This document shows positions 1-64,000 of a stretch of DNA of 64,000 nucleotides, one piece after another. A program made the position numbers and the translations under genes. The stretch covers positions 848,486 through 912,485 of the forward strand of contig NZ_CP144373.1 in the NCBI RefSeq assembly GCF_040450955.1. The letters run 5' to 3'. Below the pieces are notes generated by a model that was not told where the DNA came from, made no database searches, and was given only the letters and a program-made list of their open reading frames with translations. This stretch comes from Thermodesulfovibrio sp. 3907-1M (GTDB lineage: Bacteria; Nitrospirota; Thermodesulfovibrionia; Thermodesulfovibrionales; Thermodesulfovibrionaceae). Every line of letters starts with the position of its first letter. Position 1 is the stretch's first letter.

Positions 1-1852
1 CATCAATCGTTATAAGTTCAAGATTCTTTCCTTCTCTCAATCTTACTGTAATTTTACCACTTTCCATCTCCTTATCACCAACTATTACCATATAGGGCAC
101 TTTATTTAAAGTTCCCTGTCTTATTTTATAACCTATTTTTTCATTTTCAGTATTAAGTTTTACTCTAACACTTTTTTGTATAAGCTTATCATAGACCTGT
201 TTTGCGTAATCAACATGCTTTTCAGAAATGGACATGACCTCCACCTGCACAGGAGCAAGCCATAATGGAAAGGCACCAGCATAATGCTCAATCAACACTC
301 CCATAAACCTCTCAAGAGAACCCATCAAAGCTCTATGTATCATAATGGATCTATGTTGTTTACCATCTTTTCCTCTATATGTGATATCAAATCTTTCTGG
401 TATGTTAAAATCAACCTGAATTGTACTGCACTGCCATGCTCTGTTTAATACATCTTTTATTTTTATATCAATCTTTGGTCCATAAAAAACTCCTTCTCCA
501 GGATCAATCTGATATGGTAAATCTCTTTTTTTAAGTGCCTGTTCAAGAGCATTTGTTGCTTTTTCCCAGTTTTCAAGGCTTCCAACATACTTTTCAGGTC
601 TTGTGGAAATATATATTTCATAGTTATCAAATCCAAATGTTGACAGAACAAATATAGTAAAATCAAGAACTTTCTGGATCTCTTCTTCAAGCTGTTCTTC
701 TGTACAAAATATATGAGCATCGTCCTGAGTAAATCCTCTAACCCGTAAGAGTCCATGAAGCACTCCTGACCTCTCATATCTGTAAACTGTTCCGAGTTCT
801 GCTAATCTTAGTGGAAGGTCTCTATAACTGCGAAGTTCCGATTTATATACCTGAATGTGAAAAGGACAGTTCATCGGCTTAAGCTGGTAGGCAACTTCAT
901 CAATCTGCATGGGCGAAAACATGTTTTCTCTGTAAAAATCAAGATGCCCGCTTTTACTCCATAGTTCAAGCTTTGCAATATGGGGAGTATAAAGAAGTTG
1001 ATATCCTGCTTTTAAATGTTCATCTTTCCAGAAATCTTCAATGATTTTTCTAACAATTGCTCCATTGGGAAGCCATATTATGAGACCAGGACCTACTTCT
1101 TCACTAATTTCAAAAAGTCTCAACTGTTTCCCGAGTCTTCTATGGTCCCTCTTTTTAATTTCTTCAAGAAACTTAAGATACTCATCAAGTGCCTGTTTTG
1201 TTTGAAAGGCTGTTCCATATATTCGCTGTAACATCTTATTTCTTTCGTCACCACGCCAGTAAGCACCTGCAACACTGAGAAGTTTAAAGGCTTTAACCAT
1301 TCCGGTATGAGGTATATGAGGACCTCTACAAAGATCAATAAACCCACCTTCTTCATATACTGAAACCCTGTCATCTTCTATCTCATTAAGAATCTCAACT
1401 TTATAGGACTCACCGAGGCTTTCAAAAAGTTTAATTGCTTCCTGTTTTGAGATTTCCTTTCGTATAAAGGGATTTTTTGCTTTTATAATTTCCTGCATTC
1501 TTTTTTCTATTTTTTGAAGATCATCTTCAGTAAAAGGCTCGTCTTTGTCAAAATCATAGTAAAATCCATCTTCAATAGCAGGTCCTATCGTGACTTTCAC
1601 CTGAGGAAATAAATCTTTTACAGCATGAGCCATTATATGAGCAGTGCTGTGCCTGAGAATTTCAAGTCCTTCCTTGCTTTCAGGTGTGATTAATTCAATT
1701 TCTTCATCTTCATTGAGTGAGGATAAAGAGGACAAATCCTTAGACTGTCCATTAATTTTGATTGCTATTGCCTGCTTTTCCTTAAAGAGTTTCTCTAATT
1801 GCTCAGGCTCTAACTCAAAAATACTGTCCTTGACTTTTACTTTTATGCTCAA
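1..1852 (-). CDS. thrS: threonyl-tRNA synthetase, 3' end cut by window
   Basis: Cytoplasmic class II synthetase that charges tRNA-Thr. About 617 codons read in frame from the right to base 2: a TGS domain (residues ~1-60), the second domain with the editing motif HSTAHIMAH (His68, His72, His76), the catalytic core with MNCPFH and RGFTQDDAH, and most of the anticodon-binding domain. Compared with E. coli ThrS, about 25 C-terminal residues lie outside the window. The start is odd. There is no in-frame ATG or GTG near the 5' end. AAGGAGG (1853-1859) directly abuts a TTG at 1850-1852, while an ATA codon at 1844-1846 sits at the ideal 6-nt distance. I give the TTG as the outer limit. The family call is secure; the start is not. 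Confidence 0.95.
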
Positions 1853-1925
1853 CCTCCTTGAATTTTTTCAAATTTTATATTAATCTAAAACCCTTTTAAT
1901 AATCAATACCTCAAAAAGATTTCAC

Positions 1926-1950
1926 TTGACAAAGTCTGGTCAGATATAAA
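1926..1950 (+). promoter_or_regulatory. weak candidate promoter for dapA-recN
   Basis: TTGACA (1926-1931) and TATAAA (1945-1950) lie upstream of dapA, but the spacer is only 13 bp, shorter than sigma-70 normally uses. A short inverted repeat TCTG-GT-CAGA (1934-1943) lies between them. The ribosome-binding site AAGGAGG (1973-1979) is clear. Treat the promoter as tentative. Confidence 0.25.
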
Positions 1951-1985
1951 AGAATTAGACAAAAAACTAAATAAGGAGGCTGAAG

Positions 1986-2861
1986 ATGTTTAAAGGTTCA
2001 ATGGTTGCAATCGTAACACCTTTTAAGGAAGGTAAGGTGGATGAGAAGGCTCTTGAAAAGCTTATAGAATGGCACATAAAGGAAGGAACTCATGCTATTG
2101 TTCCATGTGGCACAACTGGTGAAGCATCAACTCTTGATTATGAAGAGCATTATAGAGTTATTGAAATTACTGTAAAAGTGGTAAACAAACGAATTCCTGT
2201 TATTGCAGGAACAGGCTCAAACTCAACAGAAGAAGCAATAATGATTGCCCGCAAAGCAGAAAAACTCGGCGCAGACGGTTCTCTTTCAGTAACTCCCTAC
2301 TATAATAAACCCACTCAGGAAGGACTTTACAGACATTTTAAAGAAATCGCAGACAAAACAGGACTGCCGATGATTCTTTACAATGTTCCTGGAAGAACTT
2401 CAGTGAATATGTTACCGCAGACAGTGGCTCGTCTTGCTGAGCATCCGAGAATTGTTGGAATTAAAGAAGCTACAGGAGATATGAAGCAGGTAAGCGAACT
2501 TATAAGACTATGTGGACCTGATTTTGATGTCATTTCAGGAGATGATTTTACAAATCTGCCTCTCCTATCTCTTGGTGGAAAAGGCTTTATATCGGTAACT
2601 GCAAACATCTGCCCAAAAGACATGGCAGAGCTATTTAATGCATGGGAAAGAGGAGACATTAATCTTGCGAGGCAACTCCACTACAAGCTGGAGCCTCTTA
2701 ACAAAGCAATGTTTATTGAAACAAATCCAATTCCAGTTAAAACAGCCCTTGCAATGATGGGTAAAATAAAAGAAGAATTCAGGCTTCCTCTATGTGAGAT
2801 GTCGGAAGCGAACAAACAAAAACTTGCGGAGGCTTTGCTTAACGCCGGTCTTATTAAATGA
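1986..2861 (+). CDS. dapA: 4-hydroxy-tetrahydrodipicolinate synthase
   Basis: Condenses pyruvate with aspartate semialdehyde, the first committed step to lysine and meso-diaminopimelate. At 291 aa it has the normal length of this TIM-barrel family. Visible active-site elements are GTTGE (Thr43-Thr44), Tyr132 in YNVPGRT, Arg137, and the Schiff-base Lys160 in GIKEATGD. The ATG start follows AAGGAGG with a 6-nt gap. The stop codon overlaps the recN start (ATGA), so the two genes are translationally coupled. The product feeds the DAP-type peptidoglycan pathway encoded further along; MurE here carries the DNPR motif typical of DAP-adding enzymes. Confidence 0.96.
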   Translation: MFKGSMVAIVTPFKEGKVDEKALEKLIEWHIKEGTHAIVPCGTTGEASTLDYEEHYRVIEITVKVVNKRIPVIAGTGSNSTEEAIMIARKAEKLGADGSLSVTPYYNKPTQEGLYRHFKEIADKTGLPMILYNVPGRTSVNMLPQTVARLAEHPRIVGIKEATGDMKQVSELIRLCGPDFDVISGDDFTNLPLLSLGGKGFISVTANICPKDMAELFNAWERGDINLARQLHYKLEPLNKAMFIETNPIPVKTALAMMGKIKEEFRLPLCEMSEANKQKLAEALLNAGLIK

Positions 2862-4492
2862 TTGAAGAGCTTAGGATTAAAAACTTTGCAATTATTGAAA
2901 GTCTTTCAATTCCACTGGCAGAGGGGTTTAATGTCCTTACAGGTGAGACAGGAGCTGGAAAATCTATAATTGTTGATGCCATAGGAGTTTTACTCAAAGA
3001 AAAACTATCAGCCTCTGATTTTGTAAAACACGGTAAAAATGAGGCTGTCATAGAGGTGGTATTCAGTGATGTAGGACTTTCAGGAACAGATGATGATCTT
3101 ATAATTCTTAAAAGAGTTATTCCAGTTCAGGGAAAGACAAAGTCATACATAAATGATTCAATTTACACATCTCAGGGATTTGTAAAAATTGCTTCTCAGC
3201 TTATAAACATTCATGGACAGCATGAGCATACCTATCTTTTAAAAAAAGAAAATCACATTGAGTTTCTTGACACAATTGCGGGATTAAATGAAGAAGTAAA
3301 TGCCTTTGCTGAAATTTACGAAAAAGTTCTTACACTAAGAGAAAAAATTGAGCTACTTAAGCATGAACTCATAACAAAAAGGCAAAAAAAGGAGCTTATG
3401 GAGTTTCAATTGAAAGAGATTGAATCTGTTCAACTCAAAGAAGGAGAGGAAGAGGAACTGAATGAACAGAGAAAAATACTTAAAAATGTTTTAAAGCTTA
3501 AAGAGCTTGCTGAAAACGCCTTCAGTCTTCTTTATGATGGAAAAAACTCGGTTCAAGAAAATCTTTCTCAAACGCTAACAACTCTTAAAGAGCTTGTCCG
3601 TTTTGACTCAAAAGCAGAGGAAATAAAAAATCTCGTTGAGTCAGCTCTTGCCCAGATTGACGAAGCTATTTACTCCCTAAGAAAACTTAAAGAAAGCTAT
3701 GAACCAGACCCATTTACTCTTGAAAAGATAGAAGAAAGGCTTACACTTCTGAACAGACTTAAGTCAAAATATGGAGGCTCAATAAAAGAAATTCTTGAAT
3801 ACGCAAAAAACATTGAGAAAGAACTCAGTATTGTCAGTATTTCAGAGGAAGAAATTAAAAAACTTGAGGAAGAACTTGACACTGTTCAAACAGAGATGAA
3901 TAAAAAAGCAGATGAGCTTTCACAAAAAAGAAAAAATTTGGCAAAAAGAATCAAAGCTAAGGTTAATGAAGAGCTTAAAGGAGTTGGATTCAGTAATCCT
4001 CAATTTGAGATAAGAATCAGCGAAAAAGAGATTTCATCAAAAGGTAAGGACGATGTTGAGTTTTATTTTTCGGCAAATCCGGGAGAGCCTCCAAAACCTT
4101 TAAGCAAGGTCGCATCAGGAGGAGAACTCTCCCGTTTAATGCTTGCTCTTAAATGTGTTGAACTTAAGGAAGCAAAAAAACATATAAAATCAATGACTTT
4201 GATATTTGATGAAATTGACGCAGGGATTGGAGGAAGTGTGGCAGAAAATGTTGGCAGAAGACTTCGTGAGCTTGCAAGGTATTATCAGGTTCTTTGCGTA
4301 ACTCATCTTCCCCAGATTGCAGCAAAGGCTCAGCATCATCTGAAAGTGGAAAAAGTCATATGGGATGAAAAAACAGTTGTAAAGGTTGAGTTGCTAAACA
4401 AGGCAAAGAGAAAAGAGGAAATTGCCCGAATGCTGAGTGGACGGATCACAGAGAGTTCCCTTTTTCACGCTGAAGAACTTCTTCAGGATTGA
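2858..4492 (+). CDS. recN: DNA repair protein RecN
   Basis: SMC-like ATPase of recombinational double-strand-break repair. The 544 residues are close to the E. coli length (553). Walker A is GETGAGKS (residues 29-36), a long charged coiled coil occupies about 150-350, the ABC signature is GGELSRL (~424), and Walker B is LIFDEIDAGIGG followed by CVTHLPQIA. It overlaps dapA by 4 bp and ends 13 bp before the convergent cysteine desulfurase. Nothing is truncated. Confidence 0.95.
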   Translation: MIEELRIKNFAIIESLSIPLAEGFNVLTGETGAGKSIIVDAIGVLLKEKLSASDFVKHGKNEAVIEVVFSDVGLSGTDDDLIILKRVIPVQGKTKSYINDSIYTSQGFVKIASQLINIHGQHEHTYLLKKENHIEFLDTIAGLNEEVNAFAEIYEKVLTLREKIELLKHELITKRQKKELMEFQLKEIESVQLKEGEEEELNEQRKILKNVLKLKELAENAFSLLYDGKNSVQENLSQTLTTLKELVRFDSKAEEIKNLVESALAQIDEAIYSLRKLKESYEPDPFTLEKIEERLTLLNRLKSKYGGSIKEILEYAKNIEKELSIVSISEEEIKKLEEELDTVQTEMNKKADELSQKRKNLAKRIKAKVNEELKGVGFSNPQFEIRISEKEISSKGKDDVEFYFSANPGEPPKPLSKVASGGELSRLMLALKCVELKEAKKHIKSMTLIFDEIDAGIGGSVAENVGRRLRELARYYQVLCVTHLPQIAAKAQHHLKVEKVIWDEKTVVKVELLNKAKRKEEIARMLSGRITESSLFHAEELLQD

Positions 4493-4505
4493 AATAAGTT
4501 AAGAT

Positions 4506-5633
4506 TTAAGACCGCAGGGTATAAATTCTCTTAAGCTCTTGCTTTATTATTTCAATCGCCTCCATAACTTCCTGAGGTGTTGTAAATTTTCCCGTGCTTA
4601 TTCTTATTGATGAGAGGGCTTCCTCCTCAGACAGTCCCATTGAAAGCAAAACATGGCTTGGTTTTCTTATGCCTGCATGGCAGGCTGAACCTGCTGAAAT
4701 TGCCACTCTCTTTGAAAGCCTTTCAATGAATTCATCTGCAATTATGCCTTTTATAGAAACATTTATCGTATTTGGTAGTCTCGGTGCTTCTGCTCCATTA
4801 TGCTTAATACCTGGGAGTTCAATTAGTCCTTTAAGCAAAAACTCTGTCACATGCTTAAGATGCTCGGTTATTGTATCAAACTCTACTGAGATTATCTCTG
4901 CTGCCTTCCCTAATCCTGCAATGTATGGAGTATTCTCTGTTCCTGGTCTTAATCCCTTTTCATGGGATGCACCGAAAAGCAAAGGCTTTATAAAAAAATC
5001 TTTCCTGAGATAAAGTGCTCCTATTCCCTTAGGTGCATAAAACTTGTGTCCTGCTAAAGTAAGCATACTCACCTTAAGCTCTTTCACAGAGACTCTCACC
5101 TTTCCAATACTTTGAGCACAATCTGTATGAAAGGGTATTTCTTTTTCCATAAGAATTTCAGCAATTTCCCTGATTGGCTGAATTACTCCAGTTTCATTGT
5201 TTGAATGCATTATTGTTACAAGGACTGTATCCATTCTGATTGCTCTTTTAACATCATCAGGCTCAATCATTCCACTGGAGCTTACGGGTAAAAAAGTAAC
5301 CTCGTATCCCATCCGGGCAAGTTGTCTACAAGTATTGAAAACTGAAGGATGCTCAATCTGAGATGTAATTATGTGCCCGCGCTCAAAACAAAGGGCTCTA
5401 CCAAATATGGCGAGATTGTTTGATTCTGTGCCTCCTGATGTAAAAATTATCTCTTCTGGGTCTGCATCAATAAGTTTTGCTACCTTTGCTCTTGCAGATT
5501 CAATAATCTGTTTTGCTTTTTTACCATATTCATGGGAACTTGAAGGATTACCAAACTCTTGCAGAGTTTTTACTATTTCTTCCTTTACTCTTGGCTCTAT
5601 AGGTGTTGTTGCATTGTAGTCAAGATAAATCAT
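4506..5633 (-). CDS. cysteine desulfurase, NifS/IscS type
   Basis: PLP enzyme that takes sulfur from cysteine for Fe-S cluster assembly or tRNA thiolation. It has 375 residues, slightly shorter than IscS (~404). Landmarks are SGGTESNNLA (66-75), HTDCAQSIGKV (169-179), the PLP lysine Lys197 in AGHKFY, and the catalytic Cys318 in SAGSACHAG near the C-terminus, which marks the class I (NifS/IscS) group. It stands alone, convergent with recN. No iscU, nifU or thiI gene lies beside it, so the specific role (general Fe-S assembly, tRNA modification, selenium metabolism) cannot be settled from this window. Confidence 0.92.
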   Translation of the reverse strand: MIYLDYNATTPIEPRVKEEIVKTLQEFGNPSSSHEYGKKAKQIIESARAKVAKLIDADPEEIIFTSGGTESNNLAIFGRALCFERGHIITSQIEHPSVFNTCRQLARMGYEVTFLPVSSSGMIEPDDVKRAIRMDTVLVTIMHSNNETGVIQPIREIAEILMEKEIPFHTDCAQSIGKVRVSVKELKVSMLTLAGHKFYAPKGIGALYLRKDFFIKPLLFGASHEKGLRPGTENTPYIAGLGKAAEIISVEFDTITEHLKHVTEFLLKGLIELPGIKHNGAEAPRLPNTINVSIKGIIADEFIERLSKRVAISAGSACHAGIRKPSHVLLSMGLSEEEALSSIRISTGKFTTPQEVMEAIEIIKQELKRIYTLRS

Positions 5634-5798
5634 AAGTTAATTTGGAATCCCTTTTGGGTAAATTTTATATTCATTTAATCATTTCCTCTAACTCTGAAAG
5701 ACTGAATGTTAAGTTTTTTTAACTCATCTTTTTTTTGATAAAATAGCAGGCATATTGCCTCCTTTACTTAAAATTTTAATTTATTTTAACATAGTTTA

Positions 5799-7124
5799 AT
5801 GAAAATTCAATTCTTCGGAGCTACAAAGACTGTTACAGGTTCGTGTTTTCTCCTTGAAGCTGAAAAACACAACATTCTCATTGACTGTGGACTTTTTCAG
5901 GAAGATGAGAAGGAATACCTAAACTACGAGCCCTTCCCCTTCAATCCAAGGAAAGTAGAGCTGATGATTCTTACCCATGCCCATCTTGACCACTCTGCTC
6001 TGATGCCAAAACTCATAAAAGAGGGTTTTAGAGGCAAAATTATAACAACTCCTGCTACAAAAGACCTTCTTGAAATAATGCTTTTTGATGCATTAAAGGT
6101 ACAAAAAAACGAAAACTACAAACAGCCTCTTTACGATGAAGAAAACATATACAGAGCTTTAAAACAAATAGAAACACTGTCATATCAAAAAACTTTAAAC
6201 TTCAACGGAATAGATATAAAACTCTTTGATGCAGGACATATTCTTGGATCAGCCACTGTTCAATTAAATATTAATAGTAAAAAAATAGCATTTTCAGGAG
6301 ACATTGGAAGAAGTGGTTATCCTATTTTGCGAGACCCTGAAGTTCCAGAGGAAGCAGACTATCTCATTTTAGAGTCAACCTATGGAAACAGAGTTCATAA
6401 AACTCTTGATGAAAGTATTAAAGAACTCATTCTGGCAATAAAAGAGACCTTTCAGAAAGGAGGAAATGTAATAATTCCAGCCTTTGCTGTAGGAAGAACT
6501 CAGGATCTGCTTTATATTCTTAACAAAACAGTAAGACAGGGGCTTCTTCAGCCTGTAAATGTCTATCTTGACAGCCCTCTTGCAGAGGAAGCAACGAGAA
6601 TATATCTCTCCCATCCAGAGCTTTTTGATGATGAAGCTTTAAGGGAAATGAGAAGTCCCAATCGTTCAGCTATAAAACTCCATTTTGTTAAAACTGTAGA
6701 AGAATCAAAAAAGTTAAACTCAATAAAATCAAATGCTGTTATTATTGCTGGAAGTGGAATGTGCCAGGGCGGAAGAATTGTATATCATCTTTATCATAAT
6801 ATTGATAGAGAGGAATGTAGCATTATTTTTGCAGGATTTCAGGCTAAAGGAACACTAGGAAGAAAAATCGTTGATGGAGAAAAAGAAGTTTCAATCCTCG
6901 GTAAAATTCTACCTGTAAGAGCAAAGGTTTACACGATTGGTGGTTTCTCAGCCCATGCTGACAGAGATGAGCTTCTCAATTGGCTTCAGTCAATAAAAAC
7001 AAAACCGGAAATCTTTCTCGTCCATGGTGAAGCAAAAGTTATTGAAGCTTTCAAGAACTCCATAGAAGAAAAATTAGGATTTCAATGCAGGATTCCAGAA
7101 AGACTCTCCGTTTATGAAATCTGA
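5799..7124 (+). CDS. metallo-beta-lactamase/beta-CASP RNase
   Basis: The 441-residue protein has the zinc motif THAHLDHSA (~58-66), a second histidine segment GHILGSATV, the strand SGDIGR, a beta-CASP insert (~190-330) and the C-terminal GFSAHADRDELL and LVHGE motifs. This is the architecture of CPSF73-like bacterial RNases such as Thermus TTHA0252, so endo- or exonucleolytic RNA cleavage is the likely activity. No Shine-Dalgarno sequence precedes the ATG, so the message may be leaderless or weakly translated. The next gene starts 11 bp inside this one, which implies a shared transcript with the radical SAM protein. The pairing has no obvious explanation. Confidence 0.9.
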   Translation: MKIQFFGATKTVTGSCFLLEAEKHNILIDCGLFQEDEKEYLNYEPFPFNPRKVELMILTHAHLDHSALMPKLIKEGFRGKIITTPATKDLLEIMLFDALKVQKNENYKQPLYDEENIYRALKQIETLSYQKTLNFNGIDIKLFDAGHILGSATVQLNINSKKIAFSGDIGRSGYPILRDPEVPEEADYLILESTYGNRVHKTLDESIKELILAIKETFQKGGNVIIPAFAVGRTQDLLYILNKTVRQGLLQPVNVYLDSPLAEEATRIYLSHPELFDDEALREMRSPNRSAIKLHFVKTVEESKKLNSIKSNAVIIAGSGMCQGGRIVYHLYHNIDREECSIIFAGFQAKGTLGRKIVDGEKEVSILGKILPVRAKVYTIGGFSAHADRDELLNWLQSIKTKPEIFLVHGEAKVIEAFKNSIEEKLGFQCRIPERLSVYEI

Positions 7125-8283
7125 CAGATACTTCCTCAATGAAAATTTCTTTATAAAACTTATTGAATTTCCAGCACTTTATAATATAAAAACAGACGAG
7201 CTTTACAGTCTTGATGAAAGAGCATTAAAAATACTTAAAGATGTTGCAGAAGGCAAGCCTTTAAATATCAATGGAAAAGATGAAAAAGAATTCATAACCT
7301 ACTGCTTAAACGAAGGAATCCTTACTGAAAAGCCTCAAAAAAGAGTTAAAACCGAGATTAAACAATCACCAATTCCTTCACTTAGATATCTTGAGTTACA
7401 GATTACAAATCAATGTAATCTCCGATGTAAACACTGTTTTGTTGATAGAGACAAACCTCAGGCTCTCCCTTTTGAAAAAATTAAAAAAATTCTAAAAGAG
7501 TTTGAACAGATGCAGGGATTGAGAGTTTTAATTACCGGTGGAGAGCCTTTGCTGCACCCTGAATTTGAAAAAATCAATGATTTTTTAAAAGAGCTTGCAA
7601 TAAGAAAAATTCTTTTTACCAATGGAGTTTTCCTTAATGATGATGTATTGAAAAATCTGAATGTAGAGGAAATCCAGATAAGCCTTGACGGAATGAAAAA
7701 AGGGCATGAAATATTAAGAGGTAAAGGAACATTTGATAAAACTCTGCATGCAATAAAAAGGGCAATTGAATACGGATTTCAGGTATCTGTAGCAACAGTA
7801 ATTCATAAAGGTAATCTTACAGAGTTTGAGGAGCTGGAAAACCTTATTAAAACCTTAGAAATAAGGGAATGGACAGTGGATGCTCTCACAATAACAGGAA
7901 ATTTAAGGCTTCATCAGGAACTGTGGGTTCCTCCACAACAGGCATATAAAATCATGCAGAGATACGGTTTCTCTGTGGAAGACCATCCAAGAACAGAAGA
8001 GTACGGATGCGGTGCTCATTTGCTTACTGTGCTTTCAAACGGTCTTGTAACCTTTTGCTCTTTCTATGAAGATGAACCAATAGGTAGCATTGATGAAGGA
8101 TTGGAGAATCTATGGAAAAAGAAAAAACAAATTATATTAAAAGAGCTTGAATGTGCAAAAATCAAATGTCCCTTTCTTCAGGAATGCAGAGGAGGTTGTA
8201 GATTCAGAGCCACTGTGTTAACTGGCAGAAAAAATGCTCCAGATTTATTTAAATGTTATCAGTTTGGAAGGCTAAATCCTTAG
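7114..8283 (+). CDS. radical SAM/SPASM protein with PqqD-like N-terminus
   Basis: The 389-residue protein has three parts. Residues ~1-75 resemble a PqqD-like peptide-binding domain. Residues ~90-290 form a radical SAM core with CxxxCxxC at Cys101, Cys105 and Cys108, followed by TGGEPLL. The C-terminus has SPASM-type cysteines (CGAHLL, FCSF, then CAKIKCPFLQECRGGC). This layout is typical of enzymes that modify ribosomal peptides or of heme d1/PQQ-type maturases. No precursor-peptide gene is obvious nearby. It starts inside the 3' end of the nuclease gene, and its own 3' end overlaps the convergent radical SAM gene by 35 bp. Substrate unknown. Confidence 0.85.
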   Translation: MKSDRYFLNENFFIKLIEFPALYNIKTDELYSLDERALKILKDVAEGKPLNINGKDEKEFITYCLNEGILTEKPQKRVKTEIKQSPIPSLRYLELQITNQCNLRCKHCFVDRDKPQALPFEKIKKILKEFEQMQGLRVLITGGEPLLHPEFEKINDFLKELAIRKILFTNGVFLNDDVLKNLNVEEIQISLDGMKKGHEILRGKGTFDKTLHAIKRAIEYGFQVSVATVIHKGNLTEFEELENLIKTLEIREWTVDALTITGNLRLHQELWVPPQQAYKIMQRYGFSVEDHPRTEEYGCGAHLLTVLSNGLVTFCSFYEDEPIGSIDEGLENLWKKKKQIILKELECAKIKCPFLQECRGGCRFRATVLTGRKNAPDLFKCYQFGRLNP

Positions 8284-9889
8284 CCCTTTCATATTCCTTC
8301 CATAAAGCCTCCTTAGTTAATCCTTCATGTTCAATGAAATCCCATGGTAGATGGTCTTTAAAAGATTTAATTTCATAGAGGCTGTCCTTGACCTCATCAA
8401 AGATTTTCCCGAAGTTTTCTCCCTCTGAAATCCTTTCAATCACTGAAATTGCCTTTCTTGATGCTCTTGCAAAGTATCCCTCCATGTAAGAGTATTTTGG
8501 AACTTCATGAACAAGCTTGAATCCCTTAATCTGTAATGTATCTTTTTTCAATTTTTTCAATTTCTCTTTAATTTTCTCATGCTCCTCCATCCTGTGCCAT
8601 TGAAAGGGAGTAAAAGGCTTTGGAACAAATATGCTTATACTTGCCGTTATCCTGCGAGGGAAAACATCTCTGATTTTTTTAATGAGTTTAACTATTTCAT
8701 TAATCTCTTCATCTTTTTCAAAAGGAAGCCCTATCATAAAGTAAAGCTTCAGAGTTTCCACACTGGTCTCTTTAAGTTTGTCTGCTATAGTAATTAGGTC
8801 TTCTTCACTGATTTCTTTTTTTATTATTTTTCGTAATCTCTGAGAACCTGCCTCTGGAGCCAGAGTAACGGTTTTCTGTGATGCAAGATTTTTTAAAATT
8901 TCAATGGTTGCTTTGTCTGCTCGTAGGGAAGTAAAGGATAGTTCAAAGCCCTCAAGCTTGAATAATTCCTTTAGCTCACTGTAAGCTGTCAGAGAAGGAG
9001 CTATTATTCCTGCTTTAACGGGTTTTAAACTTTCAATTATCTGTCTTAATTTTTCAAAAGAAGCTTTCCTTACAGGCTTATAAACATGTCCCACAAGACA
9101 GAATCTGCAACTGAAAGGGCATCCACGCATACTTTCTAAAAGAAATATGCTGGAAAATACAGCCTCTTCAGTAATTATCTGGGAAAAATTGAATTTTTCT
9201 GCAAAATTTTTACAGTAAACCTTCTTAATTTTTTCTGGAGCATTTTCCCACAAAACTCTCCTTCCTCTTAATTTTCCCTGAAAATATACCTCTTCGTATG
9301 CTTCTGGAACATAAAAACCATCAAACTTCAGAAGCTCTTTTTTTAAACTATCCTTAAAATCTTCCAAATAGCAACCTTCCTTAACAGTTCTGTAAGCTTC
9401 TATGAATTTATCAATAAGTTCTTCAGCCTCTCCAATAAATAAAACATCAAAAATTTCTGCCAAAGGTTCAGGATTGCTGAAAGCTCCAACTCCACCTGCC
9501 ACAACAAGGGGATGATTAAAGCCTCTCTGTAAAGTGTAGTGAGGAATTCTGCCGAGTTTTAATATTTTTAAAATATTTGGATAGTCATTTTCAAAACAGA
9601 GACTGAAAGCCACTATATCAAACTCATAAAGCGGCGTTTTTGATTCAAAGGACACAATGGGATGATTTATAAAATCCTGCTCTTTCTCGGGAAGAAAAGC
9701 TCTTTCGCAGACAACATCCTTTCTTTGATTAAAAAGCCTGTAAACAGCTTGAAAGCCCAGGTTTGATATGCCAATCTGATATAGATTTGGATATATGAGA
9801 CATATCTTTATTCTACCACCATGCTCCTTAAAAATCGTACCCTTTTCTTTTTTCAGAAAAGCATCAATTCTGTCAAATATTTTTTTCAT
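8249..9889 (-). CDS. radical SAM protein with B12-binding-like domain
   Basis: The 546-residue protein opens with a Rossmann-like N-terminal region (KICLIYPNLYQIGISNLG, ~28-45) typical of B12-binding radical SAM proteins. It then has the radical SAM cluster motif ESMRGCPFSCRFCLVG (~253-268) and a TIM-barrel with LAPEAGSQRLR and FMIGLPFE. It resembles the family annotated as TIGR03960-type, usually of unknown substrate. It begins 17 bp inside the 3' end of ftsZ, so it is the last gene of the division operon or read through from it. Its 3' end overlaps the convergent PqqD/SPASM gene. No TRAM or methyltransferase domain is visible. Confidence 0.82.
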   Translation of the reverse strand: MKKIFDRIDAFLKKEKGTIFKEHGGRIKICLIYPNLYQIGISNLGFQAVYRLFNQRKDVVCERAFLPEKEQDFINHPIVSFESKTPLYEFDIVAFSLCFENDYPNILKILKLGRIPHYTLQRGFNHPLVVAGGVGAFSNPEPLAEIFDVLFIGEAEELIDKFIEAYRTVKEGCYLEDFKDSLKKELLKFDGFYVPEAYEEVYFQGKLRGRRVLWENAPEKIKKVYCKNFAEKFNFSQIITEEAVFSSIFLLESMRGCPFSCRFCLVGHVYKPVRKASFEKLRQIIESLKPVKAGIIAPSLTAYSELKELFKLEGFELSFTSLRADKATIEILKNLASQKTVTLAPEAGSQRLRKIIKKEISEEDLITIADKLKETSVETLKLYFMIGLPFEKDEEINEIVKLIKKIRDVFPRRITASISIFVPKPFTPFQWHRMEEHEKIKEKLKKLKKDTLQIKGFKLVHEVPKYSYMEGYFARASRKAISVIERISEGENFGKIFDEVKDSLYEIKSFKDHLPWDFIEHEGLTKEALWKEYERAKDLAFQTDNI

Positions 9890-11210
9890 TCAGGATTTTA
9901 TATTTCTTTCTCAAATAAGCAGGGATATCAATCTCATCCTCAATATCTGTAGGAATCTCTTTTGAAGGCTCTTTTAGAATTATAGAGTTTTCAGGCTCCT
10001 GGGTTTTTTGTTTTTCATCAACAGTCTCCTTTCTGCTGGTCTCAAAAGTATCATCAACTTCTTTATTGATAGAGGAAGTAGATAAGCTTTTTTCTAAATC
10101 TGATTGATTCTCAGAAGTCCTGGTTGTAGAATCAACTTTCAATGAAGAAAGAGAATTAATATCTTTTGAGATGATTTTTTTTGTCTCTTTTAAGGAAATG
10201 TTGCTACTTTTTGGCATCCACTTCTCAGTGGAGCTTAAATTTATCTCCTCAGTTTTGTCTTCAAATCCTGTTGCAATAACTGTAACATATATCTCGTTTT
10301 CTATTTCTGACTTTATAACAGTTCCAAAAATAATGTTTGCCTCTTCATGGGCAACATCATAAACAGCTCCAGCAATTTCCTGAACTTCATCAAGAGTGAG
10401 GTCAAATCCTCCTGTGATATTTATCAGTATTCTTTTTGCACCTTCTATTGATGTTTCTTCAAGCAGGGGATTATTAATTGCTCTACGGGCTGCCTCAGCT
10501 GCACCTTCCTGTTTTGTGCATGTTCCAAGCCCAATTACAGCCTTCCCAGAGTTTTCAATAATGGTTCTTACATCTGCAAAGTCTCTGTTTATAAATCCGG
10601 GACTTAAAATCAGGTCTGAAATTCCCTGGACTGCTTGCCTTAAAATATCATTGGCAATTGCAAAAGACTTTACAAGAGGAGTTCCCTTTTCAACAACCAT
10701 GTGAATTCTATCATTGGGGATAATAATTATTGTATCCACATATTTTTTCAGTTCTTTTATTCCCACAACTGCATTGTGAAGCCTCTTTTTACCCTCAAAA
10801 TAAAATGGTTTTGTAACAACAGCAACTGTCAATATTCCCAGCTCTTTTGCTAAAGAGGCAATCACAGGCGCAGCACCTGTTCCTGTCCCTCCACCCATCC
10901 CAGCTGTTATAAAAATTAAATCTGAACCTTCAATACAGGAAAGAAGCGTATCTCTGTCTTCCAGTGCTGATTTCTTACCAAGTTCAGGGTCAGAGCCTGC
11001 TCCAAGACCTCTGGTAAGCTCCTTTCCAATCTGAACCTTTACAGGAGCCAGGGATATTTCAAGGTGCTGTATGTCTGTATTGACTGCTATAAACTCAACT
11101 CCATAAACCCCTGAAGAAATCATAGTATTTACTGCGTTTGTTCCTGCTCCTCCAACTCCTATAACCTTTATTTTTGCCACAGGTCTTTCCACTTCTTCAA
11201 TTTCAAACAT
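9873..11210 (-). CDS. ftsZ: cell division protein FtsZ
   Basis: Tubulin-like GTPase that assembles the Z ring. Of 445 residues, 1-320 are the GTPase/polymerisation core with GVGGAGTN (18-25) and the tubulin signature GGGTGTG (106-112). Residues ~325-425 are a Ser/Thr/Lys/Glu-rich flexible linker, longer than the E. coli one. The end carries a conserved tail peptide (DIPAYLRKK) that binds FtsA and other partners. The start ATG is preceded by GGAGGG. It follows ftsA by 21 bp in the dcw operon, and the downstream radical SAM gene overlaps its 3' end. Confidence 0.97.
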   Translation of the reverse strand: MFEIEEVERPVAKIKVIGVGGAGTNAVNTMISSGVYGVEFIAVNTDIQHLEISLAPVKVQIGKELTRGLGAGSDPELGKKSALEDRDTLLSCIEGSDLIFITAGMGGGTGTGAAPVIASLAKELGILTVAVVTKPFYFEGKKRLHNAVVGIKELKKYVDTIIIIPNDRIHMVVEKGTPLVKSFAIANDILRQAVQGISDLILSPGFINRDFADVRTIIENSGKAVIGLGTCTKQEGAAEAARRAINNPLLEETSIEGAKRILINITGGFDLTLDEVQEIAGAVYDVAHEEANIIFGTVIKSEIENEIYVTVIATGFEDKTEEINLSSTEKWMPKSSNISLKETKKIISKDINSLSSLKVDSTTRTSENQSDLEKSLSTSSINKEVDDTFETSRKETVDEKQKTQEPENSIILKEPSKEIPTDIEDEIDIPAYLRKKYKILNEKNI

Positions 11211-11231
11211 CTTTTCCCTCCTTCTTTGATT

Positions 11232-12506
11232 TTATATAAATTTTTTCAATCCTTTTTCAAACCACATTGCAATTCTATTAAATACCCTTTCAAAGCCTGA
11301 AGTTGAATCATTAAAATCTCTTGTTTTTATTGCATAAATAAAACTGCCTATGGTTGAAGAAAACTCAGGGTGATAAATTCCTTCTATTTCTTCTTCATTA
11401 AAAGGAGTCTCATCTAAACCAAGTTCATAAGCCATTTCCATGAGTCCTGCATCAGGTTTACCTATTCTTGCAGGAATTGATAGAAATCCTTCAGCCAGAG
11501 AAATAAAACCCTGCAAAAGAGAGGTTCCACCTGTAAATACTGCTGAAGATATTGAATCAAGAGGAATTGAATCAATCTCCTTTTTAATGATTTCAAGGAT
11601 TTCCTCACATCTTGCGTAAACTATTTCTTTTATTACATTCAGAGGAATTTTTATAGAATGCTTATCCAGCCCAACAATTTCTATCTCCTTCTCATTCTCT
11701 TTGAATTTCAAGGTACCAAAACTTACATCAGGCATCGCAACTGCAAACTGGGTTTTTATTCTCTCTGCTTCTCTAAATGGTATTTTTAAGCCTATTGCCA
11801 GATCATTTGTAATGTGATTACCTCCGATACCGTATGTTGCAACATGCTTTAAATAGCCATCTTGAAACACAGCAATGTCAGTACTTCCTCCACCAATATC
11901 AACAACCACAGTTCCTATTTCTCTGTCATGTTCTGTAAGAGTAGCTTCAGAGGATGCTATACTCTGTAACACTATCTCTTCAACTTCAACTCCTGCTTTA
12001 TTACAGCAAGTAACAATATTCTGAATGTGAGATGATGAAGCAGTTATAATATAAACCCTTGCTTCAAGCCTCAATGCCTTCATGCCAACTGGGTCTTTTA
12101 TCCCATTTACTCCATCTACAATAAACTCAACAGGCAAAATATGAACTGCCTGTCTGTCAGAAGGGATTCTCATAGCAGTTGCTGCTTCAATAGCTAAATC
12201 AATATCTTGCTCTGTCACTTCTTTTTTTCTTACCCTGACTGCTGCATTACTATACATACCTTTGATATCATTTCCTGAGACACAGACATAAGCTTTTTTC
12301 ACCTTTAATCCTGTAGTGGTTTCTATATCCTGTAAAGCCCTTTTAATAGAAGTACTCATTGCTTCCATGTCCACTATTTTACCTTTCTTTAAACCAGCAG
12401 AAGAATAACTTCTCAGAAAATTGATCTTTAGCTTTGCATTCTCAATTTTTGCTGAAGCAAAAGCTATTTTTGTCGTTCCAATATCTATTACTGCAATCTC
12501 ACTCAT
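11232..12506 (-). CDS. ftsA: cell division protein FtsA
   Basis: Actin-like ATPase that tethers FtsZ to the inner membrane. The 424 residues show IDIGTTKIAFA (phosphate-1 loop, ~7-17), the 1C subdomain at about 85-165, VVDIGGGSTDIAVF (phosphate-2 loop) and TGGTSLL (adenosine loop). The C-terminal segment RIAMWFEKGLKKFI is the amphipathic membrane-targeting helix. It lies between ftsQ (10-bp gap) and ftsZ, the usual order. Confidence 0.97.
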   Translation of the reverse strand: MSEIAVIDIGTTKIAFASAKIENAKLKINFLRSYSSAGLKKGKIVDMEAMSTSIKRALQDIETTTGLKVKKAYVCVSGNDIKGMYSNAAVRVRKKEVTEQDIDLAIEAATAMRIPSDRQAVHILPVEFIVDGVNGIKDPVGMKALRLEARVYIITASSSHIQNIVTCCNKAGVEVEEIVLQSIASSEATLTEHDREIGTVVVDIGGGSTDIAVFQDGYLKHVATYGIGGNHITNDLAIGLKIPFREAERIKTQFAVAMPDVSFGTLKFKENEKEIEIVGLDKHSIKIPLNVIKEIVYARCEEILEIIKKEIDSIPLDSISSAVFTGGTSLLQGFISLAEGFLSIPARIGKPDAGLMEMAYELGLDETPFNEEEIEGIYHPEFSSTIGSFIYAIKTRDFNDSTSGFERVFNRIAMWFEKGLKKFI

Positions 12507-12516
12507 TCTTCAAATC

Positions 12517-13224
12517 CTACTGAACTGGCTTTACTATTACTCTATCAGGAAACCTTAAATCAACGTATTGCACCTGTAACCCTCTTTTTTGAATTTCAGC
12601 ATTAACAATGAGATACTTGGCAAACTTTATCTCAAAGTCTCCCTTACCTACAATAATTGGAAAATCATTTATGTAAAGAGTAAGAGTATCTGGATTATTG
12701 CCTGTTATGGTTACTTCATCTTCAGGTTTTATAAAGCCCTTATTGTTAATAAAATTCAGTAACTTCACAGCTTCTTCAATAGTCTCCCTGTTTTTAAAGG
12801 GATCAATATTTTTTATAACTGGCAGTAACAAAGGCTTAGGATTCTGTGATGCCTGAATCTCTTGCGTAAAATCCTCAAGAACCTGAGCTTCATAATCAAT
12901 TAAATAGGCTTTTTCATTAAAAATGGCAACAGCAACTGGACTGGATTCTTTTATATAAATAGTTATTGTGCCATTTAAATCTTTCCTTACTATCGCATCT
13001 TTTATCCACGGCGTTTTTTTTAGTCTTTCGTATAAGCTCTTAGATGATGGATAAATCACAGAACTTCCCTCTTTTATGCCTATGATTGATTTGATTTCTT
13101 TTTCATTAAGATGTTTGTTGCCAATAATTACAATACGCTTTACAGTAAGTCCTTCAGAATATAAAAATGCTACCATTAAAACGAAAAAAACTCCCACGAG
13201 AATTATCCACTTCTTATTCTTCAT
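12517..13224 (-). CDS. ftsQ: cell division protein FtsQ/DivIB
   Basis: Bitopic inner-membrane divisome protein. It has 235 residues: a short cytoplasmic start, one transmembrane segment (~5-24), then a POTRA domain beginning [19 protein letters not shown] and a beta domain ending FPDRVIVKP. The ATG overlaps the end of ddl by 11 bp. FtsQ sequences diverge strongly, so position between ddl and ftsA supports the call as much as sequence does. Confidence 0.93.
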
Positions 13225-14125
13225 CTTTCAGTGCAAGCTCAAGGATTTCTTTAACAAGACTTTTAAAATCATAACCTGCAAGAGACGCTATTTTGGGTAA
13301 AAGTGAAGTCTCTGTCATTCCAGGGATTGTATTTACTTCAAGAACATAAACATTATTTTCCTTATCAACGAGCATGTCAACTCTTGTAGCACCCTTACAG
13401 CCCAATGCCTGATGAGCTTTCAGTGCAAGCTCTTTAAGTTTTTCATAAAGAGAAGCATCTATCTCTGGAGGAAGTATATAATCAGTGAGTCCCTTTGTAT
13501 ATTTTGCTTCGTAGCTGTAAAAGCCCTTTTTAGGTCTTACCTCAACTCCTCCAAGAGCTTTGTTTCCAAGAACACCAATGTGAACTTCTTTACCTTCAAT
13601 GTATTTTTCTAAAATTGCCCTGTTTCCATATTGAAAGGCTTCTTTAAGAGCTTCATCAAGCTCTTTTTCGCTTCGGACAATATTTACTCCTACTGAAGAG
13701 CCTTCGTGTGCAGGTTTTACAACAAGAGGAAAACTGAGAGGCTGAAGGCTGAAGGCTGAAGAAAGATAATCAATTTTATAAACTGTTTTGAATGGAGGAA
13801 CAGGGATGCCATGATATAGAAATACTTTCTTTGTTGCTTCTTTGTCCATTGCCAGAGCTGATGCAAGAACTCCTGAACCAGTATACGGAATCCCCATAAC
13901 TTCAAGCATTCCCTGAACTCCGCCATTTTCTCCCCATCCACCATGAAGGACCAGAAAGGCCACCTCAATTTTTTCCTGTTTTATTTTCTCACATAGGTCA
14001 CTGCCTGCATCTATAAAAATCGCATTAAATCCGAGTTCCCTTAAAGCATTAAAAACTGCCTGTCCACTTCTAAGAGATACCTCTCTTTCCGATGATATTC
14101 CTCCAGCTATTACACCAACTCTCAT
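13214..14125 (-). CDS. ddl: D-alanine--D-alanine ligase
   Basis: ATP-grasp enzyme that makes the D-Ala-D-Ala dipeptide for peptidoglycan. It has 303 residues, with [14 protein letters not shown] at the N-terminus, HGGWGENG and PYTGSG in the middle, the ATP-grasp segment [15 protein letters not shown] and the C-terminal EVNTIPGMT. The linker before PLVVKP (SLQPLS region) is encoded by a triple 7-bp repeat GGCTGAA (13740-13760, plus-strand reading), which looks like a small slippage expansion. It overlaps murB by 4 bp and ftsQ by 11 bp. Confidence 0.96.
13740..13760. repeat. three tandem GGCTGAA heptamers inside ddl
   Basis: Three perfect copies of GGCTGAA lie head to tail inside ddl. They add seven codons, so the frame is kept. 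They fall in the variable linker just before the ATP-grasp segment PLVVKPA. Gain or loss of a single unit would shift the frame of an essential gene. Confidence 0.8.
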
Positions 14126-15009
14126 AAAATCCCCCCTAAAATTTTTATCTCAGGTTCTAATTCAATAGAAAAAAGCTTGAATACTTTTTCTCTAACAATA
14201 TCCATTAATCTCAGAAAATCACTTGCTTTACCACTGCCAGCATTTATAAAGTAGTTAGCATGAACAGAACTTACAACTATATCTCCAATTCTCATTCCCT
14301 TTAATCCTGCTTTATCTATTAAAGCACCTGCTGAGTGTCCTTCAGGATTCTTAAATACACAACCCGCAGACCTCTCTTTTAAAGGTTGTGTTTCCATTTT
14401 TTTCTTAAGAAACTCCTTCATTTTTTGAAAAGGCTCACCACTTTTTAAGTTAAATCTGGCAGATTTAATAATCCATGATTCAGGCAGTCCTGAACTTCTG
14501 TATTTAAAATTCATATTCTGCTTTTTTAAAACCTTTATCTCAAGGTCATCAGTAATAACTTCCACTTCCTCAAGGCTGTCCTTTATTTCATATCCAAAAG
14601 AGCCTGCATTGCCTTTCACAGCACCTCCGACTGTTCCTGGGATACCAACAAGTCCTTCCATACCTGAAAGACTTCTTTTCAAAACAAAGGCAGCAAGCCT
14701 TTGAAGCTTTACTCCAGCTGAAGCCCTGATTTTAAATTCTTCAATATCTATTCTGTTCATTCTTTTTGTATTGATTACCACTCCTCTAAATCCACTATCA
14801 CTTACGAGTAAGTTACTACCTCCTCCTATAACATAATAGGCTAATCCCTCGTTTTTTATTACTTCAATCAATTCCACAATACTGTCTTCCTCTGAAAATA
14901 CTATTAAATCAGCCTGTCCTCCAACTCTCAAAGTGGTATACTCAGAGAGCGGCTCATTTTTTTTATAAATAATTCCCTTTTCTTTGCAGAAAATTTCAAT
15001 ATTTCTCAT
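14122..15009 (-). CDS. murB: UDP-N-acetylenolpyruvoylglucosamine reductase
   Basis: FAD- and NADPH-dependent reductase that makes UDP-MurNAc. The 295 residues are typical of the shorter type II MurB. Visible are the FAD-binding stretch [14 protein letters not shown] (~58-71), [15 protein letters not shown] (~121-135) and the catalytic region [16 protein letters not shown] (~223-238), followed by HANYFINAG. It overlaps murC upstream and ddl downstream by 4 bp each, so the three are coupled. Confidence 0.96.
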
Positions 15010-16376
15010 AGCCTTTCCAGCAGAGCTTCACCAATTTTATAAACATCTCCTGCTCCAATGGTGAAAACCACATCTCCTTCTTTCAGCTCCTTCAAAATAT
15101 CATCTTTAATTTTTTCTTTATCAGGATTGAATCTAACATTAACATGCGCAGCTTTTAGCTTTTCGTATAAAATTTCACCACTCACTCCTTCAATAGGAGG
15201 CTCACTGGCAGGATATATATCCATAAGGAATAAAACATCAGTCTTTCGCAGTGTGCTTTTAAATACCTTAATAAACTCTTCCATTAAATCTCTTGTTCTT
15301 GTGTATCTGTGCGGTTGAAAAACTATGCAAAGTCTATCAGGTTTTAACCATAAAGCAGTTTTTAGCACAGCCTTTATCTCTGTTGGATGATGCCCGTAGT
15401 CGTCATAAAATTTTATTCCTCTTTTTTCTCCTTTAAACTCAAATCTTCTGCCAATTCCTTTAAAACTCTCAAAAGACTCTTTCACTTTTTCCAGAGGCAC
15501 TGAAAGTTCCTTTGCCACAACTATTGTTGCCAGAGCATTCAAAACATTATGCTTTCCTAAAACAGTAATAGTAAATCTTCCAAGAGATTTCTCTCTGAAA
15601 AAAGCATTAAAGGAAACCTTTGGTGGTGAATACTCAATATTTTTTGCATAAAAATCAAAGCTCTCATCAAATCCATATGTCACATATCTTCTTGTTAAAT
15701 GAGGAATTAAATCCCTTATGTGCCTGCACTCTCCACAAAGAATTGAAAGACCGTAAAAGGGAACTTTATTTGCAAACTCAACAAAAGCCTTTTTAATTCT
15801 TCTGAGATTTTTAAAATAATCAAGATGTTCTCTATCAATGTTTGTTATGACAGAAATAGCCGGAGTAAGCTTTAAAAAACTTCCATCACTTTCATCAGCC
15901 TCTGCCACAAGAAACTCACCCTTGCCAAGTTTTGCATTACTGCCAATTGACTTCAGCTTTCCACCAACAACTACTGTTGGATCAAATCCTGCATCAGTTA
16001 AAACAGTAGCAATTAACGAAGTAGTTGTTGTCTTTCCATGAGCACCGGCAACTAAAATTGAATATTTCAGTCTGCAGAGTTCAGCAAGCATCTCAGCTCT
16101 TGGAATGACAGGAATACCAAGCTGCTTTGCTTTGACAATTTCAGGATTATCAGGCTTTACTGCTGAAGAAAATACGACCACATCTGTTTCATCAAGATTC
16201 TCTTTGCTGTGTCCAATGAATATTTTTACTCCAAGACTTCTTAATCTTTTAACAGTATCAGACTCTTTTATGTCAGAACCTGTTACTGTATAACCCAGGT
16301 TATGAAGAACCTCAGCAATACCGCTCATTCCAATTCCACCAATACCAACGAAATGAATTCTTTTATACTGATACAT
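15006..16376 (-). CDS. murC: UDP-N-acetylmuramate--L-alanine ligase
   Basis: Adds L-Ala to UDP-MurNAc. The 456 residues contain the N-terminal Rossmann motif HFVGIGGIGMSGIAE (8-22), the ATP loop GAHGKTTTT (111-119), EADESDGSFL, NIDREHLD and the C-terminal FQPHRYTRT. Lengths and motifs are standard for the family. It starts 14 bp inside murG and overlaps murB by 4 bp. Confidence 0.97.
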   Translation of the reverse strand: MYQYKRIHFVGIGGIGMSGIAEVLHNLGYTVTGSDIKESDTVKRLRSLGVKIFIGHSKENLDETDVVVFSSAVKPDNPEIVKAKQLGIPVIPRAEMLAELCRLKYSILVAGAHGKTTTTSLIATVLTDAGFDPTVVVGGKLKSIGSNAKLGKGEFLVAEADESDGSFLKLTPAISVITNIDREHLDYFKNLRRIKKAFVEFANKVPFYGLSILCGECRHIRDLIPHLTRRYVTYGFDESFDFYAKNIEYSPPKVSFNAFFREKSLGRFTITVLGKHNVLNALATIVVAKELSVPLEKVKESFESFKGIGRRFEFKGEKRGIKFYDDYGHHPTEIKAVLKTALWLKPDRLCIVFQPHRYTRTRDLMEEFIKVFKSTLRKTDVLFLMDIYPASEPPIEGVSGEILYEKLKAAHVNVRFNPDKEKIKDDILKELKEGDVVFTIGAGDVYKIGEALLERL

Positions 16377-17472
16377 TTCTCCTCCTTATCAGGGTTTCAG
16401 CAATCTCTATAATTTTTTCTCCTGCTTTTGGTTTCCCAAATGCAAGACTTGCTCTCTGCATCTCTTTTATGACTTCTGGATTATTTAAAATCTCGTTGAT
16501 CTTTTTTGCAAGGCTCTTTCCATTTAAATCCCTGTCAAGAATAAGTTCACAGGCACCACGGCTGAGAAGTCTTCTGGCATTCATCTCCTGATGATTGTAT
16601 GCAGCATAAGGATATGGAATCAAAATTGATGCTTTACCAATGGCTGTAATCTCTGCTACAGTGGAGGCTCCTGCCCTTGAAATTACTAAATCTGCTACAC
16701 TGTAAGCCTCTGCCATCTCATATATAAAGGGCAAAACAGTTGCCTTAAATGAAAGATTTTTATATTCAGTAGAAACCCAGTTTAAATCATACTCACCTGT
16801 TTGATGTATTATCTGGATTCTGTCTTTCAATGGAAGTAAATATGAAAGAGCTTCTGTCATAGCTTTGTTTATTTTTCTTGCGCCAAGACTTCCTCCAAAA
16901 ACCAGTATAGTGAGTTTTCCTTCTTCTATATTAAAAATCCTTTTTGCTTTTTCTGAATCAGCTTCAAGAATCTTCTTCCTTATTGGAGTTCCTGTGAGAT
17001 AAACTTTTTGTTTCGGAAAATAATCAATGGTTTCAGGATAGGTTATAGCAATTGCTGAAGCAACCCTTCCAAGTATTTTATTTGCCAGTCCTGGAACAGT
17101 ATTCTGTTCAAGAATAATTGAAGGAATTTTTTTTAAAGCCGCTATTAAAACAACAGGAAAGGAAGCATATCCTCCTACTCCAAACACCACATCAGGTGAA
17201 AAGGAACTTATAATCTCTTTTGATTCAGAGATTGATTTAAAAAGACTAATGACAGCCTTAAGTTTCTGTGTTGCAGACTTTCCAACAAACCCCTGAATAG
17301 ATATAAATTTCAACTCGTATTTTGTTTTAGGAATAACCTTTGCTTCCAGTCCCTTTTGAGTTCCTACAAAAATAATTTGAGCCTCTGGATGTCTCTCTTG
17401 AATTGTCTCTGCAAGAGCCACTCCGGGGAAAAGATGTCCTCCTGTTCCACCACCAGCTATGATAACTTTCAT
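16363..17472 (-). CDS. murG: MurG glycosyltransferase (lipid II synthesis)
   Basis: Peripheral inner-membrane GT-B transferase that adds GlcNAc to lipid I. It has 369 residues, with GGGTGGH (7-13) at the N-terminus, GVGGYAS (~98), EQNTVPG, the donor-side loop FGGSLGARKIN and the UDP-GlcNAc motif SRAGASTVAEI (~264-274). The ATG overlaps the ftsW stop by 4 bp. Confidence 0.97.
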   Translation of the reverse strand: MKVIIAGGGTGGHLFPGVALAETIQERHPEAQIIFVGTQKGLEAKVIPKTKYELKFISIQGFVGKSATQKLKAVISLFKSISESKEIISSFSPDVVFGVGGYASFPVVLIAALKKIPSIILEQNTVPGLANKILGRVASAIAITYPETIDYFPKQKVYLTGTPIRKKILEADSEKAKRIFNIEEGKLTILVFGGSLGARKINKAMTEALSYLLPLKDRIQIIHQTGEYDLNWVSTEYKNLSFKATVLPFIYEMAEAYSVADLVISRAGASTVAEITAIGKASILIPYPYAAYNHQEMNARRLLSRGACELILDRDLNGKSLAKKINEILNNPEVIKEMQRASLAFGKPKAGEKIIEIAETLIRRRNVSV

Positions 17473-18644
17473 GAGAATCTTTTACCTCTCCAGTAGTTGT
17501 ATTTTCTTAATTTTGTTTTTCTCTGAGGTAATACCTCTACCAAGCCTTTAGCTGAATTGAATCTTGAAAGATTAAGTAAGATTCCAATAGCTATGAGATT
17601 AACCACCAAAGCAGACCCCCCATAGCTGATAAAAGGCAGTGGAAGACCTTTTGTTGGTGCCATGCCTGTTACAACAGCAAAGTTTATCAATGCCTGAATA
17701 GAAATCATAGTTGTAATCCCTGATGCGAGAAAGTAATAAAAAGGTTCAGACTGTCTCATAGCAATGCTTAATCCTCTGACACATATCAAAAAAAACAAAA
17801 CAACCACCGTAGCTGCTCCAATAAATCCCATCTCTTCACCAATGTGAGCAAATATAAAATCTGTATGTATCTCAGGTAAAAAAGCAAGTTTCTGCTTTCC
17901 TTCTCCAAGTCCCTGTCCTGTAAGTCCTCCACTTCCAAGAGCAATCAATGACTGAACAAGCTGAAACCCGCTACCCTGAGGGTCAGCCCATGGATCAAGA
18001 AAGGAAGTAATTCTTTTCCATCTGTAAGGCTCCTTAGCAAGATAGAATACAACAGGAATGGCAAGCAAAACAGTAGCCCCCAAAAATCTTAAGCTTACAC
18101 CTCCTATAAAAAGCATCACAAAACTAATTATTCCAAGCGTCATTGCTGCACCAAAATCAGGCTGCTTTAGAAAAATCAACTGGAAAATAGCCATCAATCC
18201 TAAGGGAATTATAAAATGCTTGATACTTTCTTTATTGTAGCCATCTCTACTCATATACCATGCAAGAAAAAAGACCATTGCAAGCTTTACAAGCTCTGAA
18301 GGCTGAAAGGAACTGGGCCACAGTCTGAGCCATCTTCTGGCGCCTCCTGCAGTTACTCCCAGAGGAGTAAAAACTGCTGCAAGCATTATAAAGGAAATAA
18401 TAAGCAGTGGGAAAACCAGTTTTCTTAATTTTTCTGGTGATAAAAAAGTAAAAACAATCATAAAGAAAAAACCTGCAATCAATGTAAAAAACTGCCTCTG
18501 TAAATAAATCATTCCTCCCTTATTTGCGTATTTTGCCTTAACAGAGGCTAAAACAGAAGTAGAGCTGTAAACTGCAACAAGTCCGATTACAACAAGCAAA
18601 GTCACTACAACTATAAGTGTTTTATCAATAGAGCCTCTTTTCAT
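17469..18644 (-). CDS. ftsW: lipid II polymerase FtsW (SEDS family)
   Basis: Polytopic inner-membrane glycosyltransferase that polymerises septal peptidoglycan with its partner PBP (ftsI here). The 391 residues show about ten hydrophobic segments and the SEDS signatures RWLRLWPSSFQPSELVKLA and ITSFLDPWADPQGSGFQ, and near the C-terminus PLPFISYGGSALVVN. The name FtsW rather than RodA rests on its place between murD and murG. Confidence 0.94.
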   Translation of the reverse strand: MKRGSIDKTLIVVVTLLVVIGLVAVYSSTSVLASVKAKYANKGGMIYLQRQFFTLIAGFFFMIVFTFLSPEKLRKLVFPLLIISFIMLAAVFTPLGVTAGGARRWLRLWPSSFQPSELVKLAMVFFLAWYMSRDGYNKESIKHFIIPLGLMAIFQLIFLKQPDFGAAMTLGIISFVMLFIGGVSLRFLGATVLLAIPVVFYLAKEPYRWKRITSFLDPWADPQGSGFQLVQSLIALGSGGLTGQGLGEGKQKLAFLPEIHTDFIFAHIGEEMGFIGAATVVVLFFLICVRGLSIAMRQSEPFYYFLASGITTMISIQALINFAVVTGMAPTKGLPLPFISYGGSALVVNLIAIGILLNLSRFNSAKGLVEVLPQRKTKLRKYNYWRGKRFS

Positions 18645-20089
18645 AATGAGTTCACAATATCCTTGAATACTTCTCCACGATGTTCAAAGTTCATAAACAT
18701 ATCAAAGCTTGCACATCCAGGAGAAAGAAGCACCACATCTCCTACACTAGCAATTTCTTTTGCTTTCAATACAGCAGATTTCATATCATCCTCAAAATAA
18801 TAGGGCACTAAATCTCCAAGAGCATCTGCTATTTTTTGCTTTGCCTCACCAATAAGCACTAAAGCCTTTAGTTTATTTTTTACAATCTCCCTTAACTGGG
18901 AAAAATCTCCATCTTTGTCTCTTCCTCCGGCAATTAAAATCACATTTCCGGGGAAACTTTCAAGGGACTTTGCTACTGCATCAACATTGGTTCCCTTTGA
19001 ATCATTTACATAGACTACTCCGTCTATTTCTCTTACATACTCCATTCTGTGAGGAAGTCCTGAAAATTCTTTAACAGCTTCTTTTATGCTTTCTCCTTTA
19101 CATCCAGCACAAAGAGCAAGTAATGCTGCTGCCATTATATTTTCAATGTTGTGAACCCCTTTTATTTTAAATCTGCTTACAGGAAGAACTGTATTTTCCA
19201 TCTCTGAAAAGATGCTTTCTGGAATCTCTTCTCTTGGGTTGAACCGAACTTCATTATTTTTTAAATAGGCTCCATAAACGCTTTGAAATCTGCTGAAATA
19301 AAAAACATGTGGAAGTCTACCTTTTCTCAAATAAACATTTCTTAAATGTTCAATGGCAGAGACTGTATTTTTATCATCCATATTAAGTATAAGATAGTCC
19401 TCTCCGCCCTGATTCTGAAAAATTTTTGCCTTTGCTTCAATATATTCCTTCATACCTGAATATCTATCCATATGATCAGGTGTAATGTTAAGTATTGCTG
19501 CAAAATCTGGTTTAAAACTTTTTATTCCTTCAAGCTGAAAACTTGAAAGCTCAAGCACAAGATAGTCTATATCAATTTCTTTGTTTAAAACTTTCAAAAC
19601 AGCCTCTGCCATAGGATATCCAATGTTTCCTGCCAGATAAGTCTTTTTGCCATCTTTTTTCAAAAATTCATAAACCAGTGTAGAAGTCGTAGATTTTCCA
19701 TTAGAACCTGTAACACCTGTTATCTTTATCTCTGGTTTTATTAAACTTAGAATCTGCCAGCTGAGTTCTATCTCACCAATAACTGGAATACCTTTATAGA
19801 TCGCTGAAACAATTGAAGGAGTGTTCAGTGGAACTCCTGGACTTACCACTATGACTTCAGCATCCTCAAGAGCTTCTGATGGATGCCCACCTCCTGTTAT
19901 TCTTTCCACACTCTCTTTTATCTGCGTTATCTCTTTTAAGATTTCGTCTTCATTTTTTTTATCATTTATAATTAATCTTGCACCAAGACTGCTTAGCAGT
20001 TGAGCTACAGCTAAGCCACTTTTGCCAAGCCCGACAATTGCTACTTTTTTATCTTTCAGTTCAGATAGTTCTTTTATTATTCTTTGCAT
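18641..20089 (-). CDS. murD: UDP-N-acetylmuramoylalanine--D-glutamate ligase
   Basis: Adds D-Glu to UDP-MurNAc-L-Ala. The 482 residues are somewhat longer than E. coli MurD (438). Present are the N-terminal Rossmann segment VAIVGLGKSG (~16-25), the ATP loop TGSNGKSTT (127-135), NITPDHMDRY, the segment PHRMEYV and DSKGTN in the C-terminal domain, and LLSPGCASFDMF near the end. It overlaps ftsW by 4 bp and the upstream carboxypeptidase gene by 29 bp. Confidence 0.96.
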   Translation of the reverse strand: MQRIIKELSELKDKKVAIVGLGKSGLAVAQLLSSLGARLIINDKKNEDEILKEITQIKESVERITGGGHPSEALEDAEVIVVSPGVPLNTPSIVSAIYKGIPVIGEIELSWQILSLIKPEIKITGVTGSNGKSTTSTLVYEFLKKDGKKTYLAGNIGYPMAEAVLKVLNKEIDIDYLVLELSSFQLEGIKSFKPDFAAILNITPDHMDRYSGMKEYIEAKAKIFQNQGGEDYLILNMDDKNTVSAIEHLRNVYLRKGRLPHVFYFSRFQSVYGAYLKNNEVRFNPREEIPESIFSEMENTVLPVSRFKIKGVHNIENIMAAALLALCAGCKGESIKEAVKEFSGLPHRMEYVREIDGVVYVNDSKGTNVDAVAKSLESFPGNVILIAGGRDKDGDFSQLREIVKNKLKALVLIGEAKQKIADALGDLVPYYFEDDMKSAVLKAKEIASVGDVVLLSPGCASFDMFMNFEHRGEVFKDIVNSL

Positions 20090-21050
20090 TTTTTATCCTC
20101 TTATTAAAAGTTTTCTTCACTTTCTTCTTAGTTGTCTTTTTAGCTAATTTTTGATTACTTTTGTAGGACACAGGCATTATTGATTTTTCCTCTGAAAGCC
20201 TAACAACAGGCTCCTGTTTACCGGAAAGAACATCTTCCGCCCGAGCTATTAGTTGTTGAGTATCTTCCCAGAGTTTTTCTCTGTTGCTGTCTCCAAGAAT
20301 TGCCGTATAAACAACTCTCCCTTTTACTTTATTGGCACTGACAAAGCAATGCCTTGCAGTTCTTGTGTATCCTGTTTTGCCTCCTATCATGTTATCTTCT
20401 AACCATAATAAATGATTGGTATTCTGAATGAAGTGTTCTTTACCGTTTCCAGATTTTACTAAATAAACCCTGGTATTTATGGCTTCCTTTATCAGCGGAT
20501 AAGAAAGCGCATGAGACATAATTTTTGTTAGGTCATAAACTGTTGTATACTGTCCTTTTCCAGGTAATCCACTGGCGTTTATAAATCTTGTATCTTTTGC
20601 TCCTATTTTCTGCACCTTTTCATTCATGAGTTTTACAAAATTTTGCTCACTTCCTGCTGTGGCTTCTGCCAAAGCAACTGCTGCAGAGTTTACAGAACGC
20701 ATTAAAGCAAGGTAAACAAGGTCCCGAACAGTATAAACTTCTCCATTCAGAAGTCTTGGTGAGACACTGGGAGTTTTAGCTGCTTTTTTTGATATGATTA
20801 CCTTCTGCTCAGGATCAAGTTTTTCAAGAGCAACCATTACTGTTACAAGTTTTGTTGTGCTTGCTGGAGGAAGTTTCATATGAGGATTTTTACCGTAAAG
20901 AATTTTCCCTGTCTGAGCATCCACTGCAACTGCACTAGGTGCGTCAATATCAGCAGCTAAAGCATAGGAATTCAAAACAAATAAACAGACAATAAAGATG
21001 AAAAATTTTAGTTCTGCCTTGATTCTTAAGCCTTTAGCCTTATTTCTCAT
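20061..21050 (-). CDS. D-alanyl-D-alanine carboxypeptidase (PBP5/DacF-like) within dcw operon
   Basis: Periplasmic serine peptidase that trims the terminal D-Ala from peptidoglycan stems. It has 329 residues: a signal peptide (hydrophobic ~14-31, cleavage near ALA/ADI), then the penicillin-binding triad SxxK (Ser64-Lys67, PPASTTKL), SxN (Ser119-Asn121) and KTG (225-227). The C-terminus is short and ends in a very basic tail (~303-329, KKTTKKKVKKTFNKRIKN...), with no obvious PBP5-type amphipathic anchor. It has a good ribosome-binding site (AGGTGATGCA before ATG), lies 4 bp after mraY and overlaps murD by 29 bp. A carboxypeptidase between mraY and murD is not part of the classic dcw order. Confidence 0.93.
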   Translation of the reverse strand: MRNKAKGLRIKAELKFFIFIVCLFVLNSYALAADIDAPSAVAVDAQTGKILYGKNPHMKLPPASTTKLVTVMVALEKLDPEQKVIISKKAAKTPSVSPRLLNGEVYTVRDLVYLALMRSVNSAAVALAEATAGSEQNFVKLMNEKVQKIGAKDTRFINASGLPGKGQYTTVYDLTKIMSHALSYPLIKEAINTRVYLVKSGNGKEHFIQNTNHLLWLEDNMIGGKTGYTRTARHCFVSANKVKGRVVYTAILGDSNREKLWEDTQQLIARAEDVLSGKQEPVVRLSEEKSIMPVSYKSNQKLAKKTTKKKVKKTFNKRIKNAKNNKRTI

Positions 21051-21054
21051 TGCA

Positions 21055-22140
21055 TCACCTCAGTTTCAAAGTTAAAAGACTTAAAAGAGCAAGTATAATT
21101 CCTATTATCCAGAATCTTACTATAACCTTTGACTCTGGCCATTTTTTCAATTCAAAATGATGATGAAGTGGTGCCATACGAAAGATTCTTTTGCCATTGG
21201 TTAATTTAAAATAGCCAACCTGAATAATAACTGATAATGCCTCTACAACAAATATTCCTCCAACAACAGCGAGGACTATCTCATGTTTTGTTATAACTGC
21301 AAGACTTCCAAGTGCTCCTCCAAGACTCAGAGAACCCACATCTCCCATGAAAACCTCTGCAGGATAACAGTTATACCATAAAAAACCAAGACATGCTCCA
21401 AGCATTGCTCCGCAGAAAACAGACAGTTCTCCACTTCCGGGTATATAAAGAACATAAAGATATTTTGCAAAGACTGCATGACCTGATATGTAAAGAAGAA
21501 CAGCATTCACAATAGAAGCAATCCCAACAAGACCTGCAGCAAGACCATCCATTCCATCTGTAAGATTAACAGCATTTGAAGTCCCAACAATTACAAATAT
21601 TGCAAACGGTAGATAAAAAATTCCAAGGTCTATAAGCCACTGCTTGAAAAAGGGAATACTTAGAACAGTTGTATACGGGTCTTTTGGATTGAAATAAAGA
21701 AAAAGAGTTACCGACAGAGCAAGTAAAAACTGAAAGCTTAATTTATACCTGCCAGGTAAACCTTTATAGTTTTTTCTCGTGATTTTCAAATAATCATCTA
21801 TAAATCCTATCAAACCAAAGCCCAAAAAACATATAATCATTATCCACATGTAGTGATTCCTTAAATTTCCCCATAAAAATACTGAAATCAGAACTGATGC
21901 AATTATTATTATTCCACCCATTGTAGGAGTGCCTTCTTTTTTAAGGTGTGTCTTTGGTCCGTCATCTCTAATATGCTGGGTGAAACTTAAATTTTTAAGC
22001 CATCTTATGCACGAAGGAGCAATAAGGAATGTAAAAAAGAAAGATGTAAGTATAGCAAGCATTGTCCTGAAAGTAATGTAACGGAAAACATTAAATACCG
22101 AGATCTGATCACTTAAACTGTAGAGAATTTCATAAAGCAT
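21055..22140 (-). CDS. mraY: phospho-N-acetylmuramoyl-pentapeptide transferase
   Basis: Integral membrane enzyme that makes lipid I from UDP-MurNAc-pentapeptide and undecaprenyl phosphate. The 361 residues with about ten transmembrane segments match the family. Signature stretches are KKEGTPTMGGI (~67-77), the Asp-rich GFIDDYLK (~111-118), NLTDGMDGLA (~191-200), VFMGDVGSL and PLHHHFELKKWPES. It overlaps murF by 11 bp. Confidence 0.97.
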   Translation of the reverse strand: MLYEILYSLSDQISVFNVFRYITFRTMLAILTSFFFTFLIAPSCIRWLKNLSFTQHIRDDGPKTHLKKEGTPTMGGIIIIASVLISVFLWGNLRNHYMWIMIICFLGFGLIGFIDDYLKITRKNYKGLPGRYKLSFQFLLALSVTLFLYFNPKDPYTTVLSIPFFKQWLIDLGIFYLPFAIFVIVGTSNAVNLTDGMDGLAAGLVGIASIVNAVLLYISGHAVFAKYLYVLYIPGSGELSVFCGAMLGACLGFLWYNCYPAEVFMGDVGSLSLGGALGSLAVITKHEIVLAVVGGIFVVEALSVIIQVGYFKLTNGKRIFRMAPLHHHFELKKWPESKVIVRFWIIGIILALLSLLTLKLR

Positions 22141-23473
22141 CTCTGCCCTCTAATAAAATGTCAAGAATCTGCTCCATCTTCATAGCTCTTGAGCCTTTTA
22201 TTAAAATAATTTCAGAACCATTAAGTTGTTTTCTCAAAAAAACAGCTGCCTGCTGAGCATCATCAAAAACCTCTCCATCAACATATCTTAAAGCATTTTT
22301 CATAAACTTACCAACTCCAACAAAAAAATCAATCCCCATCTCTTTAATCCATCTACCAACTTCCTCATGAGCTGGTTGAGTAAGCTCACCAAGTTCAAGC
22401 ATGTCTCCAAGCACAGCAATAGCTTTTCTCGTTTTTTTTCTTCTTGCAAGCTCCTGTAAAGCTGCCTTCATTGAAGAAGGATTGGCGTTATAAGCATCAA
22501 AAAATATTTCAATTCCATTGATTTTTATTATTTCTCCACGCATGGCTACAGGACTAAAGGATTCTACTGCTTGCTGCAGCATACACTTAGAGACACCAAA
22601 GAAAGTGGCAACAGCCAAGGCACCTGTTATGTTGTAAACATTGTGAATGCCCATTAAAGAGGATTTCACTGGAAAACTTACTCCATCAGCATGAAAATCA
22701 AACTCCACATGCTCATCATAAAATTTAATGTTTTCAGCCCTATAGTCACATTCATTGCTCAAACCAAATCTCAGAATATTTCCTTTAAAATCCTTAAGTC
22801 CTTCCATAAGAAACTCATCATCGCCATTGGCAAAAACTGTTTTAACAAAGGGAAGTATCTCAAGCTCCCCCTCTCTTACGCCTTCAATTGAGCCAAATCC
22901 TTCAATATGCTCATATCCAATATTGGTAATCATTGCATAATCTGGATAAACTATTTCACAAAGTTCCTTTATATCTCCATGTCTGTTTGTGCCAAGCTCA
23001 AGAACCATTATTTCCGTATCGTGCTCAATCTTACTCAGGCAGAGAGGAACTCCTATATTGTTATTGAAATTTCCTTCTGTCTTAAGAATCTTATATTTTT
23101 TTGACAGCATACCAGCAATTAATTCCTTTGTTGTAGTTTTACCATTACTTCCAACAACTGCAATAACTTTTCCTCTAAATTTTTTTCTTAAGTATCTTGC
23201 CAGATTCTGTAATGCTATTAGAGTATCATCAACCAGAACTACTGTTTTATTTTGAAAATTTATGTCTTCTTGTTTAGAAATCACAGCACCATATGATTTT
23301 TGTAATGCTTCAATTAAAAAATCATGACCATCTCTTTTAGAGCCTTTTAAAGCAAAAAATAAATCATTCTCTGCAATTGTTCTTGTATCAATTGATGCTC
23401 CTCTGAATATCTGCATCCCTGAGGAAATTAATTTTCCTCGTGTGGCTTTTATTAAATCCTCAAGAGTAAACAT
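22130..23473 (-). CDS. murF: UDP-MurNAc-tripeptide--D-Ala-D-Ala ligase
   Basis: Adds the D-Ala-D-Ala dipeptide to complete the pentapeptide. The 447 residues contain SIDTRTI near the N-terminus, the ATP loop GSNGKTTTKE (108-117), ELGTNRHGDI, NIGYEHIEGFGS and YNANPSSMKAAL. It lies 3 bp after murE and overlaps mraY by 11 bp. Confidence 0.96.
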   Translation of the reverse strand: MFTLEDLIKATRGKLISSGMQIFRGASIDTRTIAENDLFFALKGSKRDGHDFLIEALQKSYGAVISKQEDINFQNKTVVLVDDTLIALQNLARYLRKKFRGKVIAVVGSNGKTTTKELIAGMLSKKYKILKTEGNFNNNIGVPLCLSKIEHDTEIMVLELGTNRHGDIKELCEIVYPDYAMITNIGYEHIEGFGSIEGVREGELEILPFVKTVFANGDDEFLMEGLKDFKGNILRFGLSNECDYRAENIKFYDEHVEFDFHADGVSFPVKSSLMGIHNVYNITGALAVATFFGVSKCMLQQAVESFSPVAMRGEIIKINGIEIFFDAYNANPSSMKAALQELARRKKTRKAIAVLGDMLELGELTQPAHEEVGRWIKEMGIDFFVGVGKFMKNALRYVDGEVFDDAQQAAVFLRKQLNGSEIILIKGSRAMKMEQILDILLEGRDAL

Positions 23474-23476
23474 GGC

Positions 23477-24946
23477 TTAATGCATTCCTTTCAAAGCCTT
23501 TATCAAAACTTCTTTATCACTGAAATGGTATCTTTTCCCTTTTATTTCCTGATAGTCTTCATGACCCTTGCCGGCAACAATTAAAATATCTCCTTTTTTG
23601 CATATTTTTGTTGCAATCCATAAACTTACTGCTCTATCTGGAACTACAATATAGTTATCCTTCAGGATACCGTCTTCAATTTCTTTAATTATTTCTCCTG
23701 GTTCTTCCCATCTCGGATTATCAGAAGTAAGAATAACCATATCGCTTAACTCTGTAGCAATTCTTCCCATCTGGGGTCTTTTACCTCTATCACGATTACC
23801 ACCGCAACCAAAGACTGTTATTATTCTGCCATCGTTTGATAAATCCTCTTTCAATTTTTTTACACTTAGAAGCAATCTCTCAAGAGCATCAGGTGTGTGT
23901 GCATAATCAATAAAAACAAGAAAGTCCTGCCCTTCATCAACTCTTTCAAATCTTCCCTCCGGGGAGTTAGCCTCTAAGAGAGCAGAAACAATAATATCAG
24001 GTGGTATGTTTAAGCCAAAAGCAACAGACACAGCAGATGTAACATTGTAAATATTTGGAACTCCTAAAAGAGGTGTTTTCACAAACAATTCTTCATTCTG
24101 AAGGGAAAAAACAATCTCTGTTTCTTTAAACTTCAATCTATAATTTTTTACATAAATGTGTGCCTCAGGATTTTGCAGAGAATATAGAATTTTTTCACTT
24201 TTTACCTGCTCGGCAAGTCTTTTTCCATATTCATCGTCAATGTTTATTACTGCAATACCTTCTTTCTTAAGTAAATCAGTAAAAAGTCTTTTTTTTGCCT
24301 GAAAGTAATCTTCCATATCTTTATGAAAATCAAGATGGTCTCTTGAAAGATTTGTAAAGACCGCCACATCAAACTGAGTGTAATCAACTCTTTTTAAAGC
24401 AAGAGCATGGGAAGAAACCTCTGAAATAACATATTCCACTCCTCTTTGAAGCATCTCATAGAGAAGTCTATGAAATTCAGGAGCTTCTGGAGTTGTATGA
24501 ATTGCTGCTTTTTCTTCGTTATCAATTAGATATTTGATGGTTCCTATAACTCCTGTTTTTTTACCGTATTTTTTCAGTATCTGTCTGATTAAATACGATG
24601 TGGTTGTTTTTCCATTTGTCCCTGTTATCCCGATAATTTTAAGTTTTTCACCTGCTCCATAAAATCTTGAACTAAGCCATGCAAGAGCGTCTCTCGTATC
24701 ATTAACACCTATCCACGTAACAGAGCTGTTATAAGGCGTGAAACGATCTTTTTCATAAACAACTGCAACGCTACCTTTTTTTATTGCCTCTTCAACAAAA
24801 AGATGTCCGTCAGTATTTTCTCCTGATATGGCTACAAAAAGGCTTGACTCTTGTATATCTTTTGAATTATAGCTTATATAAGCAATCTCTCTGTTTATAT
24901 CTCCTTTAACATCAAAATCCTCTCTTAAAAGCTCTTTTAAGATCAT
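23477..24946 (-). CDS. murE: UDP-MurNAc-L-Ala-D-Glu--meso-DAP ligase
   Basis: Adds the third stem residue. The 489 residues show YNSKD, the ATP loop TGTNGKTTT (108-116), HTTPEAPE, VSSHAL, NLSRDHLDFH and the DNPR motif (409-412), which in studied MurE enzymes marks meso-diaminopimelate rather than lysine specificity. This agrees with dapA in the same window. It overlaps the ftsI gene by 4 bp. Confidence 0.96.
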   Translation of the reverse strand: MILKELLREDFDVKGDINREIAYISYNSKDIQESSLFVAISGENTDGHLFVEEAIKKGSVAVVYEKDRFTPYNSSVTWIGVNDTRDALAWLSSRFYGAGEKLKIIGITGTNGKTTTSYLIRQILKKYGKKTGVIGTIKYLIDNEEKAAIHTTPEAPEFHRLLYEMLQRGVEYVISEVSSHALALKRVDYTQFDVAVFTNLSRDHLDFHKDMEDYFQAKKRLFTDLLKKEGIAVINIDDEYGKRLAEQVKSEKILYSLQNPEAHIYVKNYRLKFKETEIVFSLQNEELFVKTPLLGVPNIYNVTSAVSVAFGLNIPPDIIVSALLEANSPEGRFERVDEGQDFLVFIDYAHTPDALERLLLSVKKLKEDLSNDGRIITVFGCGGNRDRGKRPQMGRIATELSDMVILTSDNPRWEEPGEIIKEIEDGILKDNYIVVPDRAVSLWIATKICKKGDILIVAGKGHEDYQEIKGKRYHFSDKEVLIKALKGMH

Positions 24947-26679
24947 CGTCTTGCCACCGAAACCTTTCTATTTGTTTGACTATCAAAGTTAACAACAAGA
25001 CCTTTTTGTCTGGCATCATCTCTTGGAACATTCAGATAAGACAGTGCCTCATCAGCTATTGCTTTAAATACCGGAGCTGCAACAACTCCTCCATAATGAG
25101 CACCTTTTGGGTCATGAATTACAACTATCATGGCAATACGGGGATTATCAGCAGGAATAAATCCAACAAAAGAGCTTACAAATCTATCTTTTGAGTATCT
25201 GTGGGTTTTTGGATCATATTTTTGAGCAGTGCCTGTTTTACCTGCCACATCATTTCCATCAAGCTTTGCTTGAGTAGCAGTTCCTCCTTCTTCTGTAACT
25301 TTTTTAAGGATTTCTCTCATTATCCTTGCTGTTTTATCAGAAATTATCTTTTCCCTCTGAATAACGCTTTTATATAAAATATTTCCTTCAGGAGAGCGAA
25401 TTTCAGAGACCACAAAAGGCTTTACAAGATAACCTCCATTGGCAATCGCAGAGTAAGCTCTAAGTATTTGCAATGCTGTAACTCCTACCTCCTGTCCAAT
25501 TGGAATCGCGCCTATTGATGTGCCAGACCATTTTTGTGTGGCTCTTATATAGCCTGATATCTCTCCAGGAAGGTCTATTCCAGTTTTTTCACCAAAGCCA
25601 AATTTTTTTATGTATTGATAAAGTTTTTCCTTTCCAAGCATCATTGCTATCTTTATTGTCCCCACATTTGAAGACTTCTGAATAACCTCTTCAAAAGTAA
25701 GAACTCCATGTCTATGAGCATCTTTTACTTTTTTACCCCCTACTTCTATATATCCCTGAGAGCAATCAAACTTAGTATATGGCTTTACAATGCCTTCTTC
25801 AAGTGCCGCAGTGGCGGTAACTATTTTAAAAGTAGAGCCTGGCTCATAAAGATCTGTTATTGCACGATTTCTTATTATACCAATATTTTTTATGGATTTT
25901 AAATTATTGGGATCATATGTGGGTCTGTTTGCAAGAGCGAGAATCTCTCCTGTAAAGGGATCCATCATTATTGCAGTAGCAGAAGAAGCCTGCCATTTTT
26001 TTACTGCTTCATCAAGGTATTTTTCAACAATGTATTGTAACCCTTCATCAATTGTTACAAAAACATCATTTCCCTTTACATCCTTTAAATCTCCCTGAGA
26101 AAGCTTCTTCCCCTTAGCATCCACTGAGACTGTTTTTAAAGCCTTTTCTGCTCTAAGATATTTATCATACTGCCTTTCCAGTCCTTCTATACCCTGTTCA
26201 TCAAGATTCACAAATCCAATCACATGAGAAGCTAAAAAACCCTTTGGATAAAATCTTGCTCCTTCTGTGACAGAACCAACTCCTTCAATCTTTAAAGCTT
26301 TCACTTTTTCTGCCAGAGCTGAATCAACTTTTCTCTGAAGCCATAAAAATCTTATGTTTCTCTCTGACAATCTTTCTATCTGCTCAGGATCAACTTTAAC
26401 ATAGTTTTTTAAAAGATTAACTGCCTGAACTGACTTTAAAGATGCAGGATCAATGAACAGAGACTCTTTTTCAAGAGAGATTGCCAGTTCCCTGCCCATT
26501 CTGTCATATATGTTGCCTCTCTTCGGAATAATTTCTTCCTTTTTTATTTGTTGAATTTCTGCTCTTGCAAAATAAGCCTTGTGTTCAACAAACATGATTA
26601 AACCAAGACGAAAAATAACAGAAGCAAAACAGATTAAAAGGATTATTTTCAGCAAAATAAGCCTTTTCTGCATTTTCAA
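24943..26679 (-). CDS. ftsI: septal transpeptidase FtsI / PBP3 class
   Basis: Bitopic class B penicillin-binding protein that cross-links septal peptidoglycan with FtsW. The 578 residues comprise a transmembrane segment (~8-30), a dimerisation/pedestal domain (RGNIYDRMGRELA, ~54-66) and a transpeptidase domain with SxxK (Ser282-Lys285, PGSTFKIV), SxN (Ser336-Asn338) and KTG (481-483). It has no C-terminal PASTA domain. It overlaps ftsL upstream and murE downstream by 4 bp each. Confidence 0.96.
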   Translation of the reverse strand: MKMQKRLILLKIILLICFASVIFRLGLIMFVEHKAYFARAEIQQIKKEEIIPKRGNIYDRMGRELAISLEKESLFIDPASLKSVQAVNLLKNYVKVDPEQIERLSERNIRFLWLQRKVDSALAEKVKALKIEGVGSVTEGARFYPKGFLASHVIGFVNLDEQGIEGLERQYDKYLRAEKALKTVSVDAKGKKLSQGDLKDVKGNDVFVTIDEGLQYIVEKYLDEAVKKWQASSATAIMMDPFTGEILALANRPTYDPNNLKSIKNIGIIRNRAITDLYEPGSTFKIVTATAALEEGIVKPYTKFDCSQGYIEVGGKKVKDAHRHGVLTFEEVIQKSSNVGTIKIAMMLGKEKLYQYIKKFGFGEKTGIDLPGEISGYIRATQKWSGTSIGAIPIGQEVGVTALQILRAYSAIANGGYLVKPFVVSEIRSPEGNILYKSVIQREKIISDKTARIMREILKKVTEEGGTATQAKLDGNDVAGKTGTAQKYDPKTHRYSKDRFVSSFVGFIPADNPRIAMIVVIHDPKGAHYGGVVAAPVFKAIADEALSYLNVPRDDARQKGLVVNFDSQTNRKVSVARR

Positions 26680-26969
26680 TTCTTTTTGTTAAAACTTATT
26701 GTTTTTACTAAATTTTCAGGACTCCCTTCTATATAAACAACTTTCTTCCTGTCTGGAAATACCAGCAAATGCTCCTCAGCATTATTAATTCTTACAAAGG
26801 AGGTTAAGCTTGACTTTTGAGCAACTAAATTCTTGTTCTCCCTTAACAAAGCCTTTTTTTTCTCTTCAAGACTGCTTAATCTGTACTCTACAGAAATTAC
26901 ATTTGACCTTACCCATAAAATGGCAAAAATTGCAAAAAGAATAAAAACTATTGAGATAAAATATTTCAT
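26676..26969 (-). CDS. ftsL: FtsL-like divisome protein
   Basis: The 97-residue protein has an N-terminal transmembrane segment (~4-20) followed by a charged heptad-like coiled coil ([19 protein letters not shown]). That is the plan of FtsL, which bridges FtsB/FtsQ and the FtsW-FtsI pair. Sequence identity in this family is very low, so the call rests on size, topology and position between rsmH and ftsI. The ribosome-binding site GGGGAGGTG is clear, and the start overlaps the rsmH stop (ATGA). Confidence 0.85.
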
Positions 26970-27859
26970 ACTTTTTCACCTCCCCTGAGTCTTGCACTTC
27001 TTGATGAAGGATTTTGAGAAACCTCTTCAAGAGATGGTAAAATGGGTTTCTTAGTGAGAACCCTGACAATTCCATTCTGTTGTTTTTCTCTGAAAAAATT
27101 CTTTACAACCCTGTCCTCACCTGAATGGTAGGAAATAACGCATATCCTTCCACCTGATTTTAATAATTCCAGTGCCTGGGAAAGTCCTTCTATTAATTCG
27201 TCAATTTCTTTATTCACTTCTATTCTTATTGCCTGAAAAACCTGAGTTGCGGGATGAAGTCTTCCATGTCTTGGAATAACTCTTTCAATTAAATCTGCCA
27301 GTTCTTTACATGTATCAATTGTTTTTTTGACTCTCTGTCTCACGATCTGTCTTGCTATTCTTCTTGCAAAGGGTTCATCACCATATTCTTTAAAAATCCT
27401 TTCAAGCTCCTTTTCTGAATATTTGTTTACCACATCCCAGGCTGTTAAAGCACCTGTTTGATCCATTCTCATATCAAGATTTTCATTAGAATAAAAACTG
27501 AATCCTCTTGAAAAATCCTTTAACTGAAGCATTGAAACTCCGAGGTCAAAAATAATACCATCAATACTGTCAATATTTAATTCCTTTAAAACCTCCTTTA
27601 ATTGAGAAAATTTTGCTTTTTTTAAAATCACCCTTGAATCATTAAGAACTTCTTTTGAGATCTCTATTGCTGATTCATCCCTGTCAATGCCAATTAGTCT
27701 TCCCTGATGGTCAAGCCTTTTAAGTATTTCCAGTGAATGTCCTGCACAACCTACAGTAGCATCCACATAAGTTCCATGAGAAACTGGATTAAGAAGCTCC
27801 ATTACTTCTTTAACCATTACCGGAATATGTATTTTATAATCCATACCTGGCAAGGCCAT
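26966..27859 (-). CDS. rsmH: 16S rRNA m4C1402 methyltransferase RsmH (MraW)
   Basis: SAM-dependent methyltransferase acting on 16S rRNA C1402. The 297 residues start with the HIPVMVKEV motif and have the SAM loop [12 protein letters not shown] (~31-42), [18 protein letters not shown] and the C-terminal [15 protein letters not shown]. Two starts are possible. The outer ATG (27859) has GAGG at a 7-nt spacing and overlaps mraZ by 26 bp; a second in-frame ATG lies at 27844. I keep the outer one because of its ribosome-binding site. Confidence 0.95.
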
Positions 27860-28289
27860 CCTGTATCCTCTTTATATCCACCTTTGATGGATCAGTGATG
27901 CTATCCCATGTAGGTTTATCCCATATTTCTATTCTGTCAATCTGCCCAACAATAACAACCTCTGAATTAATTCCAGCATCCTGTCTGTGTTCGTAGGGGA
28001 TCAGTATTCTCCCCTGTTTATCAAGCTCACAAGGTATAGCTCCTGCTATAACTCTCCTTAAAAAGTACATTACAGCCTCATCTGATTTGGGAAGCTGTCT
28101 TATTTTCTCTTCAAGCTTTAGCCATTCTTCAAGAGGATAAAGATGCAAAGCCTTATCAAATGGAGCATTTGTAAGATAAAGTTTGCCTGAAGCATACTTT
28201 GTTGCCAAAACCTCTCTAAAAGGAGCTGGCAGAATAACTCTTCCTTTTTGATCAAGATTATGGTAATATTTTCCTATGAAAGATATCAT
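27834..28289 (-). CDS. mraZ: transcriptional regulator MraZ
   Basis: AbrB-fold DNA-binding protein that in other bacteria represses its own dcw operon. Two SpoVT/AbrB-like halves are visible: [20 protein letters not shown] and, about 75 residues later, [13 protein letters not shown] start it at ATG 28287-28289 (151 aa, the usual size) rather than at the upstream TTG 28319 or GTG 28316. Those codons lie at or before the expected transcript start, and three operator-like repeats fill the added stretch. GGAG precedes the chosen ATG, with a short gap. Confidence 0.93.
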
Positions 28290-28292
28290 ACT

Positions 28293-28316
28293 CCACTTTG
28301 CACCACTATTTACCAC
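28293..28316 (-). promoter_or_regulatory. probable MraZ operator: three GTGG repeats, 10-bp period
   Basis: GTGG occurs at 28316-28313, 28306-28303 and 28296-28293 (minus strand), exactly one helical turn apart, between the expected transcript start and the mraZ ATG. Studied MraZ proteins bind short G-rich direct repeats with a 10-bp period in the same place. Autoregulation is inferred. Confidence 0.72.
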
Positions 28317-28320
28317 CAAT

Positions 28321-28347
28321 ATTATACTAAGGTGAAATTTTTGTCAA
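28321..28347 (-). promoter_or_regulatory. sigma-70-type promoter of the dcw operon
   Basis: On the minus strand, TTGACA (28347-28342) and TATAAT (28326-28321) are both perfect consensus, separated by 15 bp. The transcript should start near 28314, about 25 nt before the mraZ ATG. No comparably strong promoter is apparent elsewhere in the 18-kb operon. Confidence 0.8.
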
Positions 28348-28359
28348 GAGGTTATTTAT

Positions 28360-29535
28360 ATGAGTGAAAAAATTTTTGAAATTTTTGAAAAAAAGCTTGA
28401 AAAACTTAAACAGGAAAATCTCTATCGCTCAATAAAAGATATGGAATCAAGGAAGGGGATGAAGATTACAATTGAGGGGAAAAACTACATAAACTTTTCA
28501 TCCAATGACTATCTTGGACTGAGTCAGCATCCACTGGTAAAACAAGCAGCAAAGCAAGCAGTTGAAATTTTTGGCTGTGCTGGAGGGGCATCAAGGCTTC
28601 TTTGTGGAGGCACGATTTTGCATAAAAAACTGGAAGAGCTTTTATGTGAATTTAAAGGCACTGAAAGCTCCATTGTTCTCAACTCTGGTTATACGGCAAA
28701 TACTTCTTTAATACCAGCACTGGCTGATGAAGAAGATATAATCTTCAGTGACGAACTTAATCATGCAAGCATAATTGACGGAGTGAGGCTCAGTAAAGCA
28801 AAAAAAATTATTTATAAACATGCTGATATGAATGATTTATACAAAAAGATAAAAGAAACTTCATGTAATGGCAAAAAAATTATAATAACAGACACTGTCT
28901 TCAGTATGGATGGAGATATTGCACCACTTCAAGAGCTTTATGAAATCTGCAAATCTGAAGGTGCAATTCTTTATATTGATGATGCTCATGGAACAGGTGT
29001 TCTTGGACAGGGACATGGTGCATGGAAACATTTTAATCTTCCTAAGGAAAATTTCGTAGTGCAAATGGGAACTCTTTCAAAAGCAATAGGTTGTTTTGGT
29101 GCATTTGTATGTGGAGCAAGTAGTTTAATAGAATGGTTTATAAACTCAGCAAGAGGATTTATTTTTTCCACTGCGCTTCCAGCAACTATTATTGCCTCTG
29201 CCTTTGCTTCCTTAAAAATTATTATGGATGATAAAACTCTTATTGAAAGACTGTGGCAAAATACAGAGAAAGTTATGGAAGTTGTGAAAAATCTTAATAT
29301 AAAAACAACAGATACGCAAACGCCCATTATTCCAGTTGTCTTTAATACCATACATGAGGCAACAGAGGCTTCAAAAATCTTTAATGATTTAGGTATCTAT
29401 GCACCTGTTATAAGACCTCCAACAGTAAAACTACCAAGAATAAGAATCACAATAAGTGCGGGGCACACAGACAGAGATATTGAAAGACTTATTGAGGCTT
29501 TTAACCTCCTCTACCGGCAACTTCACCGAGTTTAA
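28360..29535 (+). CDS. bioF: 8-amino-7-oxononanoate synthase
   Basis: PLP-dependent alpha-oxoamine synthase; with this sequence the biotin-pathway reaction (pimeloyl thioester plus L-alanine) is the likeliest. The 391 residues include NFSSNDYLGLS (45-55), the PLP ring-stacking region LNHASIIDG (133-141), DDAHGTG (207-213) and the PLP lysine Lys241 in TLSKAIG. Related KBL (glycine C-acetyltransferase) cannot be fully excluded, and no other bio gene is adjacent. AAGAGG precedes the ATG at 8 nt. It diverges from mraZ, sharing only 70 bp, so its promoter must overlap the mraZ control region. Its 3' end overlaps the PilC-like gene by 35 bp. Confidence 0.88.
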   Translation: MSEKIFEIFEKKLEKLKQENLYRSIKDMESRKGMKITIEGKNYINFSSNDYLGLSQHPLVKQAAKQAVEIFGCAGGASRLLCGGTILHKKLEELLCEFKGTESSIVLNSGYTANTSLIPALADEEDIIFSDELNHASIIDGVRLSKAKKIIYKHADMNDLYKKIKETSCNGKKIIITDTVFSMDGDIAPLQELYEICKSEGAILYIDDAHGTGVLGQGHGAWKHFNLPKENFVVQMGTLSKAIGCFGAFVCGASSLIEWFINSARGFIFSTALPATIIASAFASLKIIMDDKTLIERLWQNTEKVMEVVKNLNIKTTDTQTPIIPVVFNTIHEATEASKIFNDLGIYAPVIRPPTVKLPRIRITISAGHTDRDIERLIEAFNLLYRQLHRV

Positions 29536-30712
29536 ATATTGGTAGATAAAGGGATATGACAATAAATCCTATTGTAACGCCAAGAAATACTATTAAAGCA
29601 GGCTCAAGCATGCTCATAAGATTAGCAACAGCATTGTCAACTTCTTCATCATAAAAATCTGCTACTTTATTGAGCATCTCATCGGTTTTACCAGTAGACT
29701 CTCCAACACTTACCATCTGAACAAATATTGGCGGAAAAATTATAGGTTTTGATTTTAAAACCTCTGTAAGAGATTTACCAGCAGTTACATCCTCTCTCAT
29801 TTCAATAACAATATCCTCTATAACTTTATTTCCTGAAGCTCTTGCTGCAATCTCCATGCTGTTGAGTATAGGGACTCCACTACCAAGAAGTGTTCCAAGT
29901 GTTCTTGCAAACCTTGAAAGAGAAGCTTTGAGCAAAATAACTCCTAAAAGAGGAATCTTCAAAAAAATGGCATCTGTTATTTTTTTACCTTTAGCAGACC
30001 TTCGCAAAAATTTTATAAATATGAAAAATCCAATAACTCCTGAAAGTATAAAAATTCCTGACCTTGCCATGAAATTGCTCATAGCAATTGTGACTCTTGT
30101 AGGAAGAGGAAGATCAACTCCCATTTCAGCAAACAATTTAGCAAATGTTGGAATAACAAATATCATGATAATTGCCACAACCAGAACAGCTACAGCTATT
30201 ACCAGACTGGGATAGATCATGGCACCAATAATTTTTCTACGGAGCTTTATCATTTTTTCAAAATAATCAGCCATACGCTGTAGCACCTTGTCAAGCATTC
30301 CACCTTCCTCTCCTGCTCTAACCATATTTACAAAAAGTGAGCTGAATACTCTTGGATGCTTTTTCATGGCATCAGCTAAGGAGGAGCCTTTTTCTATGTC
30401 ATTTCTTAATTGAATAAGAACTTTTTTGAAGCTTTTATTCTTTATCTGACCAATTAATGCATCAAAAGCCTGAAGGACAGGCACACCTGAAGAAAAAAGA
30501 GTTGCAAACTGACGGGTAAAAAACAGAATATCTTTCTGAGAGACTCTTGCAAAACCAAAAAATTTTTTCTCTTCCTTTTCTTTTACATACCTTGGAATTA
30601 TTCCCTTTTTCCTTAAGGCTAAAAGCAATTCTCCTTCATTCTCAGCTTCAGTTTCACCTGTTACTGGAAGTCCTTCTTCTGTTCTACCCTTCCAGATAAA
30701 AGTTGTAGGCAT
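29501..30712 (-). CDS. pilC: type IV pilus / type II secretion inner-membrane protein (PilC/GspF)
   Basis: Polytopic platform protein of type IV pilus or type II secretion machines. About 403 residues hold two T2SSF repeats: FFTRQFATLFSSGVPVLQA (~65-83) in the first and RFARTLGTLLGSGVPILNS (~265-283) in the second, with three hydrophobic segments. I start it at ATG 30712, with GAGG 6 nt upstream, rather than at a GTG four codons earlier. No pilin or ATPase gene is beside it, so pilus and secretion roles cannot be told apart. It follows the sdh operon by about 18 bp and may be read through from it. Confidence 0.92.
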   Translation of the reverse strand: MPTTFIWKGRTEEGLPVTGETEAENEGELLLALRKKGIIPRYVKEKEEKKFFGFARVSQKDILFFTRQFATLFSSGVPVLQAFDALIGQIKNKSFKKVLIQLRNDIEKGSSLADAMKKHPRVFSSLFVNMVRAGEEGGMLDKVLQRMADYFEKMIKLRRKIIGAMIYPSLVIAVAVLVVAIIMIFVIPTFAKLFAEMGVDLPLPTRVTIAMSNFMARSGIFILSGVIGFFIFIKFLRRSAKGKKITDAIFLKIPLLGVILLKASLSRFARTLGTLLGSGVPILNSMEIAARASGNKVIEDIVIEMREDVTAGKSLTEVLKSKPIIFPPIFVQMVSVGESTGKTDEMLNKVADFYDEEVDNAVANLMSMLEPALIVFLGVTIGFIVISLYLPIFKLGEVAGRGG

Positions 30713-30730
30713 TTCAAACCTCACAATTTT

Positions 30731-31045
30731 TTATAAAAATACAATTTTAAACCCGAAGAAAGCAAGTCCTAATGGAATAATAAATACCATAACTTTCAAG
30801 AATCTTTTCAATGAGTTGTTTTTTACATACTCTGTAACCAGCCCATCTAATCCATAAAAACCGTGATATAAAGCTGACAGAAGAAAAACAATATTAAAAA
30901 CCTTCCATGACGGCTCACTCAATCTTTGAATTACTGCTTCATAGGAATATGCCTCAGGTTGAATAAAGTGCATCATAAAAAAATGATAAACCAGCCCAAA
31001 AGCAAGAATCACACCTGTTATTCTATGTAAAAGCCAGCTCCACAT
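30731..31045 (-). CDS. sdhD: succinate dehydrogenase/fumarate reductase membrane subunit, SdhD-like
   Basis: Second membrane anchor of complex II. The start at 31045 is decided by AAGGAGGTG (31052-31060) and by overlap with the sdhC stop (TAATG); an in-frame start 14 codons upstream would lie inside sdhC. The resulting 104 residues have three transmembrane segments and histidines suited to heme ligation (LLHRITG, LVYHFFMMH, LYHGFYGLDG). It is the last gene of the sdhA-B-C-D set. Confidence 0.88.
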   Translation of the reverse strand: MWSWLLHRITGVILAFGLVYHFFMMHFIQPEAYSYEAVIQRLSEPSWKVFNIVFLLSALYHGFYGLDGLVTEYVKNNSLKRFLKVMVFIIPLGLAFFGFKIVFL

Positions 31046-31389
31046 TAGAACACCTCCTTTAAAAAGTAAAAAGCACCAATAAACCATAAAACTGCTACAA
31101 CTGCTGCTCCAGCATAAGCTATCTGTTTTTGATACTTCGTTGATACCCCTATCTCAAGAAGTGTGATTCTTATGCCTGCAAAAACATGTTTTAGAACTAT
31201 AGCGAAAAGAATTAATTCGCCAATCTTAATAATGGGATTTTTCATCAATGCCATTAATTTATCATATGCCACTGGATCTTTTAAATGGCTCAAAACATAA
31301 ATATGAGCGATTAAGTAAAGTGTAAGAATAATTCCTGTAACTCTATGAACGAGCCAGGCAATTGAGCCTGTATTCCATTTATATCTCAT
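31045..31389 (-). CDS. sdhC: succinate dehydrogenase/fumarate reductase cytochrome b subunit, SdhC-like
   Basis: Membrane anchor subunit that binds heme b and quinone. The 114 residues have three transmembrane segments and the family stretch SIAWLVHRVTGIILTLYLIAH with conserved histidines, plus KHVFAGIRI in the second helix. CAGGAGGTG precedes the ATG at a good distance. The start overlaps the sdhB stop by 4 bp. Confidence 0.88.
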   Translation of the reverse strand: MRYKWNTGSIAWLVHRVTGIILTLYLIAHIYVLSHLKDPVAYDKLMALMKNPIIKIGELILFAIVLKHVFAGIRITLLEIGVSTKYQKQIAYAGAAVVAVLWFIGAFYFLKEVF

Positions 31390-32105
31390 CTTTCACCTCC
31401 TGTAAAGCCTTTCTTAACAGCCATTCGCTTTAATTTTAGAATGTGCTTTGTAATGTCAATCTCCTTTGGACATACCTCCACACAGTTAAAAATTGAATGA
31501 CAGCGCCAGACTCCGTGTTCTCCTGTGATTTTCTCAAGTCTCTGCTCTGTTGCTCTGTCACGGGTATCAAAAAGAAATCTATATGCTTTAAGCAACGCAC
31601 TTGGTCCAAGATATTCTTTGTCAGCCCAGAATACAGGACATGATGTGGTGCAACTGCCGCACATAATGCATGTTATTGACTCAAGAATTTTATGCTGGTC
31701 TTCAGGTGATTGAATCCTTTCCCTTTCAGGTGGAGGTTCGTCATTTATCAAATAGGGTAAAACTCTGTCATTTTTCTCAAAAAACAGAGTCATATCTACC
31801 ACAAGATCCTTTATCACAGGCAGGGAAGGCAAAGGCTCAATCACTATAAGTTCTGGCAGATCCTTTACCAGCGTCTGACAGGCGAGCCTGTTTTTACCAT
31901 TAATCTTCATTGCACAGGAACCACATACTCCGTGAGCACATGATTTTCTGAATGTGAGAGTTCCATCTCTTGTCTCTTTAATCTTAATAAGTCCATCTAA
32001 TACCCTTTCCATGCTATTAAGCTTAATTCTGAACTCATCCCATCTTTGGGAAGGATTTTTATCGGGTAAATATCTTTTAATTCTGAAGGTGTAATATTTT
32101 TCCAT
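31386..32105 (-). CDS. sdhB: succinate dehydrogenase/fumarate reductase iron-sulfur subunit
   Basis: Electron-transfer subunit carrying three Fe-S clusters. In 239 residues the [2Fe-2S] ligands are Cys56, Cys61, Cys64 and Cys76. The C-terminal domain has CIMCGSCTTSCP (Cys146, 149, 152, 156) and CHSIFNCVEVCPK (Cys202, 208, 212), for the [4Fe-4S] and [3Fe-4S] clusters. The pattern matches the SdhB/FrdB family. The start shares one base with the sdhA stop (TGATG). Direction of catalysis in the cell cannot be read from sequence. Confidence 0.95.
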   Translation of the reverse strand: MEKYYTFRIKRYLPDKNPSQRWDEFRIKLNSMERVLDGLIKIKETRDGTLTFRKSCAHGVCGSCAMKINGKNRLACQTLVKDLPELIVIEPLPSLPVIKDLVVDMTLFFEKNDRVLPYLINDEPPPERERIQSPEDQHKILESITCIMCGSCTTSCPVFWADKEYLGPSALLKAYRFLFDTRDRATEQRLEKITGEHGVWRCHSIFNCVEVCPKEIDITKHILKLKRMAVKKGFTGGER

Positions 32106-33838
32106 CAGTATTTTCTCTCCTCCGGTTTAAATCTTGTAATTTTAACAGGTTTAAATTTGAAGGTGATACCTTTGTCTGTCTGAAAAGCAAAAGTATGCTT
32201 GAGCCAGTTTTCATCATCTCTTTTTGGATAATCCTCTCTACAGTGTGCACCTCTGCTTTCTGTTCTCTGTAAAGCACTGCAGGCTATTACTTCTGCGAGG
32301 GTGAGCATGTGTCCGAGCTCTATTGCCTCAAGAAGCTCTGTATTGAAAGTCTTTGATTTATCAGTAATGGATATCTCTTTATATCGCTCCTTTAACTTCT
32401 GAATTTCTTCAATTACTGTTTTTAATCCTTCCTCAGTTCTGAATACTGAGCATTTATCCATCATGACTGATTGAAGGTCCTTTCTTACAGAGGCAACAGT
32501 CTCCCTGCCAGTTGAGTTTTTAAGCATATTGATGCAGTCTGAAACTGCCTGAATTCTCTCTTTGCTGACCCTGCCTCTTGTGTTTGATTTAAGAATTTCT
32601 GAAGCAGCTTTTCCTGCTCTTCTTCCAAATACAACAGTATCAAGCAGGGAATTACATCCAAGCCTGTTTGCTCCGTGAACAGATACACAGGCACACTCAC
32701 CAGCAGCATAAAGTCCGTAAACCACTGAGCCATCCACATCTCTTAAAACTCTGCCATCATTATCTGTTGGAATTCCACCCATCGCATAATGAGCAGTGGG
32801 AACAACAGGAATTGGTGACTCAGAAGGATCGATTCCCATGTAGATTTTGCAGAAGGTGGTTATCTCTGGAAGCCTCTCTTCAAGAATTTTTTTGTCCACA
32901 TGTCTTAAGTCAAGGTAAACATAGTCTTTTCCATCAATACCTCTTCCTTGTCTTATCTCTGTAAGAATTGCTCTGGATACCATATCTCTGGGTGCAAGGT
33001 CTTTTATGGTCGGTGCATACCTTTCCATAAATCTCTCACCCTTACCATTAATAAGAATTCCACCTTCTCCTCTTGCTCCTTCAGTGATCAATATTCCAAG
33101 TCCGTAAAGTCCTGTAGGATGGAACTGAAAGAACTCCATATCTTCAAGAGGAAGTCCCTGTCTGAAAAGCATGCTTAAACATTCACCTGTGCTTGCATAG
33201 GCATTGGAGGTAACTTTAAAAATTTTCCCATACCCACCACTGGCTATTATCACTGCTTTGGATTCAAATACATGAATTGAGCCGTCCTTTATGTTTACTG
33301 CAATAACTCCCTGAACAGCATTGTTTTCTATAACAATATCAAGAACCTCAAACTCCTGAAAAAATCTTACACCTTTAAGCTGACACTGCTCATAGAGAGC
33401 AAAAAGCACGGCATGACCTGTTCTGTCAGCAGAATAACAGGCTCTACGAACAGGTGCTTTACCAAACTCCTTTGTATGCCCCCCAAATCTTCTCTGGGCA
33501 ATTTTGCCTTCAGGAGTTCGGGAAAAAGGCACACCCATGTGTTCAAGCTCAATTATTGTGGGAATGGCGTCATAGCACATAATTTCAATGGCATCCTGGT
33601 CTCCTAAAAAATCGCTTCCCTTAACAGTATCATAGGTATGCCATTCTGGTGAGTCCTCTTCTTCATTGCCAAGAGCAGCACCAATTCCTCCCTGTGCTGC
33701 TGTTGAATGGGAACGAGTTGGATAAAGTTTGCTTAAAACTCCAACTGTTCCGTGATTGATACATTCAATGGCAGCACGACAACCCGCAAGCCCTGAACCA
33801 ATAATAACTGTGTCAAAGTAGTGTCTGTTAATTTCCAC
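32105..33838 (-). CDS. sdhA: succinate dehydrogenase/fumarate reductase flavoprotein subunit
   Basis: Catalytic FAD subunit interconverting succinate and fumarate on the cytoplasmic side. The 577 residues contain [12 protein letters not shown] (12-23), [10 protein letters not shown] with His44 as the covalent FAD site, HPTGLYGLG, and [24 protein letters not shown] start (33836-33838) is supported by GGAGGAG about 6 nt upstream. It heads the sdhA-B-C-D operon and diverges from the malic enzyme gene; the two products connect in C4-dicarboxylate metabolism. Confidence 0.95.
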
Positions 33839-33854
33839 CTATACTCCTCCCTAT

Positions 33855-33882
33855 TTGCAAAAATTATTTTATTTTGTATAAT
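33855..33882 (+). promoter_or_regulatory. candidate promoter for malic enzyme gene
   Basis: TTGCAA (33855-33860) and a perfect TATAAT (33877-33882) are 16 bp apart, with the predicted start near 33889 and AGGAGGAG before the ATG at 33916. It overlaps the divergent sdhA promoter almost completely, so the two may interfere. Confidence 0.6.
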
Positions 33883-33899
33883 TTATAGCACAATGTCAA
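33871..33899 (-). promoter_or_regulatory. candidate sdhA promoter
   Basis: On the minus strand, TTGACA (33899-33894) and CAAAAT (33876-33871) are separated by 17 bp. The -35 is perfect; the -10 matches four of six. The expected start lies about 26 nt before the GTG. It interleaves with the opposing malic-enzyme promoter. Confidence 0.5.
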
Positions 33900-33915
33900 G
33901 CATAGGAGGAGAAAA

Positions 33916-35319
33916 ATGGGATATGTACCAAGTCCAAGTTACAGTATAACGGTCCGTGTTGAGATTGAAAATAGAATAGGAATGTTTGCCAAAATTGCCT
34001 CAGCCATAAGTGGAGCAGGTGGAGATCTTGGTTCAATTGATATTGTAAAAGTGGAAAAAGGAAAAATAATAAGAGACATAACAGTGAATGCAAGAGATGA
34101 AGAGCATGAAAAGAAAATTATCAAGGCACTCAAACACATTGAAGGAATTAAAATCCTCAGGGTAATGGACAAAACATTTCTCGTCCATGAAGGTGGTAAA
34201 ATTGGAACATATAATAAAATTAATGTTAAAGGTAGAGAGGACCTCTCAAGAGTCTACACTCCAGGTGTTGCCAGAGTATGCCTTGATATTAAAAAAAATC
34301 CCGAGCATGTTTACAGGTACACCATTAAAGGAAACACTGTTGCAGTAATTACTGATGGAACAGCAGTGCTTGGACTTGGAAATATAGGACCTGATGCAGC
34401 AATGCCTGTGATGGAAGGAAAATGTATGCTTTTTAAGGAGTTTGGCGGTGTAGATGCCTTTCCAATAGCAATAAGAACAACTAATGTGGATGAGCTTGTG
34501 GATATAATCAAAAAAATATCAACTCCCTTCGGTGGAATAAATCTTGAAGACATTGCTGCACCCAGATGTTTTGAAGTAGAGAGAAGACTCAGGCAGGAGC
34601 TTGATATTCCAGTAGTTCATGATGACCAGCATGGAACTGCGATTGTTGTTTTAGCTGCATTGATAAATGTGGGAAGAATTCTTAAGAGAGACATTAGAAA
34701 TTTTAAAGTAGTTATAGCTGGAGCAGGTGCTGCGGGAACTGCCACTGCATATATGCTTCTTGACTACGGAGTAAAAGAGATTACTGTTTGTGATAGAGCA
34801 GGAACTATCTTTGAAGGAAGAACAGAGGACATGGATCCCCATAAAGAGGAGCTTGCAAGGAAAACTAATCCGAGAAAAATAAAAGGTAAGCTCAGTGATG
34901 CCCTTGAAGATGCTGATGTATTTATTGGGCTTTCTGCACCAAATATTTTAAAGCCTGAAGACATTGAGAAAATGGCAAAGGACAGAGTAGTATTTGCCCT
35001 TGCCAATCCAGACCCTGAGATAGCACCGGAGCTTGCAATGCCCCTTGTCCGAATAATGGCAACAGGAAGGTCTGACTATCCCAATCAGATTAACAATGTT
35101 CTTGCTTTTCCAGGATTATTCAAAGGGTTACTTGAAGTCCGTGCAAAGGGAGTTGAAAAGGAAATATTTTTTGCAGCAGCCAGTGCCATTGCAAACATAA
35201 TTAAAGATGAAGAGTTGAACGAAGACTACATAATTCCAAGCATATTTAACAAAAAGGTTGCTCAGGCAGTATCCCATGCAGTGGCAGAAAAGGCTAAAAA
35301 GCTTGGATTAGCGAGATAG
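33916..35319 (+). CDS. malic enzyme with N-terminal ACT domain
   Basis: Oxidatively decarboxylates malate to pyruvate with NAD(P). The 467 residues have an ACT domain (~10-85, VRVEIENRIGMFAKIASAIS) that should bind a small-molecule effector. The malic enzyme core follows, with the catalytic segment VYTPGVARVC (Tyr114), the metal site around NLEDIAAPRCFEVE and DDQHGTAIV, and the NAD-binding GAGAAGTATA (~268-277). There is no phosphotransacetylase-like C-terminal domain. The promoter region is shared with divergent sdhA, consistent with joint control of fumarate/malate flux. Cofactor choice is not decided. Confidence 0.92.
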   Translation: MGYVPSPSYSITVRVEIENRIGMFAKIASAISGAGGDLGSIDIVKVEKGKIIRDITVNARDEEHEKKIIKALKHIEGIKILRVMDKTFLVHEGGKIGTYNKINVKGREDLSRVYTPGVARVCLDIKKNPEHVYRYTIKGNTVAVITDGTAVLGLGNIGPDAAMPVMEGKCMLFKEFGGVDAFPIAIRTTNVDELVDIIKKISTPFGGINLEDIAAPRCFEVERRLRQELDIPVVHDDQHGTAIVVLAALINVGRILKRDIRNFKVVIAGAGAAGTATAYMLLDYGVKEITVCDRAGTIFEGRTEDMDPHKEELARKTNPRKIKGKLSDALEDADVFIGLSAPNILKPEDIEKMAKDRVVFALANPDPEIAPELAMPLVRIMATGRSDYPNQINNVLAFPGLFKGLLEVRAKGVEKEIFFAAASAIANIIKDEELNEDYIIPSIFNKKVAQAVSHAVAEKAKKLGLAR

Positions 35320-35380
35320 ATGTTGAAATTTTTTAAAAATTTTTAATATCATCATTAAAACTTAAAAAAGGAGGGGCAAA

Positions 35381-36583
35381 ATGAAACGAGCAGGTTTAAT
35401 GATTTTGGTATTAAGCTTGATTTTTTTATTTGTAGCTCAGGCTTTTTCTGCTGATGTGATCAGATTTGGCGCAGCTCTGTCTCTTACAGGAAAACTTGCA
35501 AAAGAAGGAAATCTTGTAAAAAACGGTTACGAACTGTGGAAAGAAACTGTAAACAAAAAGGGAGGAATACGAGTAGGAAATAAGTATTATAAGGTTGATA
35601 TTAAATATTACGATGACGAAAGTGATCCAAACAGAGCAGCAAAGCTTGTGGAAAAACTCATAACCGAAGATGGCATCAAACTCATTTTAGGTCCATACGG
35701 CAGTGAATCAGTTTTTTCAACATCTGCGATTACTGAGAAATACGGAGCTTTAATGGTTCAGGGAGGTGCTGCTGCAGACAAACTTTACACAAGAGGCTTT
35801 AAAAATCTATTTGGAATTTATACAGTAGCCACTGAATACATGGATGATACTTTAAAAATGCTAAGGAATAAAACTCCTAAACCAAATACTGTTGCAATTG
35901 TTTATTCAAACGACCTTTTCTCCACACAGGTTGCACAAGGTGCATATGCTTCAGCTCAGAAATATGGTTATAAAGTAGTATATTACAAGGACTATCCAAA
36001 GGGAACACAGGATTTATCAACAGTTATTGTGGAAATTAAAGCTAAAAATCCTGATATTCTAATAGGATGTGGACATTTCCAAGATACTGTTGTAATAGTT
36101 AAACAAAGTAAAGATTATAAATTAAATCCAAAGGCAATTGCCTTTTCAGTTGGTCCAACTTTACCAGATTTTATAACAGCACTTAAAGGTGATGCTGAAT
36201 ACATTTTTGGTTCAGCTCAATGGACTCCAACCTTGAAATATAAGGATCCTGTTTTTGGTTCAAATGCAAATTTTGTAAAAGCCTTTAAAGCAAAATTTGG
36301 CGTGGAACCAAATTATCATGCTGCTGGTGGTGCTGCTGCTGCAGTTATATTCCAGAGAGCTATTGAAAAGGCTGGCAGTTTCACAGATATAAACAGAATA
36401 AGACAAGCCCTTGCCAGCTTTAATGAAGAAACACTCTTTGGAAAAATCAGATTTGATGCAACAGGAAAAGTTGTTGGTAAAGGAATGCCTGTTATCCAGA
36501 TACTGAGAGGGCAACAAAAAACAGTATATCCTGAGGCAGCTGCTGAAGCTAAACCAGTATATCCAAAGCCAGCATGGAGATAA
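35381..36583 (+). CDS. livK: branched-chain amino-acid-type ABC transporter binding protein
   Basis: Periplasmic ligand-binding protein of the HAAT family. It has 400 residues with a signal peptide (hydrophobic ~7-20, cleavage near AFSA/DVI), then IRFGAALSLTGKLA and a two-lobe type I fold. Unusual features are an alanine-rich stretch (HAAGGAAAAV) and a C-terminus rich in Ala, Pro and Lys. AAGGAGGGG precedes the ATG. It heads a complete liv operon, but a hairpin terminator (36589-36615) separates it from livH. The ligand could be an amino acid, amide or related compound. Confidence 0.9.
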   Translation: MKRAGLMILVLSLIFLFVAQAFSADVIRFGAALSLTGKLAKEGNLVKNGYELWKETVNKKGGIRVGNKYYKVDIKYYDDESDPNRAAKLVEKLITEDGIKLILGPYGSESVFSTSAITEKYGALMVQGGAAADKLYTRGFKNLFGIYTVATEYMDDTLKMLRNKTPKPNTVAIVYSNDLFSTQVAQGAYASAQKYGYKVVYYKDYPKGTQDLSTVIVEIKAKNPDILIGCGHFQDTVVIVKQSKDYKLNPKAIAFSVGPTLPDFITALKGDAEYIFGSAQWTPTLKYKDPVFGSNANFVKAFKAKFGVEPNYHAAGGAAAAVIFQRAIEKAGSFTDINRIRQALASFNEETLFGKIRFDATGKVVGKGMPVIQILRGQQKTVYPEAAAEAKPVYPKPAWR

Positions 36584-36588
36584 TCCTG

Positions 36589-36615
36589 AAAGCCCGGAGT
36601 AATTCCGGGCTTTTT
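36589..36615 (+). terminator. intra-operon terminator between livK and livH
   Basis: A perfect 10-bp stem, AAAGCCCGGA (36589-36598) with TCCGGGCTTT (36604-36613), closes a 5-nt loop (GTAAT) and runs into five T residues. It lies 6 bp after livK and 24 bp before livH. Partial termination would leave more livK than permease message. Confidence 0.82.
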
Positions 36616-36638
36616 ACTAAATTTATACGAGGGAGGAT

Positions 36639-37517
36639 ATGATAATATTACAAATTCTTCTGAATGGTATTCTTCTTGGTGGTTTTTATGCTCTTATTGG
36701 TGTTGGTTTTTCTCTTGTCTGGGGAGTAACAAATATAATTAACCTTGCTCACGGAGCAATAGCTCTTTTAGGAGCATATATTACTTTATTTTTATTTCAG
36801 CATTATGGGTTTGATCCTTTCTTAAGTCTTCCATTCAGTTTTATACCTCTTTTTATCTTTGGATACATTTTGCAAAGGTTTTTACTCAATCTGGTTGTAA
36901 AAGCTCAAATTTTTATGCTTCTCATTTTAACCTTTGGCATAGAAATATTTCTTGTAAACTTTATGACAACTTTTTTCTCGGCAGACTTCAGATCTGTTAC
37001 TCCTGACTATGCAGGAGAAAGTTTAATAGTGGGAAATATTGTTATACCGTATATAAGATTGGGTGTATTTGCGATATGCGTGTTAATTACATTACTTTTA
37101 AGTCTATTTCTCAATAAAACATGGACAGGAAAAGCAATTAAAGCCACATCTCTTGATATTGATGCTGCAATGATGGTGGGAATAAACCCAGCAAAAATTT
37201 TTGCTATAACCTTTGCAATTGCTTCAGGATTGGCAGGAGTTGCTGGAAGTCTTTTCTCATTAACTCAGGCATTTTCTCCATCTGTTGCAGGCGCTCTAAC
37301 TTTAAGAGCTTTTATTGTAAGTATTCTTGGCGGACTTGGAAGAGTTGAAGGAGCTCTTTTAGGTGGAATCATCCTTGGAATTGTGGAAACATTGAGTTCT
37401 TACATTATTGGAGAAAGTTATAAAAATGCTATTACTCTGGCAATAATGGTTTTGGTTCTTGTAATAAAACCAACAGGAATCTTGGGGAAAAAATACTTTG
37501 CGGAGGTAAAGCATTGA
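36639..37517 (+). CDS. livH: branched-chain amino-acid ABC permease LivH
   Basis: Inner-membrane permease with 292 residues and about eight transmembrane segments. The start QILLNGILLGGFYALIGVG, GAIALLGAYI, and SILGGLGRVEGALLGGIILG near the end are typical of LivH. GGGAGG is present but only 2 nt from the ATG, an unusually tight spacing, which may lower translation relative to livK. The livM start follows the stop by 1 bp. Confidence 0.92.
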   Translation: MIILQILLNGILLGGFYALIGVGFSLVWGVTNIINLAHGAIALLGAYITLFLFQHYGFDPFLSLPFSFIPLFIFGYILQRFLLNLVVKAQIFMLLILTFGIEIFLVNFMTTFFSADFRSVTPDYAGESLIVGNIVIPYIRLGVFAICVLITLLLSLFLNKTWTGKAIKATSLDIDAAMMVGINPAKIFAITFAIASGLAGVAGSLFSLTQAFSPSVAGALTLRAFIVSILGGLGRVEGALLGGIILGIVETLSSYIIGESYKNAITLAIMVLVLVIKPTGILGKKYFAEVKH

Positions 37518-37518
37518 T

Positions 37519-38475
37519 ATGAAAAAAAGTGTTATCTTATTTTTTGTATTTATTACCATATTAATTTTACTTCCATTTTTAGTGTCAGGATACTGGCTAA
37601 GAGTTCTTACTCAGACCTTCATGTTTGCAGCCATAGCTACTGGAAGTAATATAATCATAGGATTTACAGGATATCCAGCCTTTGGAAATATAGCATTTTT
37701 TGGAATAGGAGCATATGTAACTGGAGTATTAATGACAAAGTATAATCTGTCTTTTATACTTACTCTTCCCTTCTGTGCATTGTCAGGATTTCTGATTGCT
37801 ACACTTTTAGGTATACCGCTTTTAAGACTTAAAGGACACTATTTTGCAATTGCTACAATTGGAGTAATGGAAGCAATAAAAGAAATCGTAGACAATATGA
37901 CAGAAATAACAGGCGGAGGCATGGGACTTACATTGCCTATTATGGAAGGTGATCCTGCTTATATATATAAATTTTTCTACTATGCAATTCTTTCAATAAT
38001 GCTGCTTACTGTTGTAATAGCTTTTTTAATATTTCGTTCGAAATTTGGATATGCTTTAAGAGCAATCAGAATTGATGAAGATGCAGCATCTGTAATGGGT
38101 ATAAATACATCACTTTTTAAAACAATATCCTGGGCTATAAGTGGAGCTCTTGTCGGCATAGCTGGTGGAGCATATGCTTACTGGTTAACATATATTGACT
38201 CTTCTACAGTTTTTCAAACTTCCTATTCTGTAAAAATGTTTGCAATGATTTTGCTTGGTGGTGGAACAACTGTCCTGGGTCCAATGATAGGAGCTTTTAT
38301 TCTTGAGCTTGTCTCAGAACTGGTATGGAGCAAATTTATAGAAATTCACGGAATGATACTCGGACTGTTGATTATATTAATTGTCATATTTATACCAAAG
38401 GGATTATTTGAGACATTTAAAGGAGGCTTTTCATTTAAAAGAATTATTATCAACTTGAGAGAAAACAAACTATGA
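37519..38475 (+). CDS. livM: branched-chain amino-acid ABC permease LivM
   Basis: Second permease of the importer, 318 residues. Characteristic stretches are NIIIGFTGYPAFGNIAFFGIGAY (~48-70), RLKGHYFAIATIG (~112-124), FRSKFGYALRAIRIDEDAA and LLGGGTTVLGPMIGAF. About eight to ten hydrophobic helices are visible. It pairs with LivH, and livG begins 11 bp downstream. Confidence 0.93.
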   Translation: MKKSVILFFVFITILILLPFLVSGYWLRVLTQTFMFAAIATGSNIIIGFTGYPAFGNIAFFGIGAYVTGVLMTKYNLSFILTLPFCALSGFLIATLLGIPLLRLKGHYFAIATIGVMEAIKEIVDNMTEITGGGMGLTLPIMEGDPAYIYKFFYYAILSIMLLTVVIAFLIFRSKFGYALRAIRIDEDAASVMGINTSLFKTISWAISGALVGIAGGAYAYWLTYIDSSTVFQTSYSVKMFAMILLGGGTTVLGPMIGAFILELVSELVWSKFIEIHGMILGLLIILIVIFIPKGLFETFKGGFSFKRIIINLRENKL

Positions 38476-38486
38476 GGTGTTGAAAA

Positions 38487-39230
38487 ATGATAATACTTGA
38501 AACAAAAAATCTTGCAAAAAAATATGGTGGACTTGAGGTTTTAAACAATGTAAATCTCAAAGTATACAAAGGAGAAATTCTCGGATTAATAGGTCCTAAT
38601 GGTGCTGGAAAAACAACTTTAATGAATCTTATATGTCGCCTGACTGACATAACAAAGGGTGAAATTTATTACAAAGGAGAATTAATAAACAATAAAAAAA
38701 CATACGAAATCTCAAAAATGGGAATAGCAAGAACATTTCAAGTTGTTAAACCTTTCAAGGGACTAACAGTTCTGGAAAATGTTATGGTTGGAGCATTTTA
38801 TGGCAGAAAAAATGCAAAAACCAGAGCAGAAGCAAAAGATATAGCAATGGAAGCATTAAAAATAGTTGGACTCTTAAATGAAAAAGACAGAGAGCCCAGC
38901 ATTCTACCAATCGCTCAGCGTAAAAAACTTGAACTTGCAAGAGCACTGGCAATGGACCCTGAGCTTTTAATACTTGATGAGGTTATGGCAGGACTTAATC
39001 CAAAAGAGCTTGATGATATAATGAAAGAGATTCTGCTTTTGAAAGAAAGAGGAATAACAATAATAGCAATTGAGCATGTTATGAAAGTTATCATGGGAAT
39101 ATCAGATAGAGTTGTTGTTTTACACTTGGGAGAGCTTATTTGCGAGGGAAAACCTCATGAAGTCTGTAATAATCCTCAAGTAATTGAAGCCTATTTAGGA
39201 AATAAATTTGCACAAAGAGGGGTGGCATAA
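38487..39230 (+). CDS. livG: branched-chain amino-acid ABC ATPase LivG
   Basis: Cytoplasmic ATPase subunit, 247 residues. Walker A is GPNGAGKTT (36-44), Walker B is LLILDEVMAGLNP, and the H-loop is IAIEHVM. The ABC signature is atypical: the segment reads LPIAQRKKLELARAL, so alanine stands where the family usually has the signature glycine. It overlaps the livF start by one base. Confidence 0.94.
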   Translation: MIILETKNLAKKYGGLEVLNNVNLKVYKGEILGLIGPNGAGKTTLMNLICRLTDITKGEIYYKGELINNKKTYEISKMGIARTFQVVKPFKGLTVLENVMVGAFYGRKNAKTRAEAKDIAMEALKIVGLLNEKDREPSILPIAQRKKLELARALAMDPELLILDEVMAGLNPKELDDIMKEILLLKERGITIIAIEHVMKVIMGISDRVVVLHLGELICEGKPHEVCNNPQVIEAYLGNKFAQRGVA

Positions 39231-39934
39231 TGAAATTTTTCGAGGTAAAAAATCTCAATACAGGTTATGGTGATCTGCAGATATTAAGAAATGTTTCTCT
39301 TGAAATCAATAAAGGAGAAATAGTTGCTCTTCTTGGCTCAAATGGAGCTGGAAAAAGCACATTAATGCGAGCAATTGCAGGAAGACTGAGAGTATGGAAT
39401 GGAGAAATCATTTTTAAAGACAAAAATATTGCCAATCTTTTACCTGATAGAATTGTTAAACTTGGAATAAGCCTTTGTCCAGAAAGAAGAAGAATATTCT
39501 CTGGTATGACCGTAAAAGAAAATCTTGAAATAGGAGCATATCAGAGAAGAAATGGATTAAGAGAAAGAATGGAAAAAGTTTTCTCCATTTTCCCAAGACT
39601 TTATGAAAGAAAAAATCATCTTGGTGGAGACCTTTCTGGTGGTGAGCAACAAATGCTCGCAATTGGAAGAGCACTAATGAACGAGCCTGAACTTCTTTTA
39701 ATAGATGAATTTACTTTGGGGCTTGCTCCTACAATAATTGAAATTCTTGTTGATGTGGTGAAAAAAATTAACAAATCCGGAGTAAGTATTTTACTGGTTG
39801 AACAGGATGTTCATATGGCACTGGAAATAAGTGACAGAGCATATGTTATGGAAGTTGGAGAAATAACAATCTCGGGAAATTCAAAAGAACTTCTTGAAAA
39901 TCCACAAATAAAAGAAGCTTACTTAGGAATGTAA
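39230..39934 (+). CDS. livF: branched-chain amino-acid ABC ATPase LivF
   Basis: Second ATPase subunit, 234 residues. Walker A is GSNGAGKST (36-44), the signature LSGGEQQMLAIGRAL is intact, and Walker B is LLLIDEFTLGLAP. It should carry the canonical half of the ATPase pair, given the altered signature of LivG. It ends the liv operon, and its last 12 bp overlap the convergent hydrolase gene. Confidence 0.94.
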   Translation: MKFFEVKNLNTGYGDLQILRNVSLEINKGEIVALLGSNGAGKSTLMRAIAGRLRVWNGEIIFKDKNIANLLPDRIVKLGISLCPERRRIFSGMTVKENLEIGAYQRRNGLRERMEKVFSIFPRLYERKNHLGGDLSGGEQQMLAIGRALMNEPELLLIDEFTLGLAPTIIEILVDVVKKINKSGVSILLVEQDVHMALEISDRAYVMEVGEITISGNSKELLENPQIKEAYLGM

Positions 39935-40513
39935 AATAGAATCTAAGACCTTAAAAGGAATCCAGTGAGAACCTGAAATAGTATGCATCTGAGCAAAGGA
40001 AAATATCTTTTTAAGGTCAAATAAAGCTTTAATTGGTAAAATTTTATCACCGCTTCCGTGTATAAGAATGAGCTTATTTTTAGGGTAATCAATATAATTA
40101 AACTCAGAAGAAAGTAAAAATTTTAAACCTTCTTTTAAAGCATTTTTATCAGCCTTCTCAGATAAAATTGGCTTACATCCTGCGTTCAGCAAAAACTCTT
40201 TTATAACTGTTTCTGGTTGTATTTCCATCTTATCAATCATTCTTCTGATAATTCTTGGATGGACATAATCTGTGAATTTCTTAAACCCTGCCACAATAAC
40301 TATTTCATTGAATCTTAATGAGAAAAATTTAAGATTTTTAAGTATAATATGTCCGCCCGTTGACCAGCCAATGAGTGTGCTCCCTGATTTATCTTTAAAA
40401 AAATCTAAAATCCCTTCCTCATCTAAATCAATAAAAGGAACTATAAAATACCAGTCCTCAGGCACATCCAGTGCTTCTCTAAATCCTGCCCATCCTGATA
40501 TGAAATATTTCAT
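39923..40513 (-). CDS. small alpha/beta hydrolase, BioG/BioH-like
   Basis: The 196-residue protein carries a plausible catalytic triad: Ser51 in the nucleophile elbow GWSTGG, Asp156 in HGSGDKILP, and His183 in SGSHWIPF. The short chain and opening ISGWAG resemble pimeloyl-ACP methyl ester esterases (BioG/BioH), which would fit with bioF in the same window, but that is a guess from appearance. The gene begins directly after the stop of the upstream universal stress protein (TAA then ATG), so the two share a transcript. Confidence 0.7.
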   Translation of the reverse strand: MKYFISGWAGFREALDVPEDWYFIVPFIDLDEEGILDFFKDKSGSTLIGWSTGGHIILKNLKFFSLRFNEIVIVAGFKKFTDYVHPRIIRRMIDKMEIQPETVIKEFLLNAGCKPILSEKADKNALKEGLKFLLSSEFNYIDYPKNKLILIHGSGDKILPIKALFDLKKIFSFAQMHTISGSHWIPFKVLDSILHS

Positions 40514-41362
40514 TTATGATTTTACGACCAGGACAGGCACCTTTGAAAGCCCGATTACTCTCTGACAGGTGCTTCCCATAAGAAGCCTCTTAAGCCCTGT
40601 TCTGCCATGAGAACCAACAACAATTATATCAGCCTGAATCTGCTCTGCTTTCTCAAGAATCTTTTTGTAAGGCTCTCCTTCTTCTATGAAAATTCTGGTA
40701 GATATGTTCTCACCATGAAATCTAAGCTCAAGCTCTTTTAAGTATTTCTTTGTTTTATTTACCTGTTCATCGTAAAGTTCAGGCTTAACTGCAAAAACTG
40801 CTGAAGGGACTTCTACTGCAGAAATCAGGTTTATCTCTGATTGATAATCTCTTGCAATATCTATTGCTTTACTGCAAACTTTTTCACCATATTTTGAAAC
40901 ATCAACAGCCACAAGACATCTATTCCACTTAATCGTTGAATTTTTTGGAACAACTAAAACATCAGTGTTACTATAACCAATCACTCTTTCTGTCACACTT
41001 CCCATTAAAACCTGCTGAAGAGCACTTATCCCTTTTTTGCCCATAACTATTAAGTCTGCTGAGATTTCCTCGCATACATCAATAATCTTTTCAAAGGGTT
41101 CTCCTTCTTCATAAAGAGTTTTCACGAGAACTTGATGTTTCTCAGCTATATCCTTAGCTTTTGAAAGATTTTCCTTATAAGGTTTACTAATCTCCTCAAC
41201 AGATACTCCAATACCTAAAAGACTTAGATCTCCATGATAGGATGGAGCAACAGTTAGGACAAAAATGTTTTTTTCCTTTGCAAATCTAACAGCCTCTTCA
41301 AAAGCATGGAAACTCTCCTCTGAGCCATCAATGCATACAAGGATTCTTCTGTAAAGTGCCAT
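40514..41362 (-). CDS. tandem universal stress protein
   Basis: The 282-residue protein is two UspA domains in a row. The first starts RRILVCIDGSEES and has an ATP-binding pattern G-x2-G-x9-GS (GKKGISALQQVLMGS); the second starts RCLVAVDVSKYG and has GSHGRTGLKRLLMGS. Both phosphate-binding patterns are intact, which suggests nucleotide binding. TGGAGG precedes the ATG. It lies downstream of the terminator of the TauE/SafE operon, with a TATAAT at 41396-41391 that could start its own message. Confidence 0.9.
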   Translation of the reverse strand: MALYRRILVCIDGSEESFHAFEEAVRFAKEKNIFVLTVAPSYHGDLSLLGIGVSVEEISKPYKENLSKAKDIAEKHQVLVKTLYEEGEPFEKIIDVCEEISADLIVMGKKGISALQQVLMGSVTERVIGYSNTDVLVVPKNSTIKWNRCLVAVDVSKYGEKVCSKAIDIARDYQSEINLISAVEVPSAVFAVKPELYDEQVNKTKKYLKELELRFHGENISTRIFIEEGEPYKKILEKAEQIQADIIVVGSHGRTGLKRLLMGSTCQRVIGLSKVPVLVVKS

Positions 41363-41395
41363 CTTTACCTCCAGTGTAATTTTTTAAATTATTAT

Positions 41396-41430
41396 AAAAA
41401 AGGGTGAGAATTTATCTCACCCCGTTTTTT
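41396..41430 (-). terminator. terminator of the TauE/SafE operon
   Basis: GGGTGAGA (41402-41409) pairs with TCTCACCC (41415-41422) around a 5-nt loop. On the minus strand it is followed by six T residues; on the plus strand CG and six T residues follow, so the hairpin looks bidirectional. It closes the leftward exporter operon just after its stop at 41443. Confidence 0.82.
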
Positions 41431-41442
41431 CAATTTTATATT

Positions 41443-42528
41443 CTACTTAACAGCAACGGAAGAGGTTGCAACAATCTTTTGTGTTTTCCTCTCTGCCCGT
41501 AGGCCCTTAAATAACGCTGTACATATAATTCCTGCTCCCACTACAAGAGCTGTTACCATAATAGCGAAGCTTACAGTTTTAAGAGTGGTAACTGTAGCAC
41601 CTGATAAAGGAGATATTATTCCAAGCTGACCGAGATAAACTGGAACCATTAAGCCTCGGCTAACAAGCACAATCAGCATGATAACTCCCATGACGATTTT
41701 AATCATATAATCTTTAACATAGGTAGTTCCTATTGCGCCAAGCTGGACACCGAAAAGAGAACCTGCCAGAATTATCATTGCAAGTCTAATATCTACAAAT
41801 CCGCTCATCGCATATTTAAATGAACCAACCAGACCCATAACAAAGGCGATGACAAGCTCAGTTGCAGATGCCATTATTGCTGGTGCACCAAGCACATACA
41901 TCATAGCAGGAACTCCAATAAATCCTCCCACTGCAATTGTTGCCGCAAGCATGCCTGTTGCAAAACCAAGTGGAATTGTAAAAAGAACAGAAATTTTTGC
42001 ATTGAGGCTTCTGAAATAAACCATAGTTCCTGGAATGTGGATTGACTGAATCCACTTTGCAATTTTTGTAGTTCCTTCAGGTTTGTTTAATTTATCGTTA
42101 TTTTTAGTCTTCATCGCATCTAAAAGGACATATGTGCCTACGATACCAAGAACAACAACAAAAGCCATACTTACATAGAGATTCGAACCTGCATCACCGA
42201 ATGTTTTCTTTATGTATTCCTGAATATGAGCACCGAATAAAACTCCTGCCTCAGCAGAGGCTCCCATCACGATACCAAGCTTAACATCAACCTGACCGAA
42301 TTTAGCTCTTTTTATAGCTCCTACAAGTGCCTTTGGAAACTTATGACACATATTTGATGCAACAGCCACAAGCCCTGGAACTCCCATACTCATCATTCCG
42401 GGTGTCAGAACAAAAGCTCCACCTGAACCAATAAATCCACTTACAAGTCCTCCTACAAGTCCTACAAAGAATAGATACATTACATTCATCCAGTTTAAGT
42501 CAACAAAATTTGTTGTAACTTCAATCAT
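41443..42528 (-). CDS. TauE/SafE-family exporter 1
   Basis: Inner-membrane permease of the TauE/SafE (DUF81) family, known or proposed to export sulfite, sulfonates or related anions. The start at 42528 is set by AAGGAGGACAAA just upstream; an in-frame codon 24 residues earlier would overlap the preceding gene. The 361-residue protein has a duplicated fold: GGLVSGFIGSGGAFVLTPGM (~26-45) and GFATGMLAATIAVGGFIGVP in the second half, with about eight to nine helices. It is third in an operon with a motif-bearing USP-like protein and a small membrane protein under a sigma-54-type promoter. Substrate unknown. Confidence 0.88.
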   Translation of the reverse strand: MIEVTTNFVDLNWMNVMYLFFVGLVGGLVSGFIGSGGAFVLTPGMMSMGVPGLVAVASNMCHKFPKALVGAIKRAKFGQVDVKLGIVMGASAEAGVLFGAHIQEYIKKTFGDAGSNLYVSMAFVVVLGIVGTYVLLDAMKTKNNDKLNKPEGTTKIAKWIQSIHIPGTMVYFRSLNAKISVLFTIPLGFATGMLAATIAVGGFIGVPAMMYVLGAPAIMASATELVIAFVMGLVGSFKYAMSGFVDIRLAMIILAGSLFGVQLGAIGTTYVKDYMIKIVMGVIMLIVLVSRGLMVPVYLGQLGIISPLSGATVTTLKTVSFAIMVTALVVGAGIICTALFKGLRAERKTQKIVATSSVAVK

Positions 42529-42550
42529 TTTGTCCTCCTTTCCCTGTTCT

Positions 42551-42844
42551 TTATGCTCGTAACTGAGTTCTGATCTCTTTTCTCTCAACAGGTCTGTCAT
42601 GTTCTGTCAATTCAACTCTCTTTTTCTTTGCCTCAATTCCAAGCGTCTGCCAGAAGTAGTTTGTAAAGTTACCATGAGCAAAGGAGAAAATAAAAGCAGT
42701 TGCCACTGGAAACAAAGCATAAAGTCCTCCTCTTGAACATAATGACTTTACTATTGGCTCATTCAGAAATAAACCTGCATACAGAGTTATGGTAATTGCA
42801 CCATAAAACAACAGCTTAAATAAAGATTTGTTTTTTCTTGGCAT
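42551..42844 (-). CDS. small membrane protein, partner of exporter 1
   Basis: I do not recognise the family. The 97 residues have a basic N-terminus, two hydrophobic segments (~10-28 and ~40-56) and a charged cytoplasmic-type tail (EAKKKRVELTEHDRPVERKEI). One cysteine (Cys36) lies between the helices. AGGAGG precedes the ATG and contains the stop of the upstream gene. It sits between the USP-like gene and exporter 1, 22 bp before the exporter start, so an accessory role in the transporter is a reasonable inference. Confidence 0.8.
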   Translation of the reverse strand: MPRKNKSLFKLLFYGAITITLYAGLFLNEPIVKSLCSRGGLYALFPVATAFIFSFAHGNFTNYFWQTLGIEAKKKRVELTEHDRPVERKEIRTQLRA

Positions 42845-42845
42845 C

Positions 42846-43268
42846 TTAACCTCCTATTAAATTTTTATTTGGTTGAACAAAAACTACATAACCATTTGAA
42901 AGTCTTCCCAAGATTTTTTCATCTGCTGTAACTATAAGATCAGCTCTCTCTAAAAGATTTCTTATCTTTTGTTCTGAAAAGCTATCATACTGCAAAATCT
43001 CATAGTCCACATCACCCTCCTTTAATTTTTTCATATGATTTTCTGAGACTTCTTTTTTCAACAAAACTCTTAATAGAGCATTTACTCTTTTGGTTAAATT
43101 TAAAGCGTACTTTAATGAATACTCATCCTCTTGAGTTCCTGAAATAATTACCACAATATCAGGCTTTTTCCTTAAAATTTGCTGAGCTGTATCAAACTCT
43201 CCTGCCTCGGCAAAACTGATGGCTGACATGTAGGTTTCAAATTTACTTATTAAATCTTTTATCCTCAT
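42846..43268 (-). CDS. protein with FAE motif and USP-like domain
   Basis: A 140-residue protein. I start it at ATG 43268, with GGAGG 8 nt upstream; the GTG five codons earlier contains that ribosome-binding site. Residues 15-32 (SAISFAEAGEFDTAQQIL) carry a short motif also found in the 55-residue protein at 45449-45616 and at the C-terminus of the regulator at 51331-51789. The rest (~36-140) resembles a single degenerate UspA/Rossmann-like domain (DIVVIISGTQEDEYSLKYAL) without the glycine-rich ATP pattern. It leads the operon with the 97-residue membrane protein and exporter 1. A sigma-54-type promoter lies directly upstream. Function unknown. Confidence 0.8.
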   Translation of the reverse strand: MRIKDLISKFETYMSAISFAEAGEFDTAQQILRKKPDIVVIISGTQEDEYSLKYALNLTKRVNALLRVLLKKEVSENHMKKLKEGDVDYEILQYDSFSEQKIRNLLERADLIVTADEKILGRLSNGYVVFVQPNKNLIGG

Positions 43269-43293
43269 CTTAAATTCCTCCACTTTTTTAGAT

Positions 43294-43311
43294 AAACAAT
43301 TAATATGCCAG
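43294..43311 (-). promoter_or_regulatory. sigma-54-type promoter of the exporter 1 operon
   Basis: On the minus strand, CTGGCATA-TTAA-TTGTT runs from 43311: GG at 43309-43308, ten bases, then GT at 43297-43296. It matches the -24 element and spacing of sigma-54 promoters; the -12 has GT instead of GC. The start would fall near 43285, just before the ribosome-binding site. Confidence 0.62.
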
Positions 43312-43373
43312 AAATTTTATTGAGTAAATTATTTGATCTTATTAAGAAATTTTTCAGAATAAAAATTTTTATG

Positions 43374-43403
43374 TTGCAAATTGCATCGCCATATTTGTAA
43401 AAT
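43374..43403 (+). promoter_or_regulatory. candidate sigma-70 promoter of the receiver-Lon gene
   Basis: TTGCAA (43374-43379) and TAAAAT (43398-43403) are 18 bp apart, with a predicted start near 43410 and the ATG at 43422. The flanking TTGCA/TGCAA repeats cover both elements, so a protein bound there should block this promoter. Confidence 0.4.
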
Positions 43404-43407
43404 GCAA
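43375..43407. promoter_or_regulatory. TTGCA/TGCAA inverted repeats, probable activator sites
   Basis: TGCAA-A-TTGCA (43375-43385) is a perfect inverted repeat. TTGCAT (43381-43386) and ATGCAA (43402-43407) form a second, wider pair. They lie about 95-120 bp upstream of the sigma-54-type start, a usual enhancer distance, and overlap the promoter of the divergent Lon-fusion gene. A similar repeat occurs at 45748-45760. Confidence 0.55.
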
Positions 43408-43421
43408 TAAAGAAAACAAAA

Positions 43422-45425
43422 ATGAAACTTTTCAAAAAAACAGATAAGATTGATGAAACCAGGAGTACTATAGTTGAAGAACTGAGAAGAAAAATTCTTC
43501 AATCTGGAATGCCTTCTCAGGTAAGAGATATTGCTCTTGCAGAGCTTGATCTGCTTTCAAAGATGAATCCTGCAGCAGCAGAATACACTATTACTCTAAC
43601 CTACATAGAATACCTTACAACACTTCCATGGAATAAAAAAACAGCTGATAATCTTGACTTGGAAAGAGCAGAAAGAATTTTGAATGAAAGGCATTATGGT
43701 CTTTATGGTGTTAAAAATAGAATTCTTGAACATCTTGCAGTAAAAATTCTGTCTTCAAATAGGAATCCAAGAATATTAATAGTTGATGATGAAGAAATAG
43801 CGAGAAAAAATCTTGAACACATTTTAAGAAAAGAAAACTATGATGTGGTTAGTGCTAAAAATGGAGCAGAAGCTTTCAAACTTCTTGATGAGCAAGAATT
43901 TGAAATAGTGCTTACTGATATCAAAATGGAGGGATTAGATGGCTTTGCCATACTGGATAAAGTAAAGGCAAAATATCCAAATACAAAAGTTATAATGATA
44001 ACAGCCTATGCCGCTGTTGATAATGCCGTTGAAGCAATAAAAAAAGGAGCCTTTCACTATATTGCCAAACCTTTTAAAATAGAAGAAATAAAACTATCAA
44101 TAAAACAGGCATCAGAAGATAGAGTTTCAACAATCTCCACAAAAGGCTCCATCCTGTGCTTTGCAGGTCCACCTGGAACGGGAAAAACATCTCTCGGAAA
44201 ATCAATTGCAGATGCTCTTGGAAGAAAATTTGCAAGAATCTCACTCGGTGGGATAAAAGATGAGGCAGAAATAAGAGGACACAGAAGAACCTATGCTGGT
44301 GCAAAACCCGGCAGAATAATAGAGGAAATTCGCAGAACAGGAGTTGCCAACCCTGTTTTAATGCTTGATGAAATTGATAAAATCTGTCAGGACTTCAAGG
44401 GAGACCCTGCTTCAGCGCTCCTTGAAGCTCTTGATCCTGAACAAAATCATGCATTTATTGACCATTATCTTGATGTTCCTTTTGACCTTTCTGGAGTTAT
44501 GTTCATAGTAACTGCAAATATACCTGATAATATACAACCAGCTCTCCTTGACAGAATGGAAGTCATAGAGTTTTCAGGATACACAGAAGAAGAAAAGAAA
44601 AACATAGCATTAAAACATTTAATTCCTAAACAGACAACTGAGCAGGGTCTTACTGAGTTTCCTCCTGAGTTCACTGATGAGGCTATTTTAAAAATTATTC
44701 AGGAATATACAAGAGAAGCCGGGATAAGAAATCTTGAAAGAATGATCGCAACAATATGCAGAAAACTGGCAACTGAAGTTGTAAAAGGAAGTAAACCAAA
44801 AACTCCAGTAAAAATAACTCCAGAAATGGTGGAAAAATATCTTGGTCCAAGAAGATATTACTTTGAAGTGGCGGATGCAAAAAATAGGGTAGGAGTTGTA
44901 ACAGGACTCGTATGGACAGAAACAGGTGGTGATATCATTTTCGTAGAAGCAGCTAAAATGAAAGGTAAAAGAGAGCTAATTCTTACTGGTTCTCTTGGAA
45001 ACATAATGAGAGAATCTGCCCAGGCAGCGCTGAGCTATATAAAAAGCAATGCTTCTGTGTTTGGCATTTCAGAAGAGATATTTGAAAATCAGGACATACA
45101 CATTCATGTCCCCCAGGGAGCAATTCCAAAAGATGGACCATCAGCCGGAGCAACAATAGCAATGGCTTTGATTTCTTTGTTTACAAACAGACCGGCAAAG
45201 AGGGATGTGGCAATTACTGGAGAACTTACTTTAAGTGGAAGAATACTTCCTGTTGGTGGTATTAAAGAAAAAATTTTAGCAGCAAAGAGAGCAGGAGTAA
45301 AAACAGTCATAGTTCCTCACAGAAACAAAGTAGATATTGATAATCTACCAGAGGACTTTAAAAAAGGATTGAAAATTATATTTATGGAAAAGATTGAAGA
45401 TGTTGTTGATATAGTGTTGATTTAA
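43422..45425 (+). CDS. Lon protease with inserted response-regulator receiver domain
   Basis: The 667-residue protein begins with the helical segment of Lon that precedes the ATPase (~14-110, [20 protein letters not shown] through [12 protein letters not shown]). The usual N-terminal substrate-recognition domain is absent. A complete receiver domain follows (~117-232): acidic pair Asp122/Asp123, phosphoacceptor Asp166, Thr194 and Lys216. Then come the AAA+ module, with Walker A GPPGTGKT (249-256) and Walker B LMLDEID (313-319), and the S16 protease domain with Ser574 (DGPSAG) and Lys617, at the 43-residue spacing of the E. coli Ser679-Lys722 pair. All catalytic residues are present, so phosphorylation-controlled proteolysis is the natural inference. 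It is transcribed divergently from the exporter 1 operon. Confidence 0.93.
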
Positions 45426-45447
45426 AAAGGGGCGTGTAGCCCCTTTT
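45425..45447. terminator. bidirectional terminator between receiver-Lon and the 55-residue gene
   Basis: AAAAGGGGC (45425-45433) pairs with GCCCCTTTT (45439-45447) around the loop GTGTA. The stops of both convergent genes touch it: TAA of the Lon fusion at 45423-45425 and TAG of the small gene at 45449-45451. Confidence 0.8.
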
Positions 45448-45448
45448 A

Positions 45449-45616
45449 CTAAGCTCTCATACGGGGTCTTATATGCTGCTGAGGTCTTACCCTGTCTTTC
45501 TTTCTATGGATATCTTGCTGTCTAAGAATTTCTCTGGCTGTATCAAACTCTCCTGCCTCAGCAAAACTAATAGCTAAAAATAAATTTTCAAAAAGTTGTG
45601 CAATTCTTTTAAACAT
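45449..45616 (-). CDS. 55-residue FAE-motif protein
   Basis: A short gene I read directly on the minus strand: ATG at 45616-45614, TAG at 45451-45449, 55 residues. AAGGAGG lies 7-8 nt upstream of the ATG. The N-terminal half is MFKRIAQLFENLFLAIS, followed by FAEAGEFDTAREIL (residues 18-31). The C-terminal half is strongly basic (RKKDRVRPQQHIRPRMRA). The motif segment is nearly identical at DNA level to that of the USP-like gene at 43190-43235. It has its own sigma-54-type promoter and a terminator, so it looks like a real, regulated gene, not a fragment. Function unknown; a mini helical hairpin or adaptor is possible. Confidence 0.78.
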   Translation of the reverse strand: MFKRIAQLFENLFLAISFAEAGEFDTAREILRQQDIHRKKDRVRPQQHIRPRMRA

Positions 45617-45655
45617 TTTTTAAACCTCCTTATTTAAATTTTCTAATAAATAAAT

Positions 45656-45672
45656 TAGCATTTTTTATGCCA
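45656..45672 (-). promoter_or_regulatory. sigma-54-type promoter of the 55-residue gene
   Basis: On the minus strand, CTGGCATA-AAAA-ATGCT runs from 45672: GG at 45671-45670 and GC at 45659-45658, exactly ten bases between. This is a good match to the -24/-12 consensus. The sequence TTTCTGGCATA is shared with the promoter at 43294-43311. The expected start near 45646 leaves a 30-nt leader with the ribosome-binding site. Confidence 0.72.
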
Positions 45673-45747
45673 GAAAAAATCTTCTTAATTTACCTAAGGT
45701 TTTAATATCAATAATTCTCATTAATTGTTTCAGAAATAAACTAATTG

Positions 45748-45760
45748 TTGCATTTTGCAA
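45748..45760. promoter_or_regulatory. TTGCA-TTT-TGCAA inverted repeat, probable activator site
   Basis: A perfect 5-3-5 inverted repeat about 105 bp upstream of the sigma-54-type start of the 55-residue gene. It also falls between the likely -35 and -10 of the divergent kinase gene (TATATT at 45765-45770). It uses the same half-site as the repeats at 43375-43407. Confidence 0.58.
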
Positions 45761-45782
45761 TTTGTATATTTTAAATTAAACT

Positions 45783-47243
45783 ATGTTTCCTAAAAGCATT
45801 GCACAAAAAATAATGCTTTTTTACATTACTGGAATCTTTGTTACTGTCGGTTTATCAGTAGTTGTTCTGTATGATATATGGCTAATCACACAAAAAATAG
45901 AGGTGGAAGAAAGTATCTTTAATTTATTTGAAACAATTCAGGAAATAAGAAGAACAGAGAAGAATTTTTTTCTTTACAGAAATGAAACAGACTATCGTGA
46001 CAACTTAGAGTACATTAAGACTGTTAAAAATTTTATCACTGATCAAAAATTTGAAGGATTAAAGATAGAAAAATCAATAAAAAAATTATCAGATACTCTA
46101 CAAAGTTACGAATCATTAATGTTACAATTAAGAGAAAAAATAAATTCTCCCTCTGGTCATAATCTTGAACAGTCAATAAGAGAAAAAGGTAAAATGCTTA
46201 CTCATATAGCAGAAGATATTAAAACAACAGAACGCAAGTTAATAAAAGACAGTCTTAATAACATTTTGAAATACAGCATTTTTCTAATAATTATATTTTT
46301 TGTTATTCCTTTTATTTCTTTTGGTTTAGGACTCACAAGATTGATCTCCAAACCGTTGAAAGAACTTGAAGAGAAAATGAAAAAAATCGCTGAAGGCAAA
46401 ATATACTCTATTGAAGTTAAATCTCATGATAAAGAGATTCTTTCGCTTGTGGATACTTTTAATAAGGTTTTAAAAGAACTTGAATCAAAACAAAAGCAAC
46501 TGATTCAGGCTGAAAAACTCTCCTCACTTGGCACACTTCTTTCAGGAATTGCCCATGAACTAAACAATCCACTCTCAAACATTTCAACTTCCTGTCAGAT
46601 ACTTATTGAAGAGCTTGAAGAAGCAGATAATGAATATAAAAAAGAGCTACTTCAGGCAATAGAATCTCAGACAGAGAGAGCTAAAAACATCATAAAAACA
46701 GTTCTTGATTTTTCAAGAAGAAAAGAACTGCAAAAAGAAAATATCTCTGCACGAAACTTAATTGAAGATACAATTGTTTTAATTAAAGGTGAAATTCCAA
46801 CAAAAATTAACTTAGATTTTGATGTAGAAGAAAACCTTACAATATATGCTGATAAACAACGGATTCAGCAGGTTCTTTTAAATCTCATTAAAAACGCAAT
46901 CCAGGCATCTGAACCAGAAGGAGAGGTAAAAATCAGGGCTTACTCATACAGCCAGGAAGCTCTTGATAAATATCTGTTTCTTAAAAAAGAAGGAAAGTGT
47001 GTAGGAGAAATTTCTCTTAATAAAGAGTTCGTTGTCTTAGAGGTAAAAGACAATGGTCCAGGAATCCCTCAAGAGAACCTCTCAAAGATCTTTGAACCAT
47101 TCTTCACCACCAAAGAAAACAAAGGTTCAGGATTGGGACTTTTTATAACACAGGAATTAATTAAAGACCATGACGGATGTATATGTGTGGACAGTGTTCT
47201 TGGACAGGGAACAACATTCGTGGTAATGCTCCCGGGACAGTAA
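45783..47243 (+). CDS. membrane histidine kinase 1
   Basis: The 486-residue sensor kinase has a first transmembrane helix (~10-35), a helical periplasmic domain (~36-160, with RRTEKNFFLYRNETDYRDNL, reminiscent of HBM or four-helix-bundle sensors), a second helix (~163-186) and a HAMP linker (~187-235). The dimerisation domain has phosphoacceptor His258 (SGIAHELNNPLS), and the ATPase domain has NLIKNAIQA, DNGPGIP, EPFFTTK and GSGLGL. No Shine-Dalgarno sequence precedes the ATG, and a TATATT box ends 12 nt upstream, so the message may be leaderless. The NtrC-type gene begins 1 bp after the stop, so they are partners. Confidence 0.93.
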   Translation: MFPKSIAQKIMLFYITGIFVTVGLSVVVLYDIWLITQKIEVEESIFNLFETIQEIRRTEKNFFLYRNETDYRDNLEYIKTVKNFITDQKFEGLKIEKSIKKLSDTLQSYESLMLQLREKINSPSGHNLEQSIREKGKMLTHIAEDIKTTERKLIKDSLNNILKYSIFLIIIFFVIPFISFGLGLTRLISKPLKELEEKMKKIAEGKIYSIEVKSHDKEILSLVDTFNKVLKELESKQKQLIQAEKLSSLGTLLSGIAHELNNPLSNISTSCQILIEELEEADNEYKKELLQAIESQTERAKNIIKTVLDFSRRKELQKENISARNLIEDTIVLIKGEIPTKINLDFDVEENLTIYADKQRIQQVLLNLIKNAIQASEPEGEVKIRAYSYSQEALDKYLFLKKEGKCVGEISLNKEFVVLEVKDNGPGIPQENLSKIFEPFFTTKENKGSGLGLFITQELIKDHDGCICVDSVLGQGTTFVVMLPGQ

Positions 47244-47244
47244 A

Positions 47245-48588
47245 ATGACAAAAATTCTGGTAGTGGATGATGAAAAAATAACTTTAAAAAATCTTGAACA
47301 TGTCCTGAAAAAAGAAGGTTATGATGTCACAGCTACACAAAGCGGTGTGGAGGCTTTAAAACTTATTGAAAAACAACCATTTGACATAGTTTTAACTGAT
47401 ATAAAGATGGAAAAAGTTGATGGATTTGAAATATTAAGAAGGTGCAAAAGTCTCTATCCAGATACCGAAGTAATAATGATAACAGGTTATGCTACAGTAG
47501 AAAACGCGGTTGAAGCAATGAAGGAAGGAGCATTTTACTATATCTCAAAACCTTTCAAATTGGAAATTATTCGCAAAATTGTCAAAGAAGCCTCTGAAAA
47601 GGTGAATCTTAAAAAAGAGGTTAAACAACTCAGAGAGCAACTGGATTTTCGTGAAAAAGTCAACATAATTACTCAAAACATTAAAATGCTCAAACTTTTA
47701 GAGATTGCCCGACAGATATCTCCAACAGATTGCAACGTTTTAATTACTGGTGAATCTGGCACAGGAAAGGAACTCTTTGCAAGATATATTCACCTAAATT
47801 CTTTAAGGAAATCAGGACCTTTTTTAGCTGTCAATTGCGGAGCTTTTACAGAAGAACTTCTCAGTAATGAGCTTTTCGGACATGAAAAAGGAGCCTTTAC
47901 CGGAGCTACAACACTAAAAAAAGGACTAATTGAAATGGCCTCTTCAGGCACTTTATTTCTTGACGAAATTACAGAGATGTCTCAAACAATGCAGGCTAAA
48001 TTTCTTAGAATAATTCAGGAAAAAGAATTTTTCAGGTTGGGAGGAACAGAACCAATCAGTGTTGATGTAAGATTTATAGCAGCAACAAACAGGGATATTC
48101 GTGATGAGGTCAAAAAAGGAAAATTCAGAGAAGACCTTTATTACCGATTAAATGTGGTTAATCTGGAAATTCCTCCACTAAGAGAAAGAAAAGATGATGT
48201 TCCTTTACTGGTTGCATATTTTCTAAAAAAGTATTCTTCAATTATGAAAAAGGAAGTTTTTAAAATTTCAGAAGAGGCATTAAATTTACTTATAAATTAT
48301 GATTATCCCGGTAATATAAGAGAACTTGAAAATATCATTGAAAGAGCAGTTGTACTTTGCAATTCATCTCAAGTGGAAGTCGAACATCTTCCAGATGATC
48401 TTAAGGAGTTAAAAATTCAAGTTTTTGTTAAAAAAGAAGGTAAATTTATGACTCTGGAAGAATTAGAAAAAGAATACATAAAATGGGTTTTAAAAGAAGT
48501 GGGCAATAAAACAGTAGCTGCTCAGATACTTGGCATTGACAGAGTATCTTTGTGGAGAAAGATGAAAAATTATGGACTTGAAGATTAA
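47245..48588 (+). CDS. NtrC-family sigma-54-dependent response regulator
   Basis: Transcription activator of sigma-54 RNA polymerase. The 447 residues contain a receiver domain (1-120, phosphoacceptor Asp52, Thr80, Lys102), an AAA+ domain with GESGTGKE (169-176), the sigma-54-contacting loop GAFTGA (216-221) and LFLDE (237-241), and a Fis-type helix-turn-helix at the C-terminus (KTVAAQILGIDRVSLWRKMK). The receiver aligns with that of the Lon fusion at about 60 percent identity by eye, including the run IVLTDIKME. It is the obvious candidate to act at the sigma-54-type promoters at 43.3 and 45.66 kb and to bind the TTGCA repeats. Confidence 0.94.
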   Translation: MTKILVVDDEKITLKNLEHVLKKEGYDVTATQSGVEALKLIEKQPFDIVLTDIKMEKVDGFEILRRCKSLYPDTEVIMITGYATVENAVEAMKEGAFYYISKPFKLEIIRKIVKEASEKVNLKKEVKQLREQLDFREKVNIITQNIKMLKLLEIARQISPTDCNVLITGESGTGKELFARYIHLNSLRKSGPFLAVNCGAFTEELLSNELFGHEKGAFTGATTLKKGLIEMASSGTLFLDEITEMSQTMQAKFLRIIQEKEFFRLGGTEPISVDVRFIAATNRDIRDEVKKGKFREDLYYRLNVVNLEIPPLRERKDDVPLLVAYFLKKYSSIMKKEVFKISEEALNLLINYDYPGNIRELENIIERAVVLCNSSQVEVEHLPDDLKELKIQVFVKKEGKFMTLEELEKEYIKWVLKEVGNKTVAAQILGIDRVSLWRKMKNYGLED

Positions 48589-48589
48589 T

Positions 48590-48618
48590 TTGTTTTGTTT
48601 TTTTATTTTGTTTATAAT
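48590..48618 (+). promoter_or_regulatory. candidate promoter giving a leaderless kinase 2 message
   Basis: TTGTTT (48590-48595) and a perfect TATAAT (48613-48618) are 17 bp apart. The transcript should start at or next to the ATG at 48626, and there is no Shine-Dalgarno sequence, so a leaderless mRNA is likely. Confidence 0.5.
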
Positions 48619-48625
48619 TTAACAG

Positions 48626-50329
48626 ATGCCAGGTCTGATTAAGAAATTTATTACAAAACTATCGGAAGAAAGATATTTTTATTTTAAATTTAAGCTAATT
48701 CTATTAAATACTTTCTTTTCTGTGATACCTCTTATTATTGTCATCACAATTACATACTTATGGATCCATCAAATAGCTCATGATGAATTTAAAAATAACC
48801 TTAAATGGCAGATGGAAGAAACAAGGCACTCCCTTGAATTTTTTATTTCTGAAAGAATTTCTGCTCTAAGATTCCTCGTAAGTTCTTATCCTGAGGAGTA
48901 TTTTACAAACGAAAAAATTTTTTCCCGGTTATTTTCTAATTTTAAAAAAGAATTTGAAGGCATTGTAGATATGGGTATAGTGGATGAGAGAGGAATTCAG
49001 ATGTTATATACAGGTCCTTATAAACTTAAAGGAAAAGATTACTCACAGGCAGAATGGTTTAAAGAAATGTTTTTAAGAACAGAATATGTAACAGATGTTT
49101 TTCTTGGTTACAGAAAAATCCCACATTTTTCTATTATAGTAAAAAAGGAATCAAACTATCATAATAAATTCTGGCTCATCAGGGTTTCGTTAAATATGGA
49201 CATTTTACAGAAATTTGTTTCAAATCTTGAAATTGGTAACAATGATGATGCTTTTTTTATCAATAAACAACGCATTCTTCAAACAAATTCAAAATTATTC
49301 GGTAATGTGCTTGAACCTCTGAAATTAAACAATATCACGATACAGACAGATAGAAAAAATATTACAATTTATAACATTGAATTAAATAAAAAGCAGGCTT
49401 ACATAGCATATGTGCCTGTGAAAGATACTCCGTGGATACTTGTAACTGCCATATGTTCAAGACCCTACGAAAAAATTCCTTCTTTTTTTACAAAAGAGGT
49501 TATATTAATAAGTATTCTGAGCATTATTATCACTTTTTTTGTGATAACAAAATCAATAACTTCATTAATTAACAGAATACAGAAAGCAGACCACGAAAGA
49601 GAAATCGCTATTGCAAATGCCGAACACGCTGATAAACTTGCCTCTATCGGCAGGCTTGCTGCTGGAGTTGCTCATGAGATTAACAATCCTCTTGCAATTA
49701 TAAATGAAAAAGCAGGACTTATGAAAGACCTTATTGAATACACTGATTTATCTCAAAACAAAGATAGATTTCTTCAACTTGTCAGTTCAATTCAGGATAA
49801 TGTTGCAAGATGCAGGAGTATAACTCACAGGCTTTTAAGTTTCTCAAAAAGAATTGATAGAGGCAAAGAAGATTTCAATATAAATGAAGCAATAAAAGAA
49901 GTAGTTGGATTTATAGAGAAAGAAATCCGAACAAAAGGTATAAATATGTTTTACGATTTTCAAGAAGATTTGCCCAAAATTATATCAGATAAAGGACAGC
50001 TTCAGCAGGTCCTATTAAATATTATTAACAACGCAGTGGACGCGGTAGATCAGGGCGGAACAATTGAGATTAAAACAAAATTGAGCAACTCAAATCATAT
50101 AGCAATATCAATTAAGGACAATGGACACGGAATACCAAAAGATAAATTGAAACATATTTTTGAGCCTTTTTATACTACAAAGAAAAAAGGAACAGGGCTT
50201 GGATTATACATTTCCTACGGAATTATTAAAAAACTTGGTGGTGAAATTTATGTATCAAGCGAAGTTGGAAAAGGAACAATTTTCACAATAGAAATACCAA
50301 TCAATCCAGAAATGGAGGAAATTAAATGA
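48626..50329 (+). CDS. membrane histidine kinase 2 with Cache-like sensor
   Basis: The 567-residue sensor kinase has a transmembrane helix (~22-48), a large periplasmic region (~50-285) that reads like a double Cache domain (MGIVDERGIQMLYTGPY, KDYSQAEWFKE, AYVPVKDTPWILV), a second helix (~290-308), and a dimerisation domain with His350 (AAGVAHEINNPLA). The ATPase domain has NIINNAVDA, DNGHGIP, EPFYTTKKKGTGLGL. Cache domains usually bind small metabolites such as organic acids or amino acids. It overlaps the next receiver gene by 4 bp, forming a three-gene phosphorelay-like unit. Confidence 0.93.
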   Translation: MPGLIKKFITKLSEERYFYFKFKLILLNTFFSVIPLIIVITITYLWIHQIAHDEFKNNLKWQMEETRHSLEFFISERISALRFLVSSYPEEYFTNEKIFSRLFSNFKKEFEGIVDMGIVDERGIQMLYTGPYKLKGKDYSQAEWFKEMFLRTEYVTDVFLGYRKIPHFSIIVKKESNYHNKFWLIRVSLNMDILQKFVSNLEIGNNDDAFFINKQRILQTNSKLFGNVLEPLKLNNITIQTDRKNITIYNIELNKKQAYIAYVPVKDTPWILVTAICSRPYEKIPSFFTKEVILISILSIIITFFVITKSITSLINRIQKADHEREIAIANAEHADKLASIGRLAAGVAHEINNPLAIINEKAGLMKDLIEYTDLSQNKDRFLQLVSSIQDNVARCRSITHRLLSFSKRIDRGKEDFNINEAIKEVVGFIEKEIRTKGINMFYDFQEDLPKIISDKGQLQQVLLNIINNAVDAVDQGGTIEIKTKLSNSNHIAISIKDNGHGIPKDKLKHIFEPFYTTKKKGTGLGLYISYGIIKKLGGEIYVSSEVGKGTIFTIEIPINPEMEEIK

Positions 50330-50703
50330 AAAAAGCAAAACTTTTAATAATTGATGACGAATCTGAATTGGTATCTGCACTTACTGAAAGGCTGACTCTC
50401 AGAGGATATGAAGCAAATGGTGTTACAAATTTTACTGATGGAGTTAAATTTTTAAAGAAATTGCCTGATGTAGTCATATTAGACATCGGATTACCAGATA
50501 TGGATGGACTGGAAGCATTAAAAAAGATAAAAGAAATCAATCCTTCCATTCAGGTAATAATGCTCTCAGGCTATGGAGATGATGAAAGAGTAAATAAAAG
50601 CCTCATGTACGGAGCATACGATTATTTAATAAAACCTGTAGAAATTGAAGAGTTAATATCAAAAATTGAAAGTGCAAAACTTAAAAAGGAGGAGATGAAA
50701 TGA
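50326..50703 (+). CDS. stand-alone receiver protein
   Basis: A single CheY-like receiver of 125 residues: acidic pair Asp10/Asp11, phosphoacceptor Asp53 (ILDIGLPDMDG), LSGYGDDERV and the conserved lysine in YLIKPVE. There is no output domain. It overlaps kinase 2 by 4 bp and the following kinase-like gene by 4 bp, so the three are made together. An intermediate in a kinase-receiver-phosphotransfer chain is likely. Confidence 0.93.
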   Translation: MKKAKLLIIDDESELVSALTERLTLRGYEANGVTNFTDGVKFLKKLPDVVILDIGLPDMDGLEALKKIKEINPSIQVIMLSGYGDDERVNKSLMYGAYDYLIKPVEIEELISKIESAKLKKEEMK

Positions 50704-51329
50704 TTGAAAAACCTTTAGCTTTTGTTGGAAAAATTATTGCAGACTTCACTCATGAAATCAATAATCATCTTGCATTAATAAAAGAATCTGCAGGGCTTAT
50801 AAGTGACATATGCAAGGGTAAAAAATCAATTGATAAAAAGGAAATGCCTTATGTCATGGAAAGCATTGAGGCAATTGAGAATCAGATAAACAAAAGCGTA
50901 AATTTTATAAACTATTTCAACAGATTTGCACACAGAATGGATAACTTAAAAAGCTCCTTTAAATTGAACTATGCTATTGAGGAATTATTTGAACTTCTAA
51001 GAAGATACTCCAACAGAAAAAAAGTATCTTTAAAATATGATTTATCAGCAGACCTACCTGATATTGAAAGTTCTCCATTTATAGTTGAGTTCGCAATATT
51101 TTATGTAATAGATAGCTTTTTGAAAAAATCAAAACCAGATACAAATATTTTTCTTACAGCAAATGCAAACAATAATTTAATTACAATAACAATAAAATAC
51201 AATGGTGAATTTACAGAAAATACAACATCCGAAATATGGAATATTTCAACTGTTCAGGAAATAACATCCCTCGCCAACATAAAAATTTCGTTAGAGGACA
51301 AAACAGCTACAATAGAGATACCAGTATAA
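50700..51329 (+). CDS. kinase-like protein lacking ATP-binding boxes (possible phosphotransferase)
   Basis: The 209-residue soluble protein has a histidine-kinase dimerisation helix pair with His18 (DFTHEINNHLALIKESAGL) that closely resembles kinase 2 (HEINNPLAIINEKAGL). The following region keeps the rough length of an ATPase domain but the N, G1 and G2 boxes are not recognisable: where NIINNAVDA should be, it reads FAIFYVIDSF, and there is no DxGxG. This matches the plan of ChpT-type histidine phosphotransferases, which are kinase relics that pass phosphate between receivers. That role is inference; an inactive regulator of kinase 2 is the alternative. It ends 1 bp before the convergent motif-bearing regulator. 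Confidence 0.75.
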   Translation: MIEKPLAFVGKIIADFTHEINNHLALIKESAGLISDICKGKKSIDKKEMPYVMESIEAIENQINKSVNFINYFNRFAHRMDNLKSSFKLNYAIEELFELLRRYSNRKKVSLKYDLSADLPDIESSPFIVEFAIFYVIDSFLKKSKPDTNIFLTANANNNLITITIKYNGEFTENTTSEIWNISTVQEITSLANIKISLEDKTATIEIPV

Positions 51330-51330
51330 A

Positions 51331-51789
51331 CTATTTTTCCTCCTTGTTTTCCATAATTTTTCTTGCTGTGTCAAACTCTCCCTCTTCAGCAAAGGCAATC
51401 GCAGACATTGTGAGTTCAAGTTTTCTCTGATAAGCACCTTTAATCTTATCCACCAGGGTTTCAATATCAACAGGTTTTCTCAGAAATTCATAAGCTCCAA
51501 GCTTTTCTGCTTCTTCCTTGTCTTTTTCAGTTCCATGTGCAGTAAGAATAATAACCTGTGTTGTAGGATATGCCTGCCTTATCTGCCTTAAAACCTCAAT
51601 TCCATCCATACCAGGCATTCTTAGGTCAAGAACAATAACATCAGGCTCCTGCTCTTTTGCATAACTTATTGCCTCTTCTCCGCTGTATACCGTATCTGGC
51701 TTAAGCTCTCTCATTTCAAGTCTTTTAGCAAGAGTTTTTACAAACTCAACTTCATCATCTACCAGCAAAACTCTCATCTGTCTTCCCAT
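51331..51789 (-). CDS. receiver protein with C-terminal FAE motif
   Basis: A 152-residue response regulator started at ATG 51789 (GGAGG 5 nt upstream); the in-frame TTG four codons earlier is part of that site. The receiver spans ~4-118 with Asp11/Asp12, phosphoacceptor Asp55 (VLDLRMPGMDG), Thr83 and Lys105. The C-terminal helix ends in SAIAFAEEGEFDTARKIM (129-146), the same motif as in the proteins at 42846 and 45449. There is no DNA-binding domain. It is convergent with the kinase 2 unit and could receive phosphate from either kinase. No sigma-54-type promoter is visible upstream of this one. Confidence 0.88.
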   Translation of the reverse strand: MGRQMRVLLVDDEVEFVKTLAKRLEMRELKPDTVYSGEEAISYAKEQEPDVIVLDLRMPGMDGIEVLRQIRQAYPTTQVIILTAHGTEKDKEEAEKLGAYEFLRKPVDIETLVDKIKGAYQRKLELTMSAIAFAEEGEFDTARKIMENKEEK

Positions 51790-51895
51790 ACTTACCTCCA
51801 AAATTTTTAGGTCTTTTTAAAATATTAAAAAAAATCCAAAAAAATGTAAAGAAATTATAAATTATTTGCTTATAAAAAATTATAATAACCATTTT

Positions 51896-51924
51896 TTGGG
51901 TCATTTATGTAATAATTTTATAAT
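51896..51924 (+). promoter_or_regulatory. candidate promoter of exporter 2
   Basis: TTGGGT (51896-51901) and a perfect TATAAT (51919-51924) are 17 bp apart; the predicted start near 51931 lies 22 nt before the ATG, with AGGAGG between. Confidence 0.5.
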
Positions 51925-51952
51925 CTTACATCTAAAAAGTCAGGAGGTTAGG

Positions 51953-52897
51953 ATGAAAATAAGATGCCTTAGTTTGCTTATTCTCATGGTTTTATCGCTG
52001 ATTTCTGCTCCCTCTGCCTTTGCTGAAACAGCAACACCTGCAGACAGTTCAATGCCATGGTGGGCTTGGCCACTGATTTTGTTTATCGCAACTTTTATCC
52101 TCGGTATTTTAGCAGTGCTTGGTGGAGTTGGGGGCGGTGTTTTATTTGTTCCAATTGTTGGTGGATTTTTCCCATTTAATATGGACTTTGTCAGAGGCGC
52201 TGGTTTATTTGTAGCGCTCTCAGGCGCTCTGGCTGCAGGACCCGGACTGCTAAAAAGAGGACTTGCTGATTTAAGATTAGCCATGCCTCTTGCATTGATA
52301 GCCTCTGCATCTTCAATAGTTGGTGCGATGATAGGTCTTGCTCTTCCATCAAATATAGTAAATATAGCACTTGGCATTACAATATTATTTATTGTGGCAA
52401 TAATGCTTCTCGCTAAAAAATCTGAGTATCCAGAAGTAAAAAAAGCTGATGCTTTATCACAGGCATTAAAAATAAGTGGTATTTACCATGAAATATCAAC
52501 GGGAAAAGAGATTGAGTGGAAGGTTCACAGAACTCCACAGGCACTTTTTCTTTTTATAGTTATTGGAATAATGGCAGGTATGTTTGGTCTTGGTGCTGGA
52601 TGGGCAAATGTTCCTGTATTGAATCTCTTAATGGGTGCTCCTTTAAAAGTCTCTGTTGCAACAAGTAAATTTCTTCTTTCAATAACTGATACATCCGCTG
52701 CATGGATTTATCTTAATAACGGCGCAGTCCTTCCAATGATTGTTGTGCCAAGTATTATTGGAATTATGCTTGGTTCTGTTGTTGGTGTAAGGATCCTTGC
52801 AATAGCAAAACCAAAAATAGTCAGATATGTTGTTATTGGAATGTTGCTTTTTGCTGGATTAAGAGCCCTACTTAAAGGACTCGGAGTATGGAAATAA
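51953..52897 (+). CDS. TauE/SafE-family exporter 2
   Basis: The 314-residue permease is started at ATG 51953, 5 nt after AGGAGG; an upstream in-frame ATG would place 29 AT-rich codons over the promoter. An N-terminal hydrophobic segment (~4-24) ends in a signal-like AFAE. About eight further helices carry the duplicated motif, GILAVLGGVGGGVLFVPIVG and GIMAGMFGLGAGWANVPVLN. It differs clearly from exporter 1 and has its own partner gene 12 bp downstream. The substrate is unknown; small sulfur anions are typical for the family. Confidence 0.88.
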   Translation: MKIRCLSLLILMVLSLISAPSAFAETATPADSSMPWWAWPLILFIATFILGILAVLGGVGGGVLFVPIVGGFFPFNMDFVRGAGLFVALSGALAAGPGLLKRGLADLRLAMPLALIASASSIVGAMIGLALPSNIVNIALGITILFIVAIMLLAKKSEYPEVKKADALSQALKISGIYHEISTGKEIEWKVHRTPQALFLFIVIGIMAGMFGLGAGWANVPVLNLLMGAPLKVSVATSKFLLSITDTSAAWIYLNNGAVLPMIVVPSIIGIMLGSVVGVRILAIAKPKIVRYVVIGMLLFAGLRALLKGLGVWK

Positions 52898-52909
52898 AGG
52901 AGGTCAAAA

Positions 52910-53320
52910 ATGACAAAACATGAAATTAAAGAAGAACAGATTGCATATGCAAAATGGCTTGACTGGGGAATGAAAATTGGGCTTCTTTTGCTCATCATTA
53001 CTTTTATAATTTACATTACAGGCATACTTCCTCCTCAGATACCCATATCTGAGCTTCCAAAATACTGGAAACTCAAAGCCTATAAATATTTATCTTCAGC
53101 AGGACTTCAACCTGGCTGGGCATGGTTAAGTATGACTACTAAAGGAGATTTTTTAAACTTTTTGCCTATTGCCTTGCTTGGTGCTGTTACAATTTTTTGT
53201 TATATAAGAATTCTACCTATTTTCTTAAAGCAAAAAGATATAGCTTACTTTATCTTTGCCTTTGTTGAGTGTTTAATTTTGCTCCTTGCAGCATCAGGAT
53301 TTTTACATGTGGGGCATTAG
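52910..53320 (+). CDS. four-helix membrane protein, partner of exporter 2
   Basis: I do not recognise the family. The 136 residues have hydrophobic segments at roughly 22-42, 77-100 and 108-132, with a short aromatic- and proline-rich periplasmic-type loop between (GILPPQIPISELPKYWKLK). AAAGGAGG precedes the ATG. It follows exporter 2 by 12 bp and is closed by a strong terminator, so it forms a two-gene operon with the exporter. An accessory role is inferred from that arrangement, which parallels the exporter 1 operon. Confidence 0.8.
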   Translation: MTKHEIKEEQIAYAKWLDWGMKIGLLLLIITFIIYITGILPPQIPISELPKYWKLKAYKYLSSAGLQPGWAWLSMTTKGDFLNFLPIALLGAVTIFCYIRILPIFLKQKDIAYFIFAFVECLILLLAASGFLHVGH

Positions 53321-53323
53321 TAA

Positions 53324-53364
53324 AATCCACAGGAGGCAAGCCTCCTGTGGATTAAAAATTTTTT
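53324..53364 (+). terminator. strong terminator after the exporter 2 operon
   Basis: AATCCACAGGAGG pairs perfectly with CCTCCTGTGGATT around the loop CAAG (stem 53324-53336 and 53341-53353), followed by AAAAA and six T residues. The stem includes an AGGAGG sequence. It separates the exporter 2 operon from the convergent USP gene ending at 53371. Confidence 0.87.
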
Positions 53365-53370
53365 ATATCA

Positions 53371-54303
53371 CTACTGGTTAACTATTGCCACTGTTGGTTC
53401 AAGGCATTTATTTATCACCGATGAGCTTACACCACCAAGAACAAGGTCTTTCATTGCAGTTCGTCCCTTTCTTCCCATAATTATCAGACTGTAGCCACCC
53501 TCTTCAATCTCCTTTAAAATTTCATCAACTGGAAATCCTGCTCTGCTTTTCGTCGATATTAACTGCTCAGGAATACCTTCTTCACAAAATCTTCTTTTTG
53601 CTTTATTAAGAATCTCTTCTGCCTCTGCCTCAGGGTCTATTCCCTGTCTTACTCTTTCAAGATAAAGGGAAACATTTATTACTCTTAAAACTGTGATATT
53701 TTCTATGCCTTTTACTGTTTTTGCAAGACATACTGCATGTTCCACTGCTTTCATTGAGTACTGAGAACCATCAACGGGAACTAAAATCCTTGAAACAGGG
53801 TTCTGTTCTGAAATCTTCTGTCCAACAAGATAGATGTTCTGATTCAGCAAGCCATGAATAACTTTATTTGACACACTGCCAATAATTAAGCTTTTTAGCT
53901 CTGACATGCCTCTACGAGCAAGAATCACTGTCTGAAAGCCCTCCTTAAGGGCAATTTCAATTATCTTATTACCGGGGTCACCTTCTTCTATTCTCTTTAC
54001 TATCTCTCCTTTTACTCCTGCAGTTTTAAGAATGCTCTCATAATCATTCAAAAAAGGAGTGATATTTTCTTCAATGTGTTTCGCTCTGATCTTTTTAAAA
54101 ACTTCTGTGCCTTTTATGAGCTCCGCCCTAAAATCAATGTTTTTCATATGTTCACTAAGATATCCTCCAGCCATTACATAAAGAATTGTAATGCCTGAAC
54201 CCTCAACTTCAGAAAGGACTGCTCCAGCAAATTTTATAGCTCTCCTTGAGTTGTCACTTCTATCAACAGGCAGTAAAACCCTTTCAAAAGGACTGCTTAT
54301 CAT
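53371..54303 (-). CDS. tandem universal stress protein 2
   Basis: The 310-residue protein is two UspA domains. The first starts RVLLPVDRSDNSRRAIKFA and keeps GSVSNKVIHG; the second starts RILVPVDGSQYSMKAVEHA and keeps the nucleotide-binding pattern GRKGRTAMKDLVLGGVSS. It lies 17 bp after the permease gene at 54321-56033 and is probably co-transcribed with it and the CBS gene. GAGGAGG precedes the ATG. USP proteins next to transporters often sense ATP/AMP or gate transport; here that is only a suggestion. Confidence 0.9.
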   Translation of the reverse strand: MISSPFERVLLPVDRSDNSRRAIKFAGAVLSEVEGSGITILYVMAGGYLSEHMKNIDFRAELIKGTEVFKKIRAKHIEENITPFLNDYESILKTAGVKGEIVKRIEEGDPGNKIIEIALKEGFQTVILARRGMSELKSLIIGSVSNKVIHGLLNQNIYLVGQKISEQNPVSRILVPVDGSQYSMKAVEHAVCLAKTVKGIENITVLRVINVSLYLERVRQGIDPEAEAEEILNKAKRRFCEEGIPEQLISTKSRAGFPVDEILKEIEEGGYSLIIMGRKGRTAMKDLVLGGVSSSVINKCLEPTVAIVNQ

Positions 54304-54320
54304 ATCTTAACCTCCTCAAA

Positions 54321-56033
54321 TTAGTAAAAAATCAAAAGCCATACATTACATATTGCCACACTTATTAGCATATACAAAAAAGCATACTTAAAGAAACCAA
54401 AAAAGCTTATTCTGTAACCAGCTGCCTCCGTAATTCCTACTGTTACCACATTTGCAGAAGCACCAATCATTGTTCCATTTCCACCAAAACATGCTCCAAG
54501 AGCAAGTGCCCACCACAGAACATTGCTTTCTGCTCCAGGGATAACCTTTGTAAGATAGGCAACAATGGGAAGCATGGTAGCAGTAAATGGAATGTTGTCA
54601 ACAAAGGCACTCATTATTGCAGAAACCCACAAAATCAAGCATATCGCAACAGTAAGATTTCCCGCTGAAAGCTGATGAACCCAGTCTGCAATAACAGCAA
54701 GAAGTCCAGCTTCTTCAACAGCACCAACAATTATGAAAAGGAATATAAAAAATAGAAGAGTTGTCCATTCAATGTCCTTTTCAATTAGTTCAAGCATTTT
54801 AACTTTCTTTGTTACTACTGCATATGTAAAAAGAAGCCCTGCACCAAAGAGTGCTGGAATACTTACCTCCATATGCCATATTCCATGAGTTGCAAAGAAG
54901 GATACCACAACTGCCATTATAAAGAGTCCATAGCCAAGAAGTGTTTTATCAGTAATTTTGTATTCTTCCCTGAGATAGCTTATGAAGGCATTGATATCAT
55001 CAGCTCTTCCTTTTTTGTATTCCTTTGAATAAAAGAATTTGTTGTAGAAAACAAGGGCAATCATACTTATAAGTACAACTGGAGTAAGGGCATATACAAA
55101 TTGCATGAATGTAAGCCCTGTGTAGGAGCCGATCATTATGTTTGGGGGATCACCGATAAGAGTTGCTGTTCCACCAACATTTGATGCCATAATGCCGGGA
55201 ATTAAGAGTGATAAAGGATTAATCTTCAATGCAGTTGCTATCTCTATAAGAACAGGAGTGTAAAGAAGCATTGTTGTGACATTGTCAAGAAAAGCAGAGG
55301 TAATTGCAATAAAAAAGCATGATATTACAGCAAGAATCATTACATTACCTCTTGCAATCTTATAGGAGATGTAAGCACACCACTGAAAAACTCCTGTGTG
55401 TTTCAAAACTCCGATGATGATCATCATTCCCATAAGAAGAAGTATGACATTCATATCAATTGCCTGAATTGCTCTCTCAAAGGATATTATCTTAAACTCT
55501 GGATTAAAAGTTCCAAGTGTATAGGTAAGTATAAGCATTGTTGCTGCACCAATCATGGCAGCCACTGTTCTGTGGAGAAGCTCAAAGGAAATCAGGGCAT
55601 AGGCAATCAAGAAAACAGCTGTGGCAATCCAGAAAGCAGGTCCGAGATGACGTTGAATGATTATGTCTTTGCTTATATAGAACTCATTTCCTTTAACTGC
55701 AAAATCCTCTTTTTTGAAATCTACAGTGGTTGTCTTGTAAGAACTTTTTACAATCTCAATCTGTATTTTTGCTGTATCAACCAGACCCTTTGGAAGACTA
55801 AAGGCTATTTGAAAAGTTCCGTGAGAAGAACTAAGAATTTTTTCTTTATTGTTTTTTAATTTATAAGGACTGCTATTAACAAGCAACCTCAGCACAGCTC
55901 CTTTTACAGGCTCTCCGTGTGCATTCAGTATTGTTCCTGATATGTAAAATATGTTGTCTGCATCATTAGAAGCAAAAGCAGAACCACTTAAAACAAGCAC
56001 TGTAAGCAGTAAAAATATAAATAGTCTCTTCAT
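54321..56033 (-). CDS. ArsB/NhaD-superfamily permease with periplasmic beta domain
   Basis: The 570-residue protein has a signal peptide (~1-21), then a domain of ~110 residues (SGTILNAHGEPVKGAVLRLLV) resembling carboxypeptidase-regulatory/Ig-like beta sandwiches, then an ion-transporter core of about eleven helices (~135-570). The core has the paired family motifs SAFLDNVTTMLL with GGTATLIGDPPNI, and SAFVDNIPFTAT with GGNGTMIGASANV. Related proteins move Na+/H+, arsenite or carboxylates. The N-terminal fusion is uncommon. It lies 18 bp after the CBS gene, with only a weak GGA-type ribosome-binding site. Substrate not determined. Confidence 0.88.
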   Translation of the reverse strand: MKRLFIFLLLTVLVLSGSAFASNDADNIFYISGTILNAHGEPVKGAVLRLLVNSSPYKLKNNKEKILSSSHGTFQIAFSLPKGLVDTAKIQIEIVKSSYKTTTVDFKKEDFAVKGNEFYISKDIIIQRHLGPAFWIATAVFLIAYALISFELLHRTVAAMIGAATMLILTYTLGTFNPEFKIISFERAIQAIDMNVILLLMGMMIIIGVLKHTGVFQWCAYISYKIARGNVMILAVISCFFIAITSAFLDNVTTMLLYTPVLIEIATALKINPLSLLIPGIMASNVGGTATLIGDPPNIMIGSYTGLTFMQFVYALTPVVLISMIALVFYNKFFYSKEYKKGRADDINAFISYLREEYKITDKTLLGYGLFIMAVVVSFFATHGIWHMEVSIPALFGAGLLFTYAVVTKKVKMLELIEKDIEWTTLLFFIFLFIIVGAVEEAGLLAVIADWVHQLSAGNLTVAICLILWVSAIMSAFVDNIPFTATMLPIVAYLTKVIPGAESNVLWWALALGACFGGNGTMIGASANVVTVGITEAAGYRISFFGFFKYAFLYMLISVAICNVWLLIFY

Positions 56034-56051
56034 CGTAATTTCCGTTTTTTG

Positions 56052-56573
56052 TTATTCTTTAATTATCTCTTCCGAAATCGCATCAAAGACTTCAACCATT
56101 CTTACAATTCCGACAAGTTTTTTGTTGTCTTCAATAACTGGCAACAAAGCTAAATCAAAATGAATCATCAGATAAGCAGCCTTTGTAACAGGGTCACTGG
56201 GGTCAACAAAATGCTTTGCAGGAACCATTATCTCGCTTACAGGTTTCTGGGCAAGTTTTTTTGATTCTTCTCTGAAGAGATCATCCCAGACAACTGCGAA
56301 AACTGTTTTTCCCTCATCTAAAGCCGACACTTCTGGTAAAGGTTTAAGCAATACAGGTTCAATTCCTTTTAAAATATCCTTAAGTGTTGCAGTCCCTAAA
56401 AGATTATACTTTTCATCAAACACCAGTATAGCAAGCGGATCTGTGTGCTTCTTAGTTTGAATAAAAGAAGCTTTAACAACTTTAATAACCTGCTCAATGT
56501 TAAACCAGTAAGGGATATGAGGATATTCAAATATTTCCAACATAACATCTTTTACTAATTTTTTGTCTGTCAT
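56052..56573 (-). CDS. CBS-domain pair protein
   Basis: The 173-residue soluble protein consists of two CBS domains with no other domain: ILVFDEKYNLLGTATLKDILKG (~46-67) and, after VSEIMVPAKHFVDP, LLPVIEDNKKLVGIVRMVEV (~140-159). CBS pairs bind adenosine nucleotides. AGGAGG precedes the ATG. It leads the operon CBS-permease-USP, so it may sense energy charge for the permease. Confidence 0.9.
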   Translation of the reverse strand: MTDKKLVKDVMLEIFEYPHIPYWFNIEQVIKVVKASFIQTKKHTDPLAILVFDEKYNLLGTATLKDILKGIEPVLLKPLPEVSALDEGKTVFAVVWDDLFREESKKLAQKPVSEIMVPAKHFVDPSDPVTKAAYLMIHFDLALLPVIEDNKKLVGIVRMVEVFDAISEEIIKE

Positions 56574-56663
56574 TTTCCACCTCCTGAGTTTTATAATGCT
56601 TTCCTCTGAAAACTATTTTATCGGCTTATTAATTGAGTCGTCTTACTTTTTAATGTATCATAC

Positions 56664-56692
56664 TTACAAATTAATTTGAAATTATTTATAAT
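56664..56692 (+). promoter_or_regulatory. candidate promoter giving a leaderless PEP-synthase-like message
   Basis: TTACAA (56664-56669) and a perfect TATAAT (56687-56692) are 17 bp apart. The start is predicted at the ATG itself (56698), and no Shine-Dalgarno sequence is present. Confidence 0.5.
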
Positions 56693-56697
56693 TTAAA

Positions 56698-59265
56698 ATG
56701 ATGGATTTTTTCGGAGTTTTTAAATCAAAATCTAAAAAAATAGAGGAGAAAGAAAAACTGAGAGCAGTTTTAAAAGAAAAATACTTTTATTTTAAAAAAG
56801 TCCTTAATGAAAATAACCATGCTCTAAGTATAATGGCGGACCTTGAAGAAAAACTCAGTGGTGAATACATTTTTGATAGACATTATATCCAGACGAATGT
56901 GAATGAAGTCTCAGAAGCAGTTTATGAAATAATAAAAAATTTAAATATACTTTCTGATGGGAAATATTCTGAATTAGAAAAGGTTTATATTCAGCTAAGA
57001 GAAAAAATAGAAAAAATTTTAACTCCTAAAATAGAAATTCCAGCAACTGATTTTACAATTCCAATTGAAAAGCTTGATAAAGATTCTGTATTAATTGCAG
57101 GTGGTAAAATTTCTCATCTTGCAGAGCTTAAAAATATTCTTCAAATACCCACACCTGAAGGATTTGCAATCACTTCACATGCATTCATAAAATTTCTTGA
57201 AAAAGCCCGGTTAAAAGAAAAAATATCTGAAATTCTAAGAAACATCAACCTTGCTAAAATTGATGAACTGAATGAAGGAAGCAGAAAAATTCAGGAATTG
57301 ATTGTAAATTCACAAATTCCTGAAGAAATTGAAGATTCAATAAAATTAGCCTATGAAAACTTATGTAAAAAATTTAGCAGAAAATGTAAGGTTTCAGTAA
57401 GAAGCAGCGCAATCCATGAAGACTCTGAATTCAGCTTTGCAGGTCAGTACTCCTCTTTTTTAAATGTTCCTGAAGAATTAATTATCAACCATTACAAAAA
57501 AGTTATTGCAAGCCTGTTTAATACGCGGGCAATTTTTTATTATAAAACAAAGGGTTTTTCTGAAAATGAAATGGTGATGGCAGCAGGAGTTCTCTCCATG
57601 ATAAATGCTAAGGTAGCTGGTATCATTTATTCAAAAAATCCAGATAATCCTGAAAGTGATAACATTATAATTAATGCAGTTAAAGGACTCGGTAAATTAG
57701 CAGTTGATGGAACAGTAACAGCAGAAACCTATGTAGTTAGTAAAAAAGGCGAAATTATAGAAAAACTTCCTGGCAGACAAAATAAAATGCTTATATGTAA
57801 AGAACAGGGAGGTATAGAAGAAGTTCCTTTACCTGACACTGCTACGCAGCTTTCTTTAAGCAATGAACAGGTTATAGAATTATCTAAAATAGCAACAAAA
57901 ATTGAACAATATTATGAATCTCCCCAGGACATTGAATGGGCAATTGATGAAGAAGACAATATTTTTATTCTTCAGGCAAGACCCTTAAAAATAAGTACAT
58001 TAAAATTACTTGAAAAAAAACTCTTTCAGGAAAAGCAATTATTACCAGCCCGTGTAGATGGCTATAAGGTTCTCCTTGACAGAGGAATTACTGCCTGCAA
58101 AGGTGTAGGATATGGAAAAGCTTTTATTTTGCAATCAGAAGAACAACTTAATGATTTTCCTGAAGGGCATGTGCTTGTGGCAAGACACACAAATCCAAAA
58201 TATGTAGTCATAATGAATAAAGCAGCAGCAATTGTTACTGATGTGGGAAGTCCAACAGGTCATATGGCTTCTCTTTCAAGAGAATATAATGTGCCAACAC
58301 TAATTAATACTGAGATTGCAACAAAAACAATAAAACATGGACAGGAAATAACTGTTGATGCAATTAATCGCATAATTTATGAAGGAAAAGTTACAAAACT
58401 TATTGAAGCCTACAAAAAACAAAAACAACCGTTTAAAGAAACGGTAATTTATAAAACTCTTGAAAAAGTTTTAAAATTCATTGTTCCTCTTTATCTTGTT
58501 GACCCAAACTCAGAGGATTTTAAACCTGAAAACTGCAAAACCTATCACGATATTACAAGATTTTGCCATGAAATGGTCATGCATGAGATGTTTACAATGT
58601 GGGAGAAGTATGAAAACAGCGAAATCCATGCTGTTCCACTTCTGGCAGGAATTCCAATCGGGATTTTAGTTCTTGATATAGAGGAAGGTTTAAAAGAAGG
58701 TCTAAAAAAAGCCACCCCAGAAGATATAACTTCAATTCCTCTTAAAGCACTGCTTAGAGGAATGCAATCAATGCAGTGGCCCGGTCCTCCTCCTGTTGAT
58801 GCAAAGGGATTTCTTGAGATGGTTGCCCATACAGTTTCCATTCCTGAAGACGAACTGAAAGAAACAGGGAAAAAAAGCTTTTGTATTGTTACAAAAAACT
58901 ATATGAACTTCAGCATTCGTCTTGGTTATCATCTATCAATGATTGAAGCCTATACAGGAGAAAATATAAACGACAACTATATTAAATTTTTCTTTAAAGG
59001 TGGAGGCTCAGGACTTGATAGAAGACTAAGAAGAGTAAAACTTATAACTGAAATTCTCAAAAAAATGGGATTCAGGATTTCTATAAAAGAAGACATTATA
59101 GATGCCATATTAACAAAATATGACATCCCTACAATTGAAAAAAAACTTGAAATACTCGGGAAACTAACAGCTTATACAAAACAGCTTGATATGGTACTGT
59201 TCAATGATATAGTTACTCAGATGTACATAGATGAATTTATAAAAAAACATATGAAGGATGTATAA
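56698..59265 (+). CDS. PEP-synthase-like protein without the PEP-binding barrel
   Basis: The 855-residue protein has a helical N-terminus (~1-115), an ATP-grasp PPDK_N-type domain (~120-440, with KVSVRSSAIHEDSEFSFAGQ) and a phosphohistidine swivel domain (~465-560) with the motif SPTGHMASLSREYNVPT, in which His522 takes the place of the catalytic histidine. Where PEP synthase and PPDK carry a TIM barrel with the PEP site, this protein has ~300 residues I cannot assign (HDITRFCHEMVMHEMF, RLGYHLSMIEAY, GGGSGLDRRLRRVKLI). It may phosphorylate something other than pyruvate. It diverges from the CBS gene. Start is ATG 56698 or the adjacent ATG 56701. Confidence 0.85.
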   Translation: MMDFFGVFKSKSKKIEEKEKLRAVLKEKYFYFKKVLNENNHALSIMADLEEKLSGEYIFDRHYIQTNVNEVSEAVYEIIKNLNILSDGKYSELEKVYIQLREKIEKILTPKIEIPATDFTIPIEKLDKDSVLIAGGKISHLAELKNILQIPTPEGFAITSHAFIKFLEKARLKEKISEILRNINLAKIDELNEGSRKIQELIVNSQIPEEIEDSIKLAYENLCKKFSRKCKVSVRSSAIHEDSEFSFAGQYSSFLNVPEELIINHYKKVIASLFNTRAIFYYKTKGFSENEMVMAAGVLSMINAKVAGIIYSKNPDNPESDNIIINAVKGLGKLAVDGTVTAETYVVSKKGEIIEKLPGRQNKMLICKEQGGIEEVPLPDTATQLSLSNEQVIELSKIATKIEQYYESPQDIEWAIDEEDNIFILQARPLKISTLKLLEKKLFQEKQLLPARVDGYKVLLDRGITACKGVGYGKAFILQSEEQLNDFPEGHVLVARHTNPKYVVIMNKAAAIVTDVGSPTGHMASLSREYNVPTLINTEIATKTIKHGQEITVDAINRIIYEGKVTKLIEAYKKQKQPFKETVIYKTLEKVLKFIVPLYLVDPNSEDFKPENCKTYHDITRFCHEMVMHEMFTMWEKYENSEIHAVPLLAGIPIGILVLDIEEGLKEGLKKATPEDITSIPLKALLRGMQSMQWPGPPPVDAKGFLEMVAHTVSIPEDELKETGKKSFCIVTKNYMNFSIRLGYHLSMIEAYTGENINDNYIKFFFKGGGSGLDRRLRRVKLITEILKKMGFRISIKEDIIDAILTKYDIPTIEKKLEILGKLTAYTKQLDMVLFNDIVTQMYIDEFIKKHMKDV

Positions 59266-59295
59266 GTCAAAAAGCCATTTTAAACAAAGAAATAA

Positions 59296-60222
59296 TTAAA
59301 AAATTCCTGCAAATATTACAAAAAATGATAAAAAACTAACCGTAGTAAGAAAAATCATCTCAATGGCTGTTCTTAAATCTACACCAAAGGCTGTTGCGAA
59401 AATCATACTGAGAATCATTGAAGGCATTGCTGCATCTATAATACAAACATTAAGTGGTACACCTGAAAGTCCTGTAAGACTACCAAAAGAAAGAGCAAGA
59501 AAGGGAGATACTATTATCTTAATTATTATAGCAGGCAAAAGTAGAGCAAACCTTTGGGGTGGAACTGCTTTAATTGAAATACCAACAATTACAAGCATTA
59601 AATAAGTGACATAGCTTGAAATCGCTTTTAAAGTAACGATTAATAAATCCGGCAAAGGTATGTTTAATTCTCTAAAACTAAGACCAATTAACAATCCCCA
59701 GATAGGTGGAATCTTAAGAATTGTTAAAAAAGAATCTTTCAGCTTAAAACTCTTTGCCTTGCCATACTTCATGCATACCGCAACAGCAACTGTCCATGTA
59801 AGAGGTGTGCTTGCCAGAAAGTCATAACTAAAGGCATAGCTCATACCTTCTGCTCCATAAAGCTTTGTTAAAATTGGCAAACCAATGTAAAGAACATTTC
59901 CAAAGGCAGAACACATTATCAGAGAACCAATTACTTCAGGCTTTATATCTTTTATGGAAGCTATTTTTTTATAAATCAGCCATGACAGAGCAACGCAACT
60001 TAGTATCGTGAAATTTGCAACCAGTGAAATCTTTAAATGACTTAGACTGAATGGCATTGTGTATGTGGTTTTAAAACAGACAAAGGGAATTATATAGTAA
60101 AAAACAAAGTAGTTGATTCTATCACGGATTGAATCAATCTTTTCAGGAGAAATACCTGAAACTGTAAGCAAAAATCTCAGGGCTAAACCTGCGAAAATAA
60201 ACAGAAAAATTTCAAAAAGCAT
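59296..60222 (-). CDS. AEC-family permease (auxin efflux carrier type)
   Basis: The 308-residue protein has about ten hydrophobic segments and a two-half layout typical of bacterial AEC transporters, with FGNVLYIGLPILTKLYG (~111-127) and the C-terminal AAMPSMILSMIFATAFGVD. Bacterial relatives export or exchange small organic acids such as malate. AGGA lies 4 nt before the ATG. It follows the hemY-like gene by 39 bp in the same direction, and its 3' end faces the PEP-synthase-like gene. Substrate unknown. Confidence 0.85.
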   Translation of the reverse strand: MLFEIFLFIFAGLALRFLLTVSGISPEKIDSIRDRINYFVFYYIIPFVCFKTTYTMPFSLSHLKISLVANFTILSCVALSWLIYKKIASIKDIKPEVIGSLIMCSAFGNVLYIGLPILTKLYGAEGMSYAFSYDFLASTPLTWTVAVAVCMKYGKAKSFKLKDSFLTILKIPPIWGLLIGLSFRELNIPLPDLLIVTLKAISSYVTYLMLVIVGISIKAVPPQRFALLLPAIIIKIIVSPFLALSFGSLTGLSGVPLNVCIIDAAMPSMILSMIFATAFGVDLRTAIEMIFLTTVSFLSFFVIFAGIF

Positions 60223-60261
60223 AGTATCCTATAAGCAAAAGCTGGCTTTCATTCTTTTAAG

Positions 60262-61611
60262 TTATATACAGATTCTTTCGGAAAGCTTCAGAGAGTTTTC
60301 AATGCAGTCATTCACGCTAACACCCCTGTAAGCATTACCTGTAAGATAAAGTCCTGGAAATCTTTGCAGCCTTTGCTCAATCTTCATAAGTTTTTCTTCA
60401 TGTCCCAGTTCATACTGGGGAATTGCCTTTTCCCATCGGAATATCTTTACAAAATCAGGATCTCCTTTGATTTGAAGAATTTCCCTTAATTCCGTCAGAG
60501 CTGTATCAATGAGCTTTTCATCAGGAAGCATTGCAAGCTCTGGTGCTCTTCTACCACCTATCATGCTTCTTAATAAAACATAACCCTCTGGCGCTCTGTT
60601 TGGGAAGATAGTTGAGTCAAAAAGTGTGCCGAGAATCTTTCTCTTTTCTCTGTAAGGAATTAAAAATCCATAAAGAGATGTGCCAAATCCTACTCTTTCC
60701 TTTTTAAATCCGAAGGCAACTACACTTAAGGGTGGATAGGGAATGGTTTTTAAAGTATCTGAGACTTCCCTGTCAAGCTCTTTCAGTATCTCTGATGCCT
60801 CATGGGCAGGACATGCAAGAATAACCTTTTCTGCCTCAATCTTTCCGTCATCAAAATAGACAGTATAAAAGCCGTTATTTTTAGCTATTTTTACAACCGT
60901 TTTACCTTTTATGATTATTGATGAAAGTTTACTTTCAAGAGCCTTTATTAACTCTGACATGCCGCCTTTAAAGGACATCAGGACAGCTTCAGGCTGAGCC
61001 TTTACATCTTTCTTTTCTTTTTTTAGAGCAAGCAATCCCTTTATAAGACCACCGTATTTTTTTTCAAGATAGTAAACCTTAGGAAAACAGCTTTTCATAC
61101 TCATCTTTGAAGGGTCTCCAGCATATATTCCCGTTGACATGGCATCAATGAGCTTTTCGTAAAACTCCCTTCCCACTCTTCTTGATACAAAGCTTTCCAC
61201 TGTTTCATCCTTTTCCTCTTTAAGTGCAGGAATAAAGTATTCTCCTATCATTCTTAATTTCCCTAAAAGGGAAAGTACTGGAGACAGGAAAAACTTAACA
61301 GGATTATCAGGAACTTTTATAAGCCTGCCATTTATGAGAATGTATCTAAGTTTTGAATCCTCACTTCCTTTTAATGGTTCAATGCCCAATTCCTTTGAAA
61401 GTGCAATTGTTGAAGGCTTATTGCTGAGAAACCCATTAACTCCACCTTCGCAAAGGAAACCAGATACATTTTCAGTGACTATTTTCCCGCCTGCTCTTTT
61501 TTCTGCTTCAATTAGTTTAATATCAACTTCAGGCTTTCTTTTCAGTAAAAAGTATGCAAGGCTTAATCCTGAAATGCCTCCACCAACGATAACTACTTCT
61601 GCCTTACCCAT
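60262..61611 (-). CDS. hemY: protoporphyrinogen/coproporphyrinogen oxidase, HemY-like
   Basis: FAD protein that oxidises a porphyrinogen in heme synthesis. The 449 residues begin with the dinucleotide fold VIVGGGISGLSLAY (7-20) and IEAEKRAGGKI, contain GVNGFLSNKP and ILACPAHEASEIL, and close with LYLTGNAYRGVSVNDCI, as in HemY (HemG-type naming varies). It overlaps the cobA-hemD gene by 19 bp. Classic HemY uses oxygen, which is odd if the host is anaerobic as I infer; an alternative electron acceptor, or the coproporphyrin branch, would resolve that. Confidence 0.9.
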   Translation of the reverse strand: MGKAEVVIVGGGISGLSLAYFLLKRKPEVDIKLIEAEKRAGGKIVTENVSGFLCEGGVNGFLSNKPSTIALSKELGIEPLKGSEDSKLRYILINGRLIKVPDNPVKFFLSPVLSLLGKLRMIGEYFIPALKEEKDETVESFVSRRVGREFYEKLIDAMSTGIYAGDPSKMSMKSCFPKVYYLEKKYGGLIKGLLALKKEKKDVKAQPEAVLMSFKGGMSELIKALESKLSSIIIKGKTVVKIAKNNGFYTVYFDDGKIEAEKVILACPAHEASEILKELDREVSDTLKTIPYPPLSVVAFGFKKERVGFGTSLYGFLIPYREKRKILGTLFDSTIFPNRAPEGYVLLRSMIGGRRAPELAMLPDEKLIDTALTELREILQIKGDPDFVKIFRWEKAIPQYELGHEEKLMKIEQRLQRFPGLYLTGNAYRGVSVNDCIENSLKLSERICI

Positions 61612-63119
61612 TTAATTATAGCCTCCACCATGTCTTTTATTGTTGATTTTTCAGGCATTATGCTAACCCTGTAGCCAGCATCTTCAATTGCCTTTGCAGT
61701 TGTCCTTCCAATTGCTGCAATCGTTACATCTTTAAGCATCTCCTTTGCATCATCTTTAAGAATATCAATCAAATTCATAAAGCTTGAAGGAGATGTAAAT
61801 GTGGCAATCGTTATTCTGCCTTCTCTTAAAAATCTTACAAGCCTTTTCCCATGCTCTGTTGGTTTTACTGTTCTGTATGTAATTGGGGCATCCACTTTTA
61901 TTCCAAGAGATTCCATCTCTTCAACAAAACCTTTAAGTGCAATATCAGACCGGGGATATAGGATTCTTATCCTGTCATTCCGAGGCATTAGCTGAGAAAT
62001 CTCCTCCTTAAAAATTTTTGTCAGAGCCTCAGAATTATACTCATCAGGAACTATGTCAGCATTTATTCCATAAGCTTTTAAGCTCTTTTCTGTTTCTCTG
62101 CCAATTGCACAGACTGTAATTCCCTTTAAATCTCTCATATCCCTGCCAATAGCTAAAAATCTTTCAAAGAAAAATTTAACTGCCCGTGGTGATGGAAATA
62201 CTATGAAGTTGTAAGTCTCTATCTCTTTTATTGCTCTGTCAAGCTCTGAAAAATCCTCAGGAGGCAAAAAATCAATTGTAGGGAAAACAAACAACTCTGC
62301 TCCCATGTCTTCCAGTTTCAGATACTCATCACTTAGTTGCCTTGTAACAAGAATTCTCTGCCCGTGAAGGGGCTTTTTCTCATACCAGTTGAGTTTCTCC
62401 CTGAGTCTTACAACATCACCAATAACAAGAATTGCAGGTGGTGAGATTTTATGCTCCTTTGCAAGTGATGCAATCTCTGATATTGTTCCAGTAATCACCT
62501 TCTGCTCAGGTCTTGTTCCCCAGCGAATTATAGCTGAAGGTGTCTCTGCAGACAATCCTTCATCAATTAATTTATTCGTAATTGTATCAAGATTCTTAAC
62601 ACACATGAGAAAAATCATGGTTTCAGACTGATTTGATGCCCTTATGTGTGTGAAAATCCTATGCTGTTTTGAAAGATCTTCATTCCCTGTGATAACTGTA
62701 AAGGCTGAAGCAACTCTGCGATGGGTAACAGGAATTCCTGCATATGCTGGAACCGCAATAACTGAGCTTATTCCCGGAACTATCTCAAAATCAATTCCCT
62801 CTTGTACAAGAATTTCTACCTCTTCACCACCTCTGCCAAATACAAAGGGGTCACCACCTTTGAGTCTACATACGGTTTTGCCTTCCTTTGCTCTATTCAC
62901 CAAAACAGCATTTATCTCATCCTGAGTCATCTCATGGTGTCCGCCTCTTTTCCCAGCGTAGACAAACTCCGCATCTTTCCTTGCATAGGTTAAAAGTCTT
63001 GGATTTATATGAAAATCATAAACAATGCAGTCTGCCTGCTGAATTGCCCTTATACCTTTAAGGGTAATCAATCCAGCATCTCCAGGTCCTGCACCAACAA
63101 GATAAACTTTACCTTTCAC
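61593..63119 (-). CDS. cobA-hemD: fused uroporphyrinogen-III methyltransferase and uroporphyrinogen-III synthase
   Basis: Two enzymes in one chain of 508 residues. Residues ~1-245 are the SAM-dependent methyltransferase of siroheme/cobalamin synthesis: VGAGPGD (8-14), RLKGGDPFVFGRGGEE (85-100), VPGISSV, GIPVTHR. Residues ~255-508 are uroporphyrinogen-III synthase (RILVTRQLS, FPSPRAVKFFFER, FTSPSSFMNLI, AIGRTTAKAIE). A GTG start (63119) is supported by GGAGG 7 nt upstream. It lies between hemC and hemY and so routes hydroxymethylbilane to both heme and siroheme; the latter is needed by sulfite reductases. Confidence 0.95.
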   Translation of the reverse strand: MKGKVYLVGAGPGDAGLITLKGIRAIQQADCIVYDFHINPRLLTYARKDAEFVYAGKRGGHHEMTQDEINAVLVNRAKEGKTVCRLKGGDPFVFGRGGEEVEILVQEGIDFEIVPGISSVIAVPAYAGIPVTHRRVASAFTVITGNEDLSKQHRIFTHIRASNQSETMIFLMCVKNLDTITNKLIDEGLSAETPSAIIRWGTRPEQKVITGTISEIASLAKEHKISPPAILVIGDVVRLREKLNWYEKKPLHGQRILVTRQLSDEYLKLEDMGAELFVFPTIDFLPPEDFSELDRAIKEIETYNFIVFPSPRAVKFFFERFLAIGRDMRDLKGITVCAIGRETEKSLKAYGINADIVPDEYNSEALTKIFKEEISQLMPRNDRIRILYPRSDIALKGFVEEMESLGIKVDAPITYRTVKPTEHGKRLVRFLREGRITIATFTSPSSFMNLIDILKDDAKEMLKDVTIAAIGRTTAKAIEDAGYRVSIMPEKSTIKDMVEAIIKWVRQK

Positions 63120-63151
63120 TTGTTTACCTCCGCTTTTTCAAATGAAACTGT

Positions 63152-64000
63152 TTAAAAATTTGTAATTTCAAGTATCCTGCTTCCGCCCCTTTCAAGTAGT
63201 TCTTTTGCAAGCTCTACACCGAGATTTTGAGCCTGAGATATGCTCCCTTCACGAAATCCTCTTATTATGGGGATTTTACCTTCAGGGTCACCTATCATGC
63301 CTGCTATTTTTATAAATTTTGTTCCATCATCATGTATAATCTTTGCATGACAGGCAAGAGGAACCTGACATCCTCCTCCCACAACAGATAAAAAAGCTCT
63401 CTCTGCAATAACGCAGATTGCTGTCTCTTCATGATTAAGGGGTTTTATAATCTCATTTACAAAATCATCATCAATTCTTGTTTCAATGCCGATTGCTCCC
63501 TGACCTATGGCAGGAATCATTAAATCCTCTGAAAGACTCTCTGTAACCAAATGCTCAAAGCCCATTCTTTTTAAGCCAGCCATAGCAAGAATAATTGCAT
63601 GAAACTTGCCTTCTTTAAGCTTTCTTAATCTTGTATCCACATTGCCTCTCAGTGAAGCTATATTTAAATCACTTCTTAATGCTTTAAGCTGAACAGCTCT
63701 TCTGAGACTGCTTGTTCCCACAGTAGCTCCCACTTCAAGCTCTTTTAAAGACTTCCCATCAATGCTTATGAAGGCATCTTTCGGGTCCTCTCTCTCACAT
63801 ATGGCTGAAATATGTAATCCTTCTGGAATCTCTACGGGAACATCTTTCATGCTATGCACTGCGATGTCAACTCTGCCTGAAAGCAATGCCTCCTCTATCT
63901 CCTTTACAAACAAGCCTTTGCCACCAATCTTTGCCAAAGGTGCATCAAGTATTTTGTCTCCTGTTGTTTTAATCTTTTCTATCTCAATCTTTAAATCTGG
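63152..64000 (-). CDS. hemC: hydroxymethylbilane synthase, 5' end cut by window
   Basis: Porphobilinogen deaminase, which builds the linear tetrapyrrole. The 283 visible codons reach the window edge in frame, starting PDLKIEIEKIKTTGDK; the true N-terminus (about 30 residues) is outside. Present are AKIGGKGLFVKEIE, HSMKDVP with the catalytic aspartate, TSSLRRAVQ and the cofactor-binding cysteine region VGGGCQVPL. It ends 32 bp before the cobA-hemD start and heads the visible heme cluster. Confidence 0.96.
   Translation of the reverse strand, partial: PDLKIEIEKIKTTGDKILDAPLAKIGGKGLFVKEIEEALLSGRVDIAVHSMKDVPVEIPEGLHISAICEREDPKDAFISIDGKSLKELEVGATVGTSSLRRAVQLKALRSDLNIASLRGNVDTRLRKLKEGKFHAIILAMAGLKRMGFEHLVTESLSEDLMIPAIGQGAIGIETRIDDDFVNEIIKPLNHEETAICVIAERAFLSVVGGGCQVPLACHAKIIHDDGTKFIKIAGMIGDPEGKIPIIRGFREGSISQAQNLGVELAKELLERGGSRILEITNF

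Follow-up and report, generated by a model that had tools for sequence, protein, structure and literature searches.

How does a Lon protease find its substrates when it lacks the domain that usually binds them? This question is raised by a locus of Thermodesulfovibrio sp. 3907-1M within the stretch of 64,000 nucleotides that was analysed (the window, to which all coordinates below refer unless another source is given). The gene at 43422..45425 (+) codes for a Lon protease with a receiver domain inserted just before the Walker A/AAA+ module (REC-Lon). It has the AAA+, lid and Ser-Lys protease domains and a complete receiver but is devoid of LON_substr_bdg (PF02190). A second, canonical Lon of the same genome (814 aa; G000:C1, about 759214-761502) has this domain. 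Receiver-Lon fusions were recognised in 2011, and the sources cited here are silent on how substrates are found without the Lon N-terminal domain. Convergent to REC-Lon lies a 55-codon ORF (45449..45616 (-)). Judging from sequence, we give roughly even odds (about 0.5) to its product being a dedicated partner of REC-Lon, an adaptor or activator which may at the same time be one of its short-lived substrates. With its REC-Lon-linked tag, this protein is a concrete candidate for the missing specificity element of receiver-Lon proteases.

The ORF product, MFKRIAQLFENLFLAISFAEAGEFDTAREILRQQDIHRKKDRVRPQQHIRPRMRA, has 55 aa and a pI of 11.2. It combines a TPR-like hairpin (residues about 2-34) with a basic tail, predicted to be disordered, which ends RPRMRA. 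The ORF had been put down as one that length cut-offs miss; the usual minimum of gene callers is 90 nt, and 55 codons exceed that. The first-pass annotation had taken the ORF for a real gene, and this is borne out by a conserved frame, purifying selection, a conserved promoter, a ribosome-binding site and homologues across phyla. Identity of the protein to its counterpart from the nearest congener is 93%, and to those of three further congeners about 50-57%. For the diverged pairs, dN amounts to about 0.3-0.5 and dS to about 0.8-1.8, values from which we conclude that the frame is under purifying selection. Homologues of equal length are spread over Nitrospirota and Desulfobacterota, and a few more come from Betaproteobacteria and other groups; searches of a collection of open-licence papers yielded no earlier description of the protein. 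Absence of the frame from close relatives had been named as an observation that would speak against the gene. Every congener having REC-Lon has kept the frame, and those that lack it are all genomes for which REC-Lon was not found either. In six congeners (G004, G005, G008, G009, G012, G013; each at least 94% complete) neither was found, so that the whole cluster is absent and these genomes are not evidence against the small frame. We consider the 55-codon ORF to be a genuine gene.

Its expression signals were predicted correctly for the most part. The ribosome-binding site AAGGAGG (45625..45631 (-)) is separated from the ATG by a spacer of 8 nt. The proposed sigma-54-type promoter corresponds to the -24/-12 box TGGCATAAAAAATGCT (45657..45672 (-)), which matches 11 of the 12 specified bases. 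Pattern matches with one mismatch are not rare in the window (3 found vs 2.4 expected). Two of the three sit just upstream of the small ORF and of U145, the two genes with the shared motif (see below); the box of U145 is TGGCATATTAATTGTT (43295..43310 (-)). An intergenic alignment of four related genomes revealed two blocks that are frozen amid drifting DNA, namely the invariant sigma-54 box of the small ORF and ATTGCAAAATGCAAC. A box matching 11 or more of the 12 bases lies in the 180 nt preceding 32 of 80 small hairpin ORFs (taken from related loci, some few of them duplicates of one contig) and 21 of 66 longer hairpin ORFs, compared to 6 of 1040 control ORFs.

Further upstream of the small ORF lies the conserved palindrome TTGCATTTTGCAA (TTGCA-N3-TGCAA; 45748..45760), and two near-perfect copies are found upstream of U145 (43374..43407), where they are conserved in five related genomes. 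There are 59 occurrences in 1.43 Mb of related loci, where permuted half-sites give 1.3 on average and 7 at most, and 54 of these 59 are located upstream of genes of the REC-Lon/small-ORF cluster. In many cases a sigma-54-like box is situated 66-86 or 142-211 bases downstream of the palindrome. The palindrome is thus very probably the site of the adjacent sigma-54 activator, given this distribution. The small gene had also been credited with its own terminator. A hairpin does exist (GGGGC-N5-GCCCC at 45425..45447, flanked by A and T runs): RNA folding gave -13.8 kcal/mol on the minus strand and -15.2 on the plus strand (z -2.9 and -3.8), which overturns the verdict "no terminator" from a simple promoter/terminator scan. 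However, this terminator is bidirectional and common to the convergent REC-Lon gene, and therefore does not belong to the small ORF exclusively.

The small gene is embedded in a cluster of regulators and stress genes. On the plus strand follow a DVU3304-like histidine kinase (45783..47243 (+)) and a DVU3305-like sigma-54 response-regulator activator with the GAFTGA motif (47245..48588 (+)). On the minus strand are U145 (42846..43268 (-)), which combines a hairpin module with a Usp-like domain; the small membrane protein p97 (42551..42844 (-)); a TauE/SafE-family transporter (41443..42600 (-)); and a tandem universal stress protein (40514..41362 (-)). In many relatives the usual order is kinase and activator, divergent from the small ORF, then U145, p97, TauE and Usp; in the window, REC-Lon sits between the small ORF and U145. 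For U145, the ATG at 43268 was chosen as start to fit the homologues and the sigma-54 box. We assign U145 to the Usp fold: 18 of its 29 homologues match PF00582 (best 6e-6; the window member itself has no match), and the top PDB fold matches are Usp. A second two-component set (48626-51329 (+); a dCache sensor kinase, a CheY-like regulator and a 209-aa kinase-like protein) is located further downstream, beside the hairpin-tailed regulator described below; a similar block occurs in two related loci (L110, L124).

The regulators are those of the "three-component" general-stress system DVU3298-DVU3305 of Desulfovibrio vulgaris, as described in the parts of the papers on which we draw (PMC3333781, PMC4641369, PMC10102598): an adjacent histidine kinase, a GAFTGA-bearing sigma-54 activator and a Lon with receiver, all of which are present in the window. 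A target operon, divergently oriented and comprising Usp, membrane and anion-transporter genes, is likewise part of the D. vulgaris system, and in the window the Usp and anion-transporter genes are under the conserved palindrome and sigma-54 box. According to these same parts, DVU3305 regulates both operons, DVU3303-3305 and DVU3298-3302, in a response to heat, high pH and stationary phase (PMC3333781); the orthologues of kinase, activator and REC-Lon show cofitness above 0.9 and act together genetically, and the target DVU3299 is a putative anion transporter (PMC10102598). Most binding sites in the D. vulgaris study are inverted repeats of 4-6 bp which are 3-8 bp apart, as is TTGCA-N3-TGCAA. 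An activator orthologue from Thermodesulfovibrio yellowstonii is named in this literature (PMC3333781, PMC4641369, PMC10102598), and the parts considered mention neither a small hairpin protein nor a C-terminal tag.

In the small protein the hairpin module, whose core is FAEAGEFDTAREIL, extends from residue 1 to about residue 34. A15, F18, A19, E20, G22, T26 and A27 are invariant in 58 homologues, and E23 is nearly so. The spacing of the conserved residues and the small/large pattern fit a TPR, and the AF2 model of the small protein has helices at 2-20 and 24-42 followed by a low-confidence tail. No curated family from Pfam or NCBIfam matched hairpin or tail at threshold. TPR_4 scored 17.5 bits, below the Pfam gathering cut-off of 27; weak TPR matches were obtained for 14 of the 58 homologues, TPR_4 being the most frequent weak Pfam match. 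FimV_Cterm is a weak NCBIfam match below significance, and a Foldseek search with the 55-residue model had FimV TPR3 as top match at a non-significant E above 1. Going by this pattern and the model, the N-terminal part is probably a single TPR-like helical hairpin. It would then resemble the C-terminal single-TPR domain of FimV/HubP (4MAL, 4MBQ), all matches to which are below significance; it differs in that the TPR pattern does not include the invariant E20 and T26 or the near-invariant E23. Further weak hits, to DUF4807 and PTS_IIA/EIIA-Lac, were discounted as noise from paired helices, and the matches of the PDB sequence search, all to ParD-like antitoxins, were insignificant.

A motif shared with two neighbours had been reported by the first-pass annotation, and it is indeed present in the frame 42846-43283 (-) and at the C-terminus of 51331-51801 (-). 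The hairpin thus recurs at the N-terminus of U145 and, by motif comparison, as the tail TMSAIAFAEEGEFDTARKIM of a CheY-like regulator (51331..51801 (-)). Among 148 sampled Nitrospirota genomes the module is present in 19 of 21 with REC-Lon compared to 32 of 127 others (p about 1e-8), and in 14 of these 21 a small hairpin ORF directly adjoins REC-Lon. That the hairpin is strictly a REC-Lon element is nevertheless rejected: many genomes carry it without REC-Lon, which indicates that it has some other role, and only the tail tracks REC-Lon.

The second half of the protein had correctly been called very basic (9 K/R and 2 H vs 2 D/E in 24 residues). The last ~20 residues are basic, predicted to be disordered, and end with (L/M)RA. 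A basic (L/M)R(A/V) tail is found in 21 of 27 small ORFs adjoining REC-Lon but in only 1 of 16 from genomes without REC-Lon. This rule was made after seeing the data, so that further genomes of a phylum sample were examined, some of which had already been used to make it. Of the 21 REC-Lon genomes in this Nitrospirota sample, 20 have the tag, be it on the small protein or p97; in the remaining one (G118), REC-Lon is next to a contig end. The tag is carried by each of the 14 small ORFs that directly adjoin REC-Lon, and it was absent from those small ORFs of REC-Lon-free genomes that were read in the sample. The association is post hoc, and kinship was handled only informally by within-family contrasts: four families (f2, f12, f13, f15) agree and one (f5) disagrees, where G031 (with REC-Lon) and G019 (without) have the ending SAPGAKR in common. 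In addition, the tail is present in one locus (L063) from a genome in which REC-Lon was not found.

Apart from the small protein and p97, practically none of about two thousand neighbouring ORFs that were surveyed carries the tag. In the clade of the window, p97 ends RPVERKEIRTQLRA, the same tag as in the small ORF, whereas in other groups most p97 proteins are shorter and lack this extension. Two genomes (G188, G201) have REC-Lon with no small ORF detected; here hairpin, Usp and p97 form one frame which ends RPQPQPRLRA(K/R)L. This rejects the assumption that REC-Lon always needs the small ORF, as p97 carries the tag. As far as these sequences go, the tag moves between carriers but stays with the REC-Lon protease. 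For the basic half, nucleic acid, membrane or an acidic partner had been suggested, which proved too open: the co-occurrence of the tail with REC-Lon and its recurrence on the neighbouring membrane protein point to a protein partner, and to REC-Lon as this partner. Single frames that consist of a degenerate hairpin, a Usp-like domain and p97, and end with this basic LRA tag, are present in two loci (L136 8148-9074 (+); L137 8316-9146 (+)).

From the gene, the promoter architecture, the two-part anatomy of the product and the co-occurrence of tag and REC-Lon, a scheme of phosphorylation, binding and proteolysis can be derived. The histidine kinase would phosphorylate the sigma-54 activator and probably also the receiver inside REC-Lon. 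The activator would bind TTGCA-N3-TGCAA and activate both the small gene and the U145-p97-TauE-Usp operon from their sigma-54 promoters. The small protein, folded as one TPR-like hairpin, may dock on stress proteins that bear or bind hairpins. Being devoid of the domain with which Lon usually binds substrates, REC-Lon would need a handle, and would recognise as such the flexible basic tail of the small protein with its (L/M)RA ending. The small protein would thus couple the receiver-bearing protease to a stress complex; the membrane protein p97 bears this tag in certain species, either alone or together with the small protein. A wider and distinctly tentative reading is that REC-Lon might be a phosphorylation-switched Lon with its own recognition code, the basic C-terminal (L/M)R(A/V) tag replacing the standard substrate-binding domain. 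The tag would move between a one-hairpin adaptor and a membrane protein of the transporter operon, and two-component signalling would directly control proteolysis at that complex.

There is precedent for small dedicated Lon partners that confer specificity, such as SmiA (PMC9204741) and HspQ; their Lon, however, has the N-domain. Another precedent is the Lon activator LarA from Caulobacter, a small, stress-induced protein which engages Lon via the five residues at its C-terminus and is also degraded (PMC10665427). LarA and our protein, for which the interaction is a proposal, share a C-terminal tag that is short, disordered and linked to Lon. LarA differs in its size (89 aa), in being under heat-shock (sigma-32) control and in having a hydrophobic tag which ends in His; it acts on canonical Lon, probably at the N-domain, whereas REC-Lon has none.

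It is possible, if somewhat unlikely, that the small protein is a plain REC-Lon substrate. The tail would then be a C-terminal degron, and the small protein and p97 would act in stress via the hairpin or the membrane part until REC-Lon removes them, e.g. at the end of stress. A tag that is short, extreme C-terminal, disordered and transferable between unrelated carriers is what one expects of a degron, and fits a docking peptide equally. On the other hand, the small ORF is the most frequent direct neighbour of REC-Lon, which suggests that its product is more than just one of many clients. Degron and adaptor are inseparable by sequence, and LarA is both (PMC10665427).

Less probable still is a general stress scaffold, in which the hairpin would form homo-oligomers, or hetero-oligomers that include U145, further Usp-like proteins and the regulator with the hairpin tail. 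The basic tail would bind nucleic acid (RNA or DNA) or membrane, and common regulation and ancestry alone would account for the link to REC-Lon. The occurrence of the hairpin in several proteins of one regulon, sometimes in tandem, and its presence without REC-Lon agree with such a role. But a tail that binds nucleic acid or membrane is not expected to come and go with REC-Lon, to keep its (L/M)R(A/V) ending, or to reappear on p97 when the small ORF is missing.

An anti-adaptor whose tail occupies REC-Lon and blocks proteolysis in stress, by analogy with the Ira proteins that block RssB, would account for the same co-occurrence data and for the presumed induction by the same regulator as its target; since p97 can bear the tag instead of the small protein, which suits recruitment better than inhibition, we regard this reading as very improbable. 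A chance ORF, for which only the short length speaks, can be dismissed in view of the conserved frame, purifying selection, conserved promoter and ribosome-binding site, and homologues across phyla.

The hairpin would also define a docking module common to a stress regulon in several phyla and unrecognised by the searched curated family libraries. The hairpin-tailed CheY-like regulator persists in congeners without the REC-Lon cluster (G005, G012). A fourth copy in the genome is inside a Usp-like protein (L174, G000:C1:797500-800500; frame near 1069 (+)), which is located between another sigma-54 activator and another TauE-like transporter and thus in a paralogous cluster. PEP-synthase-like proteins of 888 aa carry the hairpin at about residue 197 (L080 13770-16436 (-), L104 12649-15315 (+), L126 3590-6256 (-)). 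Finally, a small protein of L104 (6528-7025 (+)) has three hairpin modules in tandem, the last of which is very TPR-like.
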